From Candidatus Thiodictyon syntrophicum (GTDB lineage: Bacteria > Pseudomonadota > Gammaproteobacteria > Chromatiales > Chromatiaceae): a stretch of 64,000 nucleotides of DNA. Below are positions 1 through 64,000 of the stretch, in pieces. Position numbers and translations under genes: made by a program. The DNA is taken from contig NZ_CP020370.1 of NCBI RefSeq assembly GCF_002813775.1, forward strand, positions 6,287,501 to 6,351,500, read 5' to 3'. The stretch's first letter is position 1. Each line of letters opens with the position of its first letter. Below the pieces are notes generated by a model that had not been told where the DNA came from, searched no databases, and worked only from the letters and a program-made list of their open reading frames with translations.

Positions 1-71
1 AGAAACTCATTCGGTGCCCGGCGCAACGCGGGGAACACGTCTTCCGGCAGGTCGATGGTCAGCGTCGTCAT
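1..71 (-). CDS. UPF0175-like antitoxin, N-terminal part (cut by window edge)
   Basis: The minus strand opens an ATG at 71 and reads MTTLTIDLPEDVF followed by an Ala-Leu-Arg-Arg stretch until the window ends. This matches the usual N-terminus of UPF0175 proteins, small predicted DNA-binding antitoxins often paired with PIN-type toxins. Only 23 codons are visible. It starts 10 bases after the stop of the DUF1156 methyltransferase, so it is probably in the same transcript. Any toxin partner would lie outside the window. The family call rests on the N-terminal motif only. Confidence 0.55.
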   Translation of the reverse strand, partial: MTTLTIDLPEDVFPALRRAPNEF

Positions 72-81
72 GTGGACATCC

Positions 82-3000
82 TCAAAAGCCGAGCGATTTT
101 TTGCGCGCCAGGACCCCATCGACCCAGCGCTTCTCTTCGGTATGGGCAGGGTAGAGCGCGGAGAGTGCCTGGGCAAGCCCCCAGAAGCGCTGATCGCGAC
201 CCGCGCCGTCTTCGACCAGGAAGCGCTTGAGCGCCTCGCCGCGGCCGGCGGCGAACAGGATCATGCCCTGGTGGATGCGGTCCAGGGCCGTCTCGCCGGC
301 CTTGGGTGCGCCGGTAACGCCCCAGCCGACCTCCTCCTCGAGGTCCTTGAGATCGGCGAACAGGTCGCCCTGAACCGGCTTCTTGTGGCCGCGACCGCGC
401 ATCGGGGTCTGTGCCTCGTCCTTGCCGAAGAGGTGTTTGGTGCGCTCGCAGACCGGCAGCAGTCGGGCCTGATCGCCCTTGATCTCGACCAGGTGCGGCA
501 GTTCTTCCAGGTGGGCGCCGAGACCCTGGGCGATCTTGCGGGCGGCGTCGTATTCCAGCGTGAAGCCGCCCTTCAACTTGCCCTTGGCCACGGGTTCATC
601 GTCGTCCGGCGCCGCGCTGAACAGATCGTCCGGACCCGCTGGCGGGTCGGCATTCGCGCCCGCGTTCAGCGTCCACAGCCACATGGCGGTGAGCCGGGCA
701 TCCGGCTCGAAACCCGCGGTATCGGCCCCGGCGAAGACCAGCGACAGGGCCTCCTTGGCGACCGCCGCCCAGACCTGCTCCAGGTACTCCTTGAGCGTGA
801 CGGTCTCGCCGCTGGCCTTCTCCACCCGGGCATAGCGCGAGAAGATCTCCAGGGCCGGACCGAGACAGGCGAAGATGGCGTCCGCGCCGACGACGCCCTC
901 CTCGGCCAGGCGGGGCATCCAGTCGTGGATGCGCACCGGCAACTCGGCCAGCACGTCGCGCCAAGCACCGATGTCATCGGTGCGGACTGAGCCGTCGGGG
1001 TGTTCGCGCGGGCGGCAGACGAGATGGACGGAGGAGGCGAGGCGCGATTGGCCTTGGGCCGCAATCCGCGCTTCCCTCTCTGTGTCAATAGGCCAAGATC
1101 CGGTAATGATCCAACCGGCATCGACCACGGCCTTCAGAATCGCCTCCCAACTGGCCGTCGTCTTGCTGGCAAATACGATAGTTCCGATGGCGTCCGGTTT
1201 GGCGATTCGTCGGCCTTCCGCAAAGGCCTTGGTCAATTCGCTTTCGTAAAACTCGATGTCGTGCGTGGTAACGCTGAGTTCATGCGTCCGGTCGACGACG
1301 ATCTCAGCATCCTTTGGGACCGCAGGCCCCTTGAATAAATCCGGGTGAACGTGACCAACGCTGCGCCGCAGCCAGACATAAAAAAAATCGGAGAGATAGG
1401 CGTAAGGTACCGCATCATAATAGGGCGGGTCAGTGACGAAGGCGTCCGCGCAATCGCTCGGTAAGGTATGCGCCGCGGCCGATGCCGCCTGCGCCACCCC
1501 CACTGTGGAAATGACCGCTTGGCGCTGGATAAACTCCAGCATCGTTTCAAGTGTCACGGAATAGTTCCCGGCCGCGTCGGCAAAGACCTGTGGCTCGGCG
1601 AAATCCCAGACCATTGGCACCGCTTGCCGGCCGAATAGGTTATGAACCTGGGTCTTCGTCGCCTCCCAGCGACAAAGTGAATTACAGATGTCGGTCCAAC
1701 GGCTGATGGCCAGCCCCAGTATCGTCTGAACCGCCGCTGACATTCCGTCCGCAGGACGTTGCTCGGCAGCCGCCTTCACCAGTGAAATATAGGTAGTGAG
1801 CGCCAACAATTGGCGGGGAGAGAACAAATCTCCCCACACCGTCATTCCATAGATAGGAACACTGATTCGCCTGATTCCGTTGAGAGAGATTTCTTCGCTT
1901 GGAGACAGGCTCAGACTGCCACCGTGGGCCATTTTCCTACGCTTCAGCTCATCATCAGCCTTCTGAGCCGCCATCAGGTCAGCCGGAGTGGGCAACCGAA
2001 AAGATCGCCCCGGCTCATTGTCGCGCGATGCAACAATCGCCAGCAGTCTGGCATCTGCCGTTCCACCACGCCTTTCCTTCAACTGTTTGCGCACGTTCGC
2101 AACCGCTGTCGTATATCCGCAGCACGGGCATGTCGCAGAACCGCGTTTGACGGTACCATCCAAATCCGGGTCTCGGATCTGGTATGAGGGGTCGTCGTTA
2201 TCCAACCAGCCATCGCGCGCTTTGCGGATGATCCGAAAATCCACCCGCTTGGCCTCGGGTCTCGGTGCCAACTGCAAGGCGATGGAGCGGGTGGCCTTCT
2301 TCGCCAACCAGAGCGAGCGGATCAGCGGCACCTCCGCCCCGCATCCCGGCCCCTCACATCGAATGGTCCGCGCCCACAGATAGGCAATAGGCGTCGCCCC
2401 GTCCGCGTCCTTGGGATAAAACTCGGCCAACTCCTTCTCGGCCTCGCGCTTGATCCACTCCCCCCACTTGCGGACCTCATCGGCAAGCCGCTGCCCGTAC
2501 TTGGGAATATATTCGAGCACGACCTTGTTGAGCAGCACGGCCACCGGATTGAGGTCACTGGCAAAGGCATCCGCCCCCACCCGCAGCGCCTCCAGCGGGA
2601 TGGAGCCGCCGCCGGCAAAGGGATCGACCACCAGCGGGCGGGTGCCCGGCTCCCCACCCAAGGCCTCATGCGCCGCCTGGGTCAGGGCGCGACTGGTGGC
2701 GAGATACGCGGGGACGGTGGAGTTGTCCCAGTTGGCGAAGTCGGCGATGAAGTCGAGCAGCGCCCGGCGCAACACCAGCGGGTCTGCGAGCCGGTCGGGG
2801 TCCTTCTGGGTGGCAACCATCCGCGCGGCACTCTCAGGGCTGGCAAGCCGCAGGTGCTCCCGCGCCCAGTCGAGCATCCGCTCCTTTGCCACGCGCGTGA
2901 ATGCCTCCGGACAAAGGTCATCCGCCGGGTCCGGCCACAGGGCCGCGCAGATCACCGCCCGGCAGGCGGCCAGCGGACGTCGCGCCCACCAGATATGCAG

Positions 3001-3105
3001 GGTCGAGATATGCCCGTGCCGGATCGACTTCTCGCGCCGCGCATGGGCGGAGATGCGCTTGATCGGCAGGTCGACCTCGATCAGGCGTTTGGGGTAGGCG
3101 GTCAC
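82..3105 (-). CDS. DUF1156 DNA methyltransferase with Zn-ribbons (COG1743-like)
   Basis: A 1007-residue protein starting at a GTG. The N-terminus (KRLIEVDLPIKRIS, then a REKSIRHGH stretch and WWARRPL) is typical of DUF1156. Methyltransferase motif I (DPFAGGGS) lies near residue 158 and catalytic motif IV (DPPYYD) near residue 556, as expected for an amino-methylating (N6-adenine or N4-cytosine) enzyme. Two Zn-ribbon cysteine pairs sit near residues 248 and 325. COG1743 proteins are known members of defence islands, usually with DUF499 ATPases and SNF2 helicases, and would mark self DNA. Here a SNF2 helicase gene lies upstream on the same strand, 485 bases away, and a UPF0175 gene follows 10 bases downstream. 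No DUF499 gene is visible; it could lie beyond the left edge. Substrate and target site cannot be read from the sequence. Confidence 0.85.
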   Translation of the reverse strand: MTAYPKRLIEVDLPIKRISAHARREKSIRHGHISTLHIWWARRPLAACRAVICAALWPDPADDLCPEAFTRVAKERMLDWAREHLRLASPESAARMVATQKDPDRLADPLVLRRALLDFIADFANWDNSTVPAYLATSRALTQAAHEALGGEPGTRPLVVDPFAGGGSIPLEALRVGADAFASDLNPVAVLLNKVVLEYIPKYGQRLADEVRKWGEWIKREAEKELAEFYPKDADGATPIAYLWARTIRCEGPGCGAEVPLIRSLWLAKKATRSIALQLAPRPEAKRVDFRIIRKARDGWLDNDDPSYQIRDPDLDGTVKRGSATCPCCGYTTAVANVRKQLKERRGGTADARLLAIVASRDNEPGRSFRLPTPADLMAAQKADDELKRRKMAHGGSLSLSPSEEISLNGIRRISVPIYGMTVWGDLFSPRQLLALTTYISLVKAAAEQRPADGMSAAVQTILGLAISRWTDICNSLCRWEATKTQVHNLFGRQAVPMVWDFAEPQVFADAAGNYSVTLETMLEFIQRQAVISTVGVAQAASAAAHTLPSDCADAFVTDPPYYDAVPYAYLSDFFYVWLRRSVGHVHPDLFKGPAVPKDAEIVVDRTHELSVTTHDIEFYESELTKAFAEGRRIAKPDAIGTIVFASKTTASWEAILKAVVDAGWIITGSWPIDTEREARIAAQGQSRLASSVHLVCRPREHPDGSVRTDDIGAWRDVLAELPVRIHDWMPRLAEEGVVGADAIFACLGPALEIFSRYARVEKASGETVTLKEYLEQVWAAVAKEALSLVFAGADTAGFEPDARLTAMWLWTLNAGANADPPAGPDDLFSAAPDDDEPVAKGKLKGGFTLEYDAARKIAQGLGAHLEELPHLVEIKGDQARLLPVCERTKHLFGKDEAQTPMRGRGHKKPVQGDLFADLKDLEEEVGWGVTGAPKAGETALDRIHQGMILFAAGRGEALKRFLVEDGAGRDQRFWGLAQALSALYPAHTEEKRWVDGVLARKKSLGF

Positions 3106-3590
3106 AAACAGGCGTCTCCATTTTCCAAAGGGCTTGCAAGCCCCGAAGGGGCGTCACATACCAGCCCAGGGCAACGCCCTGGGTGTTGCATATCACCATA
3201 GCCAGCCCTGAAGGGGCGTGATATCCGCAACGATTGCTGATTAGAAGGCATTTATGTCACGCCCTTTCAGGGCTGGTGATTCTCATGTATCCAACCCAGG
3301 GCGTTGCCCTGGGCTGGTATGTCGCGCCCCTTCAGGGCACGGGCAAAGACAACCGCGCCCAATAAGGTGCCAAGAAAACGGCGGGGCGCGGCTATAAACC
3401 CCGTCCCGCTCAGTAAGCCGTTCTGGCTCCCACGCTCCCGCGTGGGAGCAAGTGCGGGCGCTCCGCGTCCAGTGCCAAGACCGGACGCGGAGCGCCCGCA
3501 CGGCATTCCCACGCTGGAGCGTGGGAACGAGACGCAGGAGGTTTCGCCTCATCATCAGTGGTCTTCATTCGCAGTGACCGTGCCATGTGT
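3106..3590. repeat. Intergenic cluster of dispersed palindromes between methyltransferase and helicase
   Basis: No gene is seen in these 485 bases. From 3140 to 3345 there are four palindromic units of two kinds, in both orientations: an AGGGCAACGCCCT-centred unit (3162-3184 and again near 3294-3322) and a unit of the form CAGCCCTGAAAGGGCGTGA (near 3201-3224 and 3252-3280). The same two units recur at 18284-18418. From 3426 to 3530 there is a second palindrome family, GCTCCCACGCTCCCGCGTGG and its reverse, flanking an inner inverted repeat of CGGGCGCTCCGCGTCC. Such units could form hairpins in RNA between the two genes. Confidence 0.8.
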
Positions 3591-7016
<3,426 letters not shown>

Positions 7017-7036
7017 TTATCCTAAGAAAAGTATTT

Positions 7037-7168
7037 GGCCGCAAATGAACGCAAATAAGCGCAAATAAATCTGTCGGTTCGCATCGTCGGGGGCGTCACC
7101 CGGACGGTAAACATGGAGCAAAGGCCAAATCTCTGATTATTTGCGTCAATTTGCGTTCATTTGCGGCT
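7037..7168. repeat. Long inverted repeat with TTTGCGTTCATTTGCGGC arms
   Basis: The left arm begins GGCCGCAAATGAACGCAAAT at 7037 and the right arm is its reverse complement ending at 7168, separated by roughly 80 unrelated bases. Inside each arm a GCAAAT-type unit is repeated two to three times. A second full copy is at 52259-52392; partial copies lie at about 8331-8346 and 9840-9870. The remainder of 7017-7262 holds no recognisable gene. Confidence 0.8.
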
Positions 7169-7262
7169 AAACTGCTTCTTCTGGGTTTATTCCTTGACTG
7201 GCCATGTTGAGCCGCCCGATCCGTAGCCACTCACCGCGGGCCTCTCTGGGGGCTCGACCGGG

Positions 7263-8366
7263 CTACCAACGATGCCAGCGAGTGTAATCGGGTCCGTCGC
7301 TCAGGGCGAGCCCGATCCGGTGGCGCATGGCCATCTCGTCGGCGAAGCCGCCCGCGGTCTCATTCGACCCGACGTAGTAGAGGCGAAAGCCGCCGTCCGG
7401 CAGCGGTACGACGCAGGGCGTGCCGACCGCGAAGGCGTCCCAGCGGCCGGAGCCACACGGGGCGTGGGCAAAGACCGAGCCGTCGGGCTCGGGTCCGGGT
7501 TGCCTGACCCACAGCAGCGCGTCTTCCGAGGTCGCCAGTCCGATCGAGCGGTGGCCGTCGGCGGCCACGCCCTCGTAGAACATCAGGTAACGGCCGTCGT
7601 GGTGGATGACGTGCCGCGTGCCCACCCCCCCGGCATCGAAGGTCCCGGGCGCACCGGCCCCGAACACCTCGCCGCGCTTGGACCAGTTGAGCCCGTCCGC
7701 CGACTCGGCCAGGCAGACGACGAAGCGCATCCGCACCGGGTCCAGGCTGTGGTACCAGAGGCGCCAGACCCCGTCGGGACACTCCAGGACCTGGGGCCAG
7801 GCGCACAGGGCCGCATCGGGCTCACCGGGCGCGCCGAGATCGAGCAAAGCACCCCGATAGGGTCCCTCGACGCGCGACCAGTGCCGGCCGTCGCGTGAGA
7901 TGGCGCAGCCCGGACGCAGGTTCAGGCCCTTGACCGCGAACTGCCCGAAGGTCTGGCGACTATGGTCGCCGCCGAAGTACCACATCCAGTAGAGACCGTC
8001 GCGCCGCTGCACGTCGCTCAGGCCCACATGGGCGGAGTCGAAGCGCGCCGGGTCCGGGTGGGCCTCGAAGACGGCCCCGCCGGTCAGCGGCCCCGGCACC
8101 CGCTGCCAGGTCAGACCGTCGGCGGACTGCGCCAGACCGCAACGGCCGGTCGGCAGGTTGATCTCCCGGTCGAATCGGGTGTCGCGCCCGTAGTACCACA
8201 TCCGCCAGGTCCCGTCCGGCCCGCGCAGCACCCGCGGCCCCGAGACCCGCTCATCGTCCCAGGCACCAGCGGGTCCAGGCCCGAACAGCAGCCCCGCGGG
8301 GCGCTCGGCAGCGTCGGTCACGTCGTCCTGATTTGCGTTCAATTGCGGACCTCCCCCCTCTTGCAC
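7263..8366 (-). CDS. Glycosyl-hydrolase-like five-bladed beta-propeller protein (GH32/43/68 type)
   Basis: About 360 residues with repeated propeller-blade signatures: WRMWYYGRD, YWMWYFGGD, WRLWYHSLD, RYLMFYEGV and FRLYYVGSN, each followed by a 'G-A-S-D-G-W' type strand. This is the arabinanase/levansucrase/invertase-like fold. There is no signal peptide, so it is probably cytoplasmic. Substrate and catalytic acids cannot be assigned with confidence. The longest frame begins with a GTG at 8366, but a strong GGAGGT sits just inside it, 6 bases before a TTG at 8342. The TTG is the more likely start and lies in a partial copy of the TTTGCGTTCA repeat. A GTG at 8321 is another option. Confidence 0.6.
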   Translation of the reverse strand: MQEGGGPQLNANQDDVTDAAERPAGLLFGPGPAGAWDDERVSGPRVLRGPDGTWRMWYYGRDTRFDREINLPTGRCGLAQSADGLTWQRVPGPLTGGAVFEAHPDPARFDSAHVGLSDVQRRDGLYWMWYFGGDHSRQTFGQFAVKGLNLRPGCAISRDGRHWSRVEGPYRGALLDLGAPGEPDAALCAWPQVLECPDGVWRLWYHSLDPVRMRFVVCLAESADGLNWSKRGEVFGAGAPGTFDAGGVGTRHVIHHDGRYLMFYEGVAADGHRSIGLATSEDALLWVRQPGPEPDGSVFAHAPCGSGRWDAFAVGTPCVVPLPDGGFRLYYVGSNETAGGFADEMAMRHRIGLALSDGPDYTRWHRW

Positions 8367-8393
8367 TTGCGAGCGAGACCCAAGCGCCCCGCC

Positions 8394-9047
8394 TTAGTGG
8401 GTAATGAGGACCGGATCGCCCGGACGCAAGCGCGAGAACAGGAACCGGGCGTCCGACCCGCGCAACCGCACGCAGCCGTGGGAGGCGGGGTAGCCCGGCA
8501 GTCGGCCCTGGTGGATGAAATAATTGCTCTGGAACTGGATCGCATAGGGCATGGACGCCGGTCGGCCGTCGGAGCCGGCGTAGCGGCTGGAGACCTTATG
8601 GCGCTGCTTGCTCAAGACCCGGTATGAGCCCGCCGGGGTCCCGTAGCCGCGCCTCCCGGTGGACACCGGGCCGGTGCGCAACACCTGCCCGCCCTGCGTA
8701 TAGGTGAAGCGCTGCGCGCCCAGATGGATGCTGAGCCGACGCGACGGGCCTGAGGGAAGGGCCGGTTCCTTTTTGCCGGGTGCCGACGACTCCCCAGGGG
8801 CCGGGCCGACCGCCCCCGCCTGATCGGCGACGCCGTCCGGCGTTGCGGTCGCACTCGCCGCGGAATCGGCCGGCGCGCTCCCGGGGGCGCCCGCGATCCC
8901 GGCATCCGCGGGTGGGGCGGCGACCGGTGCGGGTGGGCTGGTCGTCGGGGTCCCGAAGGGGTCTTGCGCCAGGCACTCTGTGATCGGCAAGGCCGCCACC
9001 AACAGGGCTGCGGCCAAACGGACGCGGAACCAATTCATGTATTTCAT
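8394..9047 (-). CDS. L,D-transpeptidase (YkuD domain), exported
   Basis: A 217-residue protein starting at the ATG at 9047. It has a signal peptide (residues 1-26, with the hydrophobic core LAAALLVAALPI), a Pro/Ala/Gly-rich linker to about residue 105, and a C-terminal YkuD domain. The catalytic signature is complete: YFIHQG followed by SHGCVRL. The family cross-links peptidoglycan (3-3 bridges) or attaches lipoproteins in the periplasm, using the cysteine nucleophile. The start codon overlaps the stop of a VapC remnant by one base. The upstream in-frame extension to 9236 only reads through that remnant and was not used. Confidence 0.85.
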   Translation of the reverse strand: MKYMNWFRVRLAAALLVAALPITECLAQDPFGTPTTSPPAPVAAPPADAGIAGAPGSAPADSAASATATPDGVADQAGAVGPAPGESSAPGKKEPALPSGPSRRLSIHLGAQRFTYTQGGQVLRTGPVSTGRRGYGTPAGSYRVLSKQRHKVSSRYAGSDGRPASMPYAIQFQSNYFIHQGRLPGYPASHGCVRLRGSDARFLFSRLRPGDPVLITH

Positions 9048-9151
9048 TACCACACCCGCGTAATCGCGTAATCGTCGAACAGCGGGTGGACTGGTACCAG
9101 GGCCAGTCCGTCGCACTTTGCCTGGGCGATCAGCAGGCGATCGAAGGGATA
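9047..9151 (-). pseudogene. 3' remnant of a VapC-type PIN toxin gene
   Basis: One minus-strand frame reads PFDRLLIAQA, then KCDGLALVPVHPLFDDYA and stops at 9047-9049. This is the conserved C-terminal end of PIN-domain VapC toxins (the PFDR-LIAQA motif followed by a strand and a final helix). The N-terminal ~95 residues with the first catalytic acidic residues are missing. The remnant joins the end of the antitoxin gene in a different frame, so an internal deletion seems to have removed most of the toxin. Confidence 0.65.
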
Positions 9152-9372
9152 TAGTCCTCAAACCCGTCCGGGATGGCGTCGAAGTCGGACGCCATCCAGA
9201 GCAATTGGCCTTTCCCTGAGCCAGGCCGCCGGGCACGCCGGGGGGCCTGCACCGGGATCAGCCGAACCAAGGGGGTATTGGCCCGGGCGATGATGACCTC
9301 TTCCCCGGCCAGGACCCGGCGAGTGAGTTCGGAGAGTTGGGCCTTGGCTTCGGCGATGTTGTATTGGCTCAT
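9130..9372 (-). CDS. Phd/YefM-family antitoxin, orphan
   Basis: An 80-residue protein with the typical Phd/YefM N-terminus (MSQYNIAEAKAQLSELTRRV and then AGEEVIIARANTPLVRLIP), a dimeric DNA-binding fold that represses its own promoter. The residues after DYI (PSIAC) come from the deletion joint with the VapC remnant rather than from the normal antitoxin end. The toxin gene is reduced to its last ~33 codons, so this antitoxin has no functional partner here. Confidence 0.75.
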   Translation of the reverse strand: MSQYNIAEAKAQLSELTRRVLAGEEVIIARANTPLVRLIPVQAPRRARRPGSGKGQLLWMASDFDAIPDGFEDYIPSIAC

Positions 9373-9885
9373 AGGGCCCTCTGGGGTCGAAACCGTAGTG
9401 GTCAGTTTAGATGACTAACCGCCACCATGAAAGGCTCGTTTACTGGACCGGGAGTTGGGGTATTGACCTTGATCAGCGCTGCGGGCGGTGGCGCTTGGTG
9501 GGCGGCGCTGGCCTTGATCGTGACTCCGGCCACACGCCCTTGCGGCAACCCGTCGCGGCCTGGGGGCCGCTCCTACGGCGTAGGAGCGGCCCCCAGGCCG
9601 CGACGGATGGCACCCACGAGGTGGCTGGCATCACGATCAAGGCCGCGGCGCTCGGTCCGCACAGCGGACCCTACGGCGCCCGGACCTTCTCACGGACCGG
9701 GCGTCGTTGTCGTTGTCGTTGTCGTAATCGAACAATCCGATCACGACAACGACAACGACCAGGACGGCGTACCCGGGATCTTGGTCACCACATCAGTTCC
9801 GAGCGCACCCGGGGCCCTCGTGCGTCTGGCGTAGGTCCCTAATTTGCGTTAATTTGCGTTGATTTGCGGACAACAGCCGCCCGGC
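9373..9885. repeat. Intergenic region with a perfect 53-base palindrome and dispersed hairpins
   Basis: No convincing gene is present. At 9552-9604 there is a perfect inverted repeat with 24-base arms (GTCGCGGCCTGGGGGCCGCT plus CCTA at the inner end) around a 5-base loop. Near 9654-9680 is a GGTCCGCACAGCGGACCCTA palindrome, also present at 15477-15505 and 59186-59245. A GTCGTT-armed element follows at 9692-9805, and part of the TTTGCGTT repeat lies at 9840-9870 just upstream of recD2. Confidence 0.75.
9692..9805. repeat. GTCGTT-armed inverted-repeat element, copy 1
   Basis: The sequence runs CACGGACCGGGC, then (GTCGTT)3, GTAATCGAACAATCCGATCA, then (CGACAA)n arms and a tail of GGCGTACCCGGGATC type. 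The same block, tail included, recurs at 22133-22245 with a few substitutions, so the mobile or duplicated unit is larger than the hexamer arms alone. Confidence 0.8.
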
Positions 9886-12117
<2,232 letters not shown>

Positions 12118-12152
12118 CAGAGGATTCGGCCAGTAATGATGGCGCGCCAAGA

Positions 12153-12248
12153 CCAACCGGAGGTCGAGGCTTCAGCCGGCCGGGGTCCGACCAGGAGTCC
12201 GGCGGCCGCAAGCGGGCGCTGCCGACTGAAGCCTTGACCTGCGGTTGG
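12153..12248. repeat. Imperfect inverted repeat downstream of recD2
   Basis: The arms (ACCAACCGGAGGTCGAGGCT and TCAGCCGGC; reverse near 12220-12248) pair imperfectly over about 28 bases around a GC-rich loop. This could act as a terminator for recD2, but no U-tract follows. The rest of 12118-12348 shows no gene. Confidence 0.55.
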
Positions 12249-12348
12249 GGGCAGCGGGCCTTGGGGCGTATTCCCAGAAAGAGCGGTCGTCACGCCGGCA
12301 TACAAGGCCCGATCTCGCGCCGCTCGATCCAGGGGGTTGCGCCCGCGG

Positions 12349-12600
12349 TCATCGTTGACCCCGCGCCTTGTTCACATATTGCAGATGCTTGAAGCGCGCC
12401 GGGATCGGACCACCCAGTTCGACCGCCGTGCGCTCCAGATGGTCAGCGGCTCGGCGCTGTTGCTCAGGAGTCAACTCGCCCCCGTTGGCCCGCCACTCGG
12501 CGTATTTGCGCAACTCGGCAGCGGCTTCGCCTTCGCCTTCAGGCGGCGCGGTGAACTGGCGCCGCACCGGGACCGTCGTCTTGTTGTCTGGTTCGCTCAT
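12349..12600 (-). CDS. Small hypothetical protein
   Basis: An 83-residue protein from the ATG at 12600, beginning MSEPDNKTTVPVRRQFTAPP. It is charged and helical (EGEAAAELRKYAEW, then LTPEQQRRAADHLERTA), with no signal peptide, membrane segment or catalytic motif. I do not recognise the family. An extension to 12675 is possible but less protein-like. It is on the same strand as, and about 200 bases downstream of, the ParE/YefM pair, with no identifiable gene between them. The composition and codon pattern look coding, but this is a moderate call. Confidence 0.45.
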   Translation of the reverse strand: MSEPDNKTTVPVRRQFTAPPEGEGEAAAELRKYAEWRANGGELTPEQQRRAADHLERTAVELGGPIPARFKHLQYVNKARGQR

Positions 12601-12798
12601 TACAGTGCTCCTGTCTGGTCGGTCCCCGCACCCCACGGCGAGATCCGTAACCTGCAACTGCGCCCCCCGCGGCAAGATCAGTTCGGGCTCGGGGGCCAGC
12701 GAGAACGCGCCAGTCCACGATCAAAGTATAGCCCTCGTATTGCACACCGCCGCGGCCGCGAGGCGGGGTGACACCGCCGCGCGGCGCGCAGCGGCGCC

Positions 12799-13119
12799 TC
12801 ACAGCAGCCGCCGGGTCAACAACGTCTGCATCTCCCGCCGACCATCGGCCACCAGGTAGACATAGACGCCATCCCCGAGCACGCGATAAACGATGCGATA
12901 GGGTTTGAAGTGGACCTCACGGTACTCGCGAATACCCAGTTTGACCAACTCCTTCGGGTGCCCACCCCGCTCCGGAAGGTCGGCCAACCCTGCGATGACC
13001 GCCTCTAGTCGATCCAGGACATCATGCGCCTTGGCCGGACTGTCGTAGTCGGCGATGTAATCGAAGATGCCATACAGATCCCGCGTCGCATCCTCTGTCA
13101 CGAAGACCTCAAGGGACAT
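12799..13119 (-). CDS. ParE/RelE-family toxin
   Basis: A 106-residue protein of normal length for the RelE/ParE fold. The motifs are DLYGIFDYIADYDSP in the N-terminal helices, LADLPERGGHP before the sheet, and the central strands REYREVHFKPYRIVYRV ending in GRREMQTLLTRRL. Toxins of this fold either cleave ribosome-bound mRNA (RelE) or inhibit gyrase (ParE); sequence reading alone does not decide. Its start codon shares one base with the stop of the upstream antitoxin, the classic coupled toxin-antitoxin arrangement. The gene looks intact. Confidence 0.85.
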   Translation of the reverse strand: MSLEVFVTEDATRDLYGIFDYIADYDSPAKAHDVLDRLEAVIAGLADLPERGGHPKELVKLGIREYREVHFKPYRIVYRVLGDGVYVYLVADGRREMQTLLTRRLL

Positions 13120-13385
13120 CAGCCAAGATTCCGCAACCGGGCAAAGACATCGCGTGCGCGCTCGACCCGACCCTCCTCGATCTGACGGTTACCGAGCGCG
13201 AGGATCTTCAACAAGGCCAGCGTCTCCTGCGTCTCCTCGAAGGAGCGAACATCCTGCATCACAACCTTGGCCTCACCGTTTTGGGTGATGACCAGCGGCT
13301 CGCGCTCGTCCACGAGTTGGCGGACGACCGCGGCGGTATTAGCCTTCAGGTGACTGATAGGTTTGATATTAGTGGAAAGTTTCAT
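13119..13385 (-). CDS. YefM/Phd-family antitoxin
   Basis: An 88-residue antitoxin. The N-terminal motif (MKLSTNIKPISHLKANTAAV) and the core EPLVITQNGEAKVVMQDV are diagnostic of YefM/Phd proteins, which neutralise the toxin with the C-terminal tail and repress the operon with the N-terminal domain. It is the first gene of the pair, overlapping the ParE/RelE toxin by one base. The 177 bases upstream (13386-13562) separate it from a divergent gene and should contain the operator. Confidence 0.85.
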   Translation of the reverse strand: MKLSTNIKPISHLKANTAAVVRQLVDEREPLVITQNGEAKVVMQDVRSFEETQETLALLKILALGNRQIEEGRVERARDVFARLRNLG

Positions 13386-13562
13386 GGTCTGTGACTGGTT
13401 GCTGGTATTATATTCAGGCTGATTTTAGACCCATCGCCCGGAATCGACCATCGCTCCGCTTGCGGCGGACCGAAACCGGCGCCGGCGGATGCTTCCTGAA
13501 CAACAACAAGGCCCGCCGTGGTAGGCTTTATCAGATACGAATCCCCACGCAGCGAGAGACCC

Positions 13563-14204
13563 ATGCAACAACTCACCCCCGCCGGCCAGCACCTGGTCGC
13601 TGAACTGGCGCAACGCCACGGCTTCAGCATCGATGCGGTCACGACCATGCTCTTCGCCGTGCGCAACGGCAACGGTTCCATGGCCCAGTTCAGCCACCCG
13701 GAGTTCGGCGGCGGCGGCCAGTGGATGCAGGGCGGGATGCTGATGCTCGGCGACATGTTCAACCAGGCATTGAAGGGCCGGGTGGACGCACTGTGCAACG
13801 ACATCTCGGGCCTGCTCGCCCGTCAGCCGGGGCTGCTACAGACCGGCAGCTTCCAGTCCCAGAGTCAGGGCGGGGCCGGCTACCAGAACCAGACGACGGG
13901 GGGCTACCCCGGCCAGTCGAGCCTCTTCGTCCCGGACCCGGCCCAGCACTGGTGGCCCGCGGAACTGGGCTCACCCAGTGCCACCGGCGCCCAGAATCAG
14001 GTGAAGTACGCCTATTTCGCCGCGCTCCGGCGCCTGGCGGTGGACACCGGCGGGGAGTGCTGGGTCTACGACACCCAGGACCAGCAGATCGGCGGCTTCT
14101 CCCAGCAGCAGGGCAGCGGGTCCTCCATCACCTTTACCAGCCAGTACGGCACGGTCAACCTGGCAACCCTGCCGGTGGTCTCGCGGGGGCCATCGGCGCG
14201 CTGA
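13563..14204 (+). CDS. SHOCT-like domain protein of unknown function
   Basis: A 213-residue protein from the ATG at 13563, preceded by a GCGAGAG Shine-Dalgarno-like stretch. The N-terminal part (GQHLVAELAQRHGFSIDAV) resembles the short helical SHOCT motif. It is followed by the MAQFSHPEFGGGGQWMQGGM block and a Gln/Gly-rich linker. The C-terminal half (QVKYAYFAALRRLAVDTGG, then WVYDTQDQQIGGFSQQQ, ITFTSQYGTV) is a beta-rich region. I recall similar proteins in proteobacteria annotated as SHOCT-domain proteins, with no known role. There is no signal peptide. Downstream, at 14212-14262, lies a GC-rich palindrome that could be a terminator. Confidence 0.6.
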   Translation: MQQLTPAGQHLVAELAQRHGFSIDAVTTMLFAVRNGNGSMAQFSHPEFGGGGQWMQGGMLMLGDMFNQALKGRVDALCNDISGLLARQPGLLQTGSFQSQSQGGAGYQNQTTGGYPGQSSLFVPDPAQHWWPAELGSPSATGAQNQVKYAYFAALRRLAVDTGGECWVYDTQDQQIGGFSQQQGSGSSITFTSQYGTVNLATLPVVSRGPSAR

Positions 14205-14276
14205 ACAGGAGCGGGGGCGTCCCGCCCCCGTTGGCCGCGGCGGGGCGGGACGCCCCGACTCCTTGTGGGTCGCGCC

Positions 14277-14903
14277 TCAAAACCGGATCACCGGCCCCTG
14301 CCGCTCACCCGGCGGCACCACCCGGGCGCGCGCCAGGGCCGCAGACGCCGGACCCCAGCCGCGACTGGCGGTAACCCCGGGGTGCAGGCGCAGGAGGTTG
14401 AGCAGGCGCTTGGCCCAGCCGTAGACCCAAAAAAAGCGGACCACACGGGCGCACTGTGCGGCGCTCGGCGGTTCCCGGGCACAAATCAGCTTATCATCAT
14501 AGAGACCCCGGTCCATGAGGCCGACCGCCCCGTGGGCGGTGACCCGCACCCGGCTCCCGCGGGCCAGGCGCGGACCCAGAACCACGGCATCGAGCAGGTC
14601 GCCCTCCAGCCCGAGCAGACCGGGCACCGAGCCGTAGTTGTAGGGACAGGGCAGCGGCGAGATGAAATCCAGGGACCCGTCGGAGCCGCGTTTTAGGAAG
14701 CTGCCGCGGGGGATTTCAATCACAACTTCAACGACGGGGGCGACCAACGGGGCAACGACGGGGGCGGCCAAGGACCGGGCGCGGGCAACGGCGGCGCGCT
14801 CGGGGGCTGTGGTTCTTTCCGGCGCAGAACCCACATCGGTCTGATCAAGCATGGTCAGTTTGTCACGCGCCGGGCCGATGCCCGGCGCTCCCAGGTGAGT
14901 CAT
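14277..14903 (-). CDS. Inorganic pyrophosphatase-like protein
   Basis: About 208 residues if started at the ATG at 14903; an ATG at 14852 is the alternative. After a low-complexity Ala/Val/Arg-rich N-terminus of ~60 residues comes a soluble family I pyrophosphatase core: VVIEIPRGSFLKRGSDGSLD, then PCPYNYGSVPGLLGLEGDLL and the downstream GLMDRGLYDDKLIC. The canonical metal-binding D-x-D-x-x-D appears as E-x-D-x-x-D (LEGDLLDAVV), a conservative change in the first ligand. The C-terminus (RVVRFFWVYGWAKRLLNLLR) is also unusual. It may be an active but divergent pyrophosphatase or a specialised relative. Its start is one base from the start of the divergent Uma2 gene, which favours the shorter form. 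Confidence 0.6.
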   Translation of the reverse strand: MTHLGAPGIGPARDKLTMLDQTDVGSAPERTTAPERAAVARARSLAAPVVAPLVAPVVEVVIEIPRGSFLKRGSDGSLDFISPLPCPYNYGSVPGLLGLEGDLLDAVVLGPRLARGSRVRVTAHGAVGLMDRGLYDDKLICAREPPSAAQCARVVRFFWVYGWAKRLLNLLRLHPGVTASRGWGPASAALARARVVPPGERQGPVIRF

Positions 14904-14904
14904 T

Positions 14905-15450
14905 ATGATCTCGGTCGCCGCATACCTGGAAAACGAGAAGGTCGCGGATCTCAAGAGCGAGTATGTGAATGGTGAGTATCTCCCGATGGTGGATGCAAGC
15001 CGTTTGCACGATCAACTGTGCGTGCGTCTGGCCCGTCTGCTGCGCGGGCAACTGACCGGATCACCCTACCGCCTGTTCCGCCCCACCGTGAAGGTACACG
15101 TCCGGGGCGCGGGCGACGAGCGATTCTACTACCCGGACCTTCAGGTCAGTGGTGGCGAGGGCGCCGAATACCCCGACTTTCTGGAGGCGCCCAAGCTGAT
15201 CCTGGAGGTGATGTCCCCGGCCAGCGAACGGCGGGACCGGGAGGAGAAGGCCCCGGCCTACCGCCGCATTGAGGGTCTCGAAGAGTTGGTCCTGATCGCC
15301 CACCAGGCGCGGCGCATCGAGGTGTGGCGGCGCGCGCTCGACTGGACGCTGGAGACGGTGAGCGGCACCGACACCCTGCGACTACGCAGCCTCGGTTGCG
15401 CGATCCCGCTGGAACAGATCTATGGGGGACTGGGCCTGCCCGGGGGCTGA
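14905..15450 (+). CDS. Uma2-family (DUF820) PD-(D/E)XK nuclease-like protein
   Basis: A 181-residue protein. Features of the Uma2 family: SEYVNGEYLPM near the N-terminus, FYYPDLQVSGG (the PD of the nuclease-like core), APKLILEVMSPASERRDREE (the E-V-x-S-P-S/A-T/S motif) and KAPAYRRIEGLEELVLI. The fold is restriction-endonuclease-like; these genes are abundant in cyanobacteria and other bacteria with large genomes, and their function is unsettled. An AGGTGAG ribosome site sits 5 bases before the ATG. Confidence 0.8.
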   Translation: MISVAAYLENEKVADLKSEYVNGEYLPMVDASRLHDQLCVRLARLLRGQLTGSPYRLFRPTVKVHVRGAGDERFYYPDLQVSGGEGAEYPDFLEAPKLILEVMSPASERRDREEKAPAYRRIEGLEELVLIAHQARRIEVWRRALDWTLETVSGTDTLRLRSLGCAIPLEQIYGGLGLPGG

Positions 15451-16081
15451 GCCGGGGCGCAATATACGAGGCCGCTGGTCCGCACAGCGGACCCTACGGC
15501 GACCGCAGCGGGCGCTGCGTTCAGGACCGGCACAAAAAGAAAAGCCATCACAACCCGAAGGTTAGATGGCAGATACGGCTCGCGGGCCTGATGCGTGCGT
15601 CCTCGGCGTATTGTATTACCTAGCTGTTTGCCGGGGGCCCGTGCTGCTCGCATTAGTCATCCCTGTCCCGGTGGTCGCGGGCTCGGCCGGTCCGAAACCC
15701 GGGTCCTTGCGACTCTTCGGTTTTTTCACTGTGCGTCTGGTCATGGCCTTCGTTGCTGTGCGTTTGCTGCTTGGCGATGCCGCTGTGCGTCCGACCCTGG
15801 GGCTGCTCGCGTCGCTTTGATTCTTCCTGCTTACCGGAAGCTGAGCAGGCATCGTGCCAACTTTCAATAGCTATAAAAAACAGCCAGATAACATTGCGCG
15901 GGTGGATTAAATCAATTGCATCCCGAGAATGAGGACGATTTTGCGTCTCAGGGTCCGCGGGACGCCGGACGAATCGCAAGACGCGATGAAGAATGCGAAT
16001 GTTCAGGCAGCGCACGCAGGGTTGCAGCCTCTGGCCCGGGTCTACAATGACGGGTTTTCCCGCACCTAGGCGACCGCTATC
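15451..16081. other. 631-base intergenic region without a supported gene
   Basis: The region contains one GGTCCGCACAGCGGACCCTA palindrome (15477-15505) shared with 9654 and 59186. Short open frames exist on both strands (for example 15566-15820 plus) but none has a recognisable domain or ribosome site. The last ~150 bases before 16082 should hold the promoter of the radical SAM gene; I see no clear -35/-10 pair. Confidence 0.5.
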
Positions 16082-18217
16082 GTGGACCAAGCACCAGACC
16101 TCTTTTCCCATCGCAGGCACTGGGCGCACAAGCTCGGGACCGCCCCGGAACTGCCCATGTCGCGGGCGCAGATGGAACTGCTCGGCTGGGACGCCTGCGA
16201 CTGCATCATCGTCACCGGCGACGCCTATGTGGACCACCCGTCCTTCGGGATGGCGATCATCGGCCGACTGCTGGAGGCCCAGGGGTTTCGGGTCGGCATC
16301 ATCAGCCAGCCGGACTGGACCTCGGCGGCCGATTTCCGGCGCCTGGGCGCCCCGACGCTCTTCTTCGGTATCACCGCCGGCAACATGGACAGCATGGTCA
16401 ACCGCTACACCGCGGACCGGCGGGCGCGCTCCGACGATGCCTACACCCCGGACGGCGCCGCCGGGCGGCGCCCGGACCGCTCGGTCACCGTCTATGCCCA
16501 GCGGGCGCGCGAGGCTTACCCGGGGGTCCCCATCATCATCGGCGGGATCGAGGCCAGCCTGCGGCGCATCGCCCACTATGACCACTGGTCGGAGAAGGTA
16601 CGCCGCGCCGCCCTGGTGGACGCCAAGGCGGATCTCCTGATCTTCGGCAACGCCGAGCGCGCCCTGGTGGAGGCGGCCCACCGCCTGGCCCGCGGCGAGC
16701 CCATCGCCGCCATCCGCGACCTGCGCGGCACCGGCTTCATGGTGCGCGAGATACCCGCGGGCTGGACCGCAATCGATTCCAGCCGGATCGACCCACCGGG
16801 CCCGGTGGAGCCCCATCCCGACCCCTACGCCGCGGCGGCGCCGGGCTGCGCCGCCACCCGGGCCGAAGCCGAAGCCGTCCCCATCGGCTTCCACCACCGC
16901 CCCCGCCACCTGGACCGCGGCCGCACCGTCGTGCGCCTGCCGTCCTACGAGCAGGTGCGCGACGACCCGGTGCTCTACGCCCACGCCTCCCGGGTTTTCC
17001 ACCAGGAGACCAACCCCGGCAACGCCCGCGCCCTGATTCAGGGCCACGGCGACCGGGCGGTCTGGCTCAATCCCCCGCCCATCCCGCTGACCACCGCGGA
17101 ACTGGACCGGGTCTATGAGCTGCCCTACAGCCGCCGCCCCCATTCGGGCTACGGCACCGCGCCCATCCCCGCCTGGGAGATGATCCGCTTCTCGGTGAAT
17201 ATCCTGCGCGGCTGCTTCGGCGGCTGCACCTTCTGCTCCATCACCGAACATGAGGGGCGGATCATTCAGAGCCGCAGCCAGGCCTCCATCCTGCGCGAGA
17301 TCGAGGAGGTCCGCGACCGCACCCCGGGCTTCACCGGCACCGTCTCGGACTTGGGCGGCCCCACCGCGAATATGTGGCGGCTCGCCTGCCGCGACCGGGC
17401 GATCGAGTCCGCCTGCCGCAAGCCCTCCTGCGTCTACCCGGCCATCTGTGGGAACCTGAACACGGACCATGGCCCCCTGATCGAGCTCTATCGGGCGGCG
17501 CGCCGGGTTCCCGGCATCAAGCGGGTGCTGATCGCCTCGGGGCTGCGCTATGATCTGGCGGTGCGCTCACCCGACTACATCCGGGAACTGGTCACCCACC
17601 ACGTCGGCGGCTATCTCAAGATCGCCCCGGAACATACCGAGCCCGGGCCCCTGTCGAAGATGATGAAGCCGGGCATCGGCACCTATGACCGCTTCAAGTC
17701 GCTGTTCGACAAATTCTCCAAAGCGGCGGGCAAGGAGCAATACCTGATTCCCTATTTCATCTCCGCCCATCCGGGGACGAGCGATGAAGATATGCTCAAT
17801 CTCGCCCTATGGCTGAAAAGGAACGGCTTCCGGCCGGACGCCGTCCAGGCCTTCCTGCCGACCCCGATGGCGATCGCCTCGGCCATGTACCATACCGGCC
17901 GCAACCCTTTAAAGCGCATCACCCGCAACAGTGAGCTGGTCAGCGTGGTGCGCGGCCAGCGCCAGCGGCGCCTGCACAAGGCCTTCCTGCGCTATCACGA
18001 CCCGGAGAACTGGCCGCTGCTGCGCGCGGCACTCAGGGCGATGGGCCGCAGCGACCTGATCGGCAACGGCAAGCGGCACCTGATCCCCGCCTTCCAACCG
18101 GCCGGGACCGGCCTGAGCCCGGAGGGACGGCGCCGCGCCGGGGCGTCCACGGCCCCCGGCGGCACTACCGCCATGCGGCCGGTGCGGCCGGTCAAACCCC
18201 GACGACCTTCATCCTGA
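16082..18217 (+). CDS. YgiQ-family radical SAM protein
   Basis: A 711-residue protein starting at a GTG; residues from [17 protein letters not shown] onward match the usual YgiQ N-terminus, so the GTG is preferred over an ATG at 16157. The N-terminal domain contains [13 protein letters not shown]. The radical SAM cluster motif C-x3-C-x2-C ([17 protein letters not shown]) is near residue 380, followed by the TIM-barrel segments. The C-terminus ([16 protein letters not shown], then a basic tail) matches the DUF3362 region. The protein should bind a [4Fe-4S] cluster and S-adenosylmethionine; the reaction is unknown. Confidence 0.85.
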
Positions 18218-18667
18218 AAGAGCAGTTCTCTCACAGAGACACAAAGATCACAAAGATTTTCACAGCCCTGGGTATGAGGTATAACGAGGCCCAGCCCTGA
18301 AAGGGCGTGACATAAGGGCGCAGATCCTATGTGACGCCCTTTCAGGGCTGGGCCGATTGAACGACGCTATCCCAGGGCGTTGCCCTGGGCTGGTATGTCG
18401 CGCCCCTTCGGGGCTTAGACGGGTCGCAAGAAATGTGACCAAGGCCCTTGTCGCGTCGTTGTCGTTGTCGTTGTCGTTGTCGATGTCGATGTCGATGTCG
18501 ATGTCGATGTCGATGTCGAGGTTATCGTAGCGCCCCGGATTCTTTCGCGCGCCAAATTGTATCGCTGTTGCAATTACGATTACGACAACGACAACGACAA
18601 CGATCGCGTTCTTTGTAACCTGTTCTTGACTCGTCAACAAGCACCGCACAGAGTGCGGCGCTTAAGG
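18218..18667. repeat. Repeat-filled intergenic region with hexamer microsatellite
   Basis: At 18284-18418 the two palindromic units seen at 3140-3345 recur (CAGCCCTGAAAGGGCGTGA and its reverse, then an AGGGCGTTGCCCT-centred unit). At 18454-18605 lies a GTCGTT-armed element. No gene is seen. Confidence 0.75.
18454..18605. repeat. GTCGTT-armed inverted-repeat element, copy 2 with GTCGAT expansion
   Basis: The left arm is (GTCGTT)4 followed by about six GTCGAT units, a core containing GAGGTTATCGTAGCGCCCCG and a GGATTCTTTCGCGCGCCAAA-like stretch, then (GACAAC)n on the right. The core is shared with 58266-58396 and, in reverse, with 59050-59145. Confidence 0.8.
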
Positions 18668-19996
18668 TCACCGGTAACAATAGATATCGCGATACGCGAT
18701 ATAGCTCGCAATGATCAGCACCGGCACCAGAACGAAGAGGGCCAGGCCCAGGGTCAGGATACTGGCCAGCGACAGACCCAGGGCCGCCAGGCCAAAGACC
18801 AGGAAGGGCAGGATGTTGCGCCAGCAGCCTTGAAAACTGAGTGTGAAGGAGCGCAGTACCGGCACCTCATTCAGGGCCACCAGGACCGGGGCGAAGAACG
18901 TGGCCATCCCCAGGGGGACGAAGAGCAGCAGTAGGAGCAACACCGGCAGGAGCACGAACACCATGCTCTCAGGCCCCAGCTGGTTGGGATCGAAGCTCTG
19001 GTGATCGATCCCGGCGATGACCTCCGGGCCGGCAAGCAGATACACGGCGAGCGCCCCAAGCAGCGCTATGGCGAGCAGGAGCAGGACGGAAAACCCCAAG
19101 GTGGCCACCCCGATCAGGGCGAGGGACCCGGGATTACGCTGGAACCCCGCGAACAGGTGCGCGACCTGGAAGCCGCCGCCCTGTTGCTGGACCTGGGCGC
19201 CGATCATCAGGCCCCCGGCCAGGATGGGGCCCAGCGCGATCATGAGAATCCCGCCGAGGCTATAGGGCACCGCGTTGAGCACGATGGAGATCAGGACATA
19301 GACCAGGAAGGCACCGATCCAGGCCCAGGGCCGACCCTTGAAGAGCCCCCAGGCGTCGCGTACCCAGCCCCAGCCACGGCCGGCAGACACCGCCCGCGGT
19401 GGGCGCAGGGCCGCGCCGCGCCCACCGATCGCGGGCGGGGTCAAATCCGCCGTGGGCGGGGCATAGGGGTTGTCGCCACGGGCCGCGCCCGCCCCGTTCG
19501 CCTGTTCGGCGCGCCGGGCGAGATAGCGCTCCACCACGAGCCCGCACGCCTGGCAGACCCCCGTGACGGGGGAGACCGCGGGCTGCCGACACTTGGGGCA
19601 GCGCGACCAGTCGGCGGCCAGGCCCGAGGCGGGTGCGGAGGCCGGTTGCGAGAGCGCTTGCGAGGTGGGCGTGTCGTCATAGTACGAGGCCATTTCGCTA
19701 TGGCCGATGTCGATGCTCGGGGTCAGATCCACCGACAGTTGCGACGTCGGGGGCGGGCTCTCGGGCTGGGGCTCCAGCACGATCAGGAGTCCGACCTTTT
19801 TGAGCGCGGCGCTGTAGTGTTGCGCCTTGGCCTGGTCCAGACCGTGCTTGAGCACGGTGCGGCGCCCGGCCAGGATGATCTCGCGGGCGCGCTGTTCGCG
19901 CACCCGAAAGCGCTTGACGAAGGCCGCGATGATCTGCTCAGCGGTCAGCCCGGGGAGCGTTTCACCGTTGAAGACGATGCGGTAAAGGGTTTCCAT
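18668..19996 (-). CDS. BPSS1780-type membrane protein with zinc ribbon
   Basis: A 442-residue protein. The N-terminal ~80 residues (LYRIVFNGETLPGLTAEQII, then VLKHGLDQAKAQHYSAALKK) form a small cytoplasmic domain. A zinc ribbon follows near residues 130-155 (CPKCRQPA, then CQACG). From about residue 205 (SAGRGWGWVRDAWGLFKGRP) it matches the BPSS1780 membrane family, with five to six hydrophobic segments. The role of the family is unknown. It ends beside a repeat region and lies 64 bases downstream of the SEC-C/TPR gene on the same strand, so the two may be cotranscribed. Confidence 0.7.
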   Translation of the reverse strand: METLYRIVFNGETLPGLTAEQIIAAFVKRFRVREQRAREIILAGRRTVLKHGLDQAKAQHYSAALKKVGLLIVLEPQPESPPPTSQLSVDLTPSIDIGHSEMASYYDDTPTSQALSQPASAPASGLAADWSRCPKCRQPAVSPVTGVCQACGLVVERYLARRAEQANGAGAARGDNPYAPPTADLTPPAIGGRGAALRPPRAVSAGRGWGWVRDAWGLFKGRPWAWIGAFLVYVLISIVLNAVPYSLGGILMIALGPILAGGLMIGAQVQQQGGGFQVAHLFAGFQRNPGSLALIGVATLGFSVLLLLAIALLGALAVYLLAGPEVIAGIDHQSFDPNQLGPESMVFVLLPVLLLLLLFVPLGMATFFAPVLVALNEVPVLRSFTLSFQGCWRNILPFLVFGLAALGLSLASILTLGLALFVLVPVLIIASYIAYRDIYCYR

Positions 19997-20060
19997 CGTG
20001 CTTGCAGTGCCTCTGGAGTTGAGTGGGCCGAAGGGCCGGGCGGTGCCCGACGCCCCCGGG

Positions 20061-21998
20061 TCAGACGGTGACCCGCTTGAGCCAGCGCAGGATGCCGGGC
20101 TCGGCCTCCCAGACGTCGCGCATGGCCTCCCGATACATCCAGGCCTGGTCCTCGCCGCCCGGGGTGACCCCGAGCGGGCTGAGCCGCGGCCGCTTGATGC
20201 GTTTGCGGGTCAGATAGCGGGGGATGCGCGGCAGCCGGTCGACCGCAGTCCCCAGGGCGGCCCGCGCCCGCTCCTGTTCGCCCATCCGATACAGGGCCAG
20301 CACCTCGCCGTAGGCCAGGTCCGCCAGCAGATCGTCCGGGAAGCGGCGCACCAGGGCCAGCGCCCGCTGGTCCTCACCGGTGCGCAGGTAGTGGTTCATG
20401 AGTTCGGCCCGCACCCCATGATTGTCCTGTGGATTGAGCCGCAGCAGGGTCTCCAGGGTGAGCGCCGCGGCCTGGGGCTGGCCTTCATCGAGCTGACACA
20501 GGTAGCGCCGGAACAGCAGCCGCAACGCCGGCCGGTTGCGCTCCCGCGTCCAGGGCAGGTGGTAGGAGACCTCCGGCGGCAGGGTGCAGGTGACGAGCGC
20601 CCAGGCCCGGTCCACCAGGGGCCGCAGCAGGGCGTGGGCGATCCAGGGCAGCGCGCTCTCCGGGTGTTCGTACAGGGCGGAGGCCAGGTCGTCCAGGCAC
20701 TCCAGGCTGTCGGCCGCCTCCGGATGGCCGAGCAGGTAGTCGCTCCACTGGGCGGACAGCCAGACGCGCCCTTCATCGCCCAGGGTCAACTGGGTGGATT
20801 GCGGCTTGCCGCCGGGGAAGAGCTCACGCCATAGGGCCTCCAGACGCCGCACCGCCGGGGGCGGGCGCAACTCGGCGGGGATGCTGTAGACCATCAGGGG
20901 ACGGCGTCGCACCAACCCCTGCCCGTCGTCGAACAGGGGGAGTTGGCCCGCCGCCTCGACCTCGCGCGCCGGACGCACCGGGGCCACCCGATAGGTCGGC
21001 AGGGGCCGGGCAGTCGCCACCGCCACCCAGTCGTGCAGGTCCAGGAGGATCGGGTCCAGCGCGTCGGCATGGCTGTCGACCAGGGCCTCCTGGGGGTCTT
21101 TGACGGCCTGGGCCAGGAAGTCCATGAACCCCTCCTCCCGGTACCCGACGCGGCGCAGCCGATGCAGCCAGAAGCGCGCCCGCGCCCGCGCCAGGTCGTC
21201 CTTGTGCTGGGCGGCGAGCAGGGTGATCTCCAACAAGGCGGTGCCGGGATTGTCCGGGTCACTGCGCAGCGCCGCGGCGAAGGCGCGCTCGGCGCCCGCG
21301 AAGTCCCCCTCGTCGAGGTACATGGTGCTGCGCCGCTGCCAGGCGGCGGCCTGCAGCGCGCGGCTGCCCTCGCGGCAGAGGCGCTCCAGGAAGGCGAGCT
21401 TCTTGCGCCAGTGATCGAGCCGGTCATAGGCGTCGCACAGCACGTCGAAGGCCGGCTCGTAGTCACCGTCCAGGTCCGCCAGGGGGCCGGCGAAGACCGG
21501 CTCCAGCAGGGTCACGGCGCGCCCGGGCCGGTCCTGCTCCAGCCAGCGGTCCGCCAGGCGGGCGAACAGGGGGCTGGGGATAGCCCCCGAGTCGAGGGCC
21601 TCTTTGAGCGCCCGCTCGGGGAGTTCGTCGAGCAGCAGCTCCCAGATCAGTTCGCTGGAGAGTTCCGGCAGGTCATCGACACCGCCGCAACAATCGCGGT
21701 AACGCTGCCCCGAGCCGCAGGGACAGGGCGCCTCGGGCAGGGGACAGGGCAGCGGCTGCGTACTGAATCCCAGCGCCGGGCGCGGGGTCGCGTTCCAGAT
21801 GGAGGTGGCGAGCAATTGGGCCAGGCGCCTGATCTCAACCACGTCAAGCTCATGGTCATGCAGCCCAAGCAAGTCGGGGATCTCGGCCTCGGCCCAGGTG
21901 AGGAAGGCCTCCGGGGTGGCCCCGCCGATGATATGACGCACCGCGAGCAGGATGACCTGCTCAAAGCGTTCGGTGTCTGCGCTCTCATGGTGGAACAT
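20061..21998 (-). CDS. SEC-C motif and TPR-like repeat protein
   Basis: A 645-residue protein. The ATG at 21998 is preceded by a GGAGGAAC ribosome site, better than the more upstream frame start. Near residue 110 there is a SEC-C zinc motif, PCPCGSGQRYRDCCG, as found at the end of SecA and in many adaptor proteins. The rest is helical and repeat-like (RWLEQDRPGRAVTLLEPVF, GDFAGAERAFAAALRSDPDN, LLRLNPQDNHGVRAELMNHY), consistent with tetratricopeptide repeats. Function is unknown; a role in protein interactions is plausible. Confidence 0.7.
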   Translation of the reverse strand: MFHHESADTERFEQVILLAVRHIIGGATPEAFLTWAEAEIPDLLGLHDHELDVVEIRRLAQLLATSIWNATPRPALGFSTQPLPCPLPEAPCPCGSGQRYRDCCGGVDDLPELSSELIWELLLDELPERALKEALDSGAIPSPLFARLADRWLEQDRPGRAVTLLEPVFAGPLADLDGDYEPAFDVLCDAYDRLDHWRKKLAFLERLCREGSRALQAAAWQRRSTMYLDEGDFAGAERAFAAALRSDPDNPGTALLEITLLAAQHKDDLARARARFWLHRLRRVGYREEGFMDFLAQAVKDPQEALVDSHADALDPILLDLHDWVAVATARPLPTYRVAPVRPAREVEAAGQLPLFDDGQGLVRRRPLMVYSIPAELRPPPAVRRLEALWRELFPGGKPQSTQLTLGDEGRVWLSAQWSDYLLGHPEAADSLECLDDLASALYEHPESALPWIAHALLRPLVDRAWALVTCTLPPEVSYHLPWTRERNRPALRLLFRRYLCQLDEGQPQAAALTLETLLRLNPQDNHGVRAELMNHYLRTGEDQRALALVRRFPDDLLADLAYGEVLALYRMGEQERARAALGTAVDRLPRIPRYLTRKRIKRPRLSPLGVTPGGEDQAWMYREAMRDVWEAEPGILRWLKRVTV

Positions 21999-22132
21999 CT
22001 CGCGTTCCTCCTGCTCAGGTGGCGATCCGATAGCGCTCAAGTAGGATTCGGACGTCAGCGTTCTCACCTTGGATTCTACCCCGGTTGCGGGCCTTCGTGT
22101 CGACCGGAGGTCAGGCCGCCGACCAGCGCAGG

Positions 22133-22245
22133 CACGGACCGGGCGTCGTTGTCGTTGTCGTAATCGAACAATCCGATCACGACCACGACAACGACAACGA
22201 CCAGGACAGCGTACCCGGGATCTCGGTCACCACAGCAGTTCTGAT
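22133..22245. repeat. GTCGTT-armed inverted-repeat element, copy 3
   Basis: Nearly the same ~110-base block as 9692-9805: CACGGACCGGGC, GTCGTT units, GTAATCGAACAATCCGATCA, GACAAC units, then a GCGTACCCGGGATC tail. It sits between the divergent SEC-C/TPR gene and the STAND gene. The rest of 21999-22344 shows no gene. Confidence 0.8.
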
Positions 22246-22344
22246 CGCAACCCCCGTGACCGGTCGGTCTGAAGCGAGGCCTCCCAAGCGTTATAGTGGG
22301 AGGAACCCTGAGAATCCCCTTCTTGCCCCCACCGAGTGCACGCG

Positions 22345-25300
22345 ATGGCGCAGCCCCAGGTCAGAATCTTTGTCTCCTCCCCCGCGGACCTGGACCACGA
22401 GCGGGCCCTGATCAAAGACATCATCGAGGCGCTCGCGCAGGAGTATCTGCCCTATTTCAAGCTCCAGCCGGTGCTGTGGGAGGAGGAGGCCCTGACCGCG
22501 GCCCAGAGCTTCCAGGCGGGGCTGCTGCGGCCCGCCGAGTGTGAACTGGTGCTGGTGATGCTGTGGACGCGCCTGGGCACGCCGCTGGCGGACGACCCCT
22601 ATGGCGGGATGACCGGGACCGAGTGGGAGTTCGTCGATGCGGTGGAGGCCTTCGCCCGCGGCGGCCAGCCGGAGGTCCTGGTCTACAAGAAGACCACGCC
22701 GCGGCTGATCGACATCACCGATGCCCCGGCCACCCACGAGGCGGTCGCCGACCGGGAGCGTCTTGAGGCCTTCTTCCGCACCCACTTCTTCAACGCGGAC
22801 GGGAGCTTCCGTCGCGCCTTCCGGCAGTTCGACAGCGACCGCGTGCTGCGCGAACTGGTCGAGGGGCAGGTGCGCAAGCTGCTCAACCGGCGCATCAGCG
22901 TGGAACTGGGCCGCCGCCCCGGGGCCGGCGAGTGGCGCGACAGCCCCTTTCGTGCCCAGGACCCCTATCAACTGGCCGATGAGCCGGTCTTCGTCGGGCG
23001 CGAGACCGAGACCCGGGAATTGGTGGCGCGCCTGGATGCCAACCGCGGGGGCGGGCGCGGGCTGGTACTGATCACGGGACCCTCCGGGGTCGGCAAGTCG
23101 TCACTGGTGCACGCCGGGCTCCTGCCGCGGCTGGTGCGGCCCTACCTGTTCGCCGGGGTCGCCGGCTGCCGCTGGTGCCGGCTCGACTGCCAGGGTCCGG
23201 AGCCGGTCGCGGACCTGGCCCGGGCGCTGCTGGCACCGGCCCTGCTGGGCACGGCCCTGGACGGCTTCGGTCTGGACCAGGCCGGGCTTGCGCGCCTGCT
23301 GGAGACCGAGCCCGCGGTGGCGGCGGCGCAGGTGCAGGCGGCCCTGGCCCGGCTGGTCGGCGAGGCCGGGCAGCCGGTCGGCAGCACCGACGGCCGCCAG
23401 CAGTTGGCCCTGATCCTGGACCCCCTGGACGGGCTCTTCGGCGCGGGGGTGCAGGAACGCGCGCCGACCCAGACCTTCGCCCGGGCCCTGGCCGCCCTGG
23501 CCGCCCAGGACGGGGTCTGGATCGTCGCCACGCTGCGCAGCGACCACCTGCGCCGACTCCCCCAGATCCCGGCCCTGGCCGCCCTGCTGGACGAGCACAG
23601 TTGGTACCCCTTGGAGCCCCCGCCCGCCGCCCGCATCCGCCAGGTGCTCGAGATCCCGGCGCGCATCGCCGGGATCGAATACGAGGGCACGGCCGGGCGC
23701 GGCCTGGTGGACCTGCTGGAGGCGGAGGCGAGCGACCTGACCCACTGGCCGGCGCTCCTGGAGCCGGTCCTCGCCGACCTCTATGCGCGGGCACGGGCGC
23801 CGCTGGCGGACGACGACGGGGCCGACGGCGAGGCGGGGGAACGCGCCGCCCCGGACGCCGACGACAACGCCGCCGCCAGGCTGCGCCTGCGCATCAGCGA
23901 CTATCGCGCCCTGGGCGGGATCAGCGGCACTACCCGCACGCGCGCCCAGGCACTCTGGGAGGGGCTCGATGATGCGACCCGCGCCGCCCTGCCCATGTTG
24001 TGCCGGGCGCTGATCGCACTGGAGGGCGGCCCCGCCTCACGCCCCATACCCCGCGCCGGGGACCTGCGCGCCCTGGAGCGGGACCCGGACTGCGCCCGCC
24101 TGCTCGCGGCCCTGATCGCGGCACGCCTGGTGGTGGCGGCCGGGGTCGCCGACCCCGCCGAGCACCTGCCGTGCGCCCGGACCGATGACCACCTGTTCGC
24201 GGCCGTCGCGCGCCTGGCGCGCGAGACCCGCGAAGAATGGCGGGCGCGGCTCTTCCCGCGGCGCGCCACCGCGGCCCTGGCCCGGGGCGACGCGACCCAG
24301 CCCCCACCCGCCGACCCCGGGTCCGAGGGGCCGCCGGCCGTCGCCCAGTGGCGCGACTTTCGACCCATGGCAAGCCTGATCCACCAGACCCTGATCGACA
24401 CCTGGGCACCGGTGCGCGACTGGCTGGCCGACCCGGGCAACCGGCGCGACCTGCAGCTGCGCTTCCAGATCACCCGCCAGGCGCGGTTGTGGAAGCGCAC
24501 CGACTGCAATCGCGAATACCTGCTGGGCGAGGTCGGCTACGCCGCCGCCCGGCGCTTCGCCGACGCCTTTCCCGGCGAACTGGAGCCGGTGGAACTGGAG
24601 TTCCTGGAGCGCTCCCGCGACCAGCTCCGCGCCCAGCGGCAACGCAACCGCTGGGCGCGCCTCCTCGGACTGACCCTCGTGGTGCTGCTACTCGTCGCCA
24701 GCGCGGCCGCCTTTTGGGCCGCCGATGCCTCGCGCGCCGCCACGCTCAACCTGCACCGCAGCGAGATCAATGCCGCCAACCTGGCGATCAACCAGGGCAA
24801 CACCCCGGTGGCGGTGCGCCTGGCGCTCAACGCCGGCCGCGACCTGCCCCAGGCCGCCACCGATACCTTGAGCCGCGCCTTCAGCGCCAACCGGCTGATC
24901 GCCATGGTGCAGGCCGGCGGCTCAACCCCCGAGCGCCCGCTCTCACCCGGCATCAGCGACGACGGCAACCTCCTGGCGACCCTCAGCGCCCGGGATGGGG
25001 CTGGCCTGTGGCGCCTCACCGACAACCGCTTCGCCTTCGACCGGCCACTCGCCAGCCCCGCGTTCCCCATCCACGCGGTACGCCTTGCCGACAGCGAAGG
25101 TGAACCGTCACTGATCCTGGGGCTCGGCGAGGCCGGGGTCTGGCGGCTGCCGGCCGCGGACGGGGCGACGCCGGACTGGTCCTGCGGCGTGCGGCCCGGG
25201 GGGATCATCGCCCTGGACCCCAGGCACCGCTACCTGGCGCTCGCCCAGGGTGTTGCGGCCGACGGCTTCGGCCTGTGCCTGCTCGACCTCCAGCAGCCGG

Positions 25301-27315
25301 GGCCGCCCCGGTGGAACGTACCGCTGCACCGGAAGGAGATCCGCGGGGTCGCCTTCGCCCCCGACGGGCTGCGGCTGGTCACCGCGTCGCGCGACGGGAC
25401 GGCCCGGGTCCTCGACACCAGGACCGGCGCCGAGCGGCTGACCCTGCACCCGACCGGCCCCCTGAACCGCCCGCTCACCCGTGCCATCTTCGACAATCGC
25501 GGGCAGCAACTGGCCATCGCCACGGTCGACGAGAGGGTAAGGGTCTTCGGCGCGGACGGCGGCGAGTTGATGGTGCTCGGGGAGGTGGTCCACGATGGAC
25601 GCCCGGTCCGCATCCATCAGTCCGCCGTGCGCGACCTGGCCTTCGCGCCCGCCGACCGCTACCTCCTGGCCGGTGACGACGAGGGGCAGGTGGTGCGCTG
25701 GGATCTCAGCCGCGGGGACGCCGAGATCCTGGGTCAGCACCGCCTCGCCGTGGAGCGCATCCGCGTCTCCCCGGGGGTCGACCCCCGGGCCGGTGAGCCC
25801 TTGGTGTTGACCGCCTCGGCCGATCAGACGGCGCGCCTGTGGGGGCTGCGCAGCGGGCGCCAGTTCGCCGTCTACACCCACGAGGCCCCGATCTCCGCCG
25901 CGCGCTTCAGCCTGGACGGGCGGCGCGTCCTGAGCTACTCGGAACAGGACGGCTCGGCCCGGGTCTGGTCGGTGGGATACGCGAGCACCCTCGCCTTCCG
26001 ACTCCCCCACGACGACCACGTCTCGCACCTGGACCTGGCGCGACCGCCCAAGGAACTGGACGCCGACCCCGGGGCCTTCCTGATCGCCAGCGGGTCATTC
26101 GACGGCCTGGTCCAGGTCTGGCGCTACGACCCCGCCGCACCCTGGGCGGCACCGGGGGAGATCTGGCGGCTCCTCGGGCACCGCGCGCGGGTGCGCCGCG
26201 TCGCCTTCTCGCCCTCCGGGCGGCAACTGGCCAGCGCCGCCTACGACGGCAGCGCCCGGGTCTGGGACCTGGTCACCGGCGGCGGCTGCGCCCTGGAACC
26301 GCCCGCGCCGCCCGCGCCCGCGCCGACCCCGGCGCCCCCCCGGGGCCGGGCGCCGGCGCCGGCGTCGACGCCGGCCCCGGCGCGGGCGCCGGGCAGCGAG
26401 TTCTACCGGGTCCTGTTCGCACCCGACGGGCGTTGGCTCCTCACCACCTCCAACGAGTCCGCCCACTCGGTGCGCCTGTGGGACCCGGCCGCCTGCCTGG
26501 AACTGCCGCTCCCCGCGGGCCTTGCGCAGGAGACCGGCAAGGTCCAGGCGGCCGCCGTGGCCGCCGCTGCCGACGGCACCCAACTGGCCGCCGTCGGCAG
26601 CGACCAGGGGTGGCTACGCCTGCTGCGCCAGACGCCCGACGGCACCTGGGACCTGATGTGTCGGCTCCAGCCCCACCAGGGGGCTATCACCGATCTCGCC
26701 TTCGCGCCGGACGGCGGCACCCTGGCCAGCGTCGGCGAGGACGGGCGGGTCGCCCTGATCGCACTGGCCGGCGGGCGCTGCGGCGAGCCCCTGCCCCTGA
26801 AGGGGGGCACCCAGACCCTCTACAGTGTCCGCTTCGCCCCGGACGGGGCAGCCCTGGTGACCGCCTCCCTGGACGGCCGCGCCCAGGTCTGGGACACCGG
26901 CGGCACCCTGCTCGCGGACCTGAAGGGCCACAACGACCGGCTCACCTACGCCGAATTCAGCCCGGACGGACACTGGCTGCTCACCGCCTCGCGCGACGGC
27001 GCCGTGCGCCTGTGGCGTCGCCCCAAACCGGTCGCCGTGGGGGCCGCCGGGCCGCCGACCCAGGAGTCCTACCTGGTGATGGAGGCCGACCTGGGCGGGG
27101 CGCGCATCGCCCGCTTCAGCCCCGACGGCAACAGCATCGCCGCCGCCTACCGTCAGGACGCGGTGGTCCTGTGGCGCGTCTGGGCCGAGGACCCGACCCC
27201 GGACCCGGCACTCAGCGCCGACTGGGGCGCGGAGCGGGCGCGCCTCGCCCTGATCCGGGAGGCGGTGCGCTTTCGGCGGGACAATGGGCTAGGGGGGCTG
27301 AGCGGGGGGAACTGA
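22345..27315 (+). CDS. DUF4062-STAND NTPase-WD40 giant signalling protein
   Basis: A 1656-residue protein from the ATG at 22345 (a GTG at 22336 is an alternative). Domains in order: DUF4062 (VRIFVSSPADLDHERALIKD, then VLWEE), residues ~1-150; a STAND module of the nSTAND1 kind (DEPVFVGRETETRELVARL, Walker A TGPSGVGKSSLVHAGLLPRL near 244, likely Walker B LALILDPLDGLF near 353); a helical region; a transmembrane-like segment (LLGLTLVVLLLVASAAAFW, ~772-792); and from ~860 at least ten WD40 blades (FAPDGLRLVTASRDGTARV and similar) interrupted by a Pro/Ala-rich linker near 1318-1350. STAND proteins switch upon ligand binding and oligomerise; DUF4062 is typically the N-terminal effector or adaptor. 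An anti-phage or stress-signalling role is inferred. Confidence 0.85.
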   Translation: MAQPQVRIFVSSPADLDHERALIKDIIEALAQEYLPYFKLQPVLWEEEALTAAQSFQAGLLRPAECELVLVMLWTRLGTPLADDPYGGMTGTEWEFVDAVEAFARGGQPEVLVYKKTTPRLIDITDAPATHEAVADRERLEAFFRTHFFNADGSFRRAFRQFDSDRVLRELVEGQVRKLLNRRISVELGRRPGAGEWRDSPFRAQDPYQLADEPVFVGRETETRELVARLDANRGGGRGLVLITGPSGVGKSSLVHAGLLPRLVRPYLFAGVAGCRWCRLDCQGPEPVADLARALLAPALLGTALDGFGLDQAGLARLLETEPAVAAAQVQAALARLVGEAGQPVGSTDGRQQLALILDPLDGLFGAGVQERAPTQTFARALAALAAQDGVWIVATLRSDHLRRLPQIPALAALLDEHSWYPLEPPPAARIRQVLEIPARIAGIEYEGTAGRGLVDLLEAEASDLTHWPALLEPVLADLYARARAPLADDDGADGEAGERAAPDADDNAAARLRLRISDYRALGGISGTTRTRAQALWEGLDDATRAALPMLCRALIALEGGPASRPIPRAGDLRALERDPDCARLLAALIAARLVVAAGVADPAEHLPCARTDDHLFAAVARLARETREEWRARLFPRRATAALARGDATQPPPADPGSEGPPAVAQWRDFRPMASLIHQTLIDTWAPVRDWLADPGNRRDLQLRFQITRQARLWKRTDCNREYLLGEVGYAAARRFADAFPGELEPVELEFLERSRDQLRAQRQRNRWARLLGLTLVVLLLVASAAAFWAADASRAATLNLHRSEINAANLAINQGNTPVAVRLALNAGRDLPQAATDTLSRAFSANRLIAMVQAGGSTPERPLSPGISDDGNLLATLSARDGAGLWRLTDNRFAFDRPLASPAFPIHAVRLADSEGEPSLILGLGEAGVWRLPAADGATPDWSCGVRPGGIIALDPRHRYLALAQGVAADGFGLCLLDLQQPGPPRWNVPLHRKEIRGVAFAPDGLRLVTASRDGTARVLDTRTGAERLTLHPTGPLNRPLTRAIFDNRGQQLAIATVDERVRVFGADGGELMVLGEVVHDGRPVRIHQSAVRDLAFAPADRYLLAGDDEGQVVRWDLSRGDAEILGQHRLAVERIRVSPGVDPRAGEPLVLTASADQTARLWGLRSGRQFAVYTHEAPISAARFSLDGRRVLSYSEQDGSARVWSVGYASTLAFRLPHDDHVSHLDLARPPKELDADPGAFLIASGSFDGLVQVWRYDPAAPWAAPGEIWRLLGHRARVRRVAFSPSGRQLASAAYDGSARVWDLVTGGGCALEPPAPPAPAPTPAPPRGRAPAPASTPAPARAPGSEFYRVLFAPDGRWLLTTSNESAHSVRLWDPAACLELPLPAGLAQETGKVQAAAVAAAADGTQLAAVGSDQGWLRLLRQTPDGTWDLMCRLQPHQGAITDLAFAPDGGTLASVGEDGRVALIALAGGRCGEPLPLKGGTQTLYSVRFAPDGAALVTASLDGRAQVWDTGGTLLADLKGHNDRLTYAEFSPDGHWLLTASRDGAVRLWRRPKPVAVGAAGPPTQESYLVMEADLGGARIARFSPDGNSIAAAYRQDAVVLWRVWAEDPTPDPALSADWGAERARLALIREAVRFRRDNGLGGLSGGN

Positions 27316-27365
27316 AAGGAGCGCGGGCGTCTCGCCCGCGCGCTTAGCTCCAGAGTCAGGACCAG

Positions 27366-27456
27366 ATGCACACCGTCATCGAAACGCCGACCTTTACGAA
27401 GCAGGCCGACCGAGCAGTCCCACCTCAGCCCTGCCGATATTCCGGAGCGCCACACA
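27366..27456 (+). pseudogene. 5' remnant of a RelE/HigB-type toxin gene
   Basis: An ATG at 27366 begins MHTVIETPTFTKQADR, the usual start of a RelE/HigB-like toxin, but the frame then reads directly into the antitoxin gene at 27456. In another frame the bases just before the antitoxin read SHLSPADIPERHT and stop with TGA overlapping the antitoxin ATG, as a toxin 3' end would. The middle of the toxin (about 70 codons) appears deleted. Confidence 0.55.
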
Positions 27457-27779
27457 TGAGCACGATGCCACTGGAGCAGATAGCACAGGCGATCGAAGCG
27501 GATGCGGGCGAGCCCCTTCCCGGGCTGCGCGAATCACTCGCCGAGATGGCCGCCGATGAGCGCGGGCGCACCTATACCCGGGAGCAACTCGCCCTGCGCG
27601 CGGCCCGTACCGCCTTGGGCCTGTCCCAACCGGCCTTTGCCCGGCTGCTGCAAACCCCGGTCGGCACGGTGCGCGACTGGGAACAGGGGCGCTTCCCGCC
27701 TCCCGGCAGTGCGCTGTTGGTGGCACGGTTGGCAGTGGAACACCCGGAGATCTTGCGGCCTTATGCCGCGGCTGACTGA
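27456..27779 (+). CDS. HigA/MqsA-like helix-turn-helix antitoxin
   Basis: A 107-residue protein from the ATG at 27456. A C-terminal XRE-type helix-turn-helix is clear: RAARTALGLSQPAFARLLQT then TVRDWEQGRFPPPGSA. The N-terminal half (GLRESLAEMAADERGRTYT) is acidic. This is the form of antitoxin that follows RelE/HigB toxins and represses the operon. Its toxin gene immediately upstream survives only as a short remnant, so the antitoxin is orphaned. Confidence 0.75.
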   Translation: MSTMPLEQIAQAIEADAGEPLPGLRESLAEMAADERGRTYTREQLALRAARTALGLSQPAFARLLQTPVGTVRDWEQGRFPPPGSALLVARLAVEHPEILRPYAAAD

Positions 27780-27880
27780 TCGTTCGGCCCTCGCCGCGCG
27801 CACTTGGCCCCGCTGCGGCGTGGTCAGGGGGTTACGCTGACGCCTGCAACCTGCCAGGCACCAGCGCCCACCCGCCGTCG

Positions 27881-27930
27881 GGCAATAGGGGGACAGACCA
27901 CCGGCAATAGGCGGCAATAGGGGACAGACC
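27881..27930. repeat. Short direct repeats at the IS4 insertion site
   Basis: GGCAATAGGGGGACAGACC-like units occur twice, with a GGCAATAG fragment between. The final GGACAGACC is the sequence duplicated by the IS4-like element. Such stretches are commonly found beside REP-associated transposases, but none is present here. The rest of 27780-27930 has no gene. Confidence 0.6.
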
Positions 27931-29275
27931 CTGAGGTATCCCCACGAATTTCGCCTCCGTTTATTCACCCAACAATAGCGCCTGATGGAATTGGGCCACC
28001 TGCTCTTCCGGCGCTAGGAACTCGGATAGAGCGATCTCCACTTTCGTGATATTCAGAATGAGCGAGGCAAGAAACGACAGGGAATAGACGCGGCGCTTGG
28101 AACTGCTCGCATGCATACCGCGCTGGAGGTTCAATCGCTCCGCCGTCGCACCGATCATAAAGAGTAGGAAAGCCGCCAGTGCGGCAATCATAACGAGAAT
28201 GGAAAGGCGCTTGAGGTCGTGTGAACGGTTGGCCTCGTAGCCCTGACCAAAGTACAGGTTCTTCATGTCGCGGAAGCCTTCTTCTATCTGCATGCGCTGG
28301 CGATAGATGCGCACGATCGCCTTCGCTGCCAAATGCCCCAAACGGCGCGTCGCCATGAGCAGCCACGGCTCACGCTGACTGCGGGCGGCCTTGCGACTTT
28401 TGCGCGAGCGTGCGATGCGCCCGGATGCTGTCTTATCATGACGACCGCACTTGGGCAGACGGACCAAGACCATGACGACGGGCAATGGGTTGCTTCTCAC
28501 CCAGTCGCCGATGCCGAGCCGAACGGGTTTTGTTGTTGCTTTCGTAAACAACGACTTGCCACTAATCCAATCGGCGTTCAGGCGCACATAGTCGCGCCCC
28601 CGCAGGCGTCCGACCCAGCGCCAGCCAAGGGCCTCGACGGCACGGAAAAAAGGCACCTTAAAGCCGGCATCGGCGATGATGATGGGTGCGGCACCAGGCG
28701 GCAACAAGCCCGCCACGGTGTGGAGAAAACGCTCTTGGACCTTGGGGTTGCCGAGGTCGCAGGTGGGATGAATTTCCTCGTAGAGGGTCAAGGCGTGACC
28801 GCCGACCGCGATCGACGCGCGCAACAGTTGAAAGGATTGATCGACCTTGATAGGCGACCAGTCGATGAGAATCAGCGGTTCGGGAATCCGGGCCAGGGTC
28901 ACCCGGCACAGGGCGCCGTAGATCGCCGTGCGCTCGCGATACAGGTGAGGATTGCCGATCACGCGGTCGGCACGCTTGATCTTGTGTTTCAAGGACGTCG
29001 GGCCTGGCAGGCGCCGTCCCACCGAGGTGATGGATAAACCCGTGCCGGCAACGCAGGCGGCCACCATGTCGAAGAGCGATACCAAGCGTTTTAAGTGGAT
29101 ACATGACAGCCACTGACCGAGCCAAGAGTGCAACAATATCGACGCGTGCATGAGGGGCCTCCTGTGGGCTTTGCCTTCCTAACAGTGTGGCAACAAACCC
29201 TCATGCACGCACACCGAAACTGAAAATGAATTCTAGGCCGCTGTTTTTATGGCTGTTTTCGTGGGGATACCTCAG
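27931..29275. mobile_element. IS4-like insertion sequence (1345 bp, complete)
   Basis: Perfect 18-base terminal inverted repeats, CTGAGGTATCCCCACGAA at the left and its reverse complement at the right (29258-29275). A 9-base target duplication GGACAGACC flanks the element (27922-27930 and 29276-29284). One full-length transposase gene is inside. All parts look intact, so the insertion is probably recent and may still be mobile. Confidence 0.92.
27961..29151 (-). CDS. IS4-family transposase
   Basis: A 396-residue DDE transposase. An early Asp is in LILIDWSPIK, the second Asp in IIIADAGFKVPFFRAVEALG, and the catalytic Glu in the Y-x2-R-x3-E-x6-K-type motif of IS4 (IYRQRMQIEEGFRDMKN). The N-terminus (MHASILLHSWLGQWLSCIHL) and the C-terminus (EFLAPEEQVAQFHQALLLGE) are complete. 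It fills the IS between the two inverted repeats. The enzyme performs cut-and-paste transposition of the element. Confidence 0.92.
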   Translation of the reverse strand: MHASILLHSWLGQWLSCIHLKRLVSLFDMVAACVAGTGLSITSVGRRLPGPTSLKHKIKRADRVIGNPHLYRERTAIYGALCRVTLARIPEPLILIDWSPIKVDQSFQLLRASIAVGGHALTLYEEIHPTCDLGNPKVQERFLHTVAGLLPPGAAPIIIADAGFKVPFFRAVEALGWRWVGRLRGRDYVRLNADWISGKSLFTKATTKPVRLGIGDWVRSNPLPVVMVLVRLPKCGRHDKTASGRIARSRKSRKAARSQREPWLLMATRRLGHLAAKAIVRIYRQRMQIEEGFRDMKNLYFGQGYEANRSHDLKRLSILVMIAALAAFLLFMIGATAERLNLQRGMHASSSKRRVYSLSFLASLILNITKVEIALSEFLAPEEQVAQFHQALLLGE

Positions 29276-29284
29276 GGACAGACC

Positions 29285-29482
29285 ACGGTTTCCCCCGGAA
29301 GTCCCCTGCCCCGGCAGTTAAGAAGACAAAGAATGGCCTAACGCAACACATGAGTCTTCCTGTCGGAGTTATTCGGCCGCTGTCATGCAGGCGCGCACCG
29401 CTTTGGTCTTTTGCGCCAGGTGAATAGCAACTATAAATGCCGCGCGGTTTATTGCATATGGTAGCGCACATGAACTAAGATA
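29285..29482. other. Intergenic DNA before brnT
   Basis: Just after the IS4 duplication is a CACGGTTTCCCCCGGAAGTC stretch that continues the GGACAGACC repeat context. The bases before 29483 are A/T-richer than the surroundings and could hold the brnTA promoter. No gene is seen. Confidence 0.4.
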
Positions 29483-29767
29483 ATGACCACCTGGCAATCC
29501 AAGCGGCGAATCGATCCCGATGAACCTGGGATCGATTTCGCCGATTTAGCTCCGTTCTTCGATGGCGATCTCTTGACTCGGGAAGACGTTGGAGAGGCAT
29601 ACGATGAACGCCGGTTTCAGGGCATTGGTGTGATCTGCGGTGTCGCCCTTTTTGTTGTGTGGACGCCACGCGGCGCAACGGGAGACGAACCCCATCTCAT
29701 TTCAGCCCGAAAGGCAGTAGGTCATGAACAAAGAGCATGGTCGCAGCGCTACCGCAAAAGGCGCTGA
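29483..29767 (+). CDS. brnT: BrnT-family toxin
   Basis: A 94-residue ribonuclease-like toxin. The hallmark segments are DEPGIDFADLAPFFDGD, then YDERRFQGIGVICGVALFVV (the D-E-R-x-x-x-I-G motif), WTPRG and the C-terminal EPHLISARKAVGHEQRA with the conserved R-x-I-S-A-R-K-A-type end. BrnT is a type II toxin with a RelE-like fold that cleaves RNA. Its 3' end overlaps brnA by 44 bases, typical of this module. The N-terminus is complete from the ATG at 29483. The lower GC content here than in neighbouring housekeeping genes suggests acquisition by transfer. Confidence 0.85.
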   Translation: MTTWQSKRRIDPDEPGIDFADLAPFFDGDLLTREDVGEAYDERRFQGIGVICGVALFVVWTPRGATGDEPHLISARKAVGHEQRAWSQRYRKRR

Positions 29768-30041
29768 AGAAAATACCGACTGGGAGAAGCTTCGCGCCTT
29801 GCCGGATTCTGAAGTTCTCTTTACCGACGACGCTCCCGCTACTTTGCCGGAAGATTGGGCCGATGCGCTGGCGCATACGGGACTGCCGGTTCCGCCGCGC
29901 AAGACTCAGATCGCACTACGCGTCGATGACGACGTCCTGGAGTGGTTTAAGGCCCAAGGCGTTGGGTACCAAACCCGCATGAACGCTGTTTTGAGAGCTT
30001 TTCGTGACGCGCATGTGCGTAGCGCTGGAGCCCAGCAGTAG
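29724..30041 (+). CDS. brnA: BrnA-family antitoxin
   Basis: A 105-residue antitoxin. The C-terminal half is a ribbon-helix-helix domain (KTQIALRVDDDVLEWFKAQG then YQTRMNAVLRAFRDAH), which binds DNA as a dimer and represses brnTA. The N-terminal half (NTDWEKLRALPDSEVLFTDD) wraps the toxin. The gene overlaps brnT, so translation is coupled. Both genes look intact, making this one of only two complete toxin-antitoxin pairs in the window. Confidence 0.88.
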   Translation: MNKEHGRSATAKGAEENTDWEKLRALPDSEVLFTDDAPATLPEDWADALAHTGLPVPPRKTQIALRVDDDVLEWFKAQGVGYQTRMNAVLRAFRDAHVRSAGAQQ

Positions 30042-30082
30042 CGCCAGCTCCCCTAGTCCGGGGTACAATTCATTGGATATAG

Positions 30083-30187
30083 GGGACGTACCACGCGGTC
30101 TATCTTGATATACCGGTTGGCTTAGTCGGCCGTTTTTCGACCAACGCACGATTCCTCATCATCACGGCTTATGAAATCAACGGCTAG
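30083..30187 (+). pseudogene. 3' remnant of a probable toxin gene upstream of ygiT-like gene
   Basis: One frame, open only after a stop at 30080-30082, reads GTYHAVYLDIPVGLVGRFST then NARFLIITAYEING and stops at 30185-30187, 11 bases before the zinc-finger gene. The end (LIITAYEI) resembles the last strand of DUF4258/RelE-type toxins that precede YgiT-type antitoxins. No start codon or N-terminal half exists upstream. The toxin identity is an inference. Confidence 0.4.
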
Positions 30188-30198
30188 CGGCGGCAACT

Positions 30199-30432
30199 AT
30201 GCACGGGTATCATTGCGAGTATTGCCAGGATACGGTACGAGCAAGAGTCGTCAAAAGAGGGGCGTTTAGGCACAAGACGCAATTTGTGATACTGGAAGAT
30301 ATGACAACAGGGATTTGCGATACTTGCGGAAATCGCTACTACTCGGCGGATCTTGTTCGTTCCGTTCATGATATCGCAACTGGAGCAGGCACTGGTTCAG
30401 TTTGGTTCTTCCTTATCCTTATGTTTTTGTAG
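30199..30432 (+). pseudogene. YgiT-type zinc-finger antitoxin, 3' end split by an IS
   Basis: Starts at 30199 (MHGYHCEYCQ) and carries the paired zinc motif CEYC and CDTCG of YgiT/MqsA-type proteins. At codon 63 the frame enters the IS1-like element and ends with the artificial tail TGSVWFFLILMFL. If the IS and one 8-base duplication are removed, the frame continues from DIATGA into RPAENTEAVLVGRQNAARR and stops at 31616-31618, giving a normal ~82-residue protein. The gene is therefore disrupted near its end, though the zinc-binding part may still be made. Confidence 0.75.
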
Positions 30433-31550
30433 TATTTTTATAACCTGGGCTGTCGAACTCTAAGGACCTCATCCCACGAGAGTCCCTGCTGGAGAATCCC
30501 CAGAGCCACCGCAGGAACCTGTTTTGTCGTGAAGTGGCTGCGAATAAAGTTATGGACAATCCACAACATATCCAATGTTCTTTGCAAACCAGAAATGCTC
30601 TTCGCGTACGTATTCGTTCGGCGGCGATAAGCAGAATTCTTTCGCCGAAATGAAGCGTTCGATGCTTCCAAATGATTAGCATGAATATCGGCTGGCGTCA
30701 CATCTTGATCGGTTTCTGGATGCTCCGGATGAGGGGTTTCGTATTTGGGACGCGAGTGCCCCGTTCTATCAGTTCCTTTCCCTTTATTCTTAAGGCGCAC
30801 CTTCACACCGCGACGAAGCACTTTCGGTGGGCGGCCGCGTTTTCCGGTTCGCAATACTTCGTGGCAAATTTCAAACAGGAGATTGCCATACCGACGTTCC
30901 CCGTCGGTGACTAGAGTGACATCGCCAGTACGCAGGATGACATCTCTAAGTATTTGTATGGCATATGAAAATAGGCTGCGATCCTTTTTCCCGCACTGAA
31001 GCGCCCAGATAAATCGACTTGCCCTTTCCATCAGTACGATCGTCCAGCCTTCACAATCCTCCGGGGGGACATTCCTATTCACTTTCGTATAAAGCTCATC
31101 ACCTTCGATCAGTTGCTCAATAAAGGTGTGCGTCAGGGCATATATGACCAGCACATCCTTGCAATCGGCCAGGCGACGCTCCCATAGGAGCAACGTATTC
31201 TTCGCAATCGCGAAGGCCCGGCAGGCGGCGTTCAAGCCGATCCCCTCAGTGCGCGTTTTGAGCACTTGAATGATGAAGCTGGTCGGTTTCCTGAGCCCCT
31301 CGATAAGGGTGGCTTTGGTCTCGGAAAAGAGCCTATTGCAACTTTGACATCGCCACAGCAAACGCGTACCGTTATGACCGGTTTGATACGTCTTGTGATG
31401 CCGACAATTCTGTGAATTGCAATGAGGGCATGTCCATTGTCCGTTCAAGAAGTTCTCACTTATTCAAAAAGTGACGGAAACCCGCGCCGAACTAGATATA
31501 TTACATATATTTCAATGTCTTGTAAACAGGAATTAAACTGAACCAGTGCC
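30388..31550. mobile_element. IS1/IS1595-like insertion sequence (1163 bp, complete)
   Basis: Terminal inverted repeats begin GGCACTGGTTCAGTTT at the left and end with its exact reverse complement at the right (31535-31550), with weaker pairing further in. An 8-base target duplication CTGGAGCA flanks it (30380-30387 and 31551-31558). One transposase gene is inside. Both 8-base duplications and zinc-ribbon transposases occur in the IS1 and IS1595 families. Confidence 0.9.
30438..31448 (-). CDS. IS1/IS1595-like transposase with N-terminal zinc ribbon
   Basis: A 336-residue single-frame transposase. The N-terminus is a zinc ribbon (CPHCNSQNC, then CQSCNRLFSETKA) as in InsA and COG3677 proteins. 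The candidate DDE residues are in EGDELYTKVN, LVTDGERRYG and the C-terminal NHLEASNASFRRKNSAYRRR region that resembles the end of InsB. Compared with classic IS1, where InsA and InsB are joined by frameshifting, this element encodes both parts in one frame. The A/T-richer composition differs from the chromosome around it. Confidence 0.8.
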   Translation of the reverse strand: MNGQWTCPHCNSQNCRHHKTYQTGHNGTRLLWRCQSCNRLFSETKATLIEGLRKPTSFIIQVLKTRTEGIGLNAACRAFAIAKNTLLLWERRLADCKDVLVIYALTHTFIEQLIEGDELYTKVNRNVPPEDCEGWTIVLMERASRFIWALQCGKKDRSLFSYAIQILRDVILRTGDVTLVTDGERRYGNLLFEICHEVLRTGKRGRPPKVLRRGVKVRLKNKGKGTDRTGHSRPKYETPHPEHPETDQDVTPADIHANHLEASNASFRRKNSAYRRRTNTYAKSISGLQRTLDMLWIVHNFIRSHFTTKQVPAVALGILQQGLSWDEVLRVRQPRL

Positions 31551-31618
31551 CTGGAGCACGACCAGCGGAAAATACGGAAGCGGTTCTCGTCGGCCGGCAG
31601 AATGCCGCCAGGCGCTGA
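31551..31618 (+). pseudogene. Detached 3' end of the ygiT-like gene
   Basis: These 68 bases complete the reading frame of the zinc-finger gene at 30199 once the IS is removed: they begin with the duplicated CTGGAGCA and continue RPAENTEAVLVGRQNAARR to a TGA at 31616-31618. Confidence 0.65.
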
Positions 31619-31953
31619 TGATGGATTGAAAAAGGGCGCGGGATTCGTCGGGATACCTCAGGGTTTGTCCCCGCTTGACCCCCCGATTGATTCCCGATCG
31701 GGCATTGCAGAACCTTTGCGAGCTTGACGCCTAGGCGTGACCACTGCGCGGTTCGGGATCAAGGGTCTTGTCCATCGCATTCCCGCGGTTGCGGCCGCAG
31801 CATTGCCGCCTGGACCACTGAAGATGCAGCGCGCGGGCGCGCTCAAGGTCTTGACTTTCAGTCTGATTTTTGATTCACTGGCGGCCGCCATGCGACCTTT
31901 GAGCTAGTTCGTCTGCCGGCATCCGGTCAGGCGGCATAACCGGATTCCCTGCC
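31619..31953. other. 335-base region with an IS4 end fragment
   Basis: At 31644-31661 the sequence TTCGTCGGGATACCTCAG matches the right inverted repeat of the IS4-like element at 17 of 18 bases. No matching left end or transposase is nearby, so this is a leftover end or the trace of an excised relative. The remainder has no recognisable gene; a 77-codon minus-strand frame (31658-31891) lacks domain features. Confidence 0.55.
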
Positions 31954-32484
31954 ATGCGGTACCGCGAAGCCAAACCGGAGGAACTTGAGCAGGTGCTCCA
32001 GGTGCACCGGCTCGCCTTCAACCGTCAGGACGAGTCCCTTCTCGTTACTGCGCTCCTGCAAGACGAGACCGCGCTGCCGGTGCTCTCTTGCGTCGCCGAA
32101 GAAGACGCTACCGTTGTAGGTCATGCGCTGTTCACAGCACTGGCCCTGGTCGCCACCAACTCCCCCGTTGAGTGCGCTGTCCTGGCTCCGTTGGCGGTAC
32201 TGCCAGGGCACCAGAACGCAGGTGTCGGGCGCAATCTCATCGAGTACGGGTGCCAGGAGCTACGCCGGCGAGGAACAATGTTCTTGTTCGTGCTTGGCGA
32301 CCCGGGCTACTACACCCGTTGCGGGTTTCAACCCGCCATCCCTCACGGGCTCCGTGCTCCGTACACCATCGTGCCCGAGGAGGCGTGGATGGTCCGGCCC
32401 CTGGGGCCGCACATTCTGGGCACTGTCCAAGGCACCGTGGTCTGCGCTCGGTCGCTTCAGCCCGAGTCGTACTGGAGAGAATAA
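31954..32484 (+). CDS. GNAT-family N-acetyltransferase (YhbS-like)
   Basis: A 176-residue single-domain GNAT protein. The N-terminal strand-helix (MRYREAKPEELEQVLQVHRL) is followed by strands with GHALFTALAL, the acetyl-CoA-binding loop LPGHQNAGVGRNLIEYGCQE (Q-x-x-G-x-G/A form) and the C-terminal DPGYYTRCGFQPAIPHGL segment typical of YhbS-type enzymes. It transfers an acetyl group from acetyl-CoA to an unknown small molecule or protein. It stands alone between the mobile island and the tRNA cluster. Confidence 0.85.
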   Translation: MRYREAKPEELEQVLQVHRLAFNRQDESLLVTALLQDETALPVLSCVAEEDATVVGHALFTALALVATNSPVECAVLAPLAVLPGHQNAGVGRNLIEYGCQELRRRGTMFLFVLGDPGYYTRCGFQPAIPHGLRAPYTIVPEEAWMVRPLGPHILGTVQGTVVCARSLQPESYWRE

Positions 32485-32845
32485 GAACACGGGGCGAAAA
32501 CGGGCAAAACAGGGAAAAAAGCGGGTAAAAAGGCCCAGGCGAGTCGCCGCCAAGGCGACGCAATGGCGCGCCGCGAGTTCGACCTGAGTGCGGCGCGTTC
32601 GTTCCCCGAGAGGGCAGGCGACAAACATCGCCGAACCGGTCACCTGCGATAAGGCTTGCCACGCCGGGCAGGTCCCGGCATCGGGTGCTGTTGTCGGCCT
32701 TGCGGATTGCGGTCTCTGCTTTGGTCGGGGCAAGGGGCCGGGGGCGAGTCGTTGGTTGCGCAGACGAAGATGGCAGGTTCAGCGCGAGGGGCGGTGACGG
32801 CCGCCGGCCGTTCGTCGGCCGCCGTGCCGCCCCATGCCGGACTGC
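32485..32845. other. Intergenic region before the tRNA cluster
   Basis: About 360 bases between the GNAT gene and the tRNA terminator. The first part is A-rich. Short frames on both strands have no domain features. No gene or clear repeat is seen. Confidence 0.5.
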
Positions 32846-32886
32846 AAAAGCGAACAGCCGGTTAGCGAACGACGCTAACCGGCTGT
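32846..32886 (-). terminator. Rho-independent terminator of the tRNA cluster
   Basis: A strong hairpin with 14-base arms (ACAGCCGGTTAGCG and its reverse complement) around a 5-base loop at 32854-32886. On the minus strand it is followed by TTCGCTTTT. It begins 7 bases after the CCA end of tRNA-Lys, so it should end the Pro-Arg-His-Lys transcript. Confidence 0.8.
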
Positions 32887-32892
32887 CTGATT

Positions 32893-32968
32893 TGGTGGGT
32901 CGTGTAGGATTCGAACCTACGACCGATGGATTAAGAGTCCACTGCTCTACCAACTGAGCTAACGACCC
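32893..32968 (-). tRNA. tRNA-Lys (CTT)
   Basis: A 76-nt cloverleaf read on the minus strand from GGGTCGTTAGCTCAGTTGGT. The anticodon loop is CTCTTAA, giving anticodon CTT. The T arm has GGTTCGAATCC and the encoded CCA end is at 32893-32895. It is the last gene of the cluster. Confidence 0.95.
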
Positions 32969-33048
32969 GAAAGAATTAAGCCGCGTAGTCTAGGGCTTCC
33001 GATACGTTTGTCAACCGCGGCCGCAGCGGCCGGCATCACACTTGATAA

Positions 33049-33125
33049 TGGGGTGGACGATGGGGATCGAACCCACGACCACGGGAATCACAATCCCGCG
33101 CTCTACCAACTGAGCTACGTCCACC
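33049..33125 (-). tRNA. tRNA-His (GTG)
   Basis: A 77-nt tRNA with the extra 5' G of histidine tRNAs paired to C73 (acceptor GGTGGACG). The anticodon loop TTGTGAT gives GTG. CCA is encoded. Confidence 0.95.
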
Positions 33126-33183
33126 ATTGACTCGAGCACGATCGCATCTTCATCGATCGGCCGCCCGCCGTGGGCGGTAAACT

Positions 33184-33260
<77 letters not shown>

Positions 33261-33361
33261 CTAAACGCAGTGCGGACCGCAACCGTTGAGCGCGCGCCGT
33301 CCGGGCTCAAGTGCGTCCCTCACGCACCCTGTCCTGCGACAGTCTCCGAAAAATGGTGCTT

Positions 33362-33438
33362 TGGTCGGGGTAGAGGGATTCGAACCCCCGACATCCTGCT
33401 CCCAAAGCAGGCGCGCTACCAGGCTGCGCTATACCCCG
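33362..33438 (-). tRNA. tRNA-Pro (TGG)
   Basis: A 77-nt tRNA with acceptor CGGGGTA, anticodon loop TTTGGGA (anticodon TGG), T arm GGTTCGAATCC and encoded CCA. It is the first gene of the Pro-Arg-His-Lys cluster. Confidence 0.95.
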
Positions 33439-33621
33439 GATTCGGAAGCAACTCCAAACTGGAAGACGCGGAAGTCTACCCCCGCGCCCGGGTCTAGTCA
33501 ATCGAGTGCTGGCCGACACGAGTCCCGTGCCTCCCGACAGGGATCTGCGCGCACCCGGCCGCGGCGGCCAGGGCTGCCCCTTGGTGCGCTATCATGCAGG
33601 TCTGGTCAGCAGCGGGGCAAG

Positions 33622-34497
33622 ATGGCGATGAGCGCACAAATTCTCGACGGCAAGGCGGTAGCGGCGGAGATCCGCGCGCAGATCCGGGCTCAGGTGGCCG
33701 CCGGACTGGCCGCGGGCGGACGGGCACCGGGGTTGGCGGTGATCCTGGTAGGGGAGCACCCGGCTTCCCAAGTCTATGTCCGCAACAAGCGCAAGGCCTG
33801 CGTCGAGGTGGGCTTCCTCTCCGAACAGCACGCGCTCCCCGCCGACACCAGTCAGTCGGACCTGGAGGGGCTGATCGACCGACTGAATGAGGACCCCCGC
33901 ATCGACGGCATCCTGGTGCAATTGCCCCTGCCGGGGCACCTGGACGCGGAGGCGATCACCGAGCGCATCCTGCCGACCAAGGACGTGGACGGCTTCCACC
34001 CCTACAACCTGGGCCGTCTGGCCCTGCGTATGCCGCTCCTGCGGCCCTGCACCCCCAAGGGCGTTATGACGCTGCTGGGGCGCACCGGTGCCGACCTCGC
34101 CGGGCTGGACGCGGTGATCATCGGCCAATCCAATATCGTCGGCCGACCCATGGCCCTGGAATTGCTCGCGGCGCGCTGTACCATCACGGTCTGCCACAGC
34201 CGCACCCGAGACCTGGCCGGCAAGGTGCGCGGGGCCGATGTGCTGGTGGCGGCGATGGGGCGGGCACGCTTCGTGCCCGGGGACTGGATCAAGCCCGGGG
34301 CCCTGGTCATCGATGTCGGCATCAACCGCAACCCTGACGGCACGCTCGTCGGTGACCTGGACTACGCCGCCTGCGCCGAGCGTGCGGCCTGGATCACGCC
34401 GGTCCCGGGTGGGGTGGGCCCCATGACCATCGCCTGCCTGCTGGAGAACACCCTCCAGGCAGCGCAACTGCATGGGGCGCGACCGGCAGGAGACTGA
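33622..34497 (+). CDS. folD: Bifunctional methylenetetrahydrofolate dehydrogenase/cyclohydrolase
   Basis: A 291-residue enzyme of normal FolD length. The diagnostic motifs are present: [14 protein letters not shown] (catalytic Tyr and Lys), [31 protein letters not shown], the nucleotide-binding [15 protein letters not shown] and the C-terminal [16 protein letters not shown]. It interconverts 5,10-methylene-THF and 10-formyl-THF in the cytoplasm. The ATG at 33622 is chosen over a second ATG at 33628; the longer open frame back to 33286 crosses tRNA-Pro and is not real. It is followed by a palindrome that may end transcription. Confidence 0.95.
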
Positions 34498-34517
34498 TCC
34501 GGGAGCGCCGGGCGCCG

Positions 34518-34645
34518 ACCCCGCTGCGGGACGGGGCATGCGCCCCGTCCCGAACGTTCTTGACCGCGCAACACGCTGGAAGGCTGATGGTTCGCGTGGC
34601 GCGCCGAAACGGTTCCGGACGGGGCGAATGCCCCGTCCGGCCGCG
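34518..34645. repeat. GGACGGGGC palindromes between folD and pat
   Basis: Two hairpins, GGGACGGGGCATGCGCCCCG near 34520-34546 and GGACGGGGCGAATGCCCCGT near 34618-34641. The same motif pair occurs at 61617-61725. They lie between converging genes and could serve as bidirectional terminators. Confidence 0.65.
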
Positions 34646-34675
34646 GCGTCGGGCGCCGGCCACTGCCCACCGCCA

Positions 34676-37354
34676 TCAAAGCACCTTCGTGACCAACTTG
34701 ACGGCCGGGTCTTCGAGGTCGGCATCGATGCGGAAGCCCAGGGACTTCATCAGGGCCAACATGCGGGTGTTGGCGGTGAGGACCTCGCCCTCCATGACGC
34801 GGAAGCCGCGCCGCCGCGCATTGGCCATCAGTGAGCGCATGAGCCGCGCGCCGATCCCCAGGTTACGCCAGGTATCGGAGACCACGACGGCGAACTCGCA
34901 GGCTTCGCCCCCCGGGCGCGAGTTATAGCGGGAGATGCCCACCGCCGCCTCTTCGCCATCGTGTTCGATCACCCCGATCAGGGCCATCTCCCGGTCGTAA
35001 TCGATGTGGGTGAAGCGCACCAGCATCTCCGGGGTCAGTTCCTTGATCGCCTGCATGAAGCGGAAATATTTGGTCTGCTCGGACAGTCCGCGGACGAATT
35101 CCTGTGTCATATCCGCGTCTTCCGGGCGGATCGGGCGGATCACCAGGTCCTTGCCGTCCGGGAGTTGGACCCGCTCCAAGAGACTCACCGGGTAGGGGTG
35201 GATGGCCATGTGACCGTAGGTGGTCTGCTGCGGCGGGCGGTAATTGACCTGGATTCGGGCATCCACGGCGAGCACCTCCTTGTCATTGCCGATCAACGGG
35301 TTGATCTCCATCGACAGGATCTCGGGCAGCTCGCAGACCATCTCGGAGACGCGCTGCAGGATGCGCGCCAGGGCCACCTTGTTCATCGACGGGATCTGTT
35401 GACGCGCCTCCATCATGCGCGCCACCCGGGTGTGCTCGATCATCCGCTGGGTAATGAAGGCATTGAGCGGCGGCAAGCCCAGGGCGCGGTCTTCCAGCAT
35501 GTCGACATCGGTGCCGCCGGGGCCGAAGCTGATGACGGGACCGAAGATGGAGTCGCGCTTCACCCCGATCGCCAGTTCCCGGGCCGCGTGCTTGGAGACC
35601 ATGCGCTCGACCGTCACCCCATCGACGCGGATGTCCGGGCGCAGGCGCTTGGCGCGTTCGACGATTTCGGTATAGCTGCGGCGCACCGACTGGGCATCGC
35701 CGACATTGAGCACGACGCCATCGACGTCCGACTTGTTTTCCAGGTCCGGGGAGTTGATCTTGACGACCACCGGAAACCCCAGGGCCTCCGCCGCCATCAA
35801 GGCCTCATTGGCGCTGTTGGCCCGCACCGCCTGCATGGTGGGGATGCGAAAGGCCGCCAGCACCGCCTTGGCCTCGATGATACCCAGGAGTTTGCGCCCC
35901 TCCGACATCACCCCTTCGATGATCAGGCGTGCGCCCTCCACGTCCGGGGGCTCCTGGTGGGACAGGGGTCCCGGAGACTGCATCAGCAGTTGCTGGTTGC
36001 GCAGGTGCCGGGCGAGAAAGGAGAAGGCCTCGATGGCCGTCTCCGGGCTCTCGAAGTGCGGGACATGGTACTCGGCGAACAGGGCCTGGGCCTCGGCCAC
36101 CCGGTTGCCGCCCATCCAGGAGACGATCACCGGTTTCTTGTTCTTTTTCATTGCCTCGATCACCTGCTCCGCGGTGAGCGTCGGCTCACCGAAGCCCAGG
36201 GGGGCAAAGATGACCAGCACCCCGTCGACCTCGTGATCGGCGAGACAGGCATCGAGCGCGACCCGATAGCGCTCCGGGGAGGCATCCCCGATGATGTCCA
36301 CAGGGTTACCATTGGACCAGTAACCGGGCAGGGCCTTTTCCAGTGCCTGGGAGGTCACCTCCGAGAGGGGGGCGAGCGTGAGCCCCAGGTCCTGGGCGCG
36401 ATCCGCGGCCAGCACCCCGGGCCCGCCCCCGTTCGTAATGATGACGATCCGCTCCCCTGTCAGGCGCCGTCCCGTCCCGAACACCTGCGCGGCGGCGAAC
36501 AGCTCCTCCAGGTGCGCCACCTGGACGACCCCGGCGCGCTCGGTGACCGCCCGAAAGACGTCCTCCGAGCCGACGAAGGCCCCGGTGTGGGAGCGGATGG
36601 CCCGGGTACCGGCCGCGTGCCGACCGGCCTTGACCACTACCACCGGCTTCAGCCGCGCCACCGCCCGCAGTCCGCTCATGAAGCGCCGCGCGTTGCGGAT
36701 GCCCTCCACGTAGAGCAGGATGCACTGGGTATGGCTGTCCAGCGCCAGGAAGTCCAGGATGTCGCCGAAATCGACATCCGCCGCGGCCCCCATGGAGACC
36801 ACAGCGGAGAGCCCGAGCTGGCGCCGCTCCGACCAGTCGATCATGGCGCTGCAGATCGCCCCCGACTGGGCCACCAGGGCGACATTGCCGCGCCGCGGCA
36901 TGTCGTGGCCGGCGCTGGCATTGAGCCCATGTTGGGGGCGGATGACCCCGTGACAGTTGGGCCCGAGCAGCCGGATGCGGTTGCGCCGCGCCGCCTCCAC
37001 CAGCCGGTCCTGCATGGCCGCCCCCAGGTCGCCGCGCTCCCCGAACCCGGCCGAGTAGACCACCGCCACCTGGACCCCGTAGCCGCCGCACTGGTCCAGG
37101 ATCCCCACGACCTGGTTCGCCGGGGCGGCGATCAGGGCCAGGTCGATGTGTTTATCGAGCGTACTCAAGTCCTTGTAGCACGGCAGCCCACCCACCTCCG
37201 CATACTTCGGATTGACCGCGTAGGTGTGGCCCTTGAAGGTCCCGGTCAGCAGGTTGCGAAAGACCTGGCCGCCGACTGAATCCGCGTTGTCGCTGGCGCC
37301 GAAGACGGCCACGGCACCCGGCGTGAACAACTGATCTACATCAGACAAATGCAT
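34676..37354 (-). CDS. Protein lysine acetyltransferase of the Pat/YfiQ type (acyl-CoA synthetase-like + GNAT)
   Basis: An 892-residue protein, close to the usual ~880 of Pat. The N-terminal CoA-binding Rossmann domain (GAVAVFGASDNADSVGGQVF) and a succinyl-CoA-ligase-like domain run to ~460, an ATP-grasp domain (GFPVVVKINSPDLENKSDVD) covers ~480-690, and a C-terminal GNAT domain (VVVSDTWRNLGIGARLMRSL then GFRVMEGEVL) ends the protein. The His-containing SHTGAFVGSEDVF segment is retained. Pat proteins acetylate metabolic enzymes such as acetyl-CoA synthetase, and the ADP-forming ligase part acts mainly as an acetyl-CoA sensor. It is transcribed divergently from a histone-deacetylase-like gene, suggesting a writer/eraser pair. 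Confidence 0.88.
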   Translation of the reverse strand: MHLSDVDQLFTPGAVAVFGASDNADSVGGQVFRNLLTGTFKGHTYAVNPKYAEVGGLPCYKDLSTLDKHIDLALIAAPANQVVGILDQCGGYGVQVAVVYSAGFGERGDLGAAMQDRLVEAARRNRIRLLGPNCHGVIRPQHGLNASAGHDMPRRGNVALVAQSGAICSAMIDWSERRQLGLSAVVSMGAAADVDFGDILDFLALDSHTQCILLYVEGIRNARRFMSGLRAVARLKPVVVVKAGRHAAGTRAIRSHTGAFVGSEDVFRAVTERAGVVQVAHLEELFAAAQVFGTGRRLTGERIVIITNGGGPGVLAADRAQDLGLTLAPLSEVTSQALEKALPGYWSNGNPVDIIGDASPERYRVALDACLADHEVDGVLVIFAPLGFGEPTLTAEQVIEAMKKNKKPVIVSWMGGNRVAEAQALFAEYHVPHFESPETAIEAFSFLARHLRNQQLLMQSPGPLSHQEPPDVEGARLIIEGVMSEGRKLLGIIEAKAVLAAFRIPTMQAVRANSANEALMAAEALGFPVVVKINSPDLENKSDVDGVVLNVGDAQSVRRSYTEIVERAKRLRPDIRVDGVTVERMVSKHAARELAIGVKRDSIFGPVISFGPGGTDVDMLEDRALGLPPLNAFITQRMIEHTRVARMMEARQQIPSMNKVALARILQRVSEMVCELPEILSMEINPLIGNDKEVLAVDARIQVNYRPPQQTTYGHMAIHPYPVSLLERVQLPDGKDLVIRPIRPEDADMTQEFVRGLSEQTKYFRFMQAIKELTPEMLVRFTHIDYDREMALIGVIEHDGEEAAVGISRYNSRPGGEACEFAVVVSDTWRNLGIGARLMRSLMANARRRGFRVMEGEVLTANTRMLALMKSLGFRIDADLEDPAVKLVTKVL

Positions 37355-37512
37355 GGGGAGACTGCCCTCCCGGGCACGATTCGGTTTAAGCTTTAGGGGT
37401 GCCGGTCGGGCGTGAGCCTGACGGCAAACAGGACAATCATCAACAATAATCGCGCGGGTTCCCGCGGCCGACGGCCGCGGCCCCCACGGCAGTCGAGCAC
37501 CAAGGACCCATC

Positions 37513-38445
37513 ATGAACCTCGCTTTCATCTCCCACGAGTGCTGCCGGGAGCACCAAATGGGCGCTTTCCACCCGGAATGCCCGGAGCGGCTCCATGCGA
37601 TCTCCGACCGCATGATCGCCTCCGGTATGGAAATGCTGGTCACCCATTATGACGCCCCCGAGGCCACCCTGGACCAACTGGCGCGGGTCCACGACCGGGC
37701 CTATATCGCGCGCATCTTTGCGGCCGCGCCCAAGGACACCGACGCGCTGGCCTGGCTGGACGGCGACACGGCCATGAACCGCGGCACCCTGCCCGCGGCC
37801 CTGCGCTCCGCCGGGGCGGCCATCATGGCGGTCGACCTTGTCATGAGCGACAAACACCACGCCGTCTTCTGCTGCGTACGCCCGCCGGGGCATCACGCCG
37901 GACGCGACAGCGCGGCGGGCTTCTGCTTCTTCAACAACGTGGCAGTCGCCGCCGCCCACGCCCTGGAGCAGCACGGGCTTAAGCGGGTCGCCATCGTGGA
38001 CTTCGACGTCCACCACGGCAACGGCACCGAGGACATCTTCACGGGCGAGCCACGGGTGCTCTTCTGCTCGAGCTTCCAGCACCCCTTCTACCCGGGCACC
38101 GGGGCCGACACCGTGGAGCCCAATATCATCAACCTGCCCATGCCGCGCCTGACCAGCGGGACCGATTTCCGCGCCGCGGTCACCCGCGCCTGGCTGCCGC
38201 GCCTGGACGCCTTCGCCCCGGAAATGATCCTCGTCTCCGCCGGATTCGATGGTCACGCCGAGGACGACATGGCGCATTTCAACCTGCGCGAGGCGGACTA
38301 TGCCTGGATCACGCGGGAACTGCACAACCTGGCGGTCAAGCACGCACATGGGCGGATCGTTTCGTTCCTCGAGGGGGGCTACAACCTGTCGGCCCTGGGG
38401 CGGTGCGTCAGCACCCATGTGGACGAACTGATCGGGCACGGGTAA
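37513..38445 (+). CDS. Histone-deacetylase-family protein (AcuC/HdaH-like)
   Basis: A 310-residue zinc amidohydrolase of the arginase/deacetylase fold. Key motifs are AFHPECPERLHAI at the start, RPPGHHAGRDSAAGFCFFNN with the catalytic His-His pair, IVDFDVHHGNGTEDIF with zinc ligands, and LVSAGFDGHAEDD with the last Asp ligand. Bacterial members deacetylate polyamines or lysines, including acetylated acetyl-CoA synthetase (AcuC). An AAGGA ribosome site precedes the ATG. Only 158 bases separate it from the divergent Pat-type acetyltransferase, so common regulation is likely. Protein versus small-molecule substrate is not determined. Confidence 0.9.
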   Translation: MNLAFISHECCREHQMGAFHPECPERLHAISDRMIASGMEMLVTHYDAPEATLDQLARVHDRAYIARIFAAAPKDTDALAWLDGDTAMNRGTLPAALRSAGAAIMAVDLVMSDKHHAVFCCVRPPGHHAGRDSAAGFCFFNNVAVAAAHALEQHGLKRVAIVDFDVHHGNGTEDIFTGEPRVLFCSSFQHPFYPGTGADTVEPNIINLPMPRLTSGTDFRAAVTRAWLPRLDAFAPEMILVSAGFDGHAEDDMAHFNLREADYAWITRELHNLAVKHAHGRIVSFLEGGYNLSALGRCVSTHVDELIGHG

Positions 38446-38788
38446 TCGGCGAGGAGGGCGGGCCGCCATTGTTGCACTGCAACATCAGAATAGGCGGGAA
38501 TGGTCGCGGATGCAATGCTGATGCGACCGTCCCGCCGCGAGGTCCGCCGGTCGGCCCTGGCCCATGGAGCGCGGCACCTGTCAGGTCACGCTGGACCGGC
38601 CCAGGCGAGGTTCGGTTGGACGACGCTCAGGTCATCACAGCGCGCCGGGCTGACCGGTGCCGCCATCGATAGCCGATGGTCGGACCGCACGGCGCCCGGA
38701 CTTGCCAAACTCAACGCATCCCTGAAGGCCATCGGACTGACCCTTACCGTAGGTTCCAGCCAGCCCGGCCGATCCGCCGAGCCCCAAT
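38446..38788. other. 343-base intergenic region with a possible crotonase remnant
   Basis: From 38564 one frame reads MERGTCQVTLDRP, which looks like the start of an enoyl-CoA hydratase. The next pieces (DDAQVITA, ALTGAAIDS) appear in shifted frames up to about 38675. No intact gene is present. Confidence 0.4.
38564..38675 (+). pseudogene. Possible eroded enoyl-CoA hydratase N-terminus
   Basis: Three short pieces in different frames, MERGTCQVTLDRP, DDAQVITA and ALTGAAIDS, follow the order seen at the N-terminus of crotonase-family enzymes (V-T-L-x-R-P, then D-D-A-x-I-x-A-L-T). No catalytic oxyanion-hole region follows. This is a weak call based on pattern only. Confidence 0.25.
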
Positions 38789-41284
38789 CTATCCTTCGAT
38801 CAGGGCCGGGTCAGGGCCCTCACCAGACAGCGCCCGAGTAAAGGCATCGAGGTCGAAGTCGTAGGCCCACTTGACCAACACCTTGCCAAGTGCCGCGTCC
38901 TGCTCCTGAACCTGCTCCACCAGCTCGGTGATCCGGATGAAGTCGCCCTGTTCAATCGCCGCCTTGAGGTCGCTGCGCCACCCACCGGGGCAGGCGGCCA
39001 GACGCCACGCCACCGCCGCGGGAGATAGCGGTGGCTCGGGCACCGGTCGTTGCGCGGCGCGAATGAACCGCAGCCCGACCCGGCGCTCAAGGATGGCAAA
39101 GAGTTCTGCGGCCAGGAACGGCTTGCAGGCGAATTCATCGCAGCCGCAGGCCAGGAACTGGTCGCGGTCTTCATTGAAAGCGCTGGCGGTGAGCGCCACG
39201 ATGACGGTCCGCACCGCCGCGGGATGAGCCGCCATGAGTGCCTTGATCTGCCGGGTGGCCTCTTCTCCCGACAGGAGCGGCATCCGCATGTCCATGAAAA
39301 TCACATGGGGTTGCCATTGGTTCCACACCGCCACGGCCTCCCGGCCATCGGCCGCCTCCCTGACGTCCAGCACCGGCGGTTGCGGATTCAGCGCGGTCAG
39401 CAGCGCCCGTAGCGGCGCTCGATTATCCGGCAGGTCATCGACGATGAGGACGCGGCACAACGGCTGGCCGGGTTCCAGACCGACAACGAGCCGCTCGGTG
39501 CGCGCGGTCGTCGGTGCGCCCGGGTCGCCCGGCGGCAATGACAGGGTAAAGGAGAAGCAACTACCCTGGCCCGGGGTACTGTCCGCGCTCAACTCGGCCC
39601 CCATCAGCCGCAGGATCTGACGGCTCAAGGCCAGGCCGAGCCCGGTCCCCTTCTGCGTTTGCCGGCCACTGGCGATCTGACTGAAGGGCTCGAACAACCG
39701 CGGCATATCCTCCGGGGCTATCCCCTCGCCTGAGTCGATGACACAGAAGCGTACCGCGTCACCCGTAAGCGGCGCGACCCGCAGTGTCACCGCGCCACTG
39801 GCCGTGAATTTGACTGCATTACCGACCAGGTTGATCAGCACCTGACGCAACTTCAATTCGTCGCCCAGCACCGTCCGGGGGAGCGCCGAGGCGGCAACGA
39901 TCAGGGTCAACCCCTGGTCACGGGCGCGTCGCGCGAACAGCGCATCCAGGTCCGTCACCAGCCGTGGAAGGTCAAAGGGAGCCAACTGCTGGGTCATACG
40001 CCCGGCCTCGATCTTGGCCATGTCGAGGATGTCGTTGATGAGTGTCAGCAGGTGTTCGCCGCTGCGCTGGATGGTGGTCAGGGCGGCACTCTGGGAGCTA
40101 TTGAGGTCGGGGTCACGAACCAGTACCTGGGTGAAACCGAGAATGGCGTTCAGGGGGGTGCGAATCTCGTGGCTCATGTTGGCGAGGAAGGTCGATTTGG
40201 CCCGATTGGCCTCCTCTGCCTCCTCTTTCGCAATGCGATAGTTTTGCTCACTCTCGCGCAGTGACTGTTCGCGTTGCGTGATCGCCTGTGCCATGGCCCG
40301 GAAGCGGGTGTGGATGTCGGCCAGTTCCTCGAATCGGTAGTCGGCGTCACCGTCGTGCACCGCCAACCGGCCCAATTCCAGGTCCCGCATCCGCTCGGCG
40401 AAGGCCGCGATGGGCTGTATGACCAGCCGATTGAATCGGCGGTTCTTGATCACGACCAGCAGGATCAAGCCGCCCAGGAAGGCGCCCAGGAAGGCCAGCA
40501 GGGTGTTGCGCTGGGTATCGAGCAACTGCGTGGGAATGAGGATCAGGATCCTGGCCCCGATGGCGCTGCCCGGCGCGATCATCGGTATCCAGCGACGGTT
40601 GCCGACAAGCAAGGTCCGACGTGCCGTGGGCGGCCCCGCCCACTTCCTTAAATCAAACATCGCGAGGTTCAGTCCCGGGTCGCCGGAGAGCATCACAAAG
40701 CCATCGCTCGCGACGAGCATCAGCGGGGTCCCGGAGAACTGGGAAAACTGGGTCAGGAAGTCCTGGACATAGGCGAGATTGAGGCGCCCCAGGTAGAGGC
40801 GCCCGCCGGGCCTGATGGCGAAATAGACGCTGGGTGCATCGTCCTCATGACCACGCATAATCTCGGACGCGTCGGTGCCCTCGCCAACCGATCTTAGATA
40901 GCCGCCCAGTTTTCCCCCCGAAAAGGAAAAGCCCGGAAACACCTTGGTGTCCGGGACGGACTTATAGATCCGCTCGACACGCAACTGTTGATCCAGTGAG
41001 TAGATGTCCGAAAAATCGGCAAAGAGTTTCAGCACACTCGGCGAACGCTCGGCCTCAGGCAGGTCCGCCAACCGCGCCAGGCTCGCACGCGCGTCATCGA
41101 GTTGACCCTCCAGAAACACCTGGACCCGGGCCGCGTCGGCCAGACGCAGGTCCAGATAGTTCCGGTTCATCTCGGCCAGCGTGAACCAGACGGCCGCGAC
41201 CAGGATGGCGGATGTCAGGCCCAGCGCCGCAACCTCAAGCAGGAGATTGTAGCGCCGGAAGGTGGTACGGCGCCGCTGACTCAT
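38789..41284 (-). CDS. Hybrid histidine kinase with extracytoplasmic sensor (kinase 1)
   Basis: An 831-residue membrane kinase. The first transmembrane helix is near 14-34 (VAALGLTSAILVAAVWFTL), a Cache-like periplasmic domain reaches ~240 (with VYFAIRPGGRLYLGRLNLAY), the second helix is near 257-278, and a HAMP-like linker follows. HisKA ([19 protein letters not shown], His near 374), HATPase_c (NLVGNAVKFTASG, GEGIAPEDM, GTGLGLALS) and a receiver domain (IFMDMRMPLLSGEEA, Asp near 663) follow. A ~90-residue helical tail ends near VKWAYDFDLDAFTRAL. Its start overlaps the upstream binding-protein gene by 4 bases, so the binding protein may be its ligand receptor. The core is nearly the same as in three neighbouring kinases. 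Confidence 0.9.
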   Translation of the reverse strand: MSQRRRTTFRRYNLLLEVAALGLTSAILVAAVWFTLAEMNRNYLDLRLADAARVQVFLEGQLDDARASLARLADLPEAERSPSVLKLFADFSDIYSLDQQLRVERIYKSVPDTKVFPGFSFSGGKLGGYLRSVGEGTDASEIMRGHEDDAPSVYFAIRPGGRLYLGRLNLAYVQDFLTQFSQFSGTPLMLVASDGFVMLSGDPGLNLAMFDLRKWAGPPTARRTLLVGNRRWIPMIAPGSAIGARILILIPTQLLDTQRNTLLAFLGAFLGGLILLVVIKNRRFNRLVIQPIAAFAERMRDLELGRLAVHDGDADYRFEELADIHTRFRAMAQAITQREQSLRESEQNYRIAKEEAEEANRAKSTFLANMSHEIRTPLNAILGFTQVLVRDPDLNSSQSAALTTIQRSGEHLLTLINDILDMAKIEAGRMTQQLAPFDLPRLVTDLDALFARRARDQGLTLIVAASALPRTVLGDELKLRQVLINLVGNAVKFTASGAVTLRVAPLTGDAVRFCVIDSGEGIAPEDMPRLFEPFSQIASGRQTQKGTGLGLALSRQILRLMGAELSADSTPGQGSCFSFTLSLPPGDPGAPTTARTERLVVGLEPGQPLCRVLIVDDLPDNRAPLRALLTALNPQPPVLDVREAADGREAVAVWNQWQPHVIFMDMRMPLLSGEEATRQIKALMAAHPAAVRTVIVALTASAFNEDRDQFLACGCDEFACKPFLAAELFAILERRVGLRFIRAAQRPVPEPPLSPAAVAWRLAACPGGWRSDLKAAIEQGDFIRITELVEQVQEQDAALGKVLVKWAYDFDLDAFTRALSGEGPDPALIEG

Positions 41285-42375
41285 GGGAGTTCTTGCTTGG
41301 GATCAGTCAGGAAGTGGAAGGTGCCGGTGACATCCCCCGTCAGGTCGAAGGCGACCGGGCCCAGGCTGGTCTGATGCACCGGCACCGAGAGCAGGTAGCG
41401 CTTGACCTGCGCGGGATCGCTATAGCCTTGGGCGAAGGCCTCATCGAGCAGTTCCAGGGCCTGCCGCACCCCGATCGTCATGGCGTGGGCCTCATAGCCG
41501 AAGCGGGCGCGGTAGCGCCGCAGATAGTCGTCGAGTGCGCTATCCTGGTGACGCGAGGGATAGGGGCTGGGGAGGATGATCCGATCGATGGCGTCACCCG
41601 CGGTTTCCAGGATGGCCGGCGAGCGTGCCCAGGGGGTGAGCAGGATAGGGGCCTGCGGATGGAGATAGTGAAAGAGTTGCGCGATATTGCCGATGGGGGT
41701 CTGGAAGGTGCCGGCCAGGATGTAGAGCGCATCGAAGGCCTCCGCCATGAGTGCCCGATACTCATCGGGTTTGAAATCAGACACCATCAGTGTGCGGTGG
41801 ACGATGCGCCACTGGCCCAGAACCTCGAGTTCAGTGGCGAAGGCCGCAAACGCCGGGTCGGTGTAGGCGAGATTGCCGGCGTCCTGCAACACCAGGAGGC
41901 GGGAACCCGGCCACTGGCTGACCTGGCGGGCGATGGCGCGCTGTTCCTGCTCGGCGTCGGGGATAATACGCAGGATCGAGTCATCCTTACCGGTCAGGGC
42001 CGGGCTGGTCGAGGCCGTAGTGATCATGAGGGCCTGGGAATCCGCGAACAGGTGCATGCTTGCGACGGCACAGCGCGACGGGTGGGTTGAGACGAAAAAG
42101 CGCACCCCGCGGCCGATGGCCTCGCGGATCACGGGGACCGAACGTTGCGCCTGCCACTCGTCGTCCAGCGGCAGCACCCGGATGCGACTTCCCGGATGCT
42201 CCTCCAGGAACAGATCGGCCGCGTTCATCTCGCTGGAACCAACCACGGCCGCGGAGGCCAGCCAGGCGACCACCCCCACCGATACGGGCGGCGCCTGGCG
42301 GACCTGCCGCCACAGGATCAGGGCCGCGGCGACCATGACCAACAGCGCGGACCACAGCAAAATTTTCTTGATCAC
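41281..42375 (-). CDS. Periplasmic binding protein (type I, branched-chain amino-acid ABC-like)
   Basis: A 364-residue protein from a GTG at 42375, with GGAG 5 bases before it; the longer frame to 42504 lacks a ribosome site. The N-terminal hydrophobic segment (LLWSALLVMVAAALILW) is a signal anchor. The mature part is a type I periplasmic fold (Peripla_BP_6-like): SSEMNAADLFLEEHPG, the inter-lobe STHPSRCAV, and ILAGTFQTPIGNIAQLFHYL. No permease or ATPase genes are near. It overlaps the downstream kinase by 4 bases (ATGA), so it most likely senses a ligand for that kinase rather than feeding a transporter. Confidence 0.78.
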   Translation of the reverse strand: MIKKILLWSALLVMVAAALILWRQVRQAPPVSVGVVAWLASAAVVGSSEMNAADLFLEEHPGSRIRVLPLDDEWQAQRSVPVIREAIGRGVRFFVSTHPSRCAVASMHLFADSQALMITTASTSPALTGKDDSILRIIPDAEQEQRAIARQVSQWPGSRLLVLQDAGNLAYTDPAFAAFATELEVLGQWRIVHRTLMVSDFKPDEYRALMAEAFDALYILAGTFQTPIGNIAQLFHYLHPQAPILLTPWARSPAILETAGDAIDRIILPSPYPSRHQDSALDDYLRRYRARFGYEAHAMTIGVRQALELLDEAFAQGYSDPAQVKRYLLSVPVHQTSLGPVAFDLTGDVTGTFHFLTDPKQELP

Positions 42376-42412
42376 TTTATCTCCAGCATCCCACAACGTC
42401 GCCGCGCGGCTT

Positions 42413-45361
<2,949 letters not shown>

Positions 45362-45412
45362 GCGCGGCGGCGAAATCCAAATCGCTTTGACGTCATACGC
45401 CATGGCGTCTTG

Positions 45413-47941
45413 CTACCCGCGCGCCCGGAGCGCCTGTGAAAAAGACTCAAGGTCATAATCGTAGGCCCACTGCTCCAGTACCCTGCGCAGAACGGCGTCA
45501 TGGTCGTCGAGTTGCCCCACCAGTTCGGTGATCCGGCCGAAGTCGGCCAGTTCCACCGCGCCCCTCAGGTTGGTACGCCATTGCTCAGGGGGGCCGGCCA
45601 GGCGCACCGCCAGTTCCTCGGCAGTAAGCGGGACCGCGCCGGTCGGCACCGCCGCGGCGCACACGAACCGCAATCCGGCCCGCCGCTCAAGGATGGCGAA
45701 CAGTTCCTCGGCCCGGAACGGCTTGCCGGCAAAGTCATCGCAACCGCAGGCCAGAAAGTGGTCACGATTTTCATTGAAGGCGCTCGCGGTCAGTGCCACC
45801 ACCACCGAGCGTACCGCATCGGGCCGGGCGGCCATGCGCGCCTTGATCTGTCGCGCCGCCTCTTCCCCCGACATGACCGGCATCCGCATGTCCATGAAGA
45901 CGACCTGGGGCTGCCATTGCTCCCAGAGCGCCACGGCCTCCTGCCCGTCAGCCGCCTCGCATAGCTCCAGCACTGGTGGTTGCGGATTGAGCATCTCCAG
46001 CAGGGCCCGCAGCGGCGCCCGATTGTCCGGCAGGTCATCGACGATGAGAACCCGACAGACCGGCTGGCCCGACTCCAGGCCAAGCACGGGGAGTTCGGCC
46101 CGCTCGGCCCTGGGTTCGATGGCAGCGGTCGGCGCCAGTACCAGGGTGAAGGAGAAGCAACTCCCTTGGCCCAGCGTGCTGTCGGCGCTCAGTTCCCCCC
46201 CCATGAGCCGGACAAAGCGGCTGCTCAGGGCCAGGCCAAGGCCGGTCCCGCCCTGTACTTGTCGGCCGCTGGCGGTCTGACCGAAGGGCTCGAAGAGTCG
46301 CGCCATCTCCCCCGGGGCTATCCCCATCCCCGTGTCGACGACGCTGAAGCAGATGGCATCGTCCGCGACCGGCTCGACCCGCAGCGTCACCGCGCCTGCG
46401 GTGGTGAATTTGACTGCATTGCCGACCAGATTGATCAGGACTTGCCGCAGCTTCATCGCATCCCCGACGACCATCCGGGGGAGCACCGAGGACGCGACGG
46501 TCAGGGCCAGCCCCCGCTCATGGGCGCGCTGCCGGAAAAAGGCCTCCGCCTCCGCGATGAGTTCGGTGAGGTCGAAGGGGGCCGCCTGGACGGTCATCCG
46601 GCCAGCCTCGATCTTGGCCATGTCGAGGATGTCGTTGATCAGGGTGAGCAGGTGTTCACCGTTGCGCTCGATGGTGGTCAGGCTGTCGCGCTGGGTGGCG
46701 TTCAGGGCCGGGTCACGGCCCAAGACCTGCGCGAAGCCGAGAATGGAGTTCAACGGGGTGCGAATCTCATGGCTCATGTTGGCGAGGAATTCGCTCTTGG
46801 CACGATTGGCCGCCTCCGCCGCTTCCTTGGCCCGGGCCAATTGCTCCTCCGCCTGCTTGCGCTCGGTGATGTCCTGGCCCTGGGCGATGGTGGCGAGCGG
46901 GGTCTGCCCGTCCGCGGCAAAGAGCGTAGCCGAATTCCACAGCACGGTCCGCACGGACCCGTCACGGTGCTGGATCTTGATCTCGACGACCTCCCACCGC
47001 TGGCCGCTCAGGGTCTGGCGGATCAGCGCCATCGAGTCCGCACAGAGCGCGGGCGGAAAGAGGATCGCGAGCGATTGCCCGAGCATCTGCACCTCGGTGC
47101 GCCCGCTCAGGAACTCAAAGGCGTGATTAAAGCGGGTGATGCGAAATTGCGGGTCCCACACGATGATGGGGGCATTGGCATAGTTGATCAGGTTCTCCAG
47201 ATAGGCATTGGTTTCGCGCAACGTCTGCTCGGCCCGCTTGCGCTCGCTCAGATTCATATTGGCACCGGTGACCCGCAGCGGCCGACCGCCGTCGTCTCTG
47301 GTGATAAAGCCACGCGCAAGCACTGGTACATAGTGACCATCTTTGTGCAACAGACGAAGTTCCACCTCAAAAGTTTCCAGATGATTCCGCAGTGCCCCGT
47401 CCAAGACGCTGGTGACATGCGCAGCGTCATCGGGATGCATCCATAACCGCCAGAGATCGGCCTCCGGCCGCCGTTCGTCAGGCGCGTATCCCAATTGCTC
47501 CCACCATTGCGGAGAATAGTAGATGTCGTTGTTGATCAAGTCCCAGTCCCAGGGGGCATCGTGCGAACCCATAATGACCAAGCTTAAGCGTTCCTCGCTC
47601 TCCTCCAGGGCGTCCAGTCTGGTTTGACCGTGACTTAAGGCCGCTTGCGCCTGATGGTTCTTGACGATGGCGCGCAACAGCACCGCGCTGACGATTGAAA
47701 GCGCCAGAACCAGCGCCGGGACGGGCCAGATAATCGCGTGATGGTCGGCGCCAAACGCTTGCGGTTGATTGATAAAGGCAGGCTCGGCCGGCACCAGCCG
47801 CGCGTCGCGGCCGGCCTGAGCGCCAGCGCTCAGGGGAACGATCGAGCAAGTGAGACTCATTGCCGCTAAACACCAGGTAGGCCAGGTTCCGCGGGCCATG
47901 TGCATCGTCGCTGTCGCTCGCTCTTCAGTCCTGTCGGTCAT
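45413..47941 (-). CDS. Hybrid histidine kinase with two PAS domains (kinase 3)
   Basis: An 842-residue kinase. After a signal-like N-terminus and one membrane helix (IIWPVPALVLALSIVSAVLL, ~68-93) come PAS domain 1 (DAPWDWDLINNDIYYSPQWW, ~115-230) and PAS domain 2 (NAPIIVWDPQFRITRFNHAF, ~240-365). HisKA ([19 protein letters not shown], His near 389), HATPase_c, a receiver (VFMDMRMPVMSGEEAARQIK) and the helical tail (EQWAYDYDLESFSQAL) follow. Its ATG overlaps the stop of kinase 4 by 4 bases, so the two are translationally coupled. The core matches kinases 1, 2 and 4 almost throughout. Confidence 0.9.
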   Translation of the reverse strand: MTDRTEERATATMHMARGTWPTWCLAAMSLTCSIVPLSAGAQAGRDARLVPAEPAFINQPQAFGADHHAIIWPVPALVLALSIVSAVLLRAIVKNHQAQAALSHGQTRLDALEESEERLSLVIMGSHDAPWDWDLINNDIYYSPQWWEQLGYAPDERRPEADLWRLWMHPDDAAHVTSVLDGALRNHLETFEVELRLLHKDGHYVPVLARGFITRDDGGRPLRVTGANMNLSERKRAEQTLRETNAYLENLINYANAPIIVWDPQFRITRFNHAFEFLSGRTEVQMLGQSLAILFPPALCADSMALIRQTLSGQRWEVVEIKIQHRDGSVRTVLWNSATLFAADGQTPLATIAQGQDITERKQAEEQLARAKEAAEAANRAKSEFLANMSHEIRTPLNSILGFAQVLGRDPALNATQRDSLTTIERNGEHLLTLINDILDMAKIEAGRMTVQAAPFDLTELIAEAEAFFRQRAHERGLALTVASSVLPRMVVGDAMKLRQVLINLVGNAVKFTTAGAVTLRVEPVADDAICFSVVDTGMGIAPGEMARLFEPFGQTASGRQVQGGTGLGLALSSRFVRLMGGELSADSTLGQGSCFSFTLVLAPTAAIEPRAERAELPVLGLESGQPVCRVLIVDDLPDNRAPLRALLEMLNPQPPVLELCEAADGQEAVALWEQWQPQVVFMDMRMPVMSGEEAARQIKARMAARPDAVRSVVVALTASAFNENRDHFLACGCDDFAGKPFRAEELFAILERRAGLRFVCAAAVPTGAVPLTAEELAVRLAGPPEQWRTNLRGAVELADFGRITELVGQLDDHDAVLRRVLEQWAYDYDLESFSQALRARG

Positions 47942-50900
47942 ACGATACGCCCCCGGGTCAGTGCGCTTGAGAACGCGTCCAGGTCATAGCGATAGGCCCA
48001 CTGCGACAGCACGCTATGCAGTTCAGGGTGGTGCTCACCGAGTTGCTCGACGAGCACGCCGATCCGGCCGAAGTCGCCCAGTTCCACCGCGTCCCTCAGC
48101 TCGGCACGCCATCCCTCGGGGCAGGCCGCCAGGCGGGCCGCCAGCGCTTCGGCAGATAGCGCGACCGCCGCGGTCGGCGCTCCCCCGGCCCGCACGAACC
48201 GCAGGCCCGCGTGACGCTCCAGGATCGCAAACAGTTCCTCGGCCCGAAACGGCTTGCAGGCGAAGTCGTCGCAGCCGCAGGCCAGGAACCGGTCACGCTC
48301 CTCGTTGAAGGCGCTGGCGCTGAGCGCAACGATGACCGTTTGCACCGCCGCGGGCCGGGCCGCCATGAGCGACTTGATCTGCCGCGTCGCCTCCTCCCCC
48401 GAGAGCACCGGCATGCGCATGTCCATGAGGACCACCTGGGGCTGCCAGGACTCCCAGAGCGCCACGGCCTCCCGGCCGTCGGCCGCCTCCCGGACCTCCA
48501 GCACCGGCCGCAGCACCGGCCGCGGCCCATTGAGCGTGGTGAGCAGCGCCCGGAGCGGCTCCCGGTTGTCCTGCTGGTCGTCCACGATAAGGACCCGGCA
48601 GACCGGCTGGTCCGGCTCCAGGCCGATCACGGGGAGCTCGCCCGGGGTCCCGGCCGGGTCGTCGGTCACGGCCGCCGGGAGATCGATGGTGAAGGCGAAG
48701 CAACTCCCCCGACCCGGCATGCTCTCCACCCCCAGCTCCCCACCCATGAGCCGGACGTACTGGGCGCTCAGCGCCAGGCCGAGTCCGGTCCCGCCCTGCA
48801 CCGTCCGGCCGGTGCTGGTCTGGATGAAGGGCTCGAAGAGTCGCGGCAGTTCGTCCGGGGCTATCCCCATCCCGGTGTCCAGGACGCTGAAGCGGATCGC
48901 CGCACCGGCGGCCACCTCGACCCGCAGGGTCACGGTCCCGGCGGCGGTGAACTTGACCGCGTTGCCGACCAGGTTCATGAGGACCTGGCGCAGATGCAGC
49001 TTGTCCCCTGCCACCAGCCGGGGAACCGCCGCGCGCTCAAGCGTCAGGGCCAATCCCCGGTCGCGGGCGCGCGGCCGGAAGAAGGCCTCGGTCTCGGTCA
49101 GCACGAGGTGCAGATCGAAGGGGGCCACCTGGCAGTTCATGCGTCCGGCCTCGATCTTGGCCATGTCGAGGATGTCGTTGATGACCGTCAGGAGGTGTTC
49201 GCCGCTGCGCTGGATAGTGGCCAGACTGTCGCGCTGGGCGGCGTTCAGATCCGGGTCGCGTGCCAGCACCTGGGCGAAGCCGAGGATGGCGTTCAGCGGG
49301 GTGCGGATCTCATGGCTCATGCTGGCCAGGAAGGACGACTTGGCCTGGTTGGCCGCCTCCGCCTGCTCCTTGGCGGCAATCAGGGCCTCTTGCCCCTGCT
49401 GTTGTTGGGTCAAGGCACGCGCCAAGGCGATATTGCCGTGGCTCAGGCGCGAGATCATCTGCGCGAACTGCATGAAGAAGTGCATCACCAGGGTCACCTT
49501 GTCGCGGCTCCAGCGCGGCACCTCGTCATAGGCGGCCAGATAGGCCGCCTCGTCGAACCCGTAACGGCGCGCCTGGGCGCGGAACCCCTCGCGGTCCGGC
49601 GGTTCGTCATCGTAGAAGAACTGACCGAGGAACAGATTGCCGAGGTGCTTGCCCTGGATCACGATCGGGGTCACCACATCGCGCATGCCGTTGGCGCAGC
49701 GGTAGGTGCGAAAGGTGCCCGGGGCCACACCCTGCGAGAGCAACGTGTCGCTTTCCAGACAGTTGCGGGCGGTTTCCGGATTTCTCCGGTGGAATTGCGT
49801 ACAGATCGTCTGCCAGCCGGTGGCCACCAGCACCTTGCCCTTCAGATCGAGCAGGGCCACCGCGACATTGGTGAGCCGGAAAAAATTCTCCATCAGGCTT
49901 TGCAGTTCACGACAATCGATGATGTCGGCCAGATCCAAGGTGTCCAGATCCCCATCCGGGGACAGCAGGGCACTGAGCTTCGCGCGCACGCGCCCCTCGC
50001 TCTCGCCCAGTTCGCGGGTGCGTTCGGCCAGGGCCAGGTTCGCCCGACCGGCCTCTTCAAGGGCGGCGGTAACGCGCAGGTGGTTGCGCGACAGGGCGAA
50101 CGCGACGAAGGCCAGGGCCAGGGTCAGGAGCGCGCCGGCGGCCATGACCGCGAGGCTCGTTTGCATGGAGCGCTCACCGCTCCGGTAGGCCGGCAGCGGC
50201 GCGATCCGAATGGTCCAGGCGCTGCCCGCGACGCTGAGCCGACGCTCGCTCTCCAGGGGCGCGGGCGCGGCACCCGCCTCGCGGTTGCGCGCATAGAGCA
50301 AGCCATCGGGGGACTGGGATGGCGTCGCCTCGATACTGATCGCGAGCCGCTTGGACAACTCGGGATATTCGCCGCTCAGATACGCATCCACCAGGTCCTT
50401 GATCCGCAGCGCCGCGTAGACCCAGCCGCGCAGGGCCGCGCGCCGCTGGGCGACGCTCTCCAGGGGGAGGCCGCTACGATAGACCGGCACGAGCATGAGG
50501 ACCCCGGCCTGGACGTCCCGCTCGGTCTCCTGTTTCAGCGTCACATGCTCGGACAGGGCCGCCTGGTTTTCGTCGCGCGCCCGCGCCGCGGCCGCGGCGC
50601 GCACCGGCTCCGTCAACAGGTCGAAGCCCAGTGCACGCCGGTTGCGCCAATCCAGGGGCTCCACATAGACCACCGCGGCGTAGGGATCGCGGTCGCCGGG
50701 CGGCCGGATCTCGTAGTCGGGAAGACCCTGGGCGCGGATGGCCGCCACGTGGCGCGCCTTCTCGCCCGCGGACACCAGGGCGGCGTAGCCGATCCCCTGG
50801 ATGCCGGGATAGAACTCGGCGAGCCGCAGCCCCTCGACATAGCGGCGGAACTGATCGCGGCTGACCTCGCCGGTGCTCGCAAAGAGCCCGGCGACCCCGC

Positions 50901-51114
50901 GCAGGATCTGGGCGTTGGCGAGCACCCGTTGCGCGAGACTGCTGACCACCTCGTTGACGCGCAGATCAAATTCCGCTCGCTCCATCGCGCCTTCGCGCTG
51001 GCGCAAGGCCGACCCCAACCCCCAGGTCAGCAGCAGACCGCCGACCAGGATCAACCAGGGTATGACCTGAAAAATGCGTCGTGCAGGCGGCGGATTGTTA
51101 TCGTTGGTCGGCAT
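47938..51114 (-). CDS. Hybrid histidine kinase with CHASE and PocR domains (kinase 4)
   Basis: A 1058-residue kinase, first of the minus-strand series. Transmembrane helix 1 is at ~15-37; a CHASE domain covers ~75-290 (GIQGIGYAALVSAGEKARHV, GFDLLTEPVRAAA); helix 2 is at ~320-345. A PocR ligand-binding domain lies at ~395-560 (CRELQSLMENFFRLTNVAVA, then CTQFHRRNPETARNCLESD, CANGMRDVVTPIVIQGKHLG, FFYDDEPPDREGF). HisKA ([19 protein letters not shown], His near 600), HATPase_c and a receiver (VLMDMRMPVLSGEEATRQIK) follow, then the helical tail (SQWAYRYDLDAFSSAL). The CHASE domain faces the periplasm and PocR the cytoplasm, so it can integrate two signals. It diverges from the GGDEF gene. Confidence 0.92.
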   Translation of the reverse strand: MPTNDNNPPPARRIFQVIPWLILVGGLLLTWGLGSALRQREGAMERAEFDLRVNEVVSSLAQRVLANAQILRGVAGLFASTGEVSRDQFRRYVEGLRLAEFYPGIQGIGYAALVSAGEKARHVAAIRAQGLPDYEIRPPGDRDPYAAVVYVEPLDWRNRRALGFDLLTEPVRAAAAARARDENQAALSEHVTLKQETERDVQAGVLMLVPVYRSGLPLESVAQRRAALRGWVYAALRIKDLVDAYLSGEYPELSKRLAISIEATPSQSPDGLLYARNREAGAAPAPLESERRLSVAGSAWTIRIAPLPAYRSGERSMQTSLAVMAAGALLTLALAFVAFALSRNHLRVTAALEEAGRANLALAERTRELGESEGRVRAKLSALLSPDGDLDTLDLADIIDCRELQSLMENFFRLTNVAVALLDLKGKVLVATGWQTICTQFHRRNPETARNCLESDTLLSQGVAPGTFRTYRCANGMRDVVTPIVIQGKHLGNLFLGQFFYDDEPPDREGFRAQARRYGFDEAAYLAAYDEVPRWSRDKVTLVMHFFMQFAQMISRLSHGNIALARALTQQQQGQEALIAAKEQAEAANQAKSSFLASMSHEIRTPLNAILGFAQVLARDPDLNAAQRDSLATIQRSGEHLLTVINDILDMAKIEAGRMNCQVAPFDLHLVLTETEAFFRPRARDRGLALTLERAAVPRLVAGDKLHLRQVLMNLVGNAVKFTAAGTVTLRVEVAAGAAIRFSVLDTGMGIAPDELPRLFEPFIQTSTGRTVQGGTGLGLALSAQYVRLMGGELGVESMPGRGSCFAFTIDLPAAVTDDPAGTPGELPVIGLEPDQPVCRVLIVDDQQDNREPLRALLTTLNGPRPVLRPVLEVREAADGREAVALWESWQPQVVLMDMRMPVLSGEEATRQIKSLMAARPAAVQTVIVALSASAFNEERDRFLACGCDDFACKPFRAEELFAILERHAGLRFVRAGGAPTAAVALSAEALAARLAACPEGWRAELRDAVELGDFGRIGVLVEQLGEHHPELHSVLSQWAYRYDLDAFSSALTRGRIV

Positions 51115-51330
51115 TGACCACCTCCGTGCTGGGGCGGGGACGGGTCGGGAACCTGCCCCAACGCCACGCCAGGATACTGCCGGATTGCGGGGCTTGAGCC
51201 CCCAATGATGCTATCCTCTATATGATAGCGTTAAGCTGACGCAACAGTTCAGGCATCGTTTTTGCCTTGGTGGGATTTTTGATGAGACGACCAGACCAGA
51301 CACCATGAACCAGGCTGGAACACGCACCCG

Positions 51331-52233
51331 GTGCCGGTCATGCGCATCCTGATCGTCGACGATGTCCCGGACAATATCCGGGTACTGAGCCGGATGCTGG
51401 TCGATGACGGACACCAGGTTTCCGCCGCCACCAACGGCCGCGCGGCCCTGAAGCTCGCCGCGTCCTGCGCCCCGGACCTGATCCTGCTCGACGTCATGAT
51501 GCCGGAGATGGACGGCTACCAGGTGTGCGCGGCGCTCAAGGCCGACCCGCTGCTGAGATCGATCCCGGTCATCTTCATCACCGCCCTGAGCGATGCCGAG
51601 GACGAGACCCGCGGCCTGGCGCTGGGGGCCGTGGACTACATCGCCAAGCCGTTCAAGGAGGCCATCGTGCGGCTGCGCGTGCGCACCCACCTGGAACTCA
51701 AGCGCCAGCGTGACATTCTCAGCCAGCTATCGCACCTCGACGGCCTGACCGGAATACCCAACCGCCGGGCGTTCGACGAACGGTTGGATCGGGAGTGGCG
51801 ACGGGCGGTCCGCGCCGGCGAACACCTGGCCGCGGCGATGGTCGATATCGACCACTTCAAGGAGTACAACGACGCCCACGGGCACTTGGCCGGGGATGAC
51901 TGTCTGCGCCGCGTGGCCGAGGCCCTGGCGGCCGGGCTCGAGCGGGCGGGGGATTTCATCGCCCGCTACGGCGGGGAGGAATTTATCTGTCTGCTCAACG
52001 GGGTCGACGACCAGGGGACCGCAGTGGTGGCCGAACGGCTGCGCGCCGACATCGAGTCGCTGCAGCTCCCCCACGGCGCCTCACCGGTGTCGCCCTGGGT
52101 CACCGTGAGTGTCGGCGCAGCGTCCCGGCGGCCGACGCACGAGACAGCGCCGTCCGAAGTCGTCGCGGCGGCCGATCTGCAACTCTTCACGGCCAAGCGA
52201 CTCGGGCGCAACCGGATCAGTGTGGCCCTGTAG
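51331..52233 (+). CDS. Response regulator with GGDEF (diguanylate cyclase)
   Basis: About 300 residues; the frame opens with a GTG at 51331, and an ATG at 51340 starts directly at MRILIVDDVPDNIRV. The receiver domain holds LILLDVMMPEMDGYQ with the phospho-Asp and FITALSD, then KPF. The GGDEF domain begins at LSHLDGLTGIPNRRAFDERL and carries the active-site GGEEF near residue 213, with an inhibitory I-site RAGD just upstream. It should make cyclic di-GMP when phosphorylated. It diverges from four hybrid kinases that have no other nearby response regulator, so it is a good candidate output. Confidence 0.9.
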   Translation: MPVMRILIVDDVPDNIRVLSRMLVDDGHQVSAATNGRAALKLAASCAPDLILLDVMMPEMDGYQVCAALKADPLLRSIPVIFITALSDAEDETRGLALGAVDYIAKPFKEAIVRLRVRTHLELKRQRDILSQLSHLDGLTGIPNRRAFDERLDREWRRAVRAGEHLAAAMVDIDHFKEYNDAHGHLAGDDCLRRVAEALAAGLERAGDFIARYGGEEFICLLNGVDDQGTAVVAERLRADIESLQLPHGASPVSPWVTVSVGAASRRPTHETAPSEVVAAADLQLFTAKRLGRNRISVAL

Positions 52234-52258
52234 ACCTTTCAACCCAGAAAGAGCGGTT

Positions 52259-52392
52259 TGGCCGCAAATGAACGCAAAAGGACGCAAATAATCAAGAACC
52301 TGGCGGGCGCAACCCTGTTCATTGGCCCGATGCAGTGCATGATCACCGCAACCCATAGATTTATTTGCGTTTATTTGCGTTCATTTGCGGCT
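52259..52392. repeat. Long inverted repeat with TTTGCGTTCATTTGCGGC arms, copy 2
   Basis: The left arm GGCCGCAAATGAACGCAAAA starts near 52259 and the right arm ATTTGCGTTCATTTGCGGCT ends near 52392. It sits in the 200-base gap between the converging GGDEF and CDF genes. The flanking AACCCAGAAAGAGCGGTTT also resembles the flank of copy 1 near 7180. Confidence 0.8.
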
Positions 52393-52433
52393 GATTACTC
52401 CTCTTGGGTTCAATCGCTCGGCCTGACCGATCG

Positions 52434-53321
52434 CTAGTCCTCCGGGCCCAGACTCCGCGGGTCCTGGTGAATGGTGATGTCCGCACCGGGGAACTCGACC
52501 CGCAGGGCGTCCTCCACCTGGTCGCAGATGCGGTGGGCGGCCAGCAGCGCCAGGTCGTCGTCCAACTCCAGGTGCAGTTGCATCACCGGGACGGAGCCGG
52601 AGCGACGGGTGCGCAGTCCATGCACGCCCAGGACCCCCGGCACGGCCGCCGCCACCGACGCGATCCGGGCCCGGTCCGCCACGCTCAGTTCCCGATCCAT
52701 CAGCAGGTCCACCGCCTCCCGGGCGATCTGAACGGCGCTGTAGAGGATGAAGAGGGCGATCCCCAACGCGAAGATGGGGTCCAGGCCCGGCCAGCCGAAC
52801 ATGGCGCAGACGAGCGCAATGAGGGTGGCCGAGTTGGTGGCCAGATCCGTGGCGTAGTGCAGCGCGTCGGCACGGATCGCAGTCGATCCGGTCGCGCGGA
52901 TGACGTGCCGCTGAAAGCTCAGCAGGAGCAGGGTCGCGGCCATGGCGAAGACCATGACCGCGACACCGACGCCCAGGTCTGCCAGGGGCTGGGGATGGAT
53001 CAGCCGGTCCACTGCCTGCAGGGCCAGGAAGGCGGCGGAACCGGCAATGAAGGCGGCCTGGCCCAGGCCGGCGAGGGACTCGGCCTTGCCGTGCCCGAAC
53101 CGGTGCTCGGCGTCCGCGGGCAGCAGCGACCAGCGCACCGCGAGCAGGTTGACCACCGAGGCCCCCACGTCCATCAGCGAGTCCACCAGGCTCGCCAGGA
53201 CACTGACCGAACCCGTGATCAGCCAGGCGGCCAGTTTAACCAGGATCAACGTCGTTGCGGTCGCCACCGAGGCATAGGTGGCGAGGCGCAACAGGCGCGC
53301 CTTGTCATGGGCCATGGTCAT
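52434..53321 (-). CDS. Cation diffusion facilitator transporter (FieF/YiiP-like)
   Basis: A 295-residue inner-membrane exporter. It has six hydrophobic segments, the first metal site in LVDSLMDVGASVVNLLAVRW (with the D-x3-D motif), the FGHGKAESLAGL loop and the second site HYATDLATNS. A cytoplasmic C-terminal ferredoxin-like domain follows (VMQLHLELDDDL). The family exchanges Zn, Fe, Mn or Co against protons; the exact metal is not predictable. Its start overlaps the end of the cyanophycin synthetase gene (ATGA), so it is coupled to the cyanophycin operon. Confidence 0.9.
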   Translation of the reverse strand: MTMAHDKARLLRLATYASVATATTLILVKLAAWLITGSVSVLASLVDSLMDVGASVVNLLAVRWSLLPADAEHRFGHGKAESLAGLGQAAFIAGSAAFLALQAVDRLIHPQPLADLGVGVAVMVFAMAATLLLLSFQRHVIRATGSTAIRADALHYATDLATNSATLIALVCAMFGWPGLDPIFALGIALFILYSAVQIAREAVDLLMDRELSVADRARIASVAAAVPGVLGVHGLRTRRSGSVPVMQLHLELDDDLALLAAHRICDQVEDALRVEFPGADITIHQDPRSLGPED

Positions 53322-55471
53322 GTCGGATAGGTCTCAAGAGCGGCGCGGATGCGCTCGGGGGCGAGCCCCAGGGCCCAGGCCGCGGCGATGGCGGCGAGCA
53401 CGTTGCCGACCGGGACCAGGGCGTGGCCGGCCGCATCACAGGGCAGCCGCGCCAGGGGCAACAGGGCCTCTTCGCTGTCGCCCGTGACCAGCCGGATGCC
53501 GCCGTCACGCTCCACCACCGCCCGGCCGCCCTGCGCCAGCGCGGCAGTAACCACCGGGTGCGCCGGGTCGCGGGCGAACCACAGCACGGCGCCGCGGCTG
53601 CGCTCGGCCATCCCCGCCACCAGGGGGTCTTCGGCGTTGAGCACGGCGCAGCCGTGGGCCGGCACCGCCTCCACCACACAGCGCTTGACCCGTACCAGGT
53701 CCTCCAGGGCCGCACTGTCGGGTAGTGCCTGCGTGTCTGCGTGAGCGAGCGCGGTCACCACGCCGACCAGGCACCGGTCGAAGCCCAGCCCCTCGCCGCG
53801 GATACCCTCAGCCCCGACCGCCAGCACCGCCGCCGTGAGGCGCGGGTAGAGCAGCAGGTCATGGGCCGCCGCGGGACCGGTGGCGTCGCGCGCCGCCCAC
53901 CGGCGCTCGCCGAGTTCCAGGCCCGCACTGGTCGCCAGCCCCACCAGGGCGTCCGGGGCGCGCAGGAGCCAGGCAATGAGCCGGGCGGTGCCGTTCTTGC
54001 CGCTGACCCCGGTGACCGCCACCAGGGGGATGCGGCCGTCCTCCCCGGGCGGAAACAGCAGGTCGATGATCGCCTCGCCCACCGGGCGCGGCAGACCGGC
54101 GGAGGGCTCCAGGTGCATCCGCAGCCCCGGCCCCGCATTGACCTCCACGATAGCCCCGCCCTGCTCCTCCAGGGGCCGACCGATGTCCTGCGCCAGCACA
54201 TCGATCCCGGCCAGATCGAGGCCGACCACGCGGGCCGCGTCCACCACGCGGGCGGCGACCTGCGGGTGCACCAGGTCGGTCACATCGGTGGCGGTCCCGC
54301 CGGTGCTCAGATTGGCGTTGTGACGCAGGATGACCCGCACCCCGGCCGCGGGCACCGACTCGGGCGTCAGCCCCTGTTCGGCGAGGATCGCCAGCGCAAT
54401 CGGGTCCAGTTCGATCAGGCTCAGCATCGTGGCATGGCCGGCGCTGCGGCGCGGGTCCCGATTGACCTCAGCCACCAGTTGGCGGACGCTCGCCTGCCCG
54501 TCACCGCTCACCTGGGCCGGCTCGCGGCACGCCGCCGCGACCACGCGCTCACCGACCACCAGCAGACGAAAGTCGGCACCGGGGATGTAGCGCTCGCACA
54601 GGACGTCCGAACCCTCCCGGCGGGCGGCGGCGAAGGCCTGCTCCACCTGCCCCGGCGTACTCAGGTTGGCCGTCACACCGCGACCGTGGTTGCCGTAACG
54701 CGGCTTCACCACCACCGGCGCACCCGACTCCTGGGCAAAGCGCCAGGCCTCCTCCGCGCTCGCCACCGGCCGCCCCTCCGGTACCGGCACCCCCGCGGCG
54801 GCCAGCAGCATGCGCGTCAAGTCCTTATCCTGGGCGATCGACTCGGCGATGGCGCTGGTCCGATCGGTCTCCGCGGTCCAGACCCGGCGTTGGCGCTGAC
54901 CCCAGCCCAGTTGCAGCAGGTTCTCGCTGCCCAGGCGCCGCACCGGGATGCGCCGGGCGCGGGCGGCGGCGGCAATGGCATGGGTGCTGGGGCCCAGGCG
55001 CACCTCATGACAGAGCGCGCGCAGCGGTTCCAATTCGTCCGCCGGGTCGAAGGGGCGGTCATGGATGGCGGCGAGCAACAGGGTCCGGGCGGACTCCACC
55101 GCCGCACGGCCCAGGGCCTCCTCCGCGTATTCGATGGCGACCCGGTAGACCCCATCCTCGTCGGTCTCCCGGGCCCGGCCGAAGCCGACCGGGGTGCCGG
55201 CCAGGGTCTGCAACTCCAGGGTGACATGCTCCAGGCAGTGGGCCATGTAGGTGCCCCGCTCCAGGCGCTGGAAGAAGCCCCCGCGCTCACCCGGGCTACA
55301 GTGATGCTCGATCAGGGACGGCAGCCAGGACTTGAGACGGTCATTGAAACCCGGGATCTCCTCCGAGGAGCGATCCTTGATCTCCCCCAGGTCCAGCAAC
55401 AGTTCGAGCACCGGGCGGTGCGCCCAGATATTGGGACCGCGCAGGACCCGCAGGCGTCGGATATCGAGCAA
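53318..55471 (-). CDS. cphA: Cyanophycin synthetase-like protein with intact ATP-grasp, truncated Mur ligase
   Basis: 717 residues from a TTG start preceded by AAGGGGG; full CphA is ~870. The N-terminal domain (HRPVLELLLDLGEI, GTYMAHCLEHVTLELQTLAG) and the ATP-grasp domain (APVVVKPRYGNHGRGVTANL, then ILRHNANLSTGGTATDVTDL and IVEVNAGPGLRMHLEPS) are complete. The Mur-ligase P-loop, however, reads VTGVSGKNGTARL instead of GTNGKTT, and the protein stops at ALETYPT without the C-terminal ligase domain. CphA needs ATP-grasp for Asp addition and the Mur-type site for Arg addition, so this protein alone should lack the second activity. The upstream paralogue at 55525 keeps that activity. Confidence 0.85.
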   Translation of the reverse strand: MLDIRRLRVLRGPNIWAHRPVLELLLDLGEIKDRSSEEIPGFNDRLKSWLPSLIEHHCSPGERGGFFQRLERGTYMAHCLEHVTLELQTLAGTPVGFGRARETDEDGVYRVAIEYAEEALGRAAVESARTLLLAAIHDRPFDPADELEPLRALCHEVRLGPSTHAIAAAARARRIPVRRLGSENLLQLGWGQRQRRVWTAETDRTSAIAESIAQDKDLTRMLLAAAGVPVPEGRPVASAEEAWRFAQESGAPVVVKPRYGNHGRGVTANLSTPGQVEQAFAAARREGSDVLCERYIPGADFRLLVVGERVVAAACREPAQVSGDGQASVRQLVAEVNRDPRRSAGHATMLSLIELDPIALAILAEQGLTPESVPAAGVRVILRHNANLSTGGTATDVTDLVHPQVAARVVDAARVVGLDLAGIDVLAQDIGRPLEEQGGAIVEVNAGPGLRMHLEPSAGLPRPVGEAIIDLLFPPGEDGRIPLVAVTGVSGKNGTARLIAWLLRAPDALVGLATSAGLELGERRWAARDATGPAAAHDLLLYPRLTAAVLAVGAEGIRGEGLGFDRCLVGVVTALAHADTQALPDSAALEDLVRVKRCVVEAVPAHGCAVLNAEDPLVAGMAERSRGAVLWFARDPAHPVVTAALAQGGRAVVERDGGIRLVTGDSEEALLPLARLPCDAAGHALVPVGNVLAAIAAAWALGLAPERIRAALETYPT

Positions 55472-55524
55472 TTAGACCCCCTTGCGCCGGCGCATGGCAC
55501 GGCTGGGCAGAAGAAACGTAAACC

Positions 55525-57813
55525 TCACGCCTGCATCACCGGGGCCGCCGCGGCGCCCAGCGGCAGGTCATGCAACGGCAGTTCGCGGAACGCCTGATCC
55601 GCGGCCAGGCGGGCGCGGACATAGTCGACAGTCTCGTCGATCAGGTCCGCCTGGACCAGGATCAGGTCCCCCGGCTGGGCCAGCCACAGGGCCGCCTCCA
55701 CCGCGGACCGCCAGCCGTGGATGGTCTGGACCTCCTGGACCCGCTCGCCGGCCGCCAACCCCCGGGCGAACAGTGACATGATCTCCCCCGGCAGGCGCCC
55801 ACGGGTGCAGTGGTCCTCATAGAGGATGACCCGGTCGAAGGCCTGGCCCAGGATCTCCCCCTGCCGGATCAGGTCGGCATCGCGCCGGTCCCCCGCGGCC
55901 GAATAGACCGCGAGGCGCCGCCGGTGGGGAAAGGAGTCCAGGGCTGCGATCATCGCCAGCAGGGCCGAGGGGTTGTGACCATAGTCGAAGACCACGGTCG
56001 CACCGTTGATGCAGAGCACGTTGAAACGCCCGGGACTGCGGTCCAGATCGGCACCGAAGGTTTCAAGCGCGGCCCCGATGGTCTCCAGCGGCAGACCCAG
56101 GGCCCACAGGGTCGCCGCGGCGGCCAGGCAATTCTCCACCTGGAAGCCGATCCGCCCGCCGTTGGTGAGCGGAATCCGGCCCAGCGACAACAGGACCCAC
56201 TGCGCCTCGCCCGCCGCCAGGATCAGGTCCTGCCCTTGGACGAAGGCCGCCCGGGCGCCCTCGCGCCGCTGCCGCAGGATCACCGGGTGCTCGCCGTCGC
56301 GCGCAAAAAACAGCACCGAGCCCTTGCAGTGAGCGGCCATCCGCGCGACCAGCGGGTCCACGGCATTGAGCACGGCGGTCCCCCCGGGGGAGACCCCGCG
56401 CACCACCGCCTGCTTGACCTCGGCCAACTCCGCCACGGTGTCGACCCATCCCAGTCCCAGGTGATCCCCCTCGCCGATATTGGTGACCACCGCCACGTCA
56501 CAGGCGTCGAAGCCCAGCCCCTCGCGCAGGATACCGCCGCGGGCGGTCTCCAGCACCGCGGCCTCGACCTGGGGATTGAGCAGGACCAGGCGTGCGCTCT
56601 GGGGTCCGGCGCAATCGTCGGTGTCGATACGCCGATCCGCGAGATAGATGCCGTCGGTGCAGGTCATGCCGACGAAGCGTCCGGAAACGCTGAGCCCATG
56701 GGCGATCAGCCGGGTGACCGTGGTCTTGCCGTTGGTACCGGAGACGGCGACGATCGGGATGCGCCCGGTCTCACCCGGCCGGTATAGGGTCTCCAGGAAG
56801 GCCGCGGCGATCGGGCGTGAGCGCACGCACTCCACATAGAGGTCCAGCGGCGGGGCCGCGATGACCTCGCTGATCAGCCCGCCCTGGGACTCCAGGGGCC
56901 GGGCGATGTCCGCCGCCGCCAGGCGGACCTCCGCCGTCTCCAACCCCAGGACCCGGGCGGCGTCCAGGACCCGGGCGCGCACTTCCCCGTGGATCAGTCC
57001 GCTCACGTCGGTGACCGTCGGGCCGGCGCCATTGCCGCCCCGCCCCGGCTGCCAGTGCAGGGCGGCCAGGACGCGCCGCCCGGCGACCAGGACCCGGTAG
57101 TGGGCGCCCGTGACCGGCGCCTCGGCGCAGGCCAGACCGGCACACTCCAGAAGCGCACTGAGCAGGCCGCGCTGCGCCGCCGCGTGCTCGGCCAGGGGTG
57201 TGTCGGGGGCCAGCGCGGTACACGGCAGGCGCCGCTGCCGGGCACCGTGGCCGAGCTGCAAGACGCTCCCGGGGAGCCGCCGGGTGGGGATACCGCGCGC
57301 CTGGGCCGCCCGCAGCAGCGCCGCACAGGTCGGCGTCGGGCCCGCCTCCAAGGCCAGGGCGCGCAGCCCCGGCACAGGATTGGGAAGTTCGCCGTCGGAC
57401 GCGGCCAGCCCGGCGCGGACCAGGTCCAGGGCGGCCGCCGCGCAGGCCTGCGGGGGGGCGCCCTCGACGAAGGTAAAGGCGAGCCGGTACAGACCCGGCT
57501 GCGAGGTCCGGCGCACCCGGGAGAACCCCGGCCGCACCCCGCTCTGAGCGCACAGTTCCAGGATGGTGGCGAGGAACACCTGGGCGAGCCAGCGCTGATG
57601 TCGCCGCTCATGCAATGGATGGTCCGGGTCCGCGGGCGGTCGCCGCGGCAGGGTCAGGCCCGGCAGCCGGGCGGTCAACTGGGCGCGCAGACGCCCGGCC
57701 GATACCAGCCACTCACCGGGCGGGTGATCGGACAGATCGAACCAGACCTCGACCACCGGAAAATCGGCCCAAAGGTTGGGGCCGAGCAACGCACGGACTC
57801 TGCGGATATCCAC
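55525..57813 (-). CDS. Cyanophycin synthetase-like protein with intact Mur ligase, collapsed ATP-grasp
   Basis: 762 residues from a GTG at 57813. The start (DIRRVRALLGPNLWADFPVV) is CphA-like, but the N-domain HxxEH motif is lost (RWLAQVFLATILEL). The ATP-grasp region is reduced to ~100 residues: after RGLLSALLECAGLACAEAPV it goes straight to HYRVLVAGRRVLAALHW, and the metal-binding E-V-N is altered (SEVIAAPPL). The Mur ligase part is intact: GTNGKTT near residue 360, the central domain, and the C-terminal domain with VVFDYGHNPSALLA. Expected activity is Arg addition only. It lies 53 bases upstream of the partner gene on the same strand, so the two are cotranscribed. Confidence 0.82.
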   Translation of the reverse strand: MDIRRVRALLGPNLWADFPVVEVWFDLSDHPPGEWLVSAGRLRAQLTARLPGLTLPRRPPADPDHPLHERRHQRWLAQVFLATILELCAQSGVRPGFSRVRRTSQPGLYRLAFTFVEGAPPQACAAAALDLVRAGLAASDGELPNPVPGLRALALEAGPTPTCAALLRAAQARGIPTRRLPGSVLQLGHGARQRRLPCTALAPDTPLAEHAAAQRGLLSALLECAGLACAEAPVTGAHYRVLVAGRRVLAALHWQPGRGGNGAGPTVTDVSGLIHGEVRARVLDAARVLGLETAEVRLAAADIARPLESQGGLISEVIAAPPLDLYVECVRSRPIAAAFLETLYRPGETGRIPIVAVSGTNGKTTVTRLIAHGLSVSGRFVGMTCTDGIYLADRRIDTDDCAGPQSARLVLLNPQVEAAVLETARGGILREGLGFDACDVAVVTNIGEGDHLGLGWVDTVAELAEVKQAVVRGVSPGGTAVLNAVDPLVARMAAHCKGSVLFFARDGEHPVILRQRREGARAAFVQGQDLILAAGEAQWVLLSLGRIPLTNGGRIGFQVENCLAAAATLWALGLPLETIGAALETFGADLDRSPGRFNVLCINGATVVFDYGHNPSALLAMIAALDSFPHRRRLAVYSAAGDRRDADLIRQGEILGQAFDRVILYEDHCTRGRLPGEIMSLFARGLAAGERVQEVQTIHGWRSAVEAALWLAQPGDLILVQADLIDETVDYVRARLAADQAFRELPLHDLPLGAAAAPVMQA

Positions 57814-58497
57814 GGATCTGATCCGAACTCAATGCGAACAGGCTATCGGGTCCGGGCTGCCGGCCGGTCGGCGACTGGAGGTCGACCGCCGTCTCAAGGC
57901 CCGGGAGGCACCTCAAGGGTAGCGTCGGGGGCCGGACGCCCGCCGCGCGACCCAGGGTCGACCCTCCATGGTCCACAACGGCGACAGGCGTAAGGTCGAG
58001 GGGTGGGGAGGTCGGCCGGGGATAGTATGCCGAGCGCCGCGTAAAGTCGAGATCTGTAAAGGTGACGCGCGGTGCCGGGCAGGCCCGCGACCGGTCCGCG
58101 GGCGCGCCCGGGGCGCCGCGGCGCAAGCGCCACGCCCGACGCCCTGCCCAGGGCCCCGGATTCCCGGCGACGCGCGGCTTGTGCCTTGATTTTGCTGAAT
58201 GTACCATGTGTCCTATTGAGTCCCTCAGCTGACAACCCGGCAGTGGGCGATGGTCCGCTGTTCCGCAGTCGTTGTCGTTGTCGTTGTCATTGTCGTAATC
58301 GAGGTTATCGTAACGCCCCGGATTCTCTCGCACGCCAAATGTCATCGCTTCTTCGATTACGATCACGACAACGACAACGACAACGACAACGATCGTGTTT
58401 TGTTTAGCTTGTTCTTGACTCGTGACTTATCTCGTCAAACCCAGTCCCGGCACCGAGGGGAGCTGCCGGACCTCACGCGGACGGTCATCGCAACACC
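57814..58497. repeat. 684-base intergenic region with GTCGTT-armed element
   Basis: It holds the likely promoter region of the cphA-like operon on the minus strand and of the membrane-protein gene on the plus strand. A GTCGTT-armed element is at 58266-58396. Short frames have no domain features. No gene is supported. Confidence 0.6.
58266..58396. repeat. GTCGTT-armed inverted-repeat element, copy 4
   Basis: Left arm (GTCGTT)3 GTCATT GTC, then GTAATCGAGGTTATCGTAAC, a core with GCACGCCAAATGTCATCGCT, GATTACGATCACGACAACGA and further GACAAC units on the right. The core matches 18454-18605 and, inverted, 59050-59145. Confidence 0.8.
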
Positions 58498-59001
58498 ATG
58501 AGCAAACTCTCGGCCGGAATCAAAGAGGAGTTCCTGGCGATCCTGCCGCCGACGCTCTTCTTCTTCATCGCCCTGCACATCGTCGCGCTCATCCGCAGCC
58601 TGATGCTCGAGGGCACCGGCATCGCGCTCGGCACCACGCTGTCGGTCGCGGTCGCGGCGCTGATCCTCGGCAAGGCCGTCCTGTTGGCGGACCTGCTGCC
58701 CGTCATCAATCGCTATCCGGACCGGCCCCTGATCTACAACATCACCTGGAAGACCCTGATTTACCTCGTGGTCGCCGGGCTCATCCACTACCTGGAGCGT
58801 CTCATCGACTTCGCCCGACAGGCGGGCGGCATCATCGCCGGCAACGAGAAGCTGCTTGCCGAACAGGTCTGGCCGCATTTTCTCGCGGTCCAGCTCCTGC
58901 TGCTGGTGCTGATCCTCATGTATTGCACCATGCGTGAACTGACCCGCGTGATCGGCCGGGAGCGGATGCACCGGATCTTTTTCGGACCGCGCACCCAGTG
59001 A
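58498..59001 (+). CDS. Small membrane protein of unknown function
   Basis: A 167-residue protein with four predicted membrane segments: LPPTLFFFIALHIVALIRSL, ALGTTLSVAVAALILGKAVL, IYNITWKTLIYLVVAGLIHY and FLAVQLLLLVLILMYCTMRE. Charged loops (INRYPDRP, LERLIDFARQ) and a basic C-terminus (RVIGRERMHRIFFGPRTQ) flank them. No known domain is recognised. It lies between the cyanophycin genes and the ABC transporter, so a link to that locus is possible but unproven. The ATG at 58498 lacks a strong ribosome site. Confidence 0.6.
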   Translation: MSKLSAGIKEEFLAILPPTLFFFIALHIVALIRSLMLEGTGIALGTTLSVAVAALILGKAVLLADLLPVINRYPDRPLIYNITWKTLIYLVVAGLIHYLERLIDFARQAGGIIAGNEKLLAEQVWPHFLAVQLLLLVLILMYCTMRELTRVIGRERMHRIFFGPRTQ

Positions 59002-59351
59002 CGGGTGATGACGATGGACCACGCAAGCGATCAGCCGGTCTAGGACATCGTCGTTGTCGTTGTCGTTGTCGTAATCGGAGAAGCGATGCCATTTGGGCTG
59101 CAAGAGAATCCAGGGCGCCACGATAACCTCGATTACGACAACCAGGCCTTGACCATAAATCCGGCCACCCTGCTGTAGGGGAGGTCGCTGGTCCGCAGAG
59201 CGGACCCTACGGGCGCGGGGCCGTAGGGTCCGCTGTGCGGACCATAGACCTCGCTGTTGGCTGATAGGCCGGGATTATGATCAAGGCCGACAACGACAAC
59301 GATTGCGTTCGTGTTTGACTCGTTACCAAGGGCAGCCAGTCACGGCTTGTC
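59002..59351. repeat. Intergenic region with inverted core and truncated GTCGTT elements
   Basis: At about 59050-59145 the core of the GTCGTT element is present in opposite orientation (GTAATCGGAGAAGCGATGCC, then GATAACCTCGATTACGACAA). At 59186-59245 lies a GGTCCGCAGAGCGGACCCTA palindrome pair. A truncated arm with its flank (GACAACGACAACGATTGCGT) is at 59288-59310. No gene is seen. Confidence 0.7.
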
Positions 59352-59807
59352 TCATTCGCGATGGCCGGCATTGATAGTCGACCCACGCACGCTGCCGCCC
59401 ACCACGACGCTGCCGGGTCCGGCGGCGACCGCACCCGCGCCCTGGGCAATCACATTGCCGTTCCCGCGTATCCCGACCGCAGTGACAGCGGCTGACTTCG
59501 ACTGATTGCGCAGGTCGGCGAGTTCATCCCTCAGGATGGGATCAGACAGCAGGAGTCGTTTGACGGCCACGCGCAGGGCCGCCTGGGCGTCCGCGTCGTC
59601 GGGGGTCAGGGCCAGTTCCTGCAAGGCGTCCGAGTCCGCGCCAAGCCGACCGTGCAATTTGTCCCAGATGGCCCGGACCTGCTCCCAGCCAGCCTGCCCG
59701 AGTTTTTCCCCGAGCGCCTCGGCGGCCTTCTCGCCGCCTTGAGTCAATAATGGGACCAGCGGGGCGAGCGGACTTGCCAGGTCCGCGGCCAAGGGGGCTA
59801 TGTCCAT
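59352..59807 (-). CDS. Stand-alone helical adaptor-like protein (MDIAPLAADL family)
   Basis: A 151-residue protein starting MDIAPLAADLASPLAPLVPL. The first ~100 residues are helical (KLGQAGWEQVRAIWDKLHGR, TPDDADAQAALRVAVKRLLL). The last ~45 are a Gly/Ala/Val repeat (GIRGNGNVIAQGAGAVAAGP, then GSVVVGGSVRGST). I recall this arrangement as the N-terminal part of larger proteins carrying formylglycine-generating, NACHT or other effector domains. The eroded neighbour at 59941-61265 shows the same N-terminus fused to such a domain. Here the module stands alone and intact. Function is unknown; an adaptor or signalling role is inferred. Confidence 0.55.
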   Translation of the reverse strand: MDIAPLAADLASPLAPLVPLLTQGGEKAAEALGEKLGQAGWEQVRAIWDKLHGRLGADSDALQELALTPDDADAQAALRVAVKRLLLSDPILRDELADLRNQSKSAAVTAVGIRGNGNVIAQGAGAVAAGPGSVVVGGSVRGSTINAGHRE

Positions 59808-59940
59808 GTCGTTCTCCGGTGGTCGAGGTGAGGGGAGGTTTCGTTCTGGTGTCGTGGGATCGAAATGGAATGTGATGGGGGTCTCATGCGTCGCTGGCCA
59901 TTTCCAAGTCGGCCGTGGTAAACCGAGGCATTGGCGCGGA

Positions 59941-61265
59941 CTAGTCGGGGCGGTATAAGACGACGCGGAACCCGACACCGTTGCTGCTGACGGTTGGGTC
60001 TTGGTAGTGCCGGCTGGTGCAACTAGCGCCGCGCAACACGCGTGGATCGGTTCGTTCCGCATCCAGGCCCTCGCGACCGTCTTGCGGCTTGTATGCGTAG
60101 CTGCACAAGCGGCTGTAAGTCGCCCGTATGGGGTAACCGACGCACATGAACTCGTCATGGCCGAGGTGGGATATTGCCTCCGGACGATAACCAACTGAAA
60201 AGTCGACCACTTCCGTCCGAGTGCGACTCCACAGACTGCGGGTCCACTCCGATACATTACCACTCATGTCCAGGCAACCGAAGGGATCGCCCCGTCAGGA
60301 AATACGCCGACTGGAGTAGTCTTACCCAGTCCTAGCCGTGGGCAATTGCAGCGAGTCACCTCGAATGTGTCTCCCCATGTCCCCATGGATACTGACGCTG
60401 GTCTTGATCCCCACGGGCTGCCTTTTCCCACTCCGCCTCGCTCGGCAGGCGGATATCCTGTTCCGTGACCATGCCCAGCCAGACGCAATACAGGTAGGCC
60501 TGGTATCAGGTGATGTTGACCACCGGATGACCCTCCAACCGCTTGGGCGGACGGTCGCCTTCGCAATGGCCAGGTACGCGGGCGACACGCCCCTCCGTGT
60601 GCTTGACAAATAGACGATACTACGCATTGGTGATGGGAACCCGCGAGATCCAATACGCAGGTAACTGCAATTGGTGAAGGTGAACGGGTGTCTCGTGGGT
60701 AGGGCCGCGTACGGTTGCCTTCAAGCTCCAGGTAGCGGTTGCGGCTGATGACGTGCCGGAGATAGCGCCCAAGGGCCAACTCCCGGTCGGCCGCACTCAG
60801 GGATAGCGGGCTAGCATCGAGCAGCGGGAAAATATTTTGGGTCAGATTGCCGCGGACGACGGTAGAACCTCCGGTCGCGGCGGTCGCTCCTTGACCCTGG
60901 GCCAGGGTATTACCGTGGCCCTGAATTCCGGTCCAGGTGCCGCCCGCAGACCGGGTGTCGTCAACCAGGGCGGCGAGCCCCTGGGCCAACGAGGGATCGT
61001 CCTTGAGCAGACGCGTTAGCTCTCCGCACAACGCCGCTTGCGCATCCGGGTCCCCCGGTTGGGCCGCGACCTCCTTCGCCGCCGCCGAGTCCTGGCCGAG
61101 CACGGGACCGAGCCGCTCCCAGATGACGTCGGCCTGTCTCCGGCCTGATTGGTCCAGCCCGTGCCGACCGAGCGGTTGGGTGCCGCGATCTGCGTCCTGG
61201 TTCAGTTCGCGTGGGACCGGGGCCAGCACCCGCACCAGATCCGCGGCCAGCGGCGCAATGTCCAT
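59941..61265 (-). pseudogene. Eroded adaptor-FGE-sulfatase-like (SUMF1) gene
   Basis: It starts at 61265 with MDIAPLAADLVRVLAPV, paralogous to the neighbour, and keeps the Gly-rich repeat (GIQGHGNTLAQGQGA) and a helical stretch (ADRELALGRYLRHVISRNRY). After that the frame breaks. Pieces of a formylglycine-generating-enzyme domain lie in shifted frames: GVPITNA then a stop (60620-60622), GHPVVNIT then a stop replacing Trp (60506-60508) before [30 protein letters not shown], a frameshift near 60370, then TTPVGVFPDGA, and finally MSGNVSEWTRSLW to the end. At least two stops and two frameshifts make it non-functional. Confidence 0.8.
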
Positions 61266-61960
61266 CCGAATGCTGGGCTTCTCAACATTTGCCTATGGAT
61301 CAGTACCTCCTGGTTCGATGGTAATGAATATTGCTACTGTTTTCCATCGAGTCTTCCCGTCGCGGTCGGCCTCGCCTGCACGCTGGTGGTCCCCCTCAAC
61401 CGCGGCAAGCTCAGGGTCTACGAAAAACTTTGCGTCTTTGCGTGAAATAAATGCGACTTCCAGGTTGATCTGGTTGCCAGGAGCCTCGCCACTGCCATGA
61501 GGGCGCACTCGCCGACCGCGCCGCCTCTGCCCGGAGTCCAAGGCTTCAGCCTTGGCGCGCTCCAAGGCTGAAGCCTTGGACTCCAGGCGCTTGGGCTGCG
61601 GCGCTAAACCCCCGGGCGGGACGGGGCATTCGCCCCGTCCCAAGTGTTTATTCCGTCGCCGATGGGCACGGCAGACCCGCGGGTCCGGAGCAAACGTTGC
61701 GGACGGGGCGAATGCCCCGTCCGACCCAAGGCGAGTAGCCGCAACGCGTACTGGGAGCGCCGCACCCCAGTGCGGCCCGGCCTCCGCACAAGCCGCACCG
61801 CCGCGGTTATCCGCGAGATCGCGCCGCACTGGGGTGCGGCGCTCCCAGGCCGGACGCAAAATCGGCGTCTGTCCTGGTCAATCCCCCACACAAGTGCGAC
61901 CATTGCGCGACCCGGCACTGTCGCCGGCGCCCACCAGCTCACGTCGATCCTTGCAGTCCA
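61266..61960. repeat. 695-base intergenic region with three palindrome families
   Basis: At 61533-61584 a perfect inverted repeat (CCAAGGCTTCAGCCTTGG inside 23-base arms). At 61617-61725 two GGACGGGGCATTCGCCCCGT hairpins as at 34518-34645. At about 61750-61850 a pair of arms GGGAGCGCCGCACCCCAGTG facing each other. No gene is supported. Confidence 0.7.
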
Positions 61961-64000
61961 GTGGCCACATCACCGCCCCCAGTCGCAGCCGAACCCCCAG
62001 ACCCCCAGATCAACGCGGTGCCCGGCTGGTCCGCCGAGGTCAAGGCCCTGCTCGAACCGGGCGAGACACCGCTCGCCTGGTTCGAGCCGGATCTGGATGA
62101 GCGCCGCCACTATGGGTCCGGGCAACTGTGCCTGACCGAGCGCCGATTGCTCGGGCGGGCGGCGGGGACCGCGGCGGGCGCCTGGGCCTCCTGGCCGCTC
62201 GCGGCCCTCACGTCGGTGCGCGCCGGCCACCGCGGCGCGGCGGGACGCCTGGCGGCCTTGGGGGCGACGGGACTGGTCGCCGTCTGGCACTACACCGGCG
62301 CCCGCACCGCGGCGGCGGCGCAGTTCGCCGAGGTCTGCCAGGCGGCGATCGACCGCGGCCAGGGTCTGACCACGGAGACGGCCGAGGCTCAGGGCACCAT
62401 CTGCCCGACCTGCGGCGCCGCGCTCCCCCCCGGCCAGGCGACCTGTGTCTTTTGCGCCGCCCCGCCGCTGCCGCCGCCGGGGCGCTCGCTGTGGCGCCTG
62501 ACGCGCTTCGCCCGCCCGCGGGCCGGTCTGATCGCGCTCGGCTTCGGCCTGATGCTCGCCTGCACCGCGGCCGGGCTGGTGCCGCCCTATCTCACCATGC
62601 CCTTGTTGGATAAGGTGCTGATCCCACACCAGGCGACCGGGGCCCCGCTCGACTACCACCTGGCGGCACTCTATCTGTACGGTCTGGGCGGCGCGGCGCT
62701 GCTCGCCTGGCTCCTGGGCTGGGGGCGTACCTATGTGATGGCCGTGGTCAGCGAGCGCATCAGCGCGGATCTGCGCACCGAGACCTATGCGCACCTCCAG
62801 GCCCTGTCGCTGGAGTTCTTCGGCGGCAAGCGCACCGGGGACCTGATGTCGCGCATCGGCAGCGACACGGACCGGATCTGCCAGTTTCTGTCGGTGAGCC
62901 TGCTCGATCTGCTCAATGACGTGCTGACCATCCTCATGGTGTCGGCGGTCCTGGTGTCGATCGACCCCCGCCTGGCCCTCGTGACACTCGCCCCCTTTCC
63001 GCTCATCGCCTGGCTGGTGCAGCGGGTGCGGGCGCGGCTGCGCCATGGCTTCGAGCGGGGCAGCCGCGCCTGGGCGGACATGGTGAGTGTGCTGGCCGAC
63101 ACCATCCCCGGCATCCGGGTGGTGAAGGCATTCACCCAGGAGCGACGCGAGATCGAGCGCTTCAACGAGGCCAACGAGAACGTCGTGGGCGCCAATATGC
63201 GCGTCAACACGCTTTGGGCCTTCTTCGGGCCTACCGTGAGTTTCCTCACCGAGCTGGGGCTCCTGGTGGTCTGGGCCTTCGGGGTTTGGGAGGTGGGCCA
63301 GGACAACGTCACCGTGGGCGTGCTGACCGCCTTCGTCGCCTACATCGGGCGCTTCTACGCACGCCTTGAGACCCTGAGCCGCCTGGTGGGCGCCGTGCAG
63401 CGGGCGGCCGCCGCTACCCACCGGGTGTTCGAGATCCTCGACCGGGTGCCCAGCGTGCCGGAACCGCTGCACCCGGTGGCACCGGGCCGGGTGACGGGGG
63501 CCATCGCGTTCCGGGCGGTCTCCTTCCAATACGGGCCGCGGCGCGTCCTGCACGACCTCGACCTTGCCATCCGACCCGGGGAGATGATCGGACTGGTGGG
63601 CCATACGGGGGCGGGCAAGACCACGCTGGTGAATCTGATCTGCCGCTTCTTCGACGTGGCCGAGGGGCAGATCCTGGTCGACGGGGTCGACATCCGCTCC
63701 TTCCCGGTAGAGGCCTATCGGCGCAACATCGGGATCGTGCTGCAGGAGCCCTTCCTGTTCTACGGCACCATCGCCGAGAACATCGCCTATGGCCGCCCGA
63801 GCGCCAGCCGGGCAGAGGTCATGGCCGCCGCGCGCGCCGCGAGCGCGCATGAGTTCATCCTGCGCCTGCCCGACGGCTACGATTCACTGGTCGGGGAGCG
63901 CGGCCAGTCACTCTCCGGCGGCGAGCGCCAGCGCATCTCGATCGCCCGGGCGCTCCTGACCGACCCCCAGATCCTGATCCTGGACGAGGCGACGTCCTCC
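61961..64000 (+). CDS. Cyanophycin-associated ABC transporter, fused TMD-NBD (C-terminus beyond window)
   Basis: 680 codons to the window end, from a GTG at 61961; no good ATG is in frame, so the start is tentative. Residues ~1-145 form a cytoplasmic domain (WSAEVKALLEPGETPLAWFE, LCLTERRLLGRAAG). A zinc ribbon follows (CPTCGAALPPGQATCVFC, ~147-165). An exporter-type transmembrane domain covers ~175-480 (FFGGKRTGDLMSRIGSDTDR). The nucleotide-binding domain has Walker A (GHTGAGKTTLVNL), the signature LSGGERQRISIARALL and Walker B (ILILDEATSS) just before the edge. The architecture with an N-terminal extension and zinc ribbon matches exporters I recall as cyanophycin-metabolism-associated, which fits the nearby synthetases. 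The substrate is unknown. Confidence 0.8.
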   Translation, partial: MATSPPPVAAEPPDPQINAVPGWSAEVKALLEPGETPLAWFEPDLDERRHYGSGQLCLTERRLLGRAAGTAAGAWASWPLAALTSVRAGHRGAAGRLAALGATGLVAVWHYTGARTAAAAQFAEVCQAAIDRGQGLTTETAEAQGTICPTCGAALPPGQATCVFCAAPPLPPPGRSLWRLTRFARPRAGLIALGFGLMLACTAAGLVPPYLTMPLLDKVLIPHQATGAPLDYHLAALYLYGLGGAALLAWLLGWGRTYVMAVVSERISADLRTETYAHLQALSLEFFGGKRTGDLMSRIGSDTDRICQFLSVSLLDLLNDVLTILMVSAVLVSIDPRLALVTLAPFPLIAWLVQRVRARLRHGFERGSRAWADMVSVLADTIPGIRVVKAFTQERREIERFNEANENVVGANMRVNTLWAFFGPTVSFLTELGLLVVWAFGVWEVGQDNVTVGVLTAFVAYIGRFYARLETLSRLVGAVQRAAAATHRVFEILDRVPSVPEPLHPVAPGRVTGAIAFRAVSFQYGPRRVLHDLDLAIRPGEMIGLVGHTGAGKTTLVNLICRFFDVAEGQILVDGVDIRSFPVEAYRRNIGIVLQEPFLFYGTIAENIAYGRPSASRAEVMAAARAASAHEFILRLPDGYDSLVGERGQSLSGGERQRISIARALLTDPQILILDEATSS

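Follow-up and report, generated by a model that had tools for sequence, protein, structure and literature searches.

The window analysed here is the whole 64,000-nt stretch taken from the genome of "Thiodictyon syntrophicum" Cad16T. It carries, at the positions given in the earlier note, two adjacent minus-strand genes for homologues of cyanophycin synthetase (CphA), the domains of which are N, G (ATP-grasp) and M (Mur-type). The features are as follows.

55525..57813, minus strand: long protein, 762 aa, putative M subunit; N site lost, G collapsed, M complete
56767..57345, minus strand: remnant of the G (ATP-grasp) domain of the long protein, residues 157–349 (borders from the domain-divergence analysis)
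55528..56766, minus strand: middle and C-terminal parts of the long protein's M domain, residues 350–762, with GTNGKTT and DYGHNP
55472..55524, minus strand: 53-nt gap between the long and short genes, with AAGGGGG before a TTG start
53318..55471, minus strand: short protein, 717 aa, putative N+G subunit; N and ATP-grasp sites intact, M broken
55004..55471, minus strand: N domain of the short protein, residues 1–156, with C58 and H78xxE81H82
54038..55003, minus strand: intact ATP-grasp (G) domain of the short protein, residues 157–478
53321..54037, minus strand: degenerate, truncated M domain of the short protein, residues 479–717
52434..53321, minus strand: FieF-type cation efflux gene; its ATG and the short gene's stop codon overlap
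61961..64000, plus strand: exporter-type ABC transporter (NF052233), running on to about 64240, beyond the window
about 64277–64762: DUF1854 gene (NF052234), downstream of the ABC transporter and outside the window

The AAGGGGG stretch upstream of the TTG start is, in our own reading, ribosome-site-like. The FieF-type gene adjoins the pair in six of the eight same-genus genomes listed; G107, G158 and the four g9 genomes that were read do not have it beside the pair. The section of the genome paper that treats the pair (PMC5944118) lists it as THSYN_26990/26995, the 762-aa protein being one of them, and calls the products 'the two subunits'. In the main text of a proteome paper on Cad16T (PMC6413534), neither "cyanophycin" nor either locus tag occurs.

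Active sites of the two proteins

Residues were checked by alignment to Synechocystis CphA1, using 7LG5 numbering. In the short protein, the N site is complete (C59, H79, E82 and H83) and all eight ATP-grasp residues checked are kept. Its M domain is broken: the P-loop reads VSGKNGT, E558 and H586 are lost, though position 585 still reads D, and with residues 724–869 the C-terminal M lobe is missing. The alignment thus bears out the earlier note, which had described a 717-aa protein with a full ATP-grasp domain, an HxxEH motif, an altered P-loop and no C-terminal ligase domain.

The long protein keeps 12 of 12 checked M-site residues and none of the four N-site residues. Its G domain lacks Su residues 238–256, 260–304 and 327–391, about 129 residues, and K261 and H267 are gone within these deletions. 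N394, D431 and N452 differ from CphA1, R309 and E450 match it, and at E300 one alignment has a gap and the other an E. With about 60% of the G-domain positions still present, the collapse is partial. To this extent the earlier picture of the 762-aa protein needs tempering: the M motifs are indeed kept and HxxEH is lost, but the ATP-grasp domain is only partly collapsed.

Homology extends across the N, G and M domains, over G only in part for the long protein and without the C-terminal M lobe for the short one. Neither is a single-chain CphA1, as each polypeptide lacks at least one of the three sites. The NCBIfam model PRK14016 (cut-off 877) scores the 717-aa protein at 978 bits and the 762-aa protein at 648 bits. 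A whole-genome search of the complete genome found no third CphA; an intact cphA elsewhere, which the earlier note had said would tell against its proposal, can therefore be rejected.

CphA1 structures (7LG5, 7WAC and others) are the top sequence and fold matches of both proteins, and they share the N-G-M domain order. The pair as a whole holds all three CphA1 active sites. In CphA1, however, one chain holds all the sites, whereas here N+G belong to one chain and M to another; the long protein has lost the ATP-binding part of G, and the short one has no C-terminal M lobe. Monomer models built from 12-row alignments had mean pLDDT values of 68.5 and 64.2 and pTM values of 0.45 and 0.49, too weak for interfaces; their PDB matches had strong E-values, yet TM-scores of about 0.4.

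Conservation and divergence in the Chromatiaceae

Orthologues of the long protein (210 family genomes searched) and of the short protein (204 searched) fall in the same 13 genomes at E ≤ 1e-60. The N+G / M split is kept in all 12 genomes that have the two genes whole, always in the order long-then-short. According to the active-site table, the 12 long proteins all lack the N site, have a collapsed G and keep M; the 12 short proteins all keep G and lack the C-terminal M lobe, and 11 keep the N site, the exception being G183, where it has also been lost. Three short proteins, those of G107, G150 and G158, still read GKTT in the P-loop, yet they lack E558, D585, H586 and the C-terminal lobe. The recurrence of one architecture in 12 genomes rules against a frameshift, an assembly artefact or chance. 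The reciprocal loss that the earlier note proposed to look for in Chromatiaceae relatives is therefore present in each with whole genes. The thirteenth genome, G053, a reduced one of 3.0 Mb, has only broken remnants of both genes. It fits 'Ca. T. intracellulare' and may represent it; the relevant part of PMC8195481 reports that this organism has lost cphA.

Divergence was compared domain by domain in eight chosen comparisons among 11 of the 12 genomes (G183 left out). Between G000 and G023, dN in the short protein is 0.095 for N, 0.090 for G and 0.275 for the middle part of M; in the long protein it is 0.207 for N, 0.188 for the G remnant, 0.073 for the middle and 0.122 for the C-terminal part of M. 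Mean identities over nine of the 12 pairs (G117, G150 and G183 left out) are 82, 81 and 60% for N, G and M of the short protein and 62, 66, 83 and 85% for N, G, M and C-terminal M of the long protein. Averaged over these comparisons, divergence is reciprocal, with N and G best kept in the short protein and M in the long one. Between some close genomes, however, the contrast between domains is slight or runs the other way. The reciprocity that the earlier note saw in motifs thus extends, for the most part, to constraint on whole domains. Whole-gene dN/dS is 0.10–0.28 for each gene in all eight comparisons.

In the tree, these CphAs belong to a clade of their own that does not include Synechocystis CphA1. 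Neither a common grouping of all long proteins (AU p 0.43) nor a duplication within the Chromatiaceae (0.45) is rejected, and the grouping of all short proteins has support of only 83/38. The larger tree has 100 rows, 18 ORFs that were broken, partial, redundant or of other type having been left out; the smaller has 59 of these 100, with long branches, such as those of G183, and near-duplicates removed.

Relation to cphA/cphA' pairs and CphA2

The locus resembles the proteobacterial cphA/cphA' pairs in having two adjacent CphA paralogues, the short one with an N site and a dead, truncated M domain that lacks the C-terminal lobe. In the beta-type pairs, an ABC transporter gene also adjoins in 17 of 17 loci, with a DUF1854 gene nearby. 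The differences lie in gene order, which is short-then-long in the beta-type, and in the long protein. The beta-type long protein lacks the N site only and keeps G and M in all 17 loci read, with a full-length G, whereas G is collapsed in each of the 12 Chromatiaceae long proteins. Since the beta-type long protein lacks the N site throughout, the ordinary pair already divides N from M. At the level of active sites, the earlier claim of a division of labour beyond the ordinary one-truncated pair thus holds for G, which the beta-type long protein retains, but not for the separation of N from M. As judged from the active-site residues, the Chromatiaceae partition is a new form within the known cphA/cphA' kind.

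A possible sign of G loss in beta-type long proteins was considered at G position 267. Among 16 of the 17 pairs (L192 was left out as a near-duplicate of L191), the short protein keeps H in 12 and the long protein has Q in 14; in the pairs of G285 and G787 (locus L203), the long protein has Q and the short one has no H. The same H267Q change occurs in CphAs with intact N and M sites (L084, L092, L094, L099, L107, L108 and L190), so Q is not evidence of G loss, and this sign was rejected.

CphA2 combines an active G with a truncated M. The short protein resembles CphA2 (8FXH, 7TA5) in this respect, but it is much nearer to CphA1 (585 bits to 7wac versus 194 bits to 8fxh), keeps the N-site motif and has an M-active partner.

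The section of PMC9262961 concerned describes the N site of CphA1 as endo-peptidase-like and primer-making, and reports that the geometry of the sites matters. Engineered SuCphA1 heterodimers of the N-G+M+/N+G-M- type are reported there as active, which indicates that the N site of one protomer can serve another. The split in these heterodimers runs between N and G+M, and not between G and M. Among the literature matches listed, none relevant to a heteromeric CphA was found.

A putative two-subunit synthetase and its product

We propose that the two genes probably encode a two-subunit cyanophycin-synthetase-like enzyme with its active sites shared between the chains. The N site of the short protein would provide primers, its ATP-grasp site would add Asp to the chain end, and the Mur-type site of the long protein would load the Asp side chain with Arg or a comparable amino acid. 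The shells of the lost domains probably persist as a scaffold for assembly and polymer binding. The growing chain would alternate between sites on neighboring subunits, as it does within one CphA1 chain. The physical complex, the mutual dependence of the subunits, the order of the reactions and the Asp and Arg substrates are inferences.

The genes associated with the pair, which add to what the earlier note had seen, bear on the fate of the product. The ABC transporter matches NF052233, named 'cyanophycin metabolism-associated ABC transporter' in NCBIfam, at 1190 bits (curated cut-off 880), and the DUF1854 protein matches the likewise named NF052234 at 179.5 bits (cut-off 150). An exporter-type ABC transporter is present in 12 of the 13 genomes with the split type. 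The DUF1854 gene is found in 21 of 21 sampled genomes with a close match to the long protein and in none of eight with other CphAs, the dividing line, 1e-130, having been drawn after the scores were seen. A recognizable cyanophycinase was found in none of the 13 split-type genomes, including the complete Cad16T genome, which thus has no classical storage locus; the enzyme is likewise missing from most of the genomes in which the long protein has a close match. IaaA-type genes were looked for and not found. Ordinary storage and re-use is therefore unsupported. With less confidence, we suggest that the product would be passed to the associated exporter instead of being stored and remobilized by cyanophycinase. 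Part of this setting is already in print: the 'Group 1' cphA cluster of activated sludge, in the section concerned of PMC10687191, has two cphA copies, an ABC transporter and no cphB, but the site partition, DUF1854 and a G-deleted form are absent from that section.

A heteromeric enzyme could also make a product other than cyanophycin, such as a different amino-acid isopeptide or a short oligomer, which the ABC transporter would export. This is possible but on balance unlikely. The separate clade, the constant DUF1854 gene, the exporter and the mostly missing cyanophycinase all fit it, as does wild-type R. eutropha, which has two homologues and is reported to be without cyanophycin in the relevant passage of a review citing Adames 2013 (PMC11362209). 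On the other hand, the 12 M-site residues of the long protein and the eight G-site residues of the short one match CphA1, though none is tied to the choice of Arg or Asp. The two proteins might instead work separately, the 717-aa protein joining ready β-Asp-Arg dipeptides by its G site, as a CphA2 would, and the 762-aa protein acting as an independent Mur-type ligase. CphA2 needs only a single site (PMC10206079), and the short protein matches CphA2 chains in architecture, sequence and fold. We regard this as quite unlikely, given its far closer relation to CphA1, the retained primer site, the want of a cyanophycinase to supply dipeptides and the co-occurrence and joint breakage of the two genes.

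That the locus is an ordinary cphA/cphA' pair in which the loss of G is a neutral extra without functional meaning is also unlikely. The position-267 pattern of the beta-type pairs suggests that some redundancy of G may precede its loss, being present in the ordinary pair; yet Q at this position also occurs in CphAs with intact N and M sites, and the short protein holds the only CphA-type G site of the genome in a well conserved domain. Decay of both genes to functionless relics, as in the broken G053 copies, is most improbable in view of the open frames in the 12 other genomes, the low dN/dS and the invariant catalytic residues. The place of the proposed two-subunit synthetase in a wider history can be offered only tentatively: an exporter- and DUF1854-coupled CphA lineage, making an exported isopeptide with an Asp backbone, may have moved repeatedly to two-subunit enzymes, with the Chromatiaceae pair as a fully split, obligate form that separates primer and backbone synthesis from side-chain loading.

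How cyanophycin synthetase passes the chain between its G and M sites is a question of current interest, and evolution seems to have put these two sites on separate polypeptides. Each half-reaction could therefore be examined, mixed and titrated with no need to mutate the enzyme, and a natural two-part synthetase could serve the production of modified polymers. The combination of an exporter with the lack of a cyanophycinase offers a possible reason for the reported lack of cyanophycin in R. eutropha and a testable case for an exported product in this branch.

Division of active sites between the two proteins

In the accessible text of PMC9262961, the N site of CphA1 is a primer-making endo-peptidase, H267 belongs to the ATP-grasp site (G), and D585 and H586 belong to the Mur-type site (M). 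The short protein of the window's pair (717 aa; 53318-55471, minus strand) has Pfam matches to the cyanophycin synthase N domain, the ATP-grasp domain, and the Mur middle domain. N-site residues C59, H79, E82, and H83 (7LG5 numbering, that of Synechocystis CphA1) are present, as are 8 of 8 checked ATP-grasp residues; the P-loop has changed, E558 and H586 are gone, and the C-terminus corresponds to Synechocystis residue 723. For the long protein (762 aa; 55525-57813, minus strand), the Pfam search gave matches to the middle and C-terminal Mur domains, a weak one to the N domain, and none to ATP-grasp. It has 12 of 12 checked M-site residues and none of the N-site residues, and the stretches equivalent to Synechocystis residues 238-256, 260-304, and 327-391 are missing. 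The remaining checked positions were picked from the ATP-grasp and Mur motifs. The earlier note had the 717-aa protein keeping its ATP-grasp domain and N motif with a changed Mur P-loop and no C-terminal ligase domain, and the 762-aa protein keeping its Mur site with a collapsed ATP-grasp domain and no HxxEH; the residues bear out both descriptions.

The long protein is matched in 18 of 210 family genomes (E <= 1e-60), and 13 of these carry an orthologue: eight of the same genus, four of genus g9, and one of genus g55. Three other listed g9 genomes are without a match; the genus counts cover the listed genomes, 172 of the family genomes without a match not being itemised. Both genes are whole in 12 of the 13. 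In the other, G053 (locus L069), both are in pieces; from its size (3.0 Mb) and its genus, which is that of the window's genome, we infer that G053 fits the endosymbiont 'Ca. T. intracellulare', whose cphA loss is reported in the accessible part of PMC8195481. All 12 long proteins lack the N site, have a collapsed G domain, and keep M, and all 12 short proteins keep G and lack the C-terminal lobe of M. The reciprocal loss recurs among Chromatiaceae relatives as a split of G from M; the N site is kept in 11 of the 12 short proteins, the exception being that of G183, a draft genome (81% complete). When 204 family genomes were searched for the 717-aa protein, no orphan orthologue turned up (E <= 1e-60). 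G183 has one extra short-type protein, on its own contig (L212), 50% identical to the 717-aa protein. As its nearest relatives are the short proteins of betaproteobacterial-type (beta-type) pairs (55-63%), this sequence may represent a second system or a contaminant.

Divergence was estimated with our own Nei-Gojobori script in eight genome comparisons. Over its whole length, the long gene has a dN/dS of 0.10-0.27, and the short gene one of 0.15-0.28. In the comparison of genomes G000 and G023, the short gene shows dN values of 0.095 for N, 0.090 for G, and 0.275 for M-middle; those of the long gene are 0.207 for N, 0.188 for the G remnant, 0.073 for M-middle, and 0.122 for M-C. Comparisons between closer genomes carry more noise, and some depart from the reciprocal pattern: short-gene dN/dS is nearly level in G107/G158 (N 0.163, G 0.181, M 0.169), M-C has the highest dN/dS among long-gene domains in G000/G061 (0.260), and long-gene M-middle (0.183) exceeds N (0.156) in G103/G117. 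Mean amino-acid identities over 9 of the 12 genomes agree with the reciprocal pattern, at 82% (N), 81% (G), and 60% (M) for the short protein and 62% (N), 66% (G), 83% (M), and 85% (M-C) for the long protein. Selection thus acts on both genes, for the most part in opposite domains.

Comparison with ordinary pairs

The ordinary pairs sampled are 17 loci termed beta-type because they group with Burkholderiales records in the larger tree, and three Planctomycetota pairs (L085, L087, and L090). None of the 20 long proteins has the N site, but each retains a full-length G domain and the whole M site; the partner has the N site and an M site that is broken or partly degenerate. Thus, the ordinary division is N versus M, with a G domain in both proteins in most pairs. 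In contrast, the Chromatiaceae division is N plus G versus M. Gene order differs as well: the short, N-bearing gene comes first in 20/20 ordinary pairs, the long gene in 12/12 Chromatiaceae pairs. Since every ordinary long protein read has a full G domain, the Chromatiaceae arrangement is a separate and more complete split. As a distribution of active sites, the division beyond a one-truncated pair that the earlier note proposed is borne out for G versus M (12 of 12); the ordinary pair already divides N from M (20 of 20).

At G position 267, the long proteins of the 16 tabulated beta-type pairs carry Q in 14 and H in two (genomes G406 and G506, where H is lost from the short protein); 12 of the 16 short proteins carry H. 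Reading this Q as loss of G was rejected, since it also occurs in CphAs whose N and M sites are intact.

The Planctomycetota pairs consist of two nearly full-length CphAs, one lacking the N site alone and the other with a partly degenerate C-terminal M lobe; they are possibly an early stage of the split. Another kind of two-gene arrangement is seen at loci L079, L080, L081, L100, L101, and L103, where a single-chain CphA1 with all sites is followed by a protein matching the M domain (frames of 561-719 aa). At L100, L101, and L103 this second protein has the M site and neither the N site nor the ATP-grasp site.

One clade unites the three kinds of pair (Chromatiaceae, beta-type, and Planctomycetota) with some single CphAs (of Planctomycetota, locus L092, and genome G742), and it stands apart from Synechocystis CphA1 in both trees (100 rows, and 59 of those rows; 100/99 in the smaller). 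Four groups are well supported in the smaller tree: Chromatiaceae long proteins, Chromatiaceae short proteins (without that of G183, a long branch), beta-type plus Planctomycetota long proteins, and beta-type plus Planctomycetota short proteins. For the joining of these groups, an AU test rejected neither a duplication shared by all nor one within Chromatiaceae.

Genes around the pair

The complete genome has 7,738,984 bp in three contigs (C1, 6,837,296 bp; C3, 484,824 bp), and the window is C1 positions 6,287,501-6,351,500. The neighbours of the pair are as follows.

52434-53321, minus strand: FieF-type cation efflux gene, its start codon sharing ATGA with the stop of the short gene
58498-59001, plus strand: ORF of 167 aa, hydrophobic in appearance, on the opposite strand and upstream of the pair
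59352-61265, minus strand: two ORFs between the pair and the ABC gene
61961-64000, on to about 64240 past the window, plus strand: exporter-type ABC transporter (NF052233)
About 64277-64762, outside the window, after the ABC transporter: DUF1854 gene (NF052234)

At many loci of the pair and its lineage, a divergent gene scores as NCBIfam NF052233, 'cyanophycin metabolism-associated ABC transporter', accompanied by a gene of the DUF1854 family (NCBIfam NF052234). The transporter adjoins the pair in 17/17 beta-type loci and 7/11 fetched Chromatiaceae loci. The window's copy begins 4.1 kb upstream of the pair and runs off the end; in G061, G023, G125, and G183, transporter and pair are on different contigs. 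Whole-genome searches (E <= 1e-150) found it in 12 of 13 Chromatiaceae pair genomes (absent from G053), in G742, and in none of 24 other genomes with CphA-like matches. It was not found within 1.7-2.5 kb upstream of the three Planctomycetota pairs.

NF052234 occurs in 21 of 398 Pseudomonadota genomes, exactly those whose best long-protein match reaches E <= 1e-130, and in none of the eight with weaker CphA matches (Fisher p 2e-35, kinship ignored; the two samples of 398 are treated as one, and the listed genomes agree). The pair itself was read in 15 of the 21, including the window's genome; five lie outside that reading. Because both genes also accompany the one CphA seen at L092 and in G742 (in G742 an N-bearing CphA running into a contig end), the link belongs to the lineage, not to the split.

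The cyanophycinase model TIGR02069 has no match in 13/13 Chromatiaceae pair genomes. It scores over cut-off twice in the beta-type genome G849, which belongs to the 17, and once in the single-CphA genome G075, adjoining cphA; the matches in G164 (at a contig end) and G883 are below cut-off. One of the two G849 matches is at a locus apart from its pair (L194), where the cyanophycinase gene accompanies two other CphA-like genes. PF03575 has no match in the window's genome, nor PF01112 in 8/8 genomes tested. Cyanophycinase is described as scarce beside betaproteobacterial cphA in the accessible parts of PMC10206079, PMC5178258, and PMC5670224, and that of PMC10687191 describes activated-sludge bacteria with two cphA copies, an ABC transporter, and no cphB, both copies being evenly expressed in Accumulibacter.

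The FieF-type gene adjoins the pair in 6/8 listed same-genus genomes (G000, G061, G023, G125, G150, and G053) and is not beside it in the four g9 genomes with the pair. As zinc is tentatively assigned to the CphA1 N site (PMC9262961, in part), a link to metal is possible. The 167-aa ORF has no match in Pfam or NCBIfam, nor do the two ORFs at 59352-61265, where one stretch, judged by eye, resembles a formylglycine-generating-enzyme domain. These two part the pair from the ABC gene; in several relatives the pair and that gene adjoin.

Novelty and a proposed mechanism

Paired cphA genes, the ABC neighbour, and the missing cyanophycinase are already known. New, as far as our literature searches go, are the conserved split of N plus G from M with the ATP-binding part physically deleted, the largely reciprocal divergence of the split pair, the account of ordinary pairs site by site, and the exact coincidence of DUF1854 with this CphA lineage across the genomes sampled. 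A listing-level search, mostly without subscription papers, found no description of a CphA with G and M on two chains, and a literature search with the same limit on subscription papers found none linking DUF1854 to cyanophycin.

In CphA1, Asp addition at G alternates with Arg addition at M, and N makes primers; SuCphA1 heterodimers in which one protomer supplies N and its partner G and M show activity with primer and somewhat lower activity in its absence, and geometry matters (all from the accessible text of PMC9262961). Those heterodimers part N from G and M, whereas the Chromatiaceae pair parts G from M. Their activity supports work across protomers, on which ground we propose a mixed oligomer of short and long proteins. 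AlphaFold monomers (12-row alignments), of moderate confidence, have CphA1 as their best structure matches; interfaces are beyond such monomer models. In the proposed oligomer, the short protein would make primers and add Asp, and the long protein would load the side chain. The scaffold would be formed by the shells that each protein has retained, N in the long protein and M in the short one, together with the long protein's G remnant. Export of the product is a lead.
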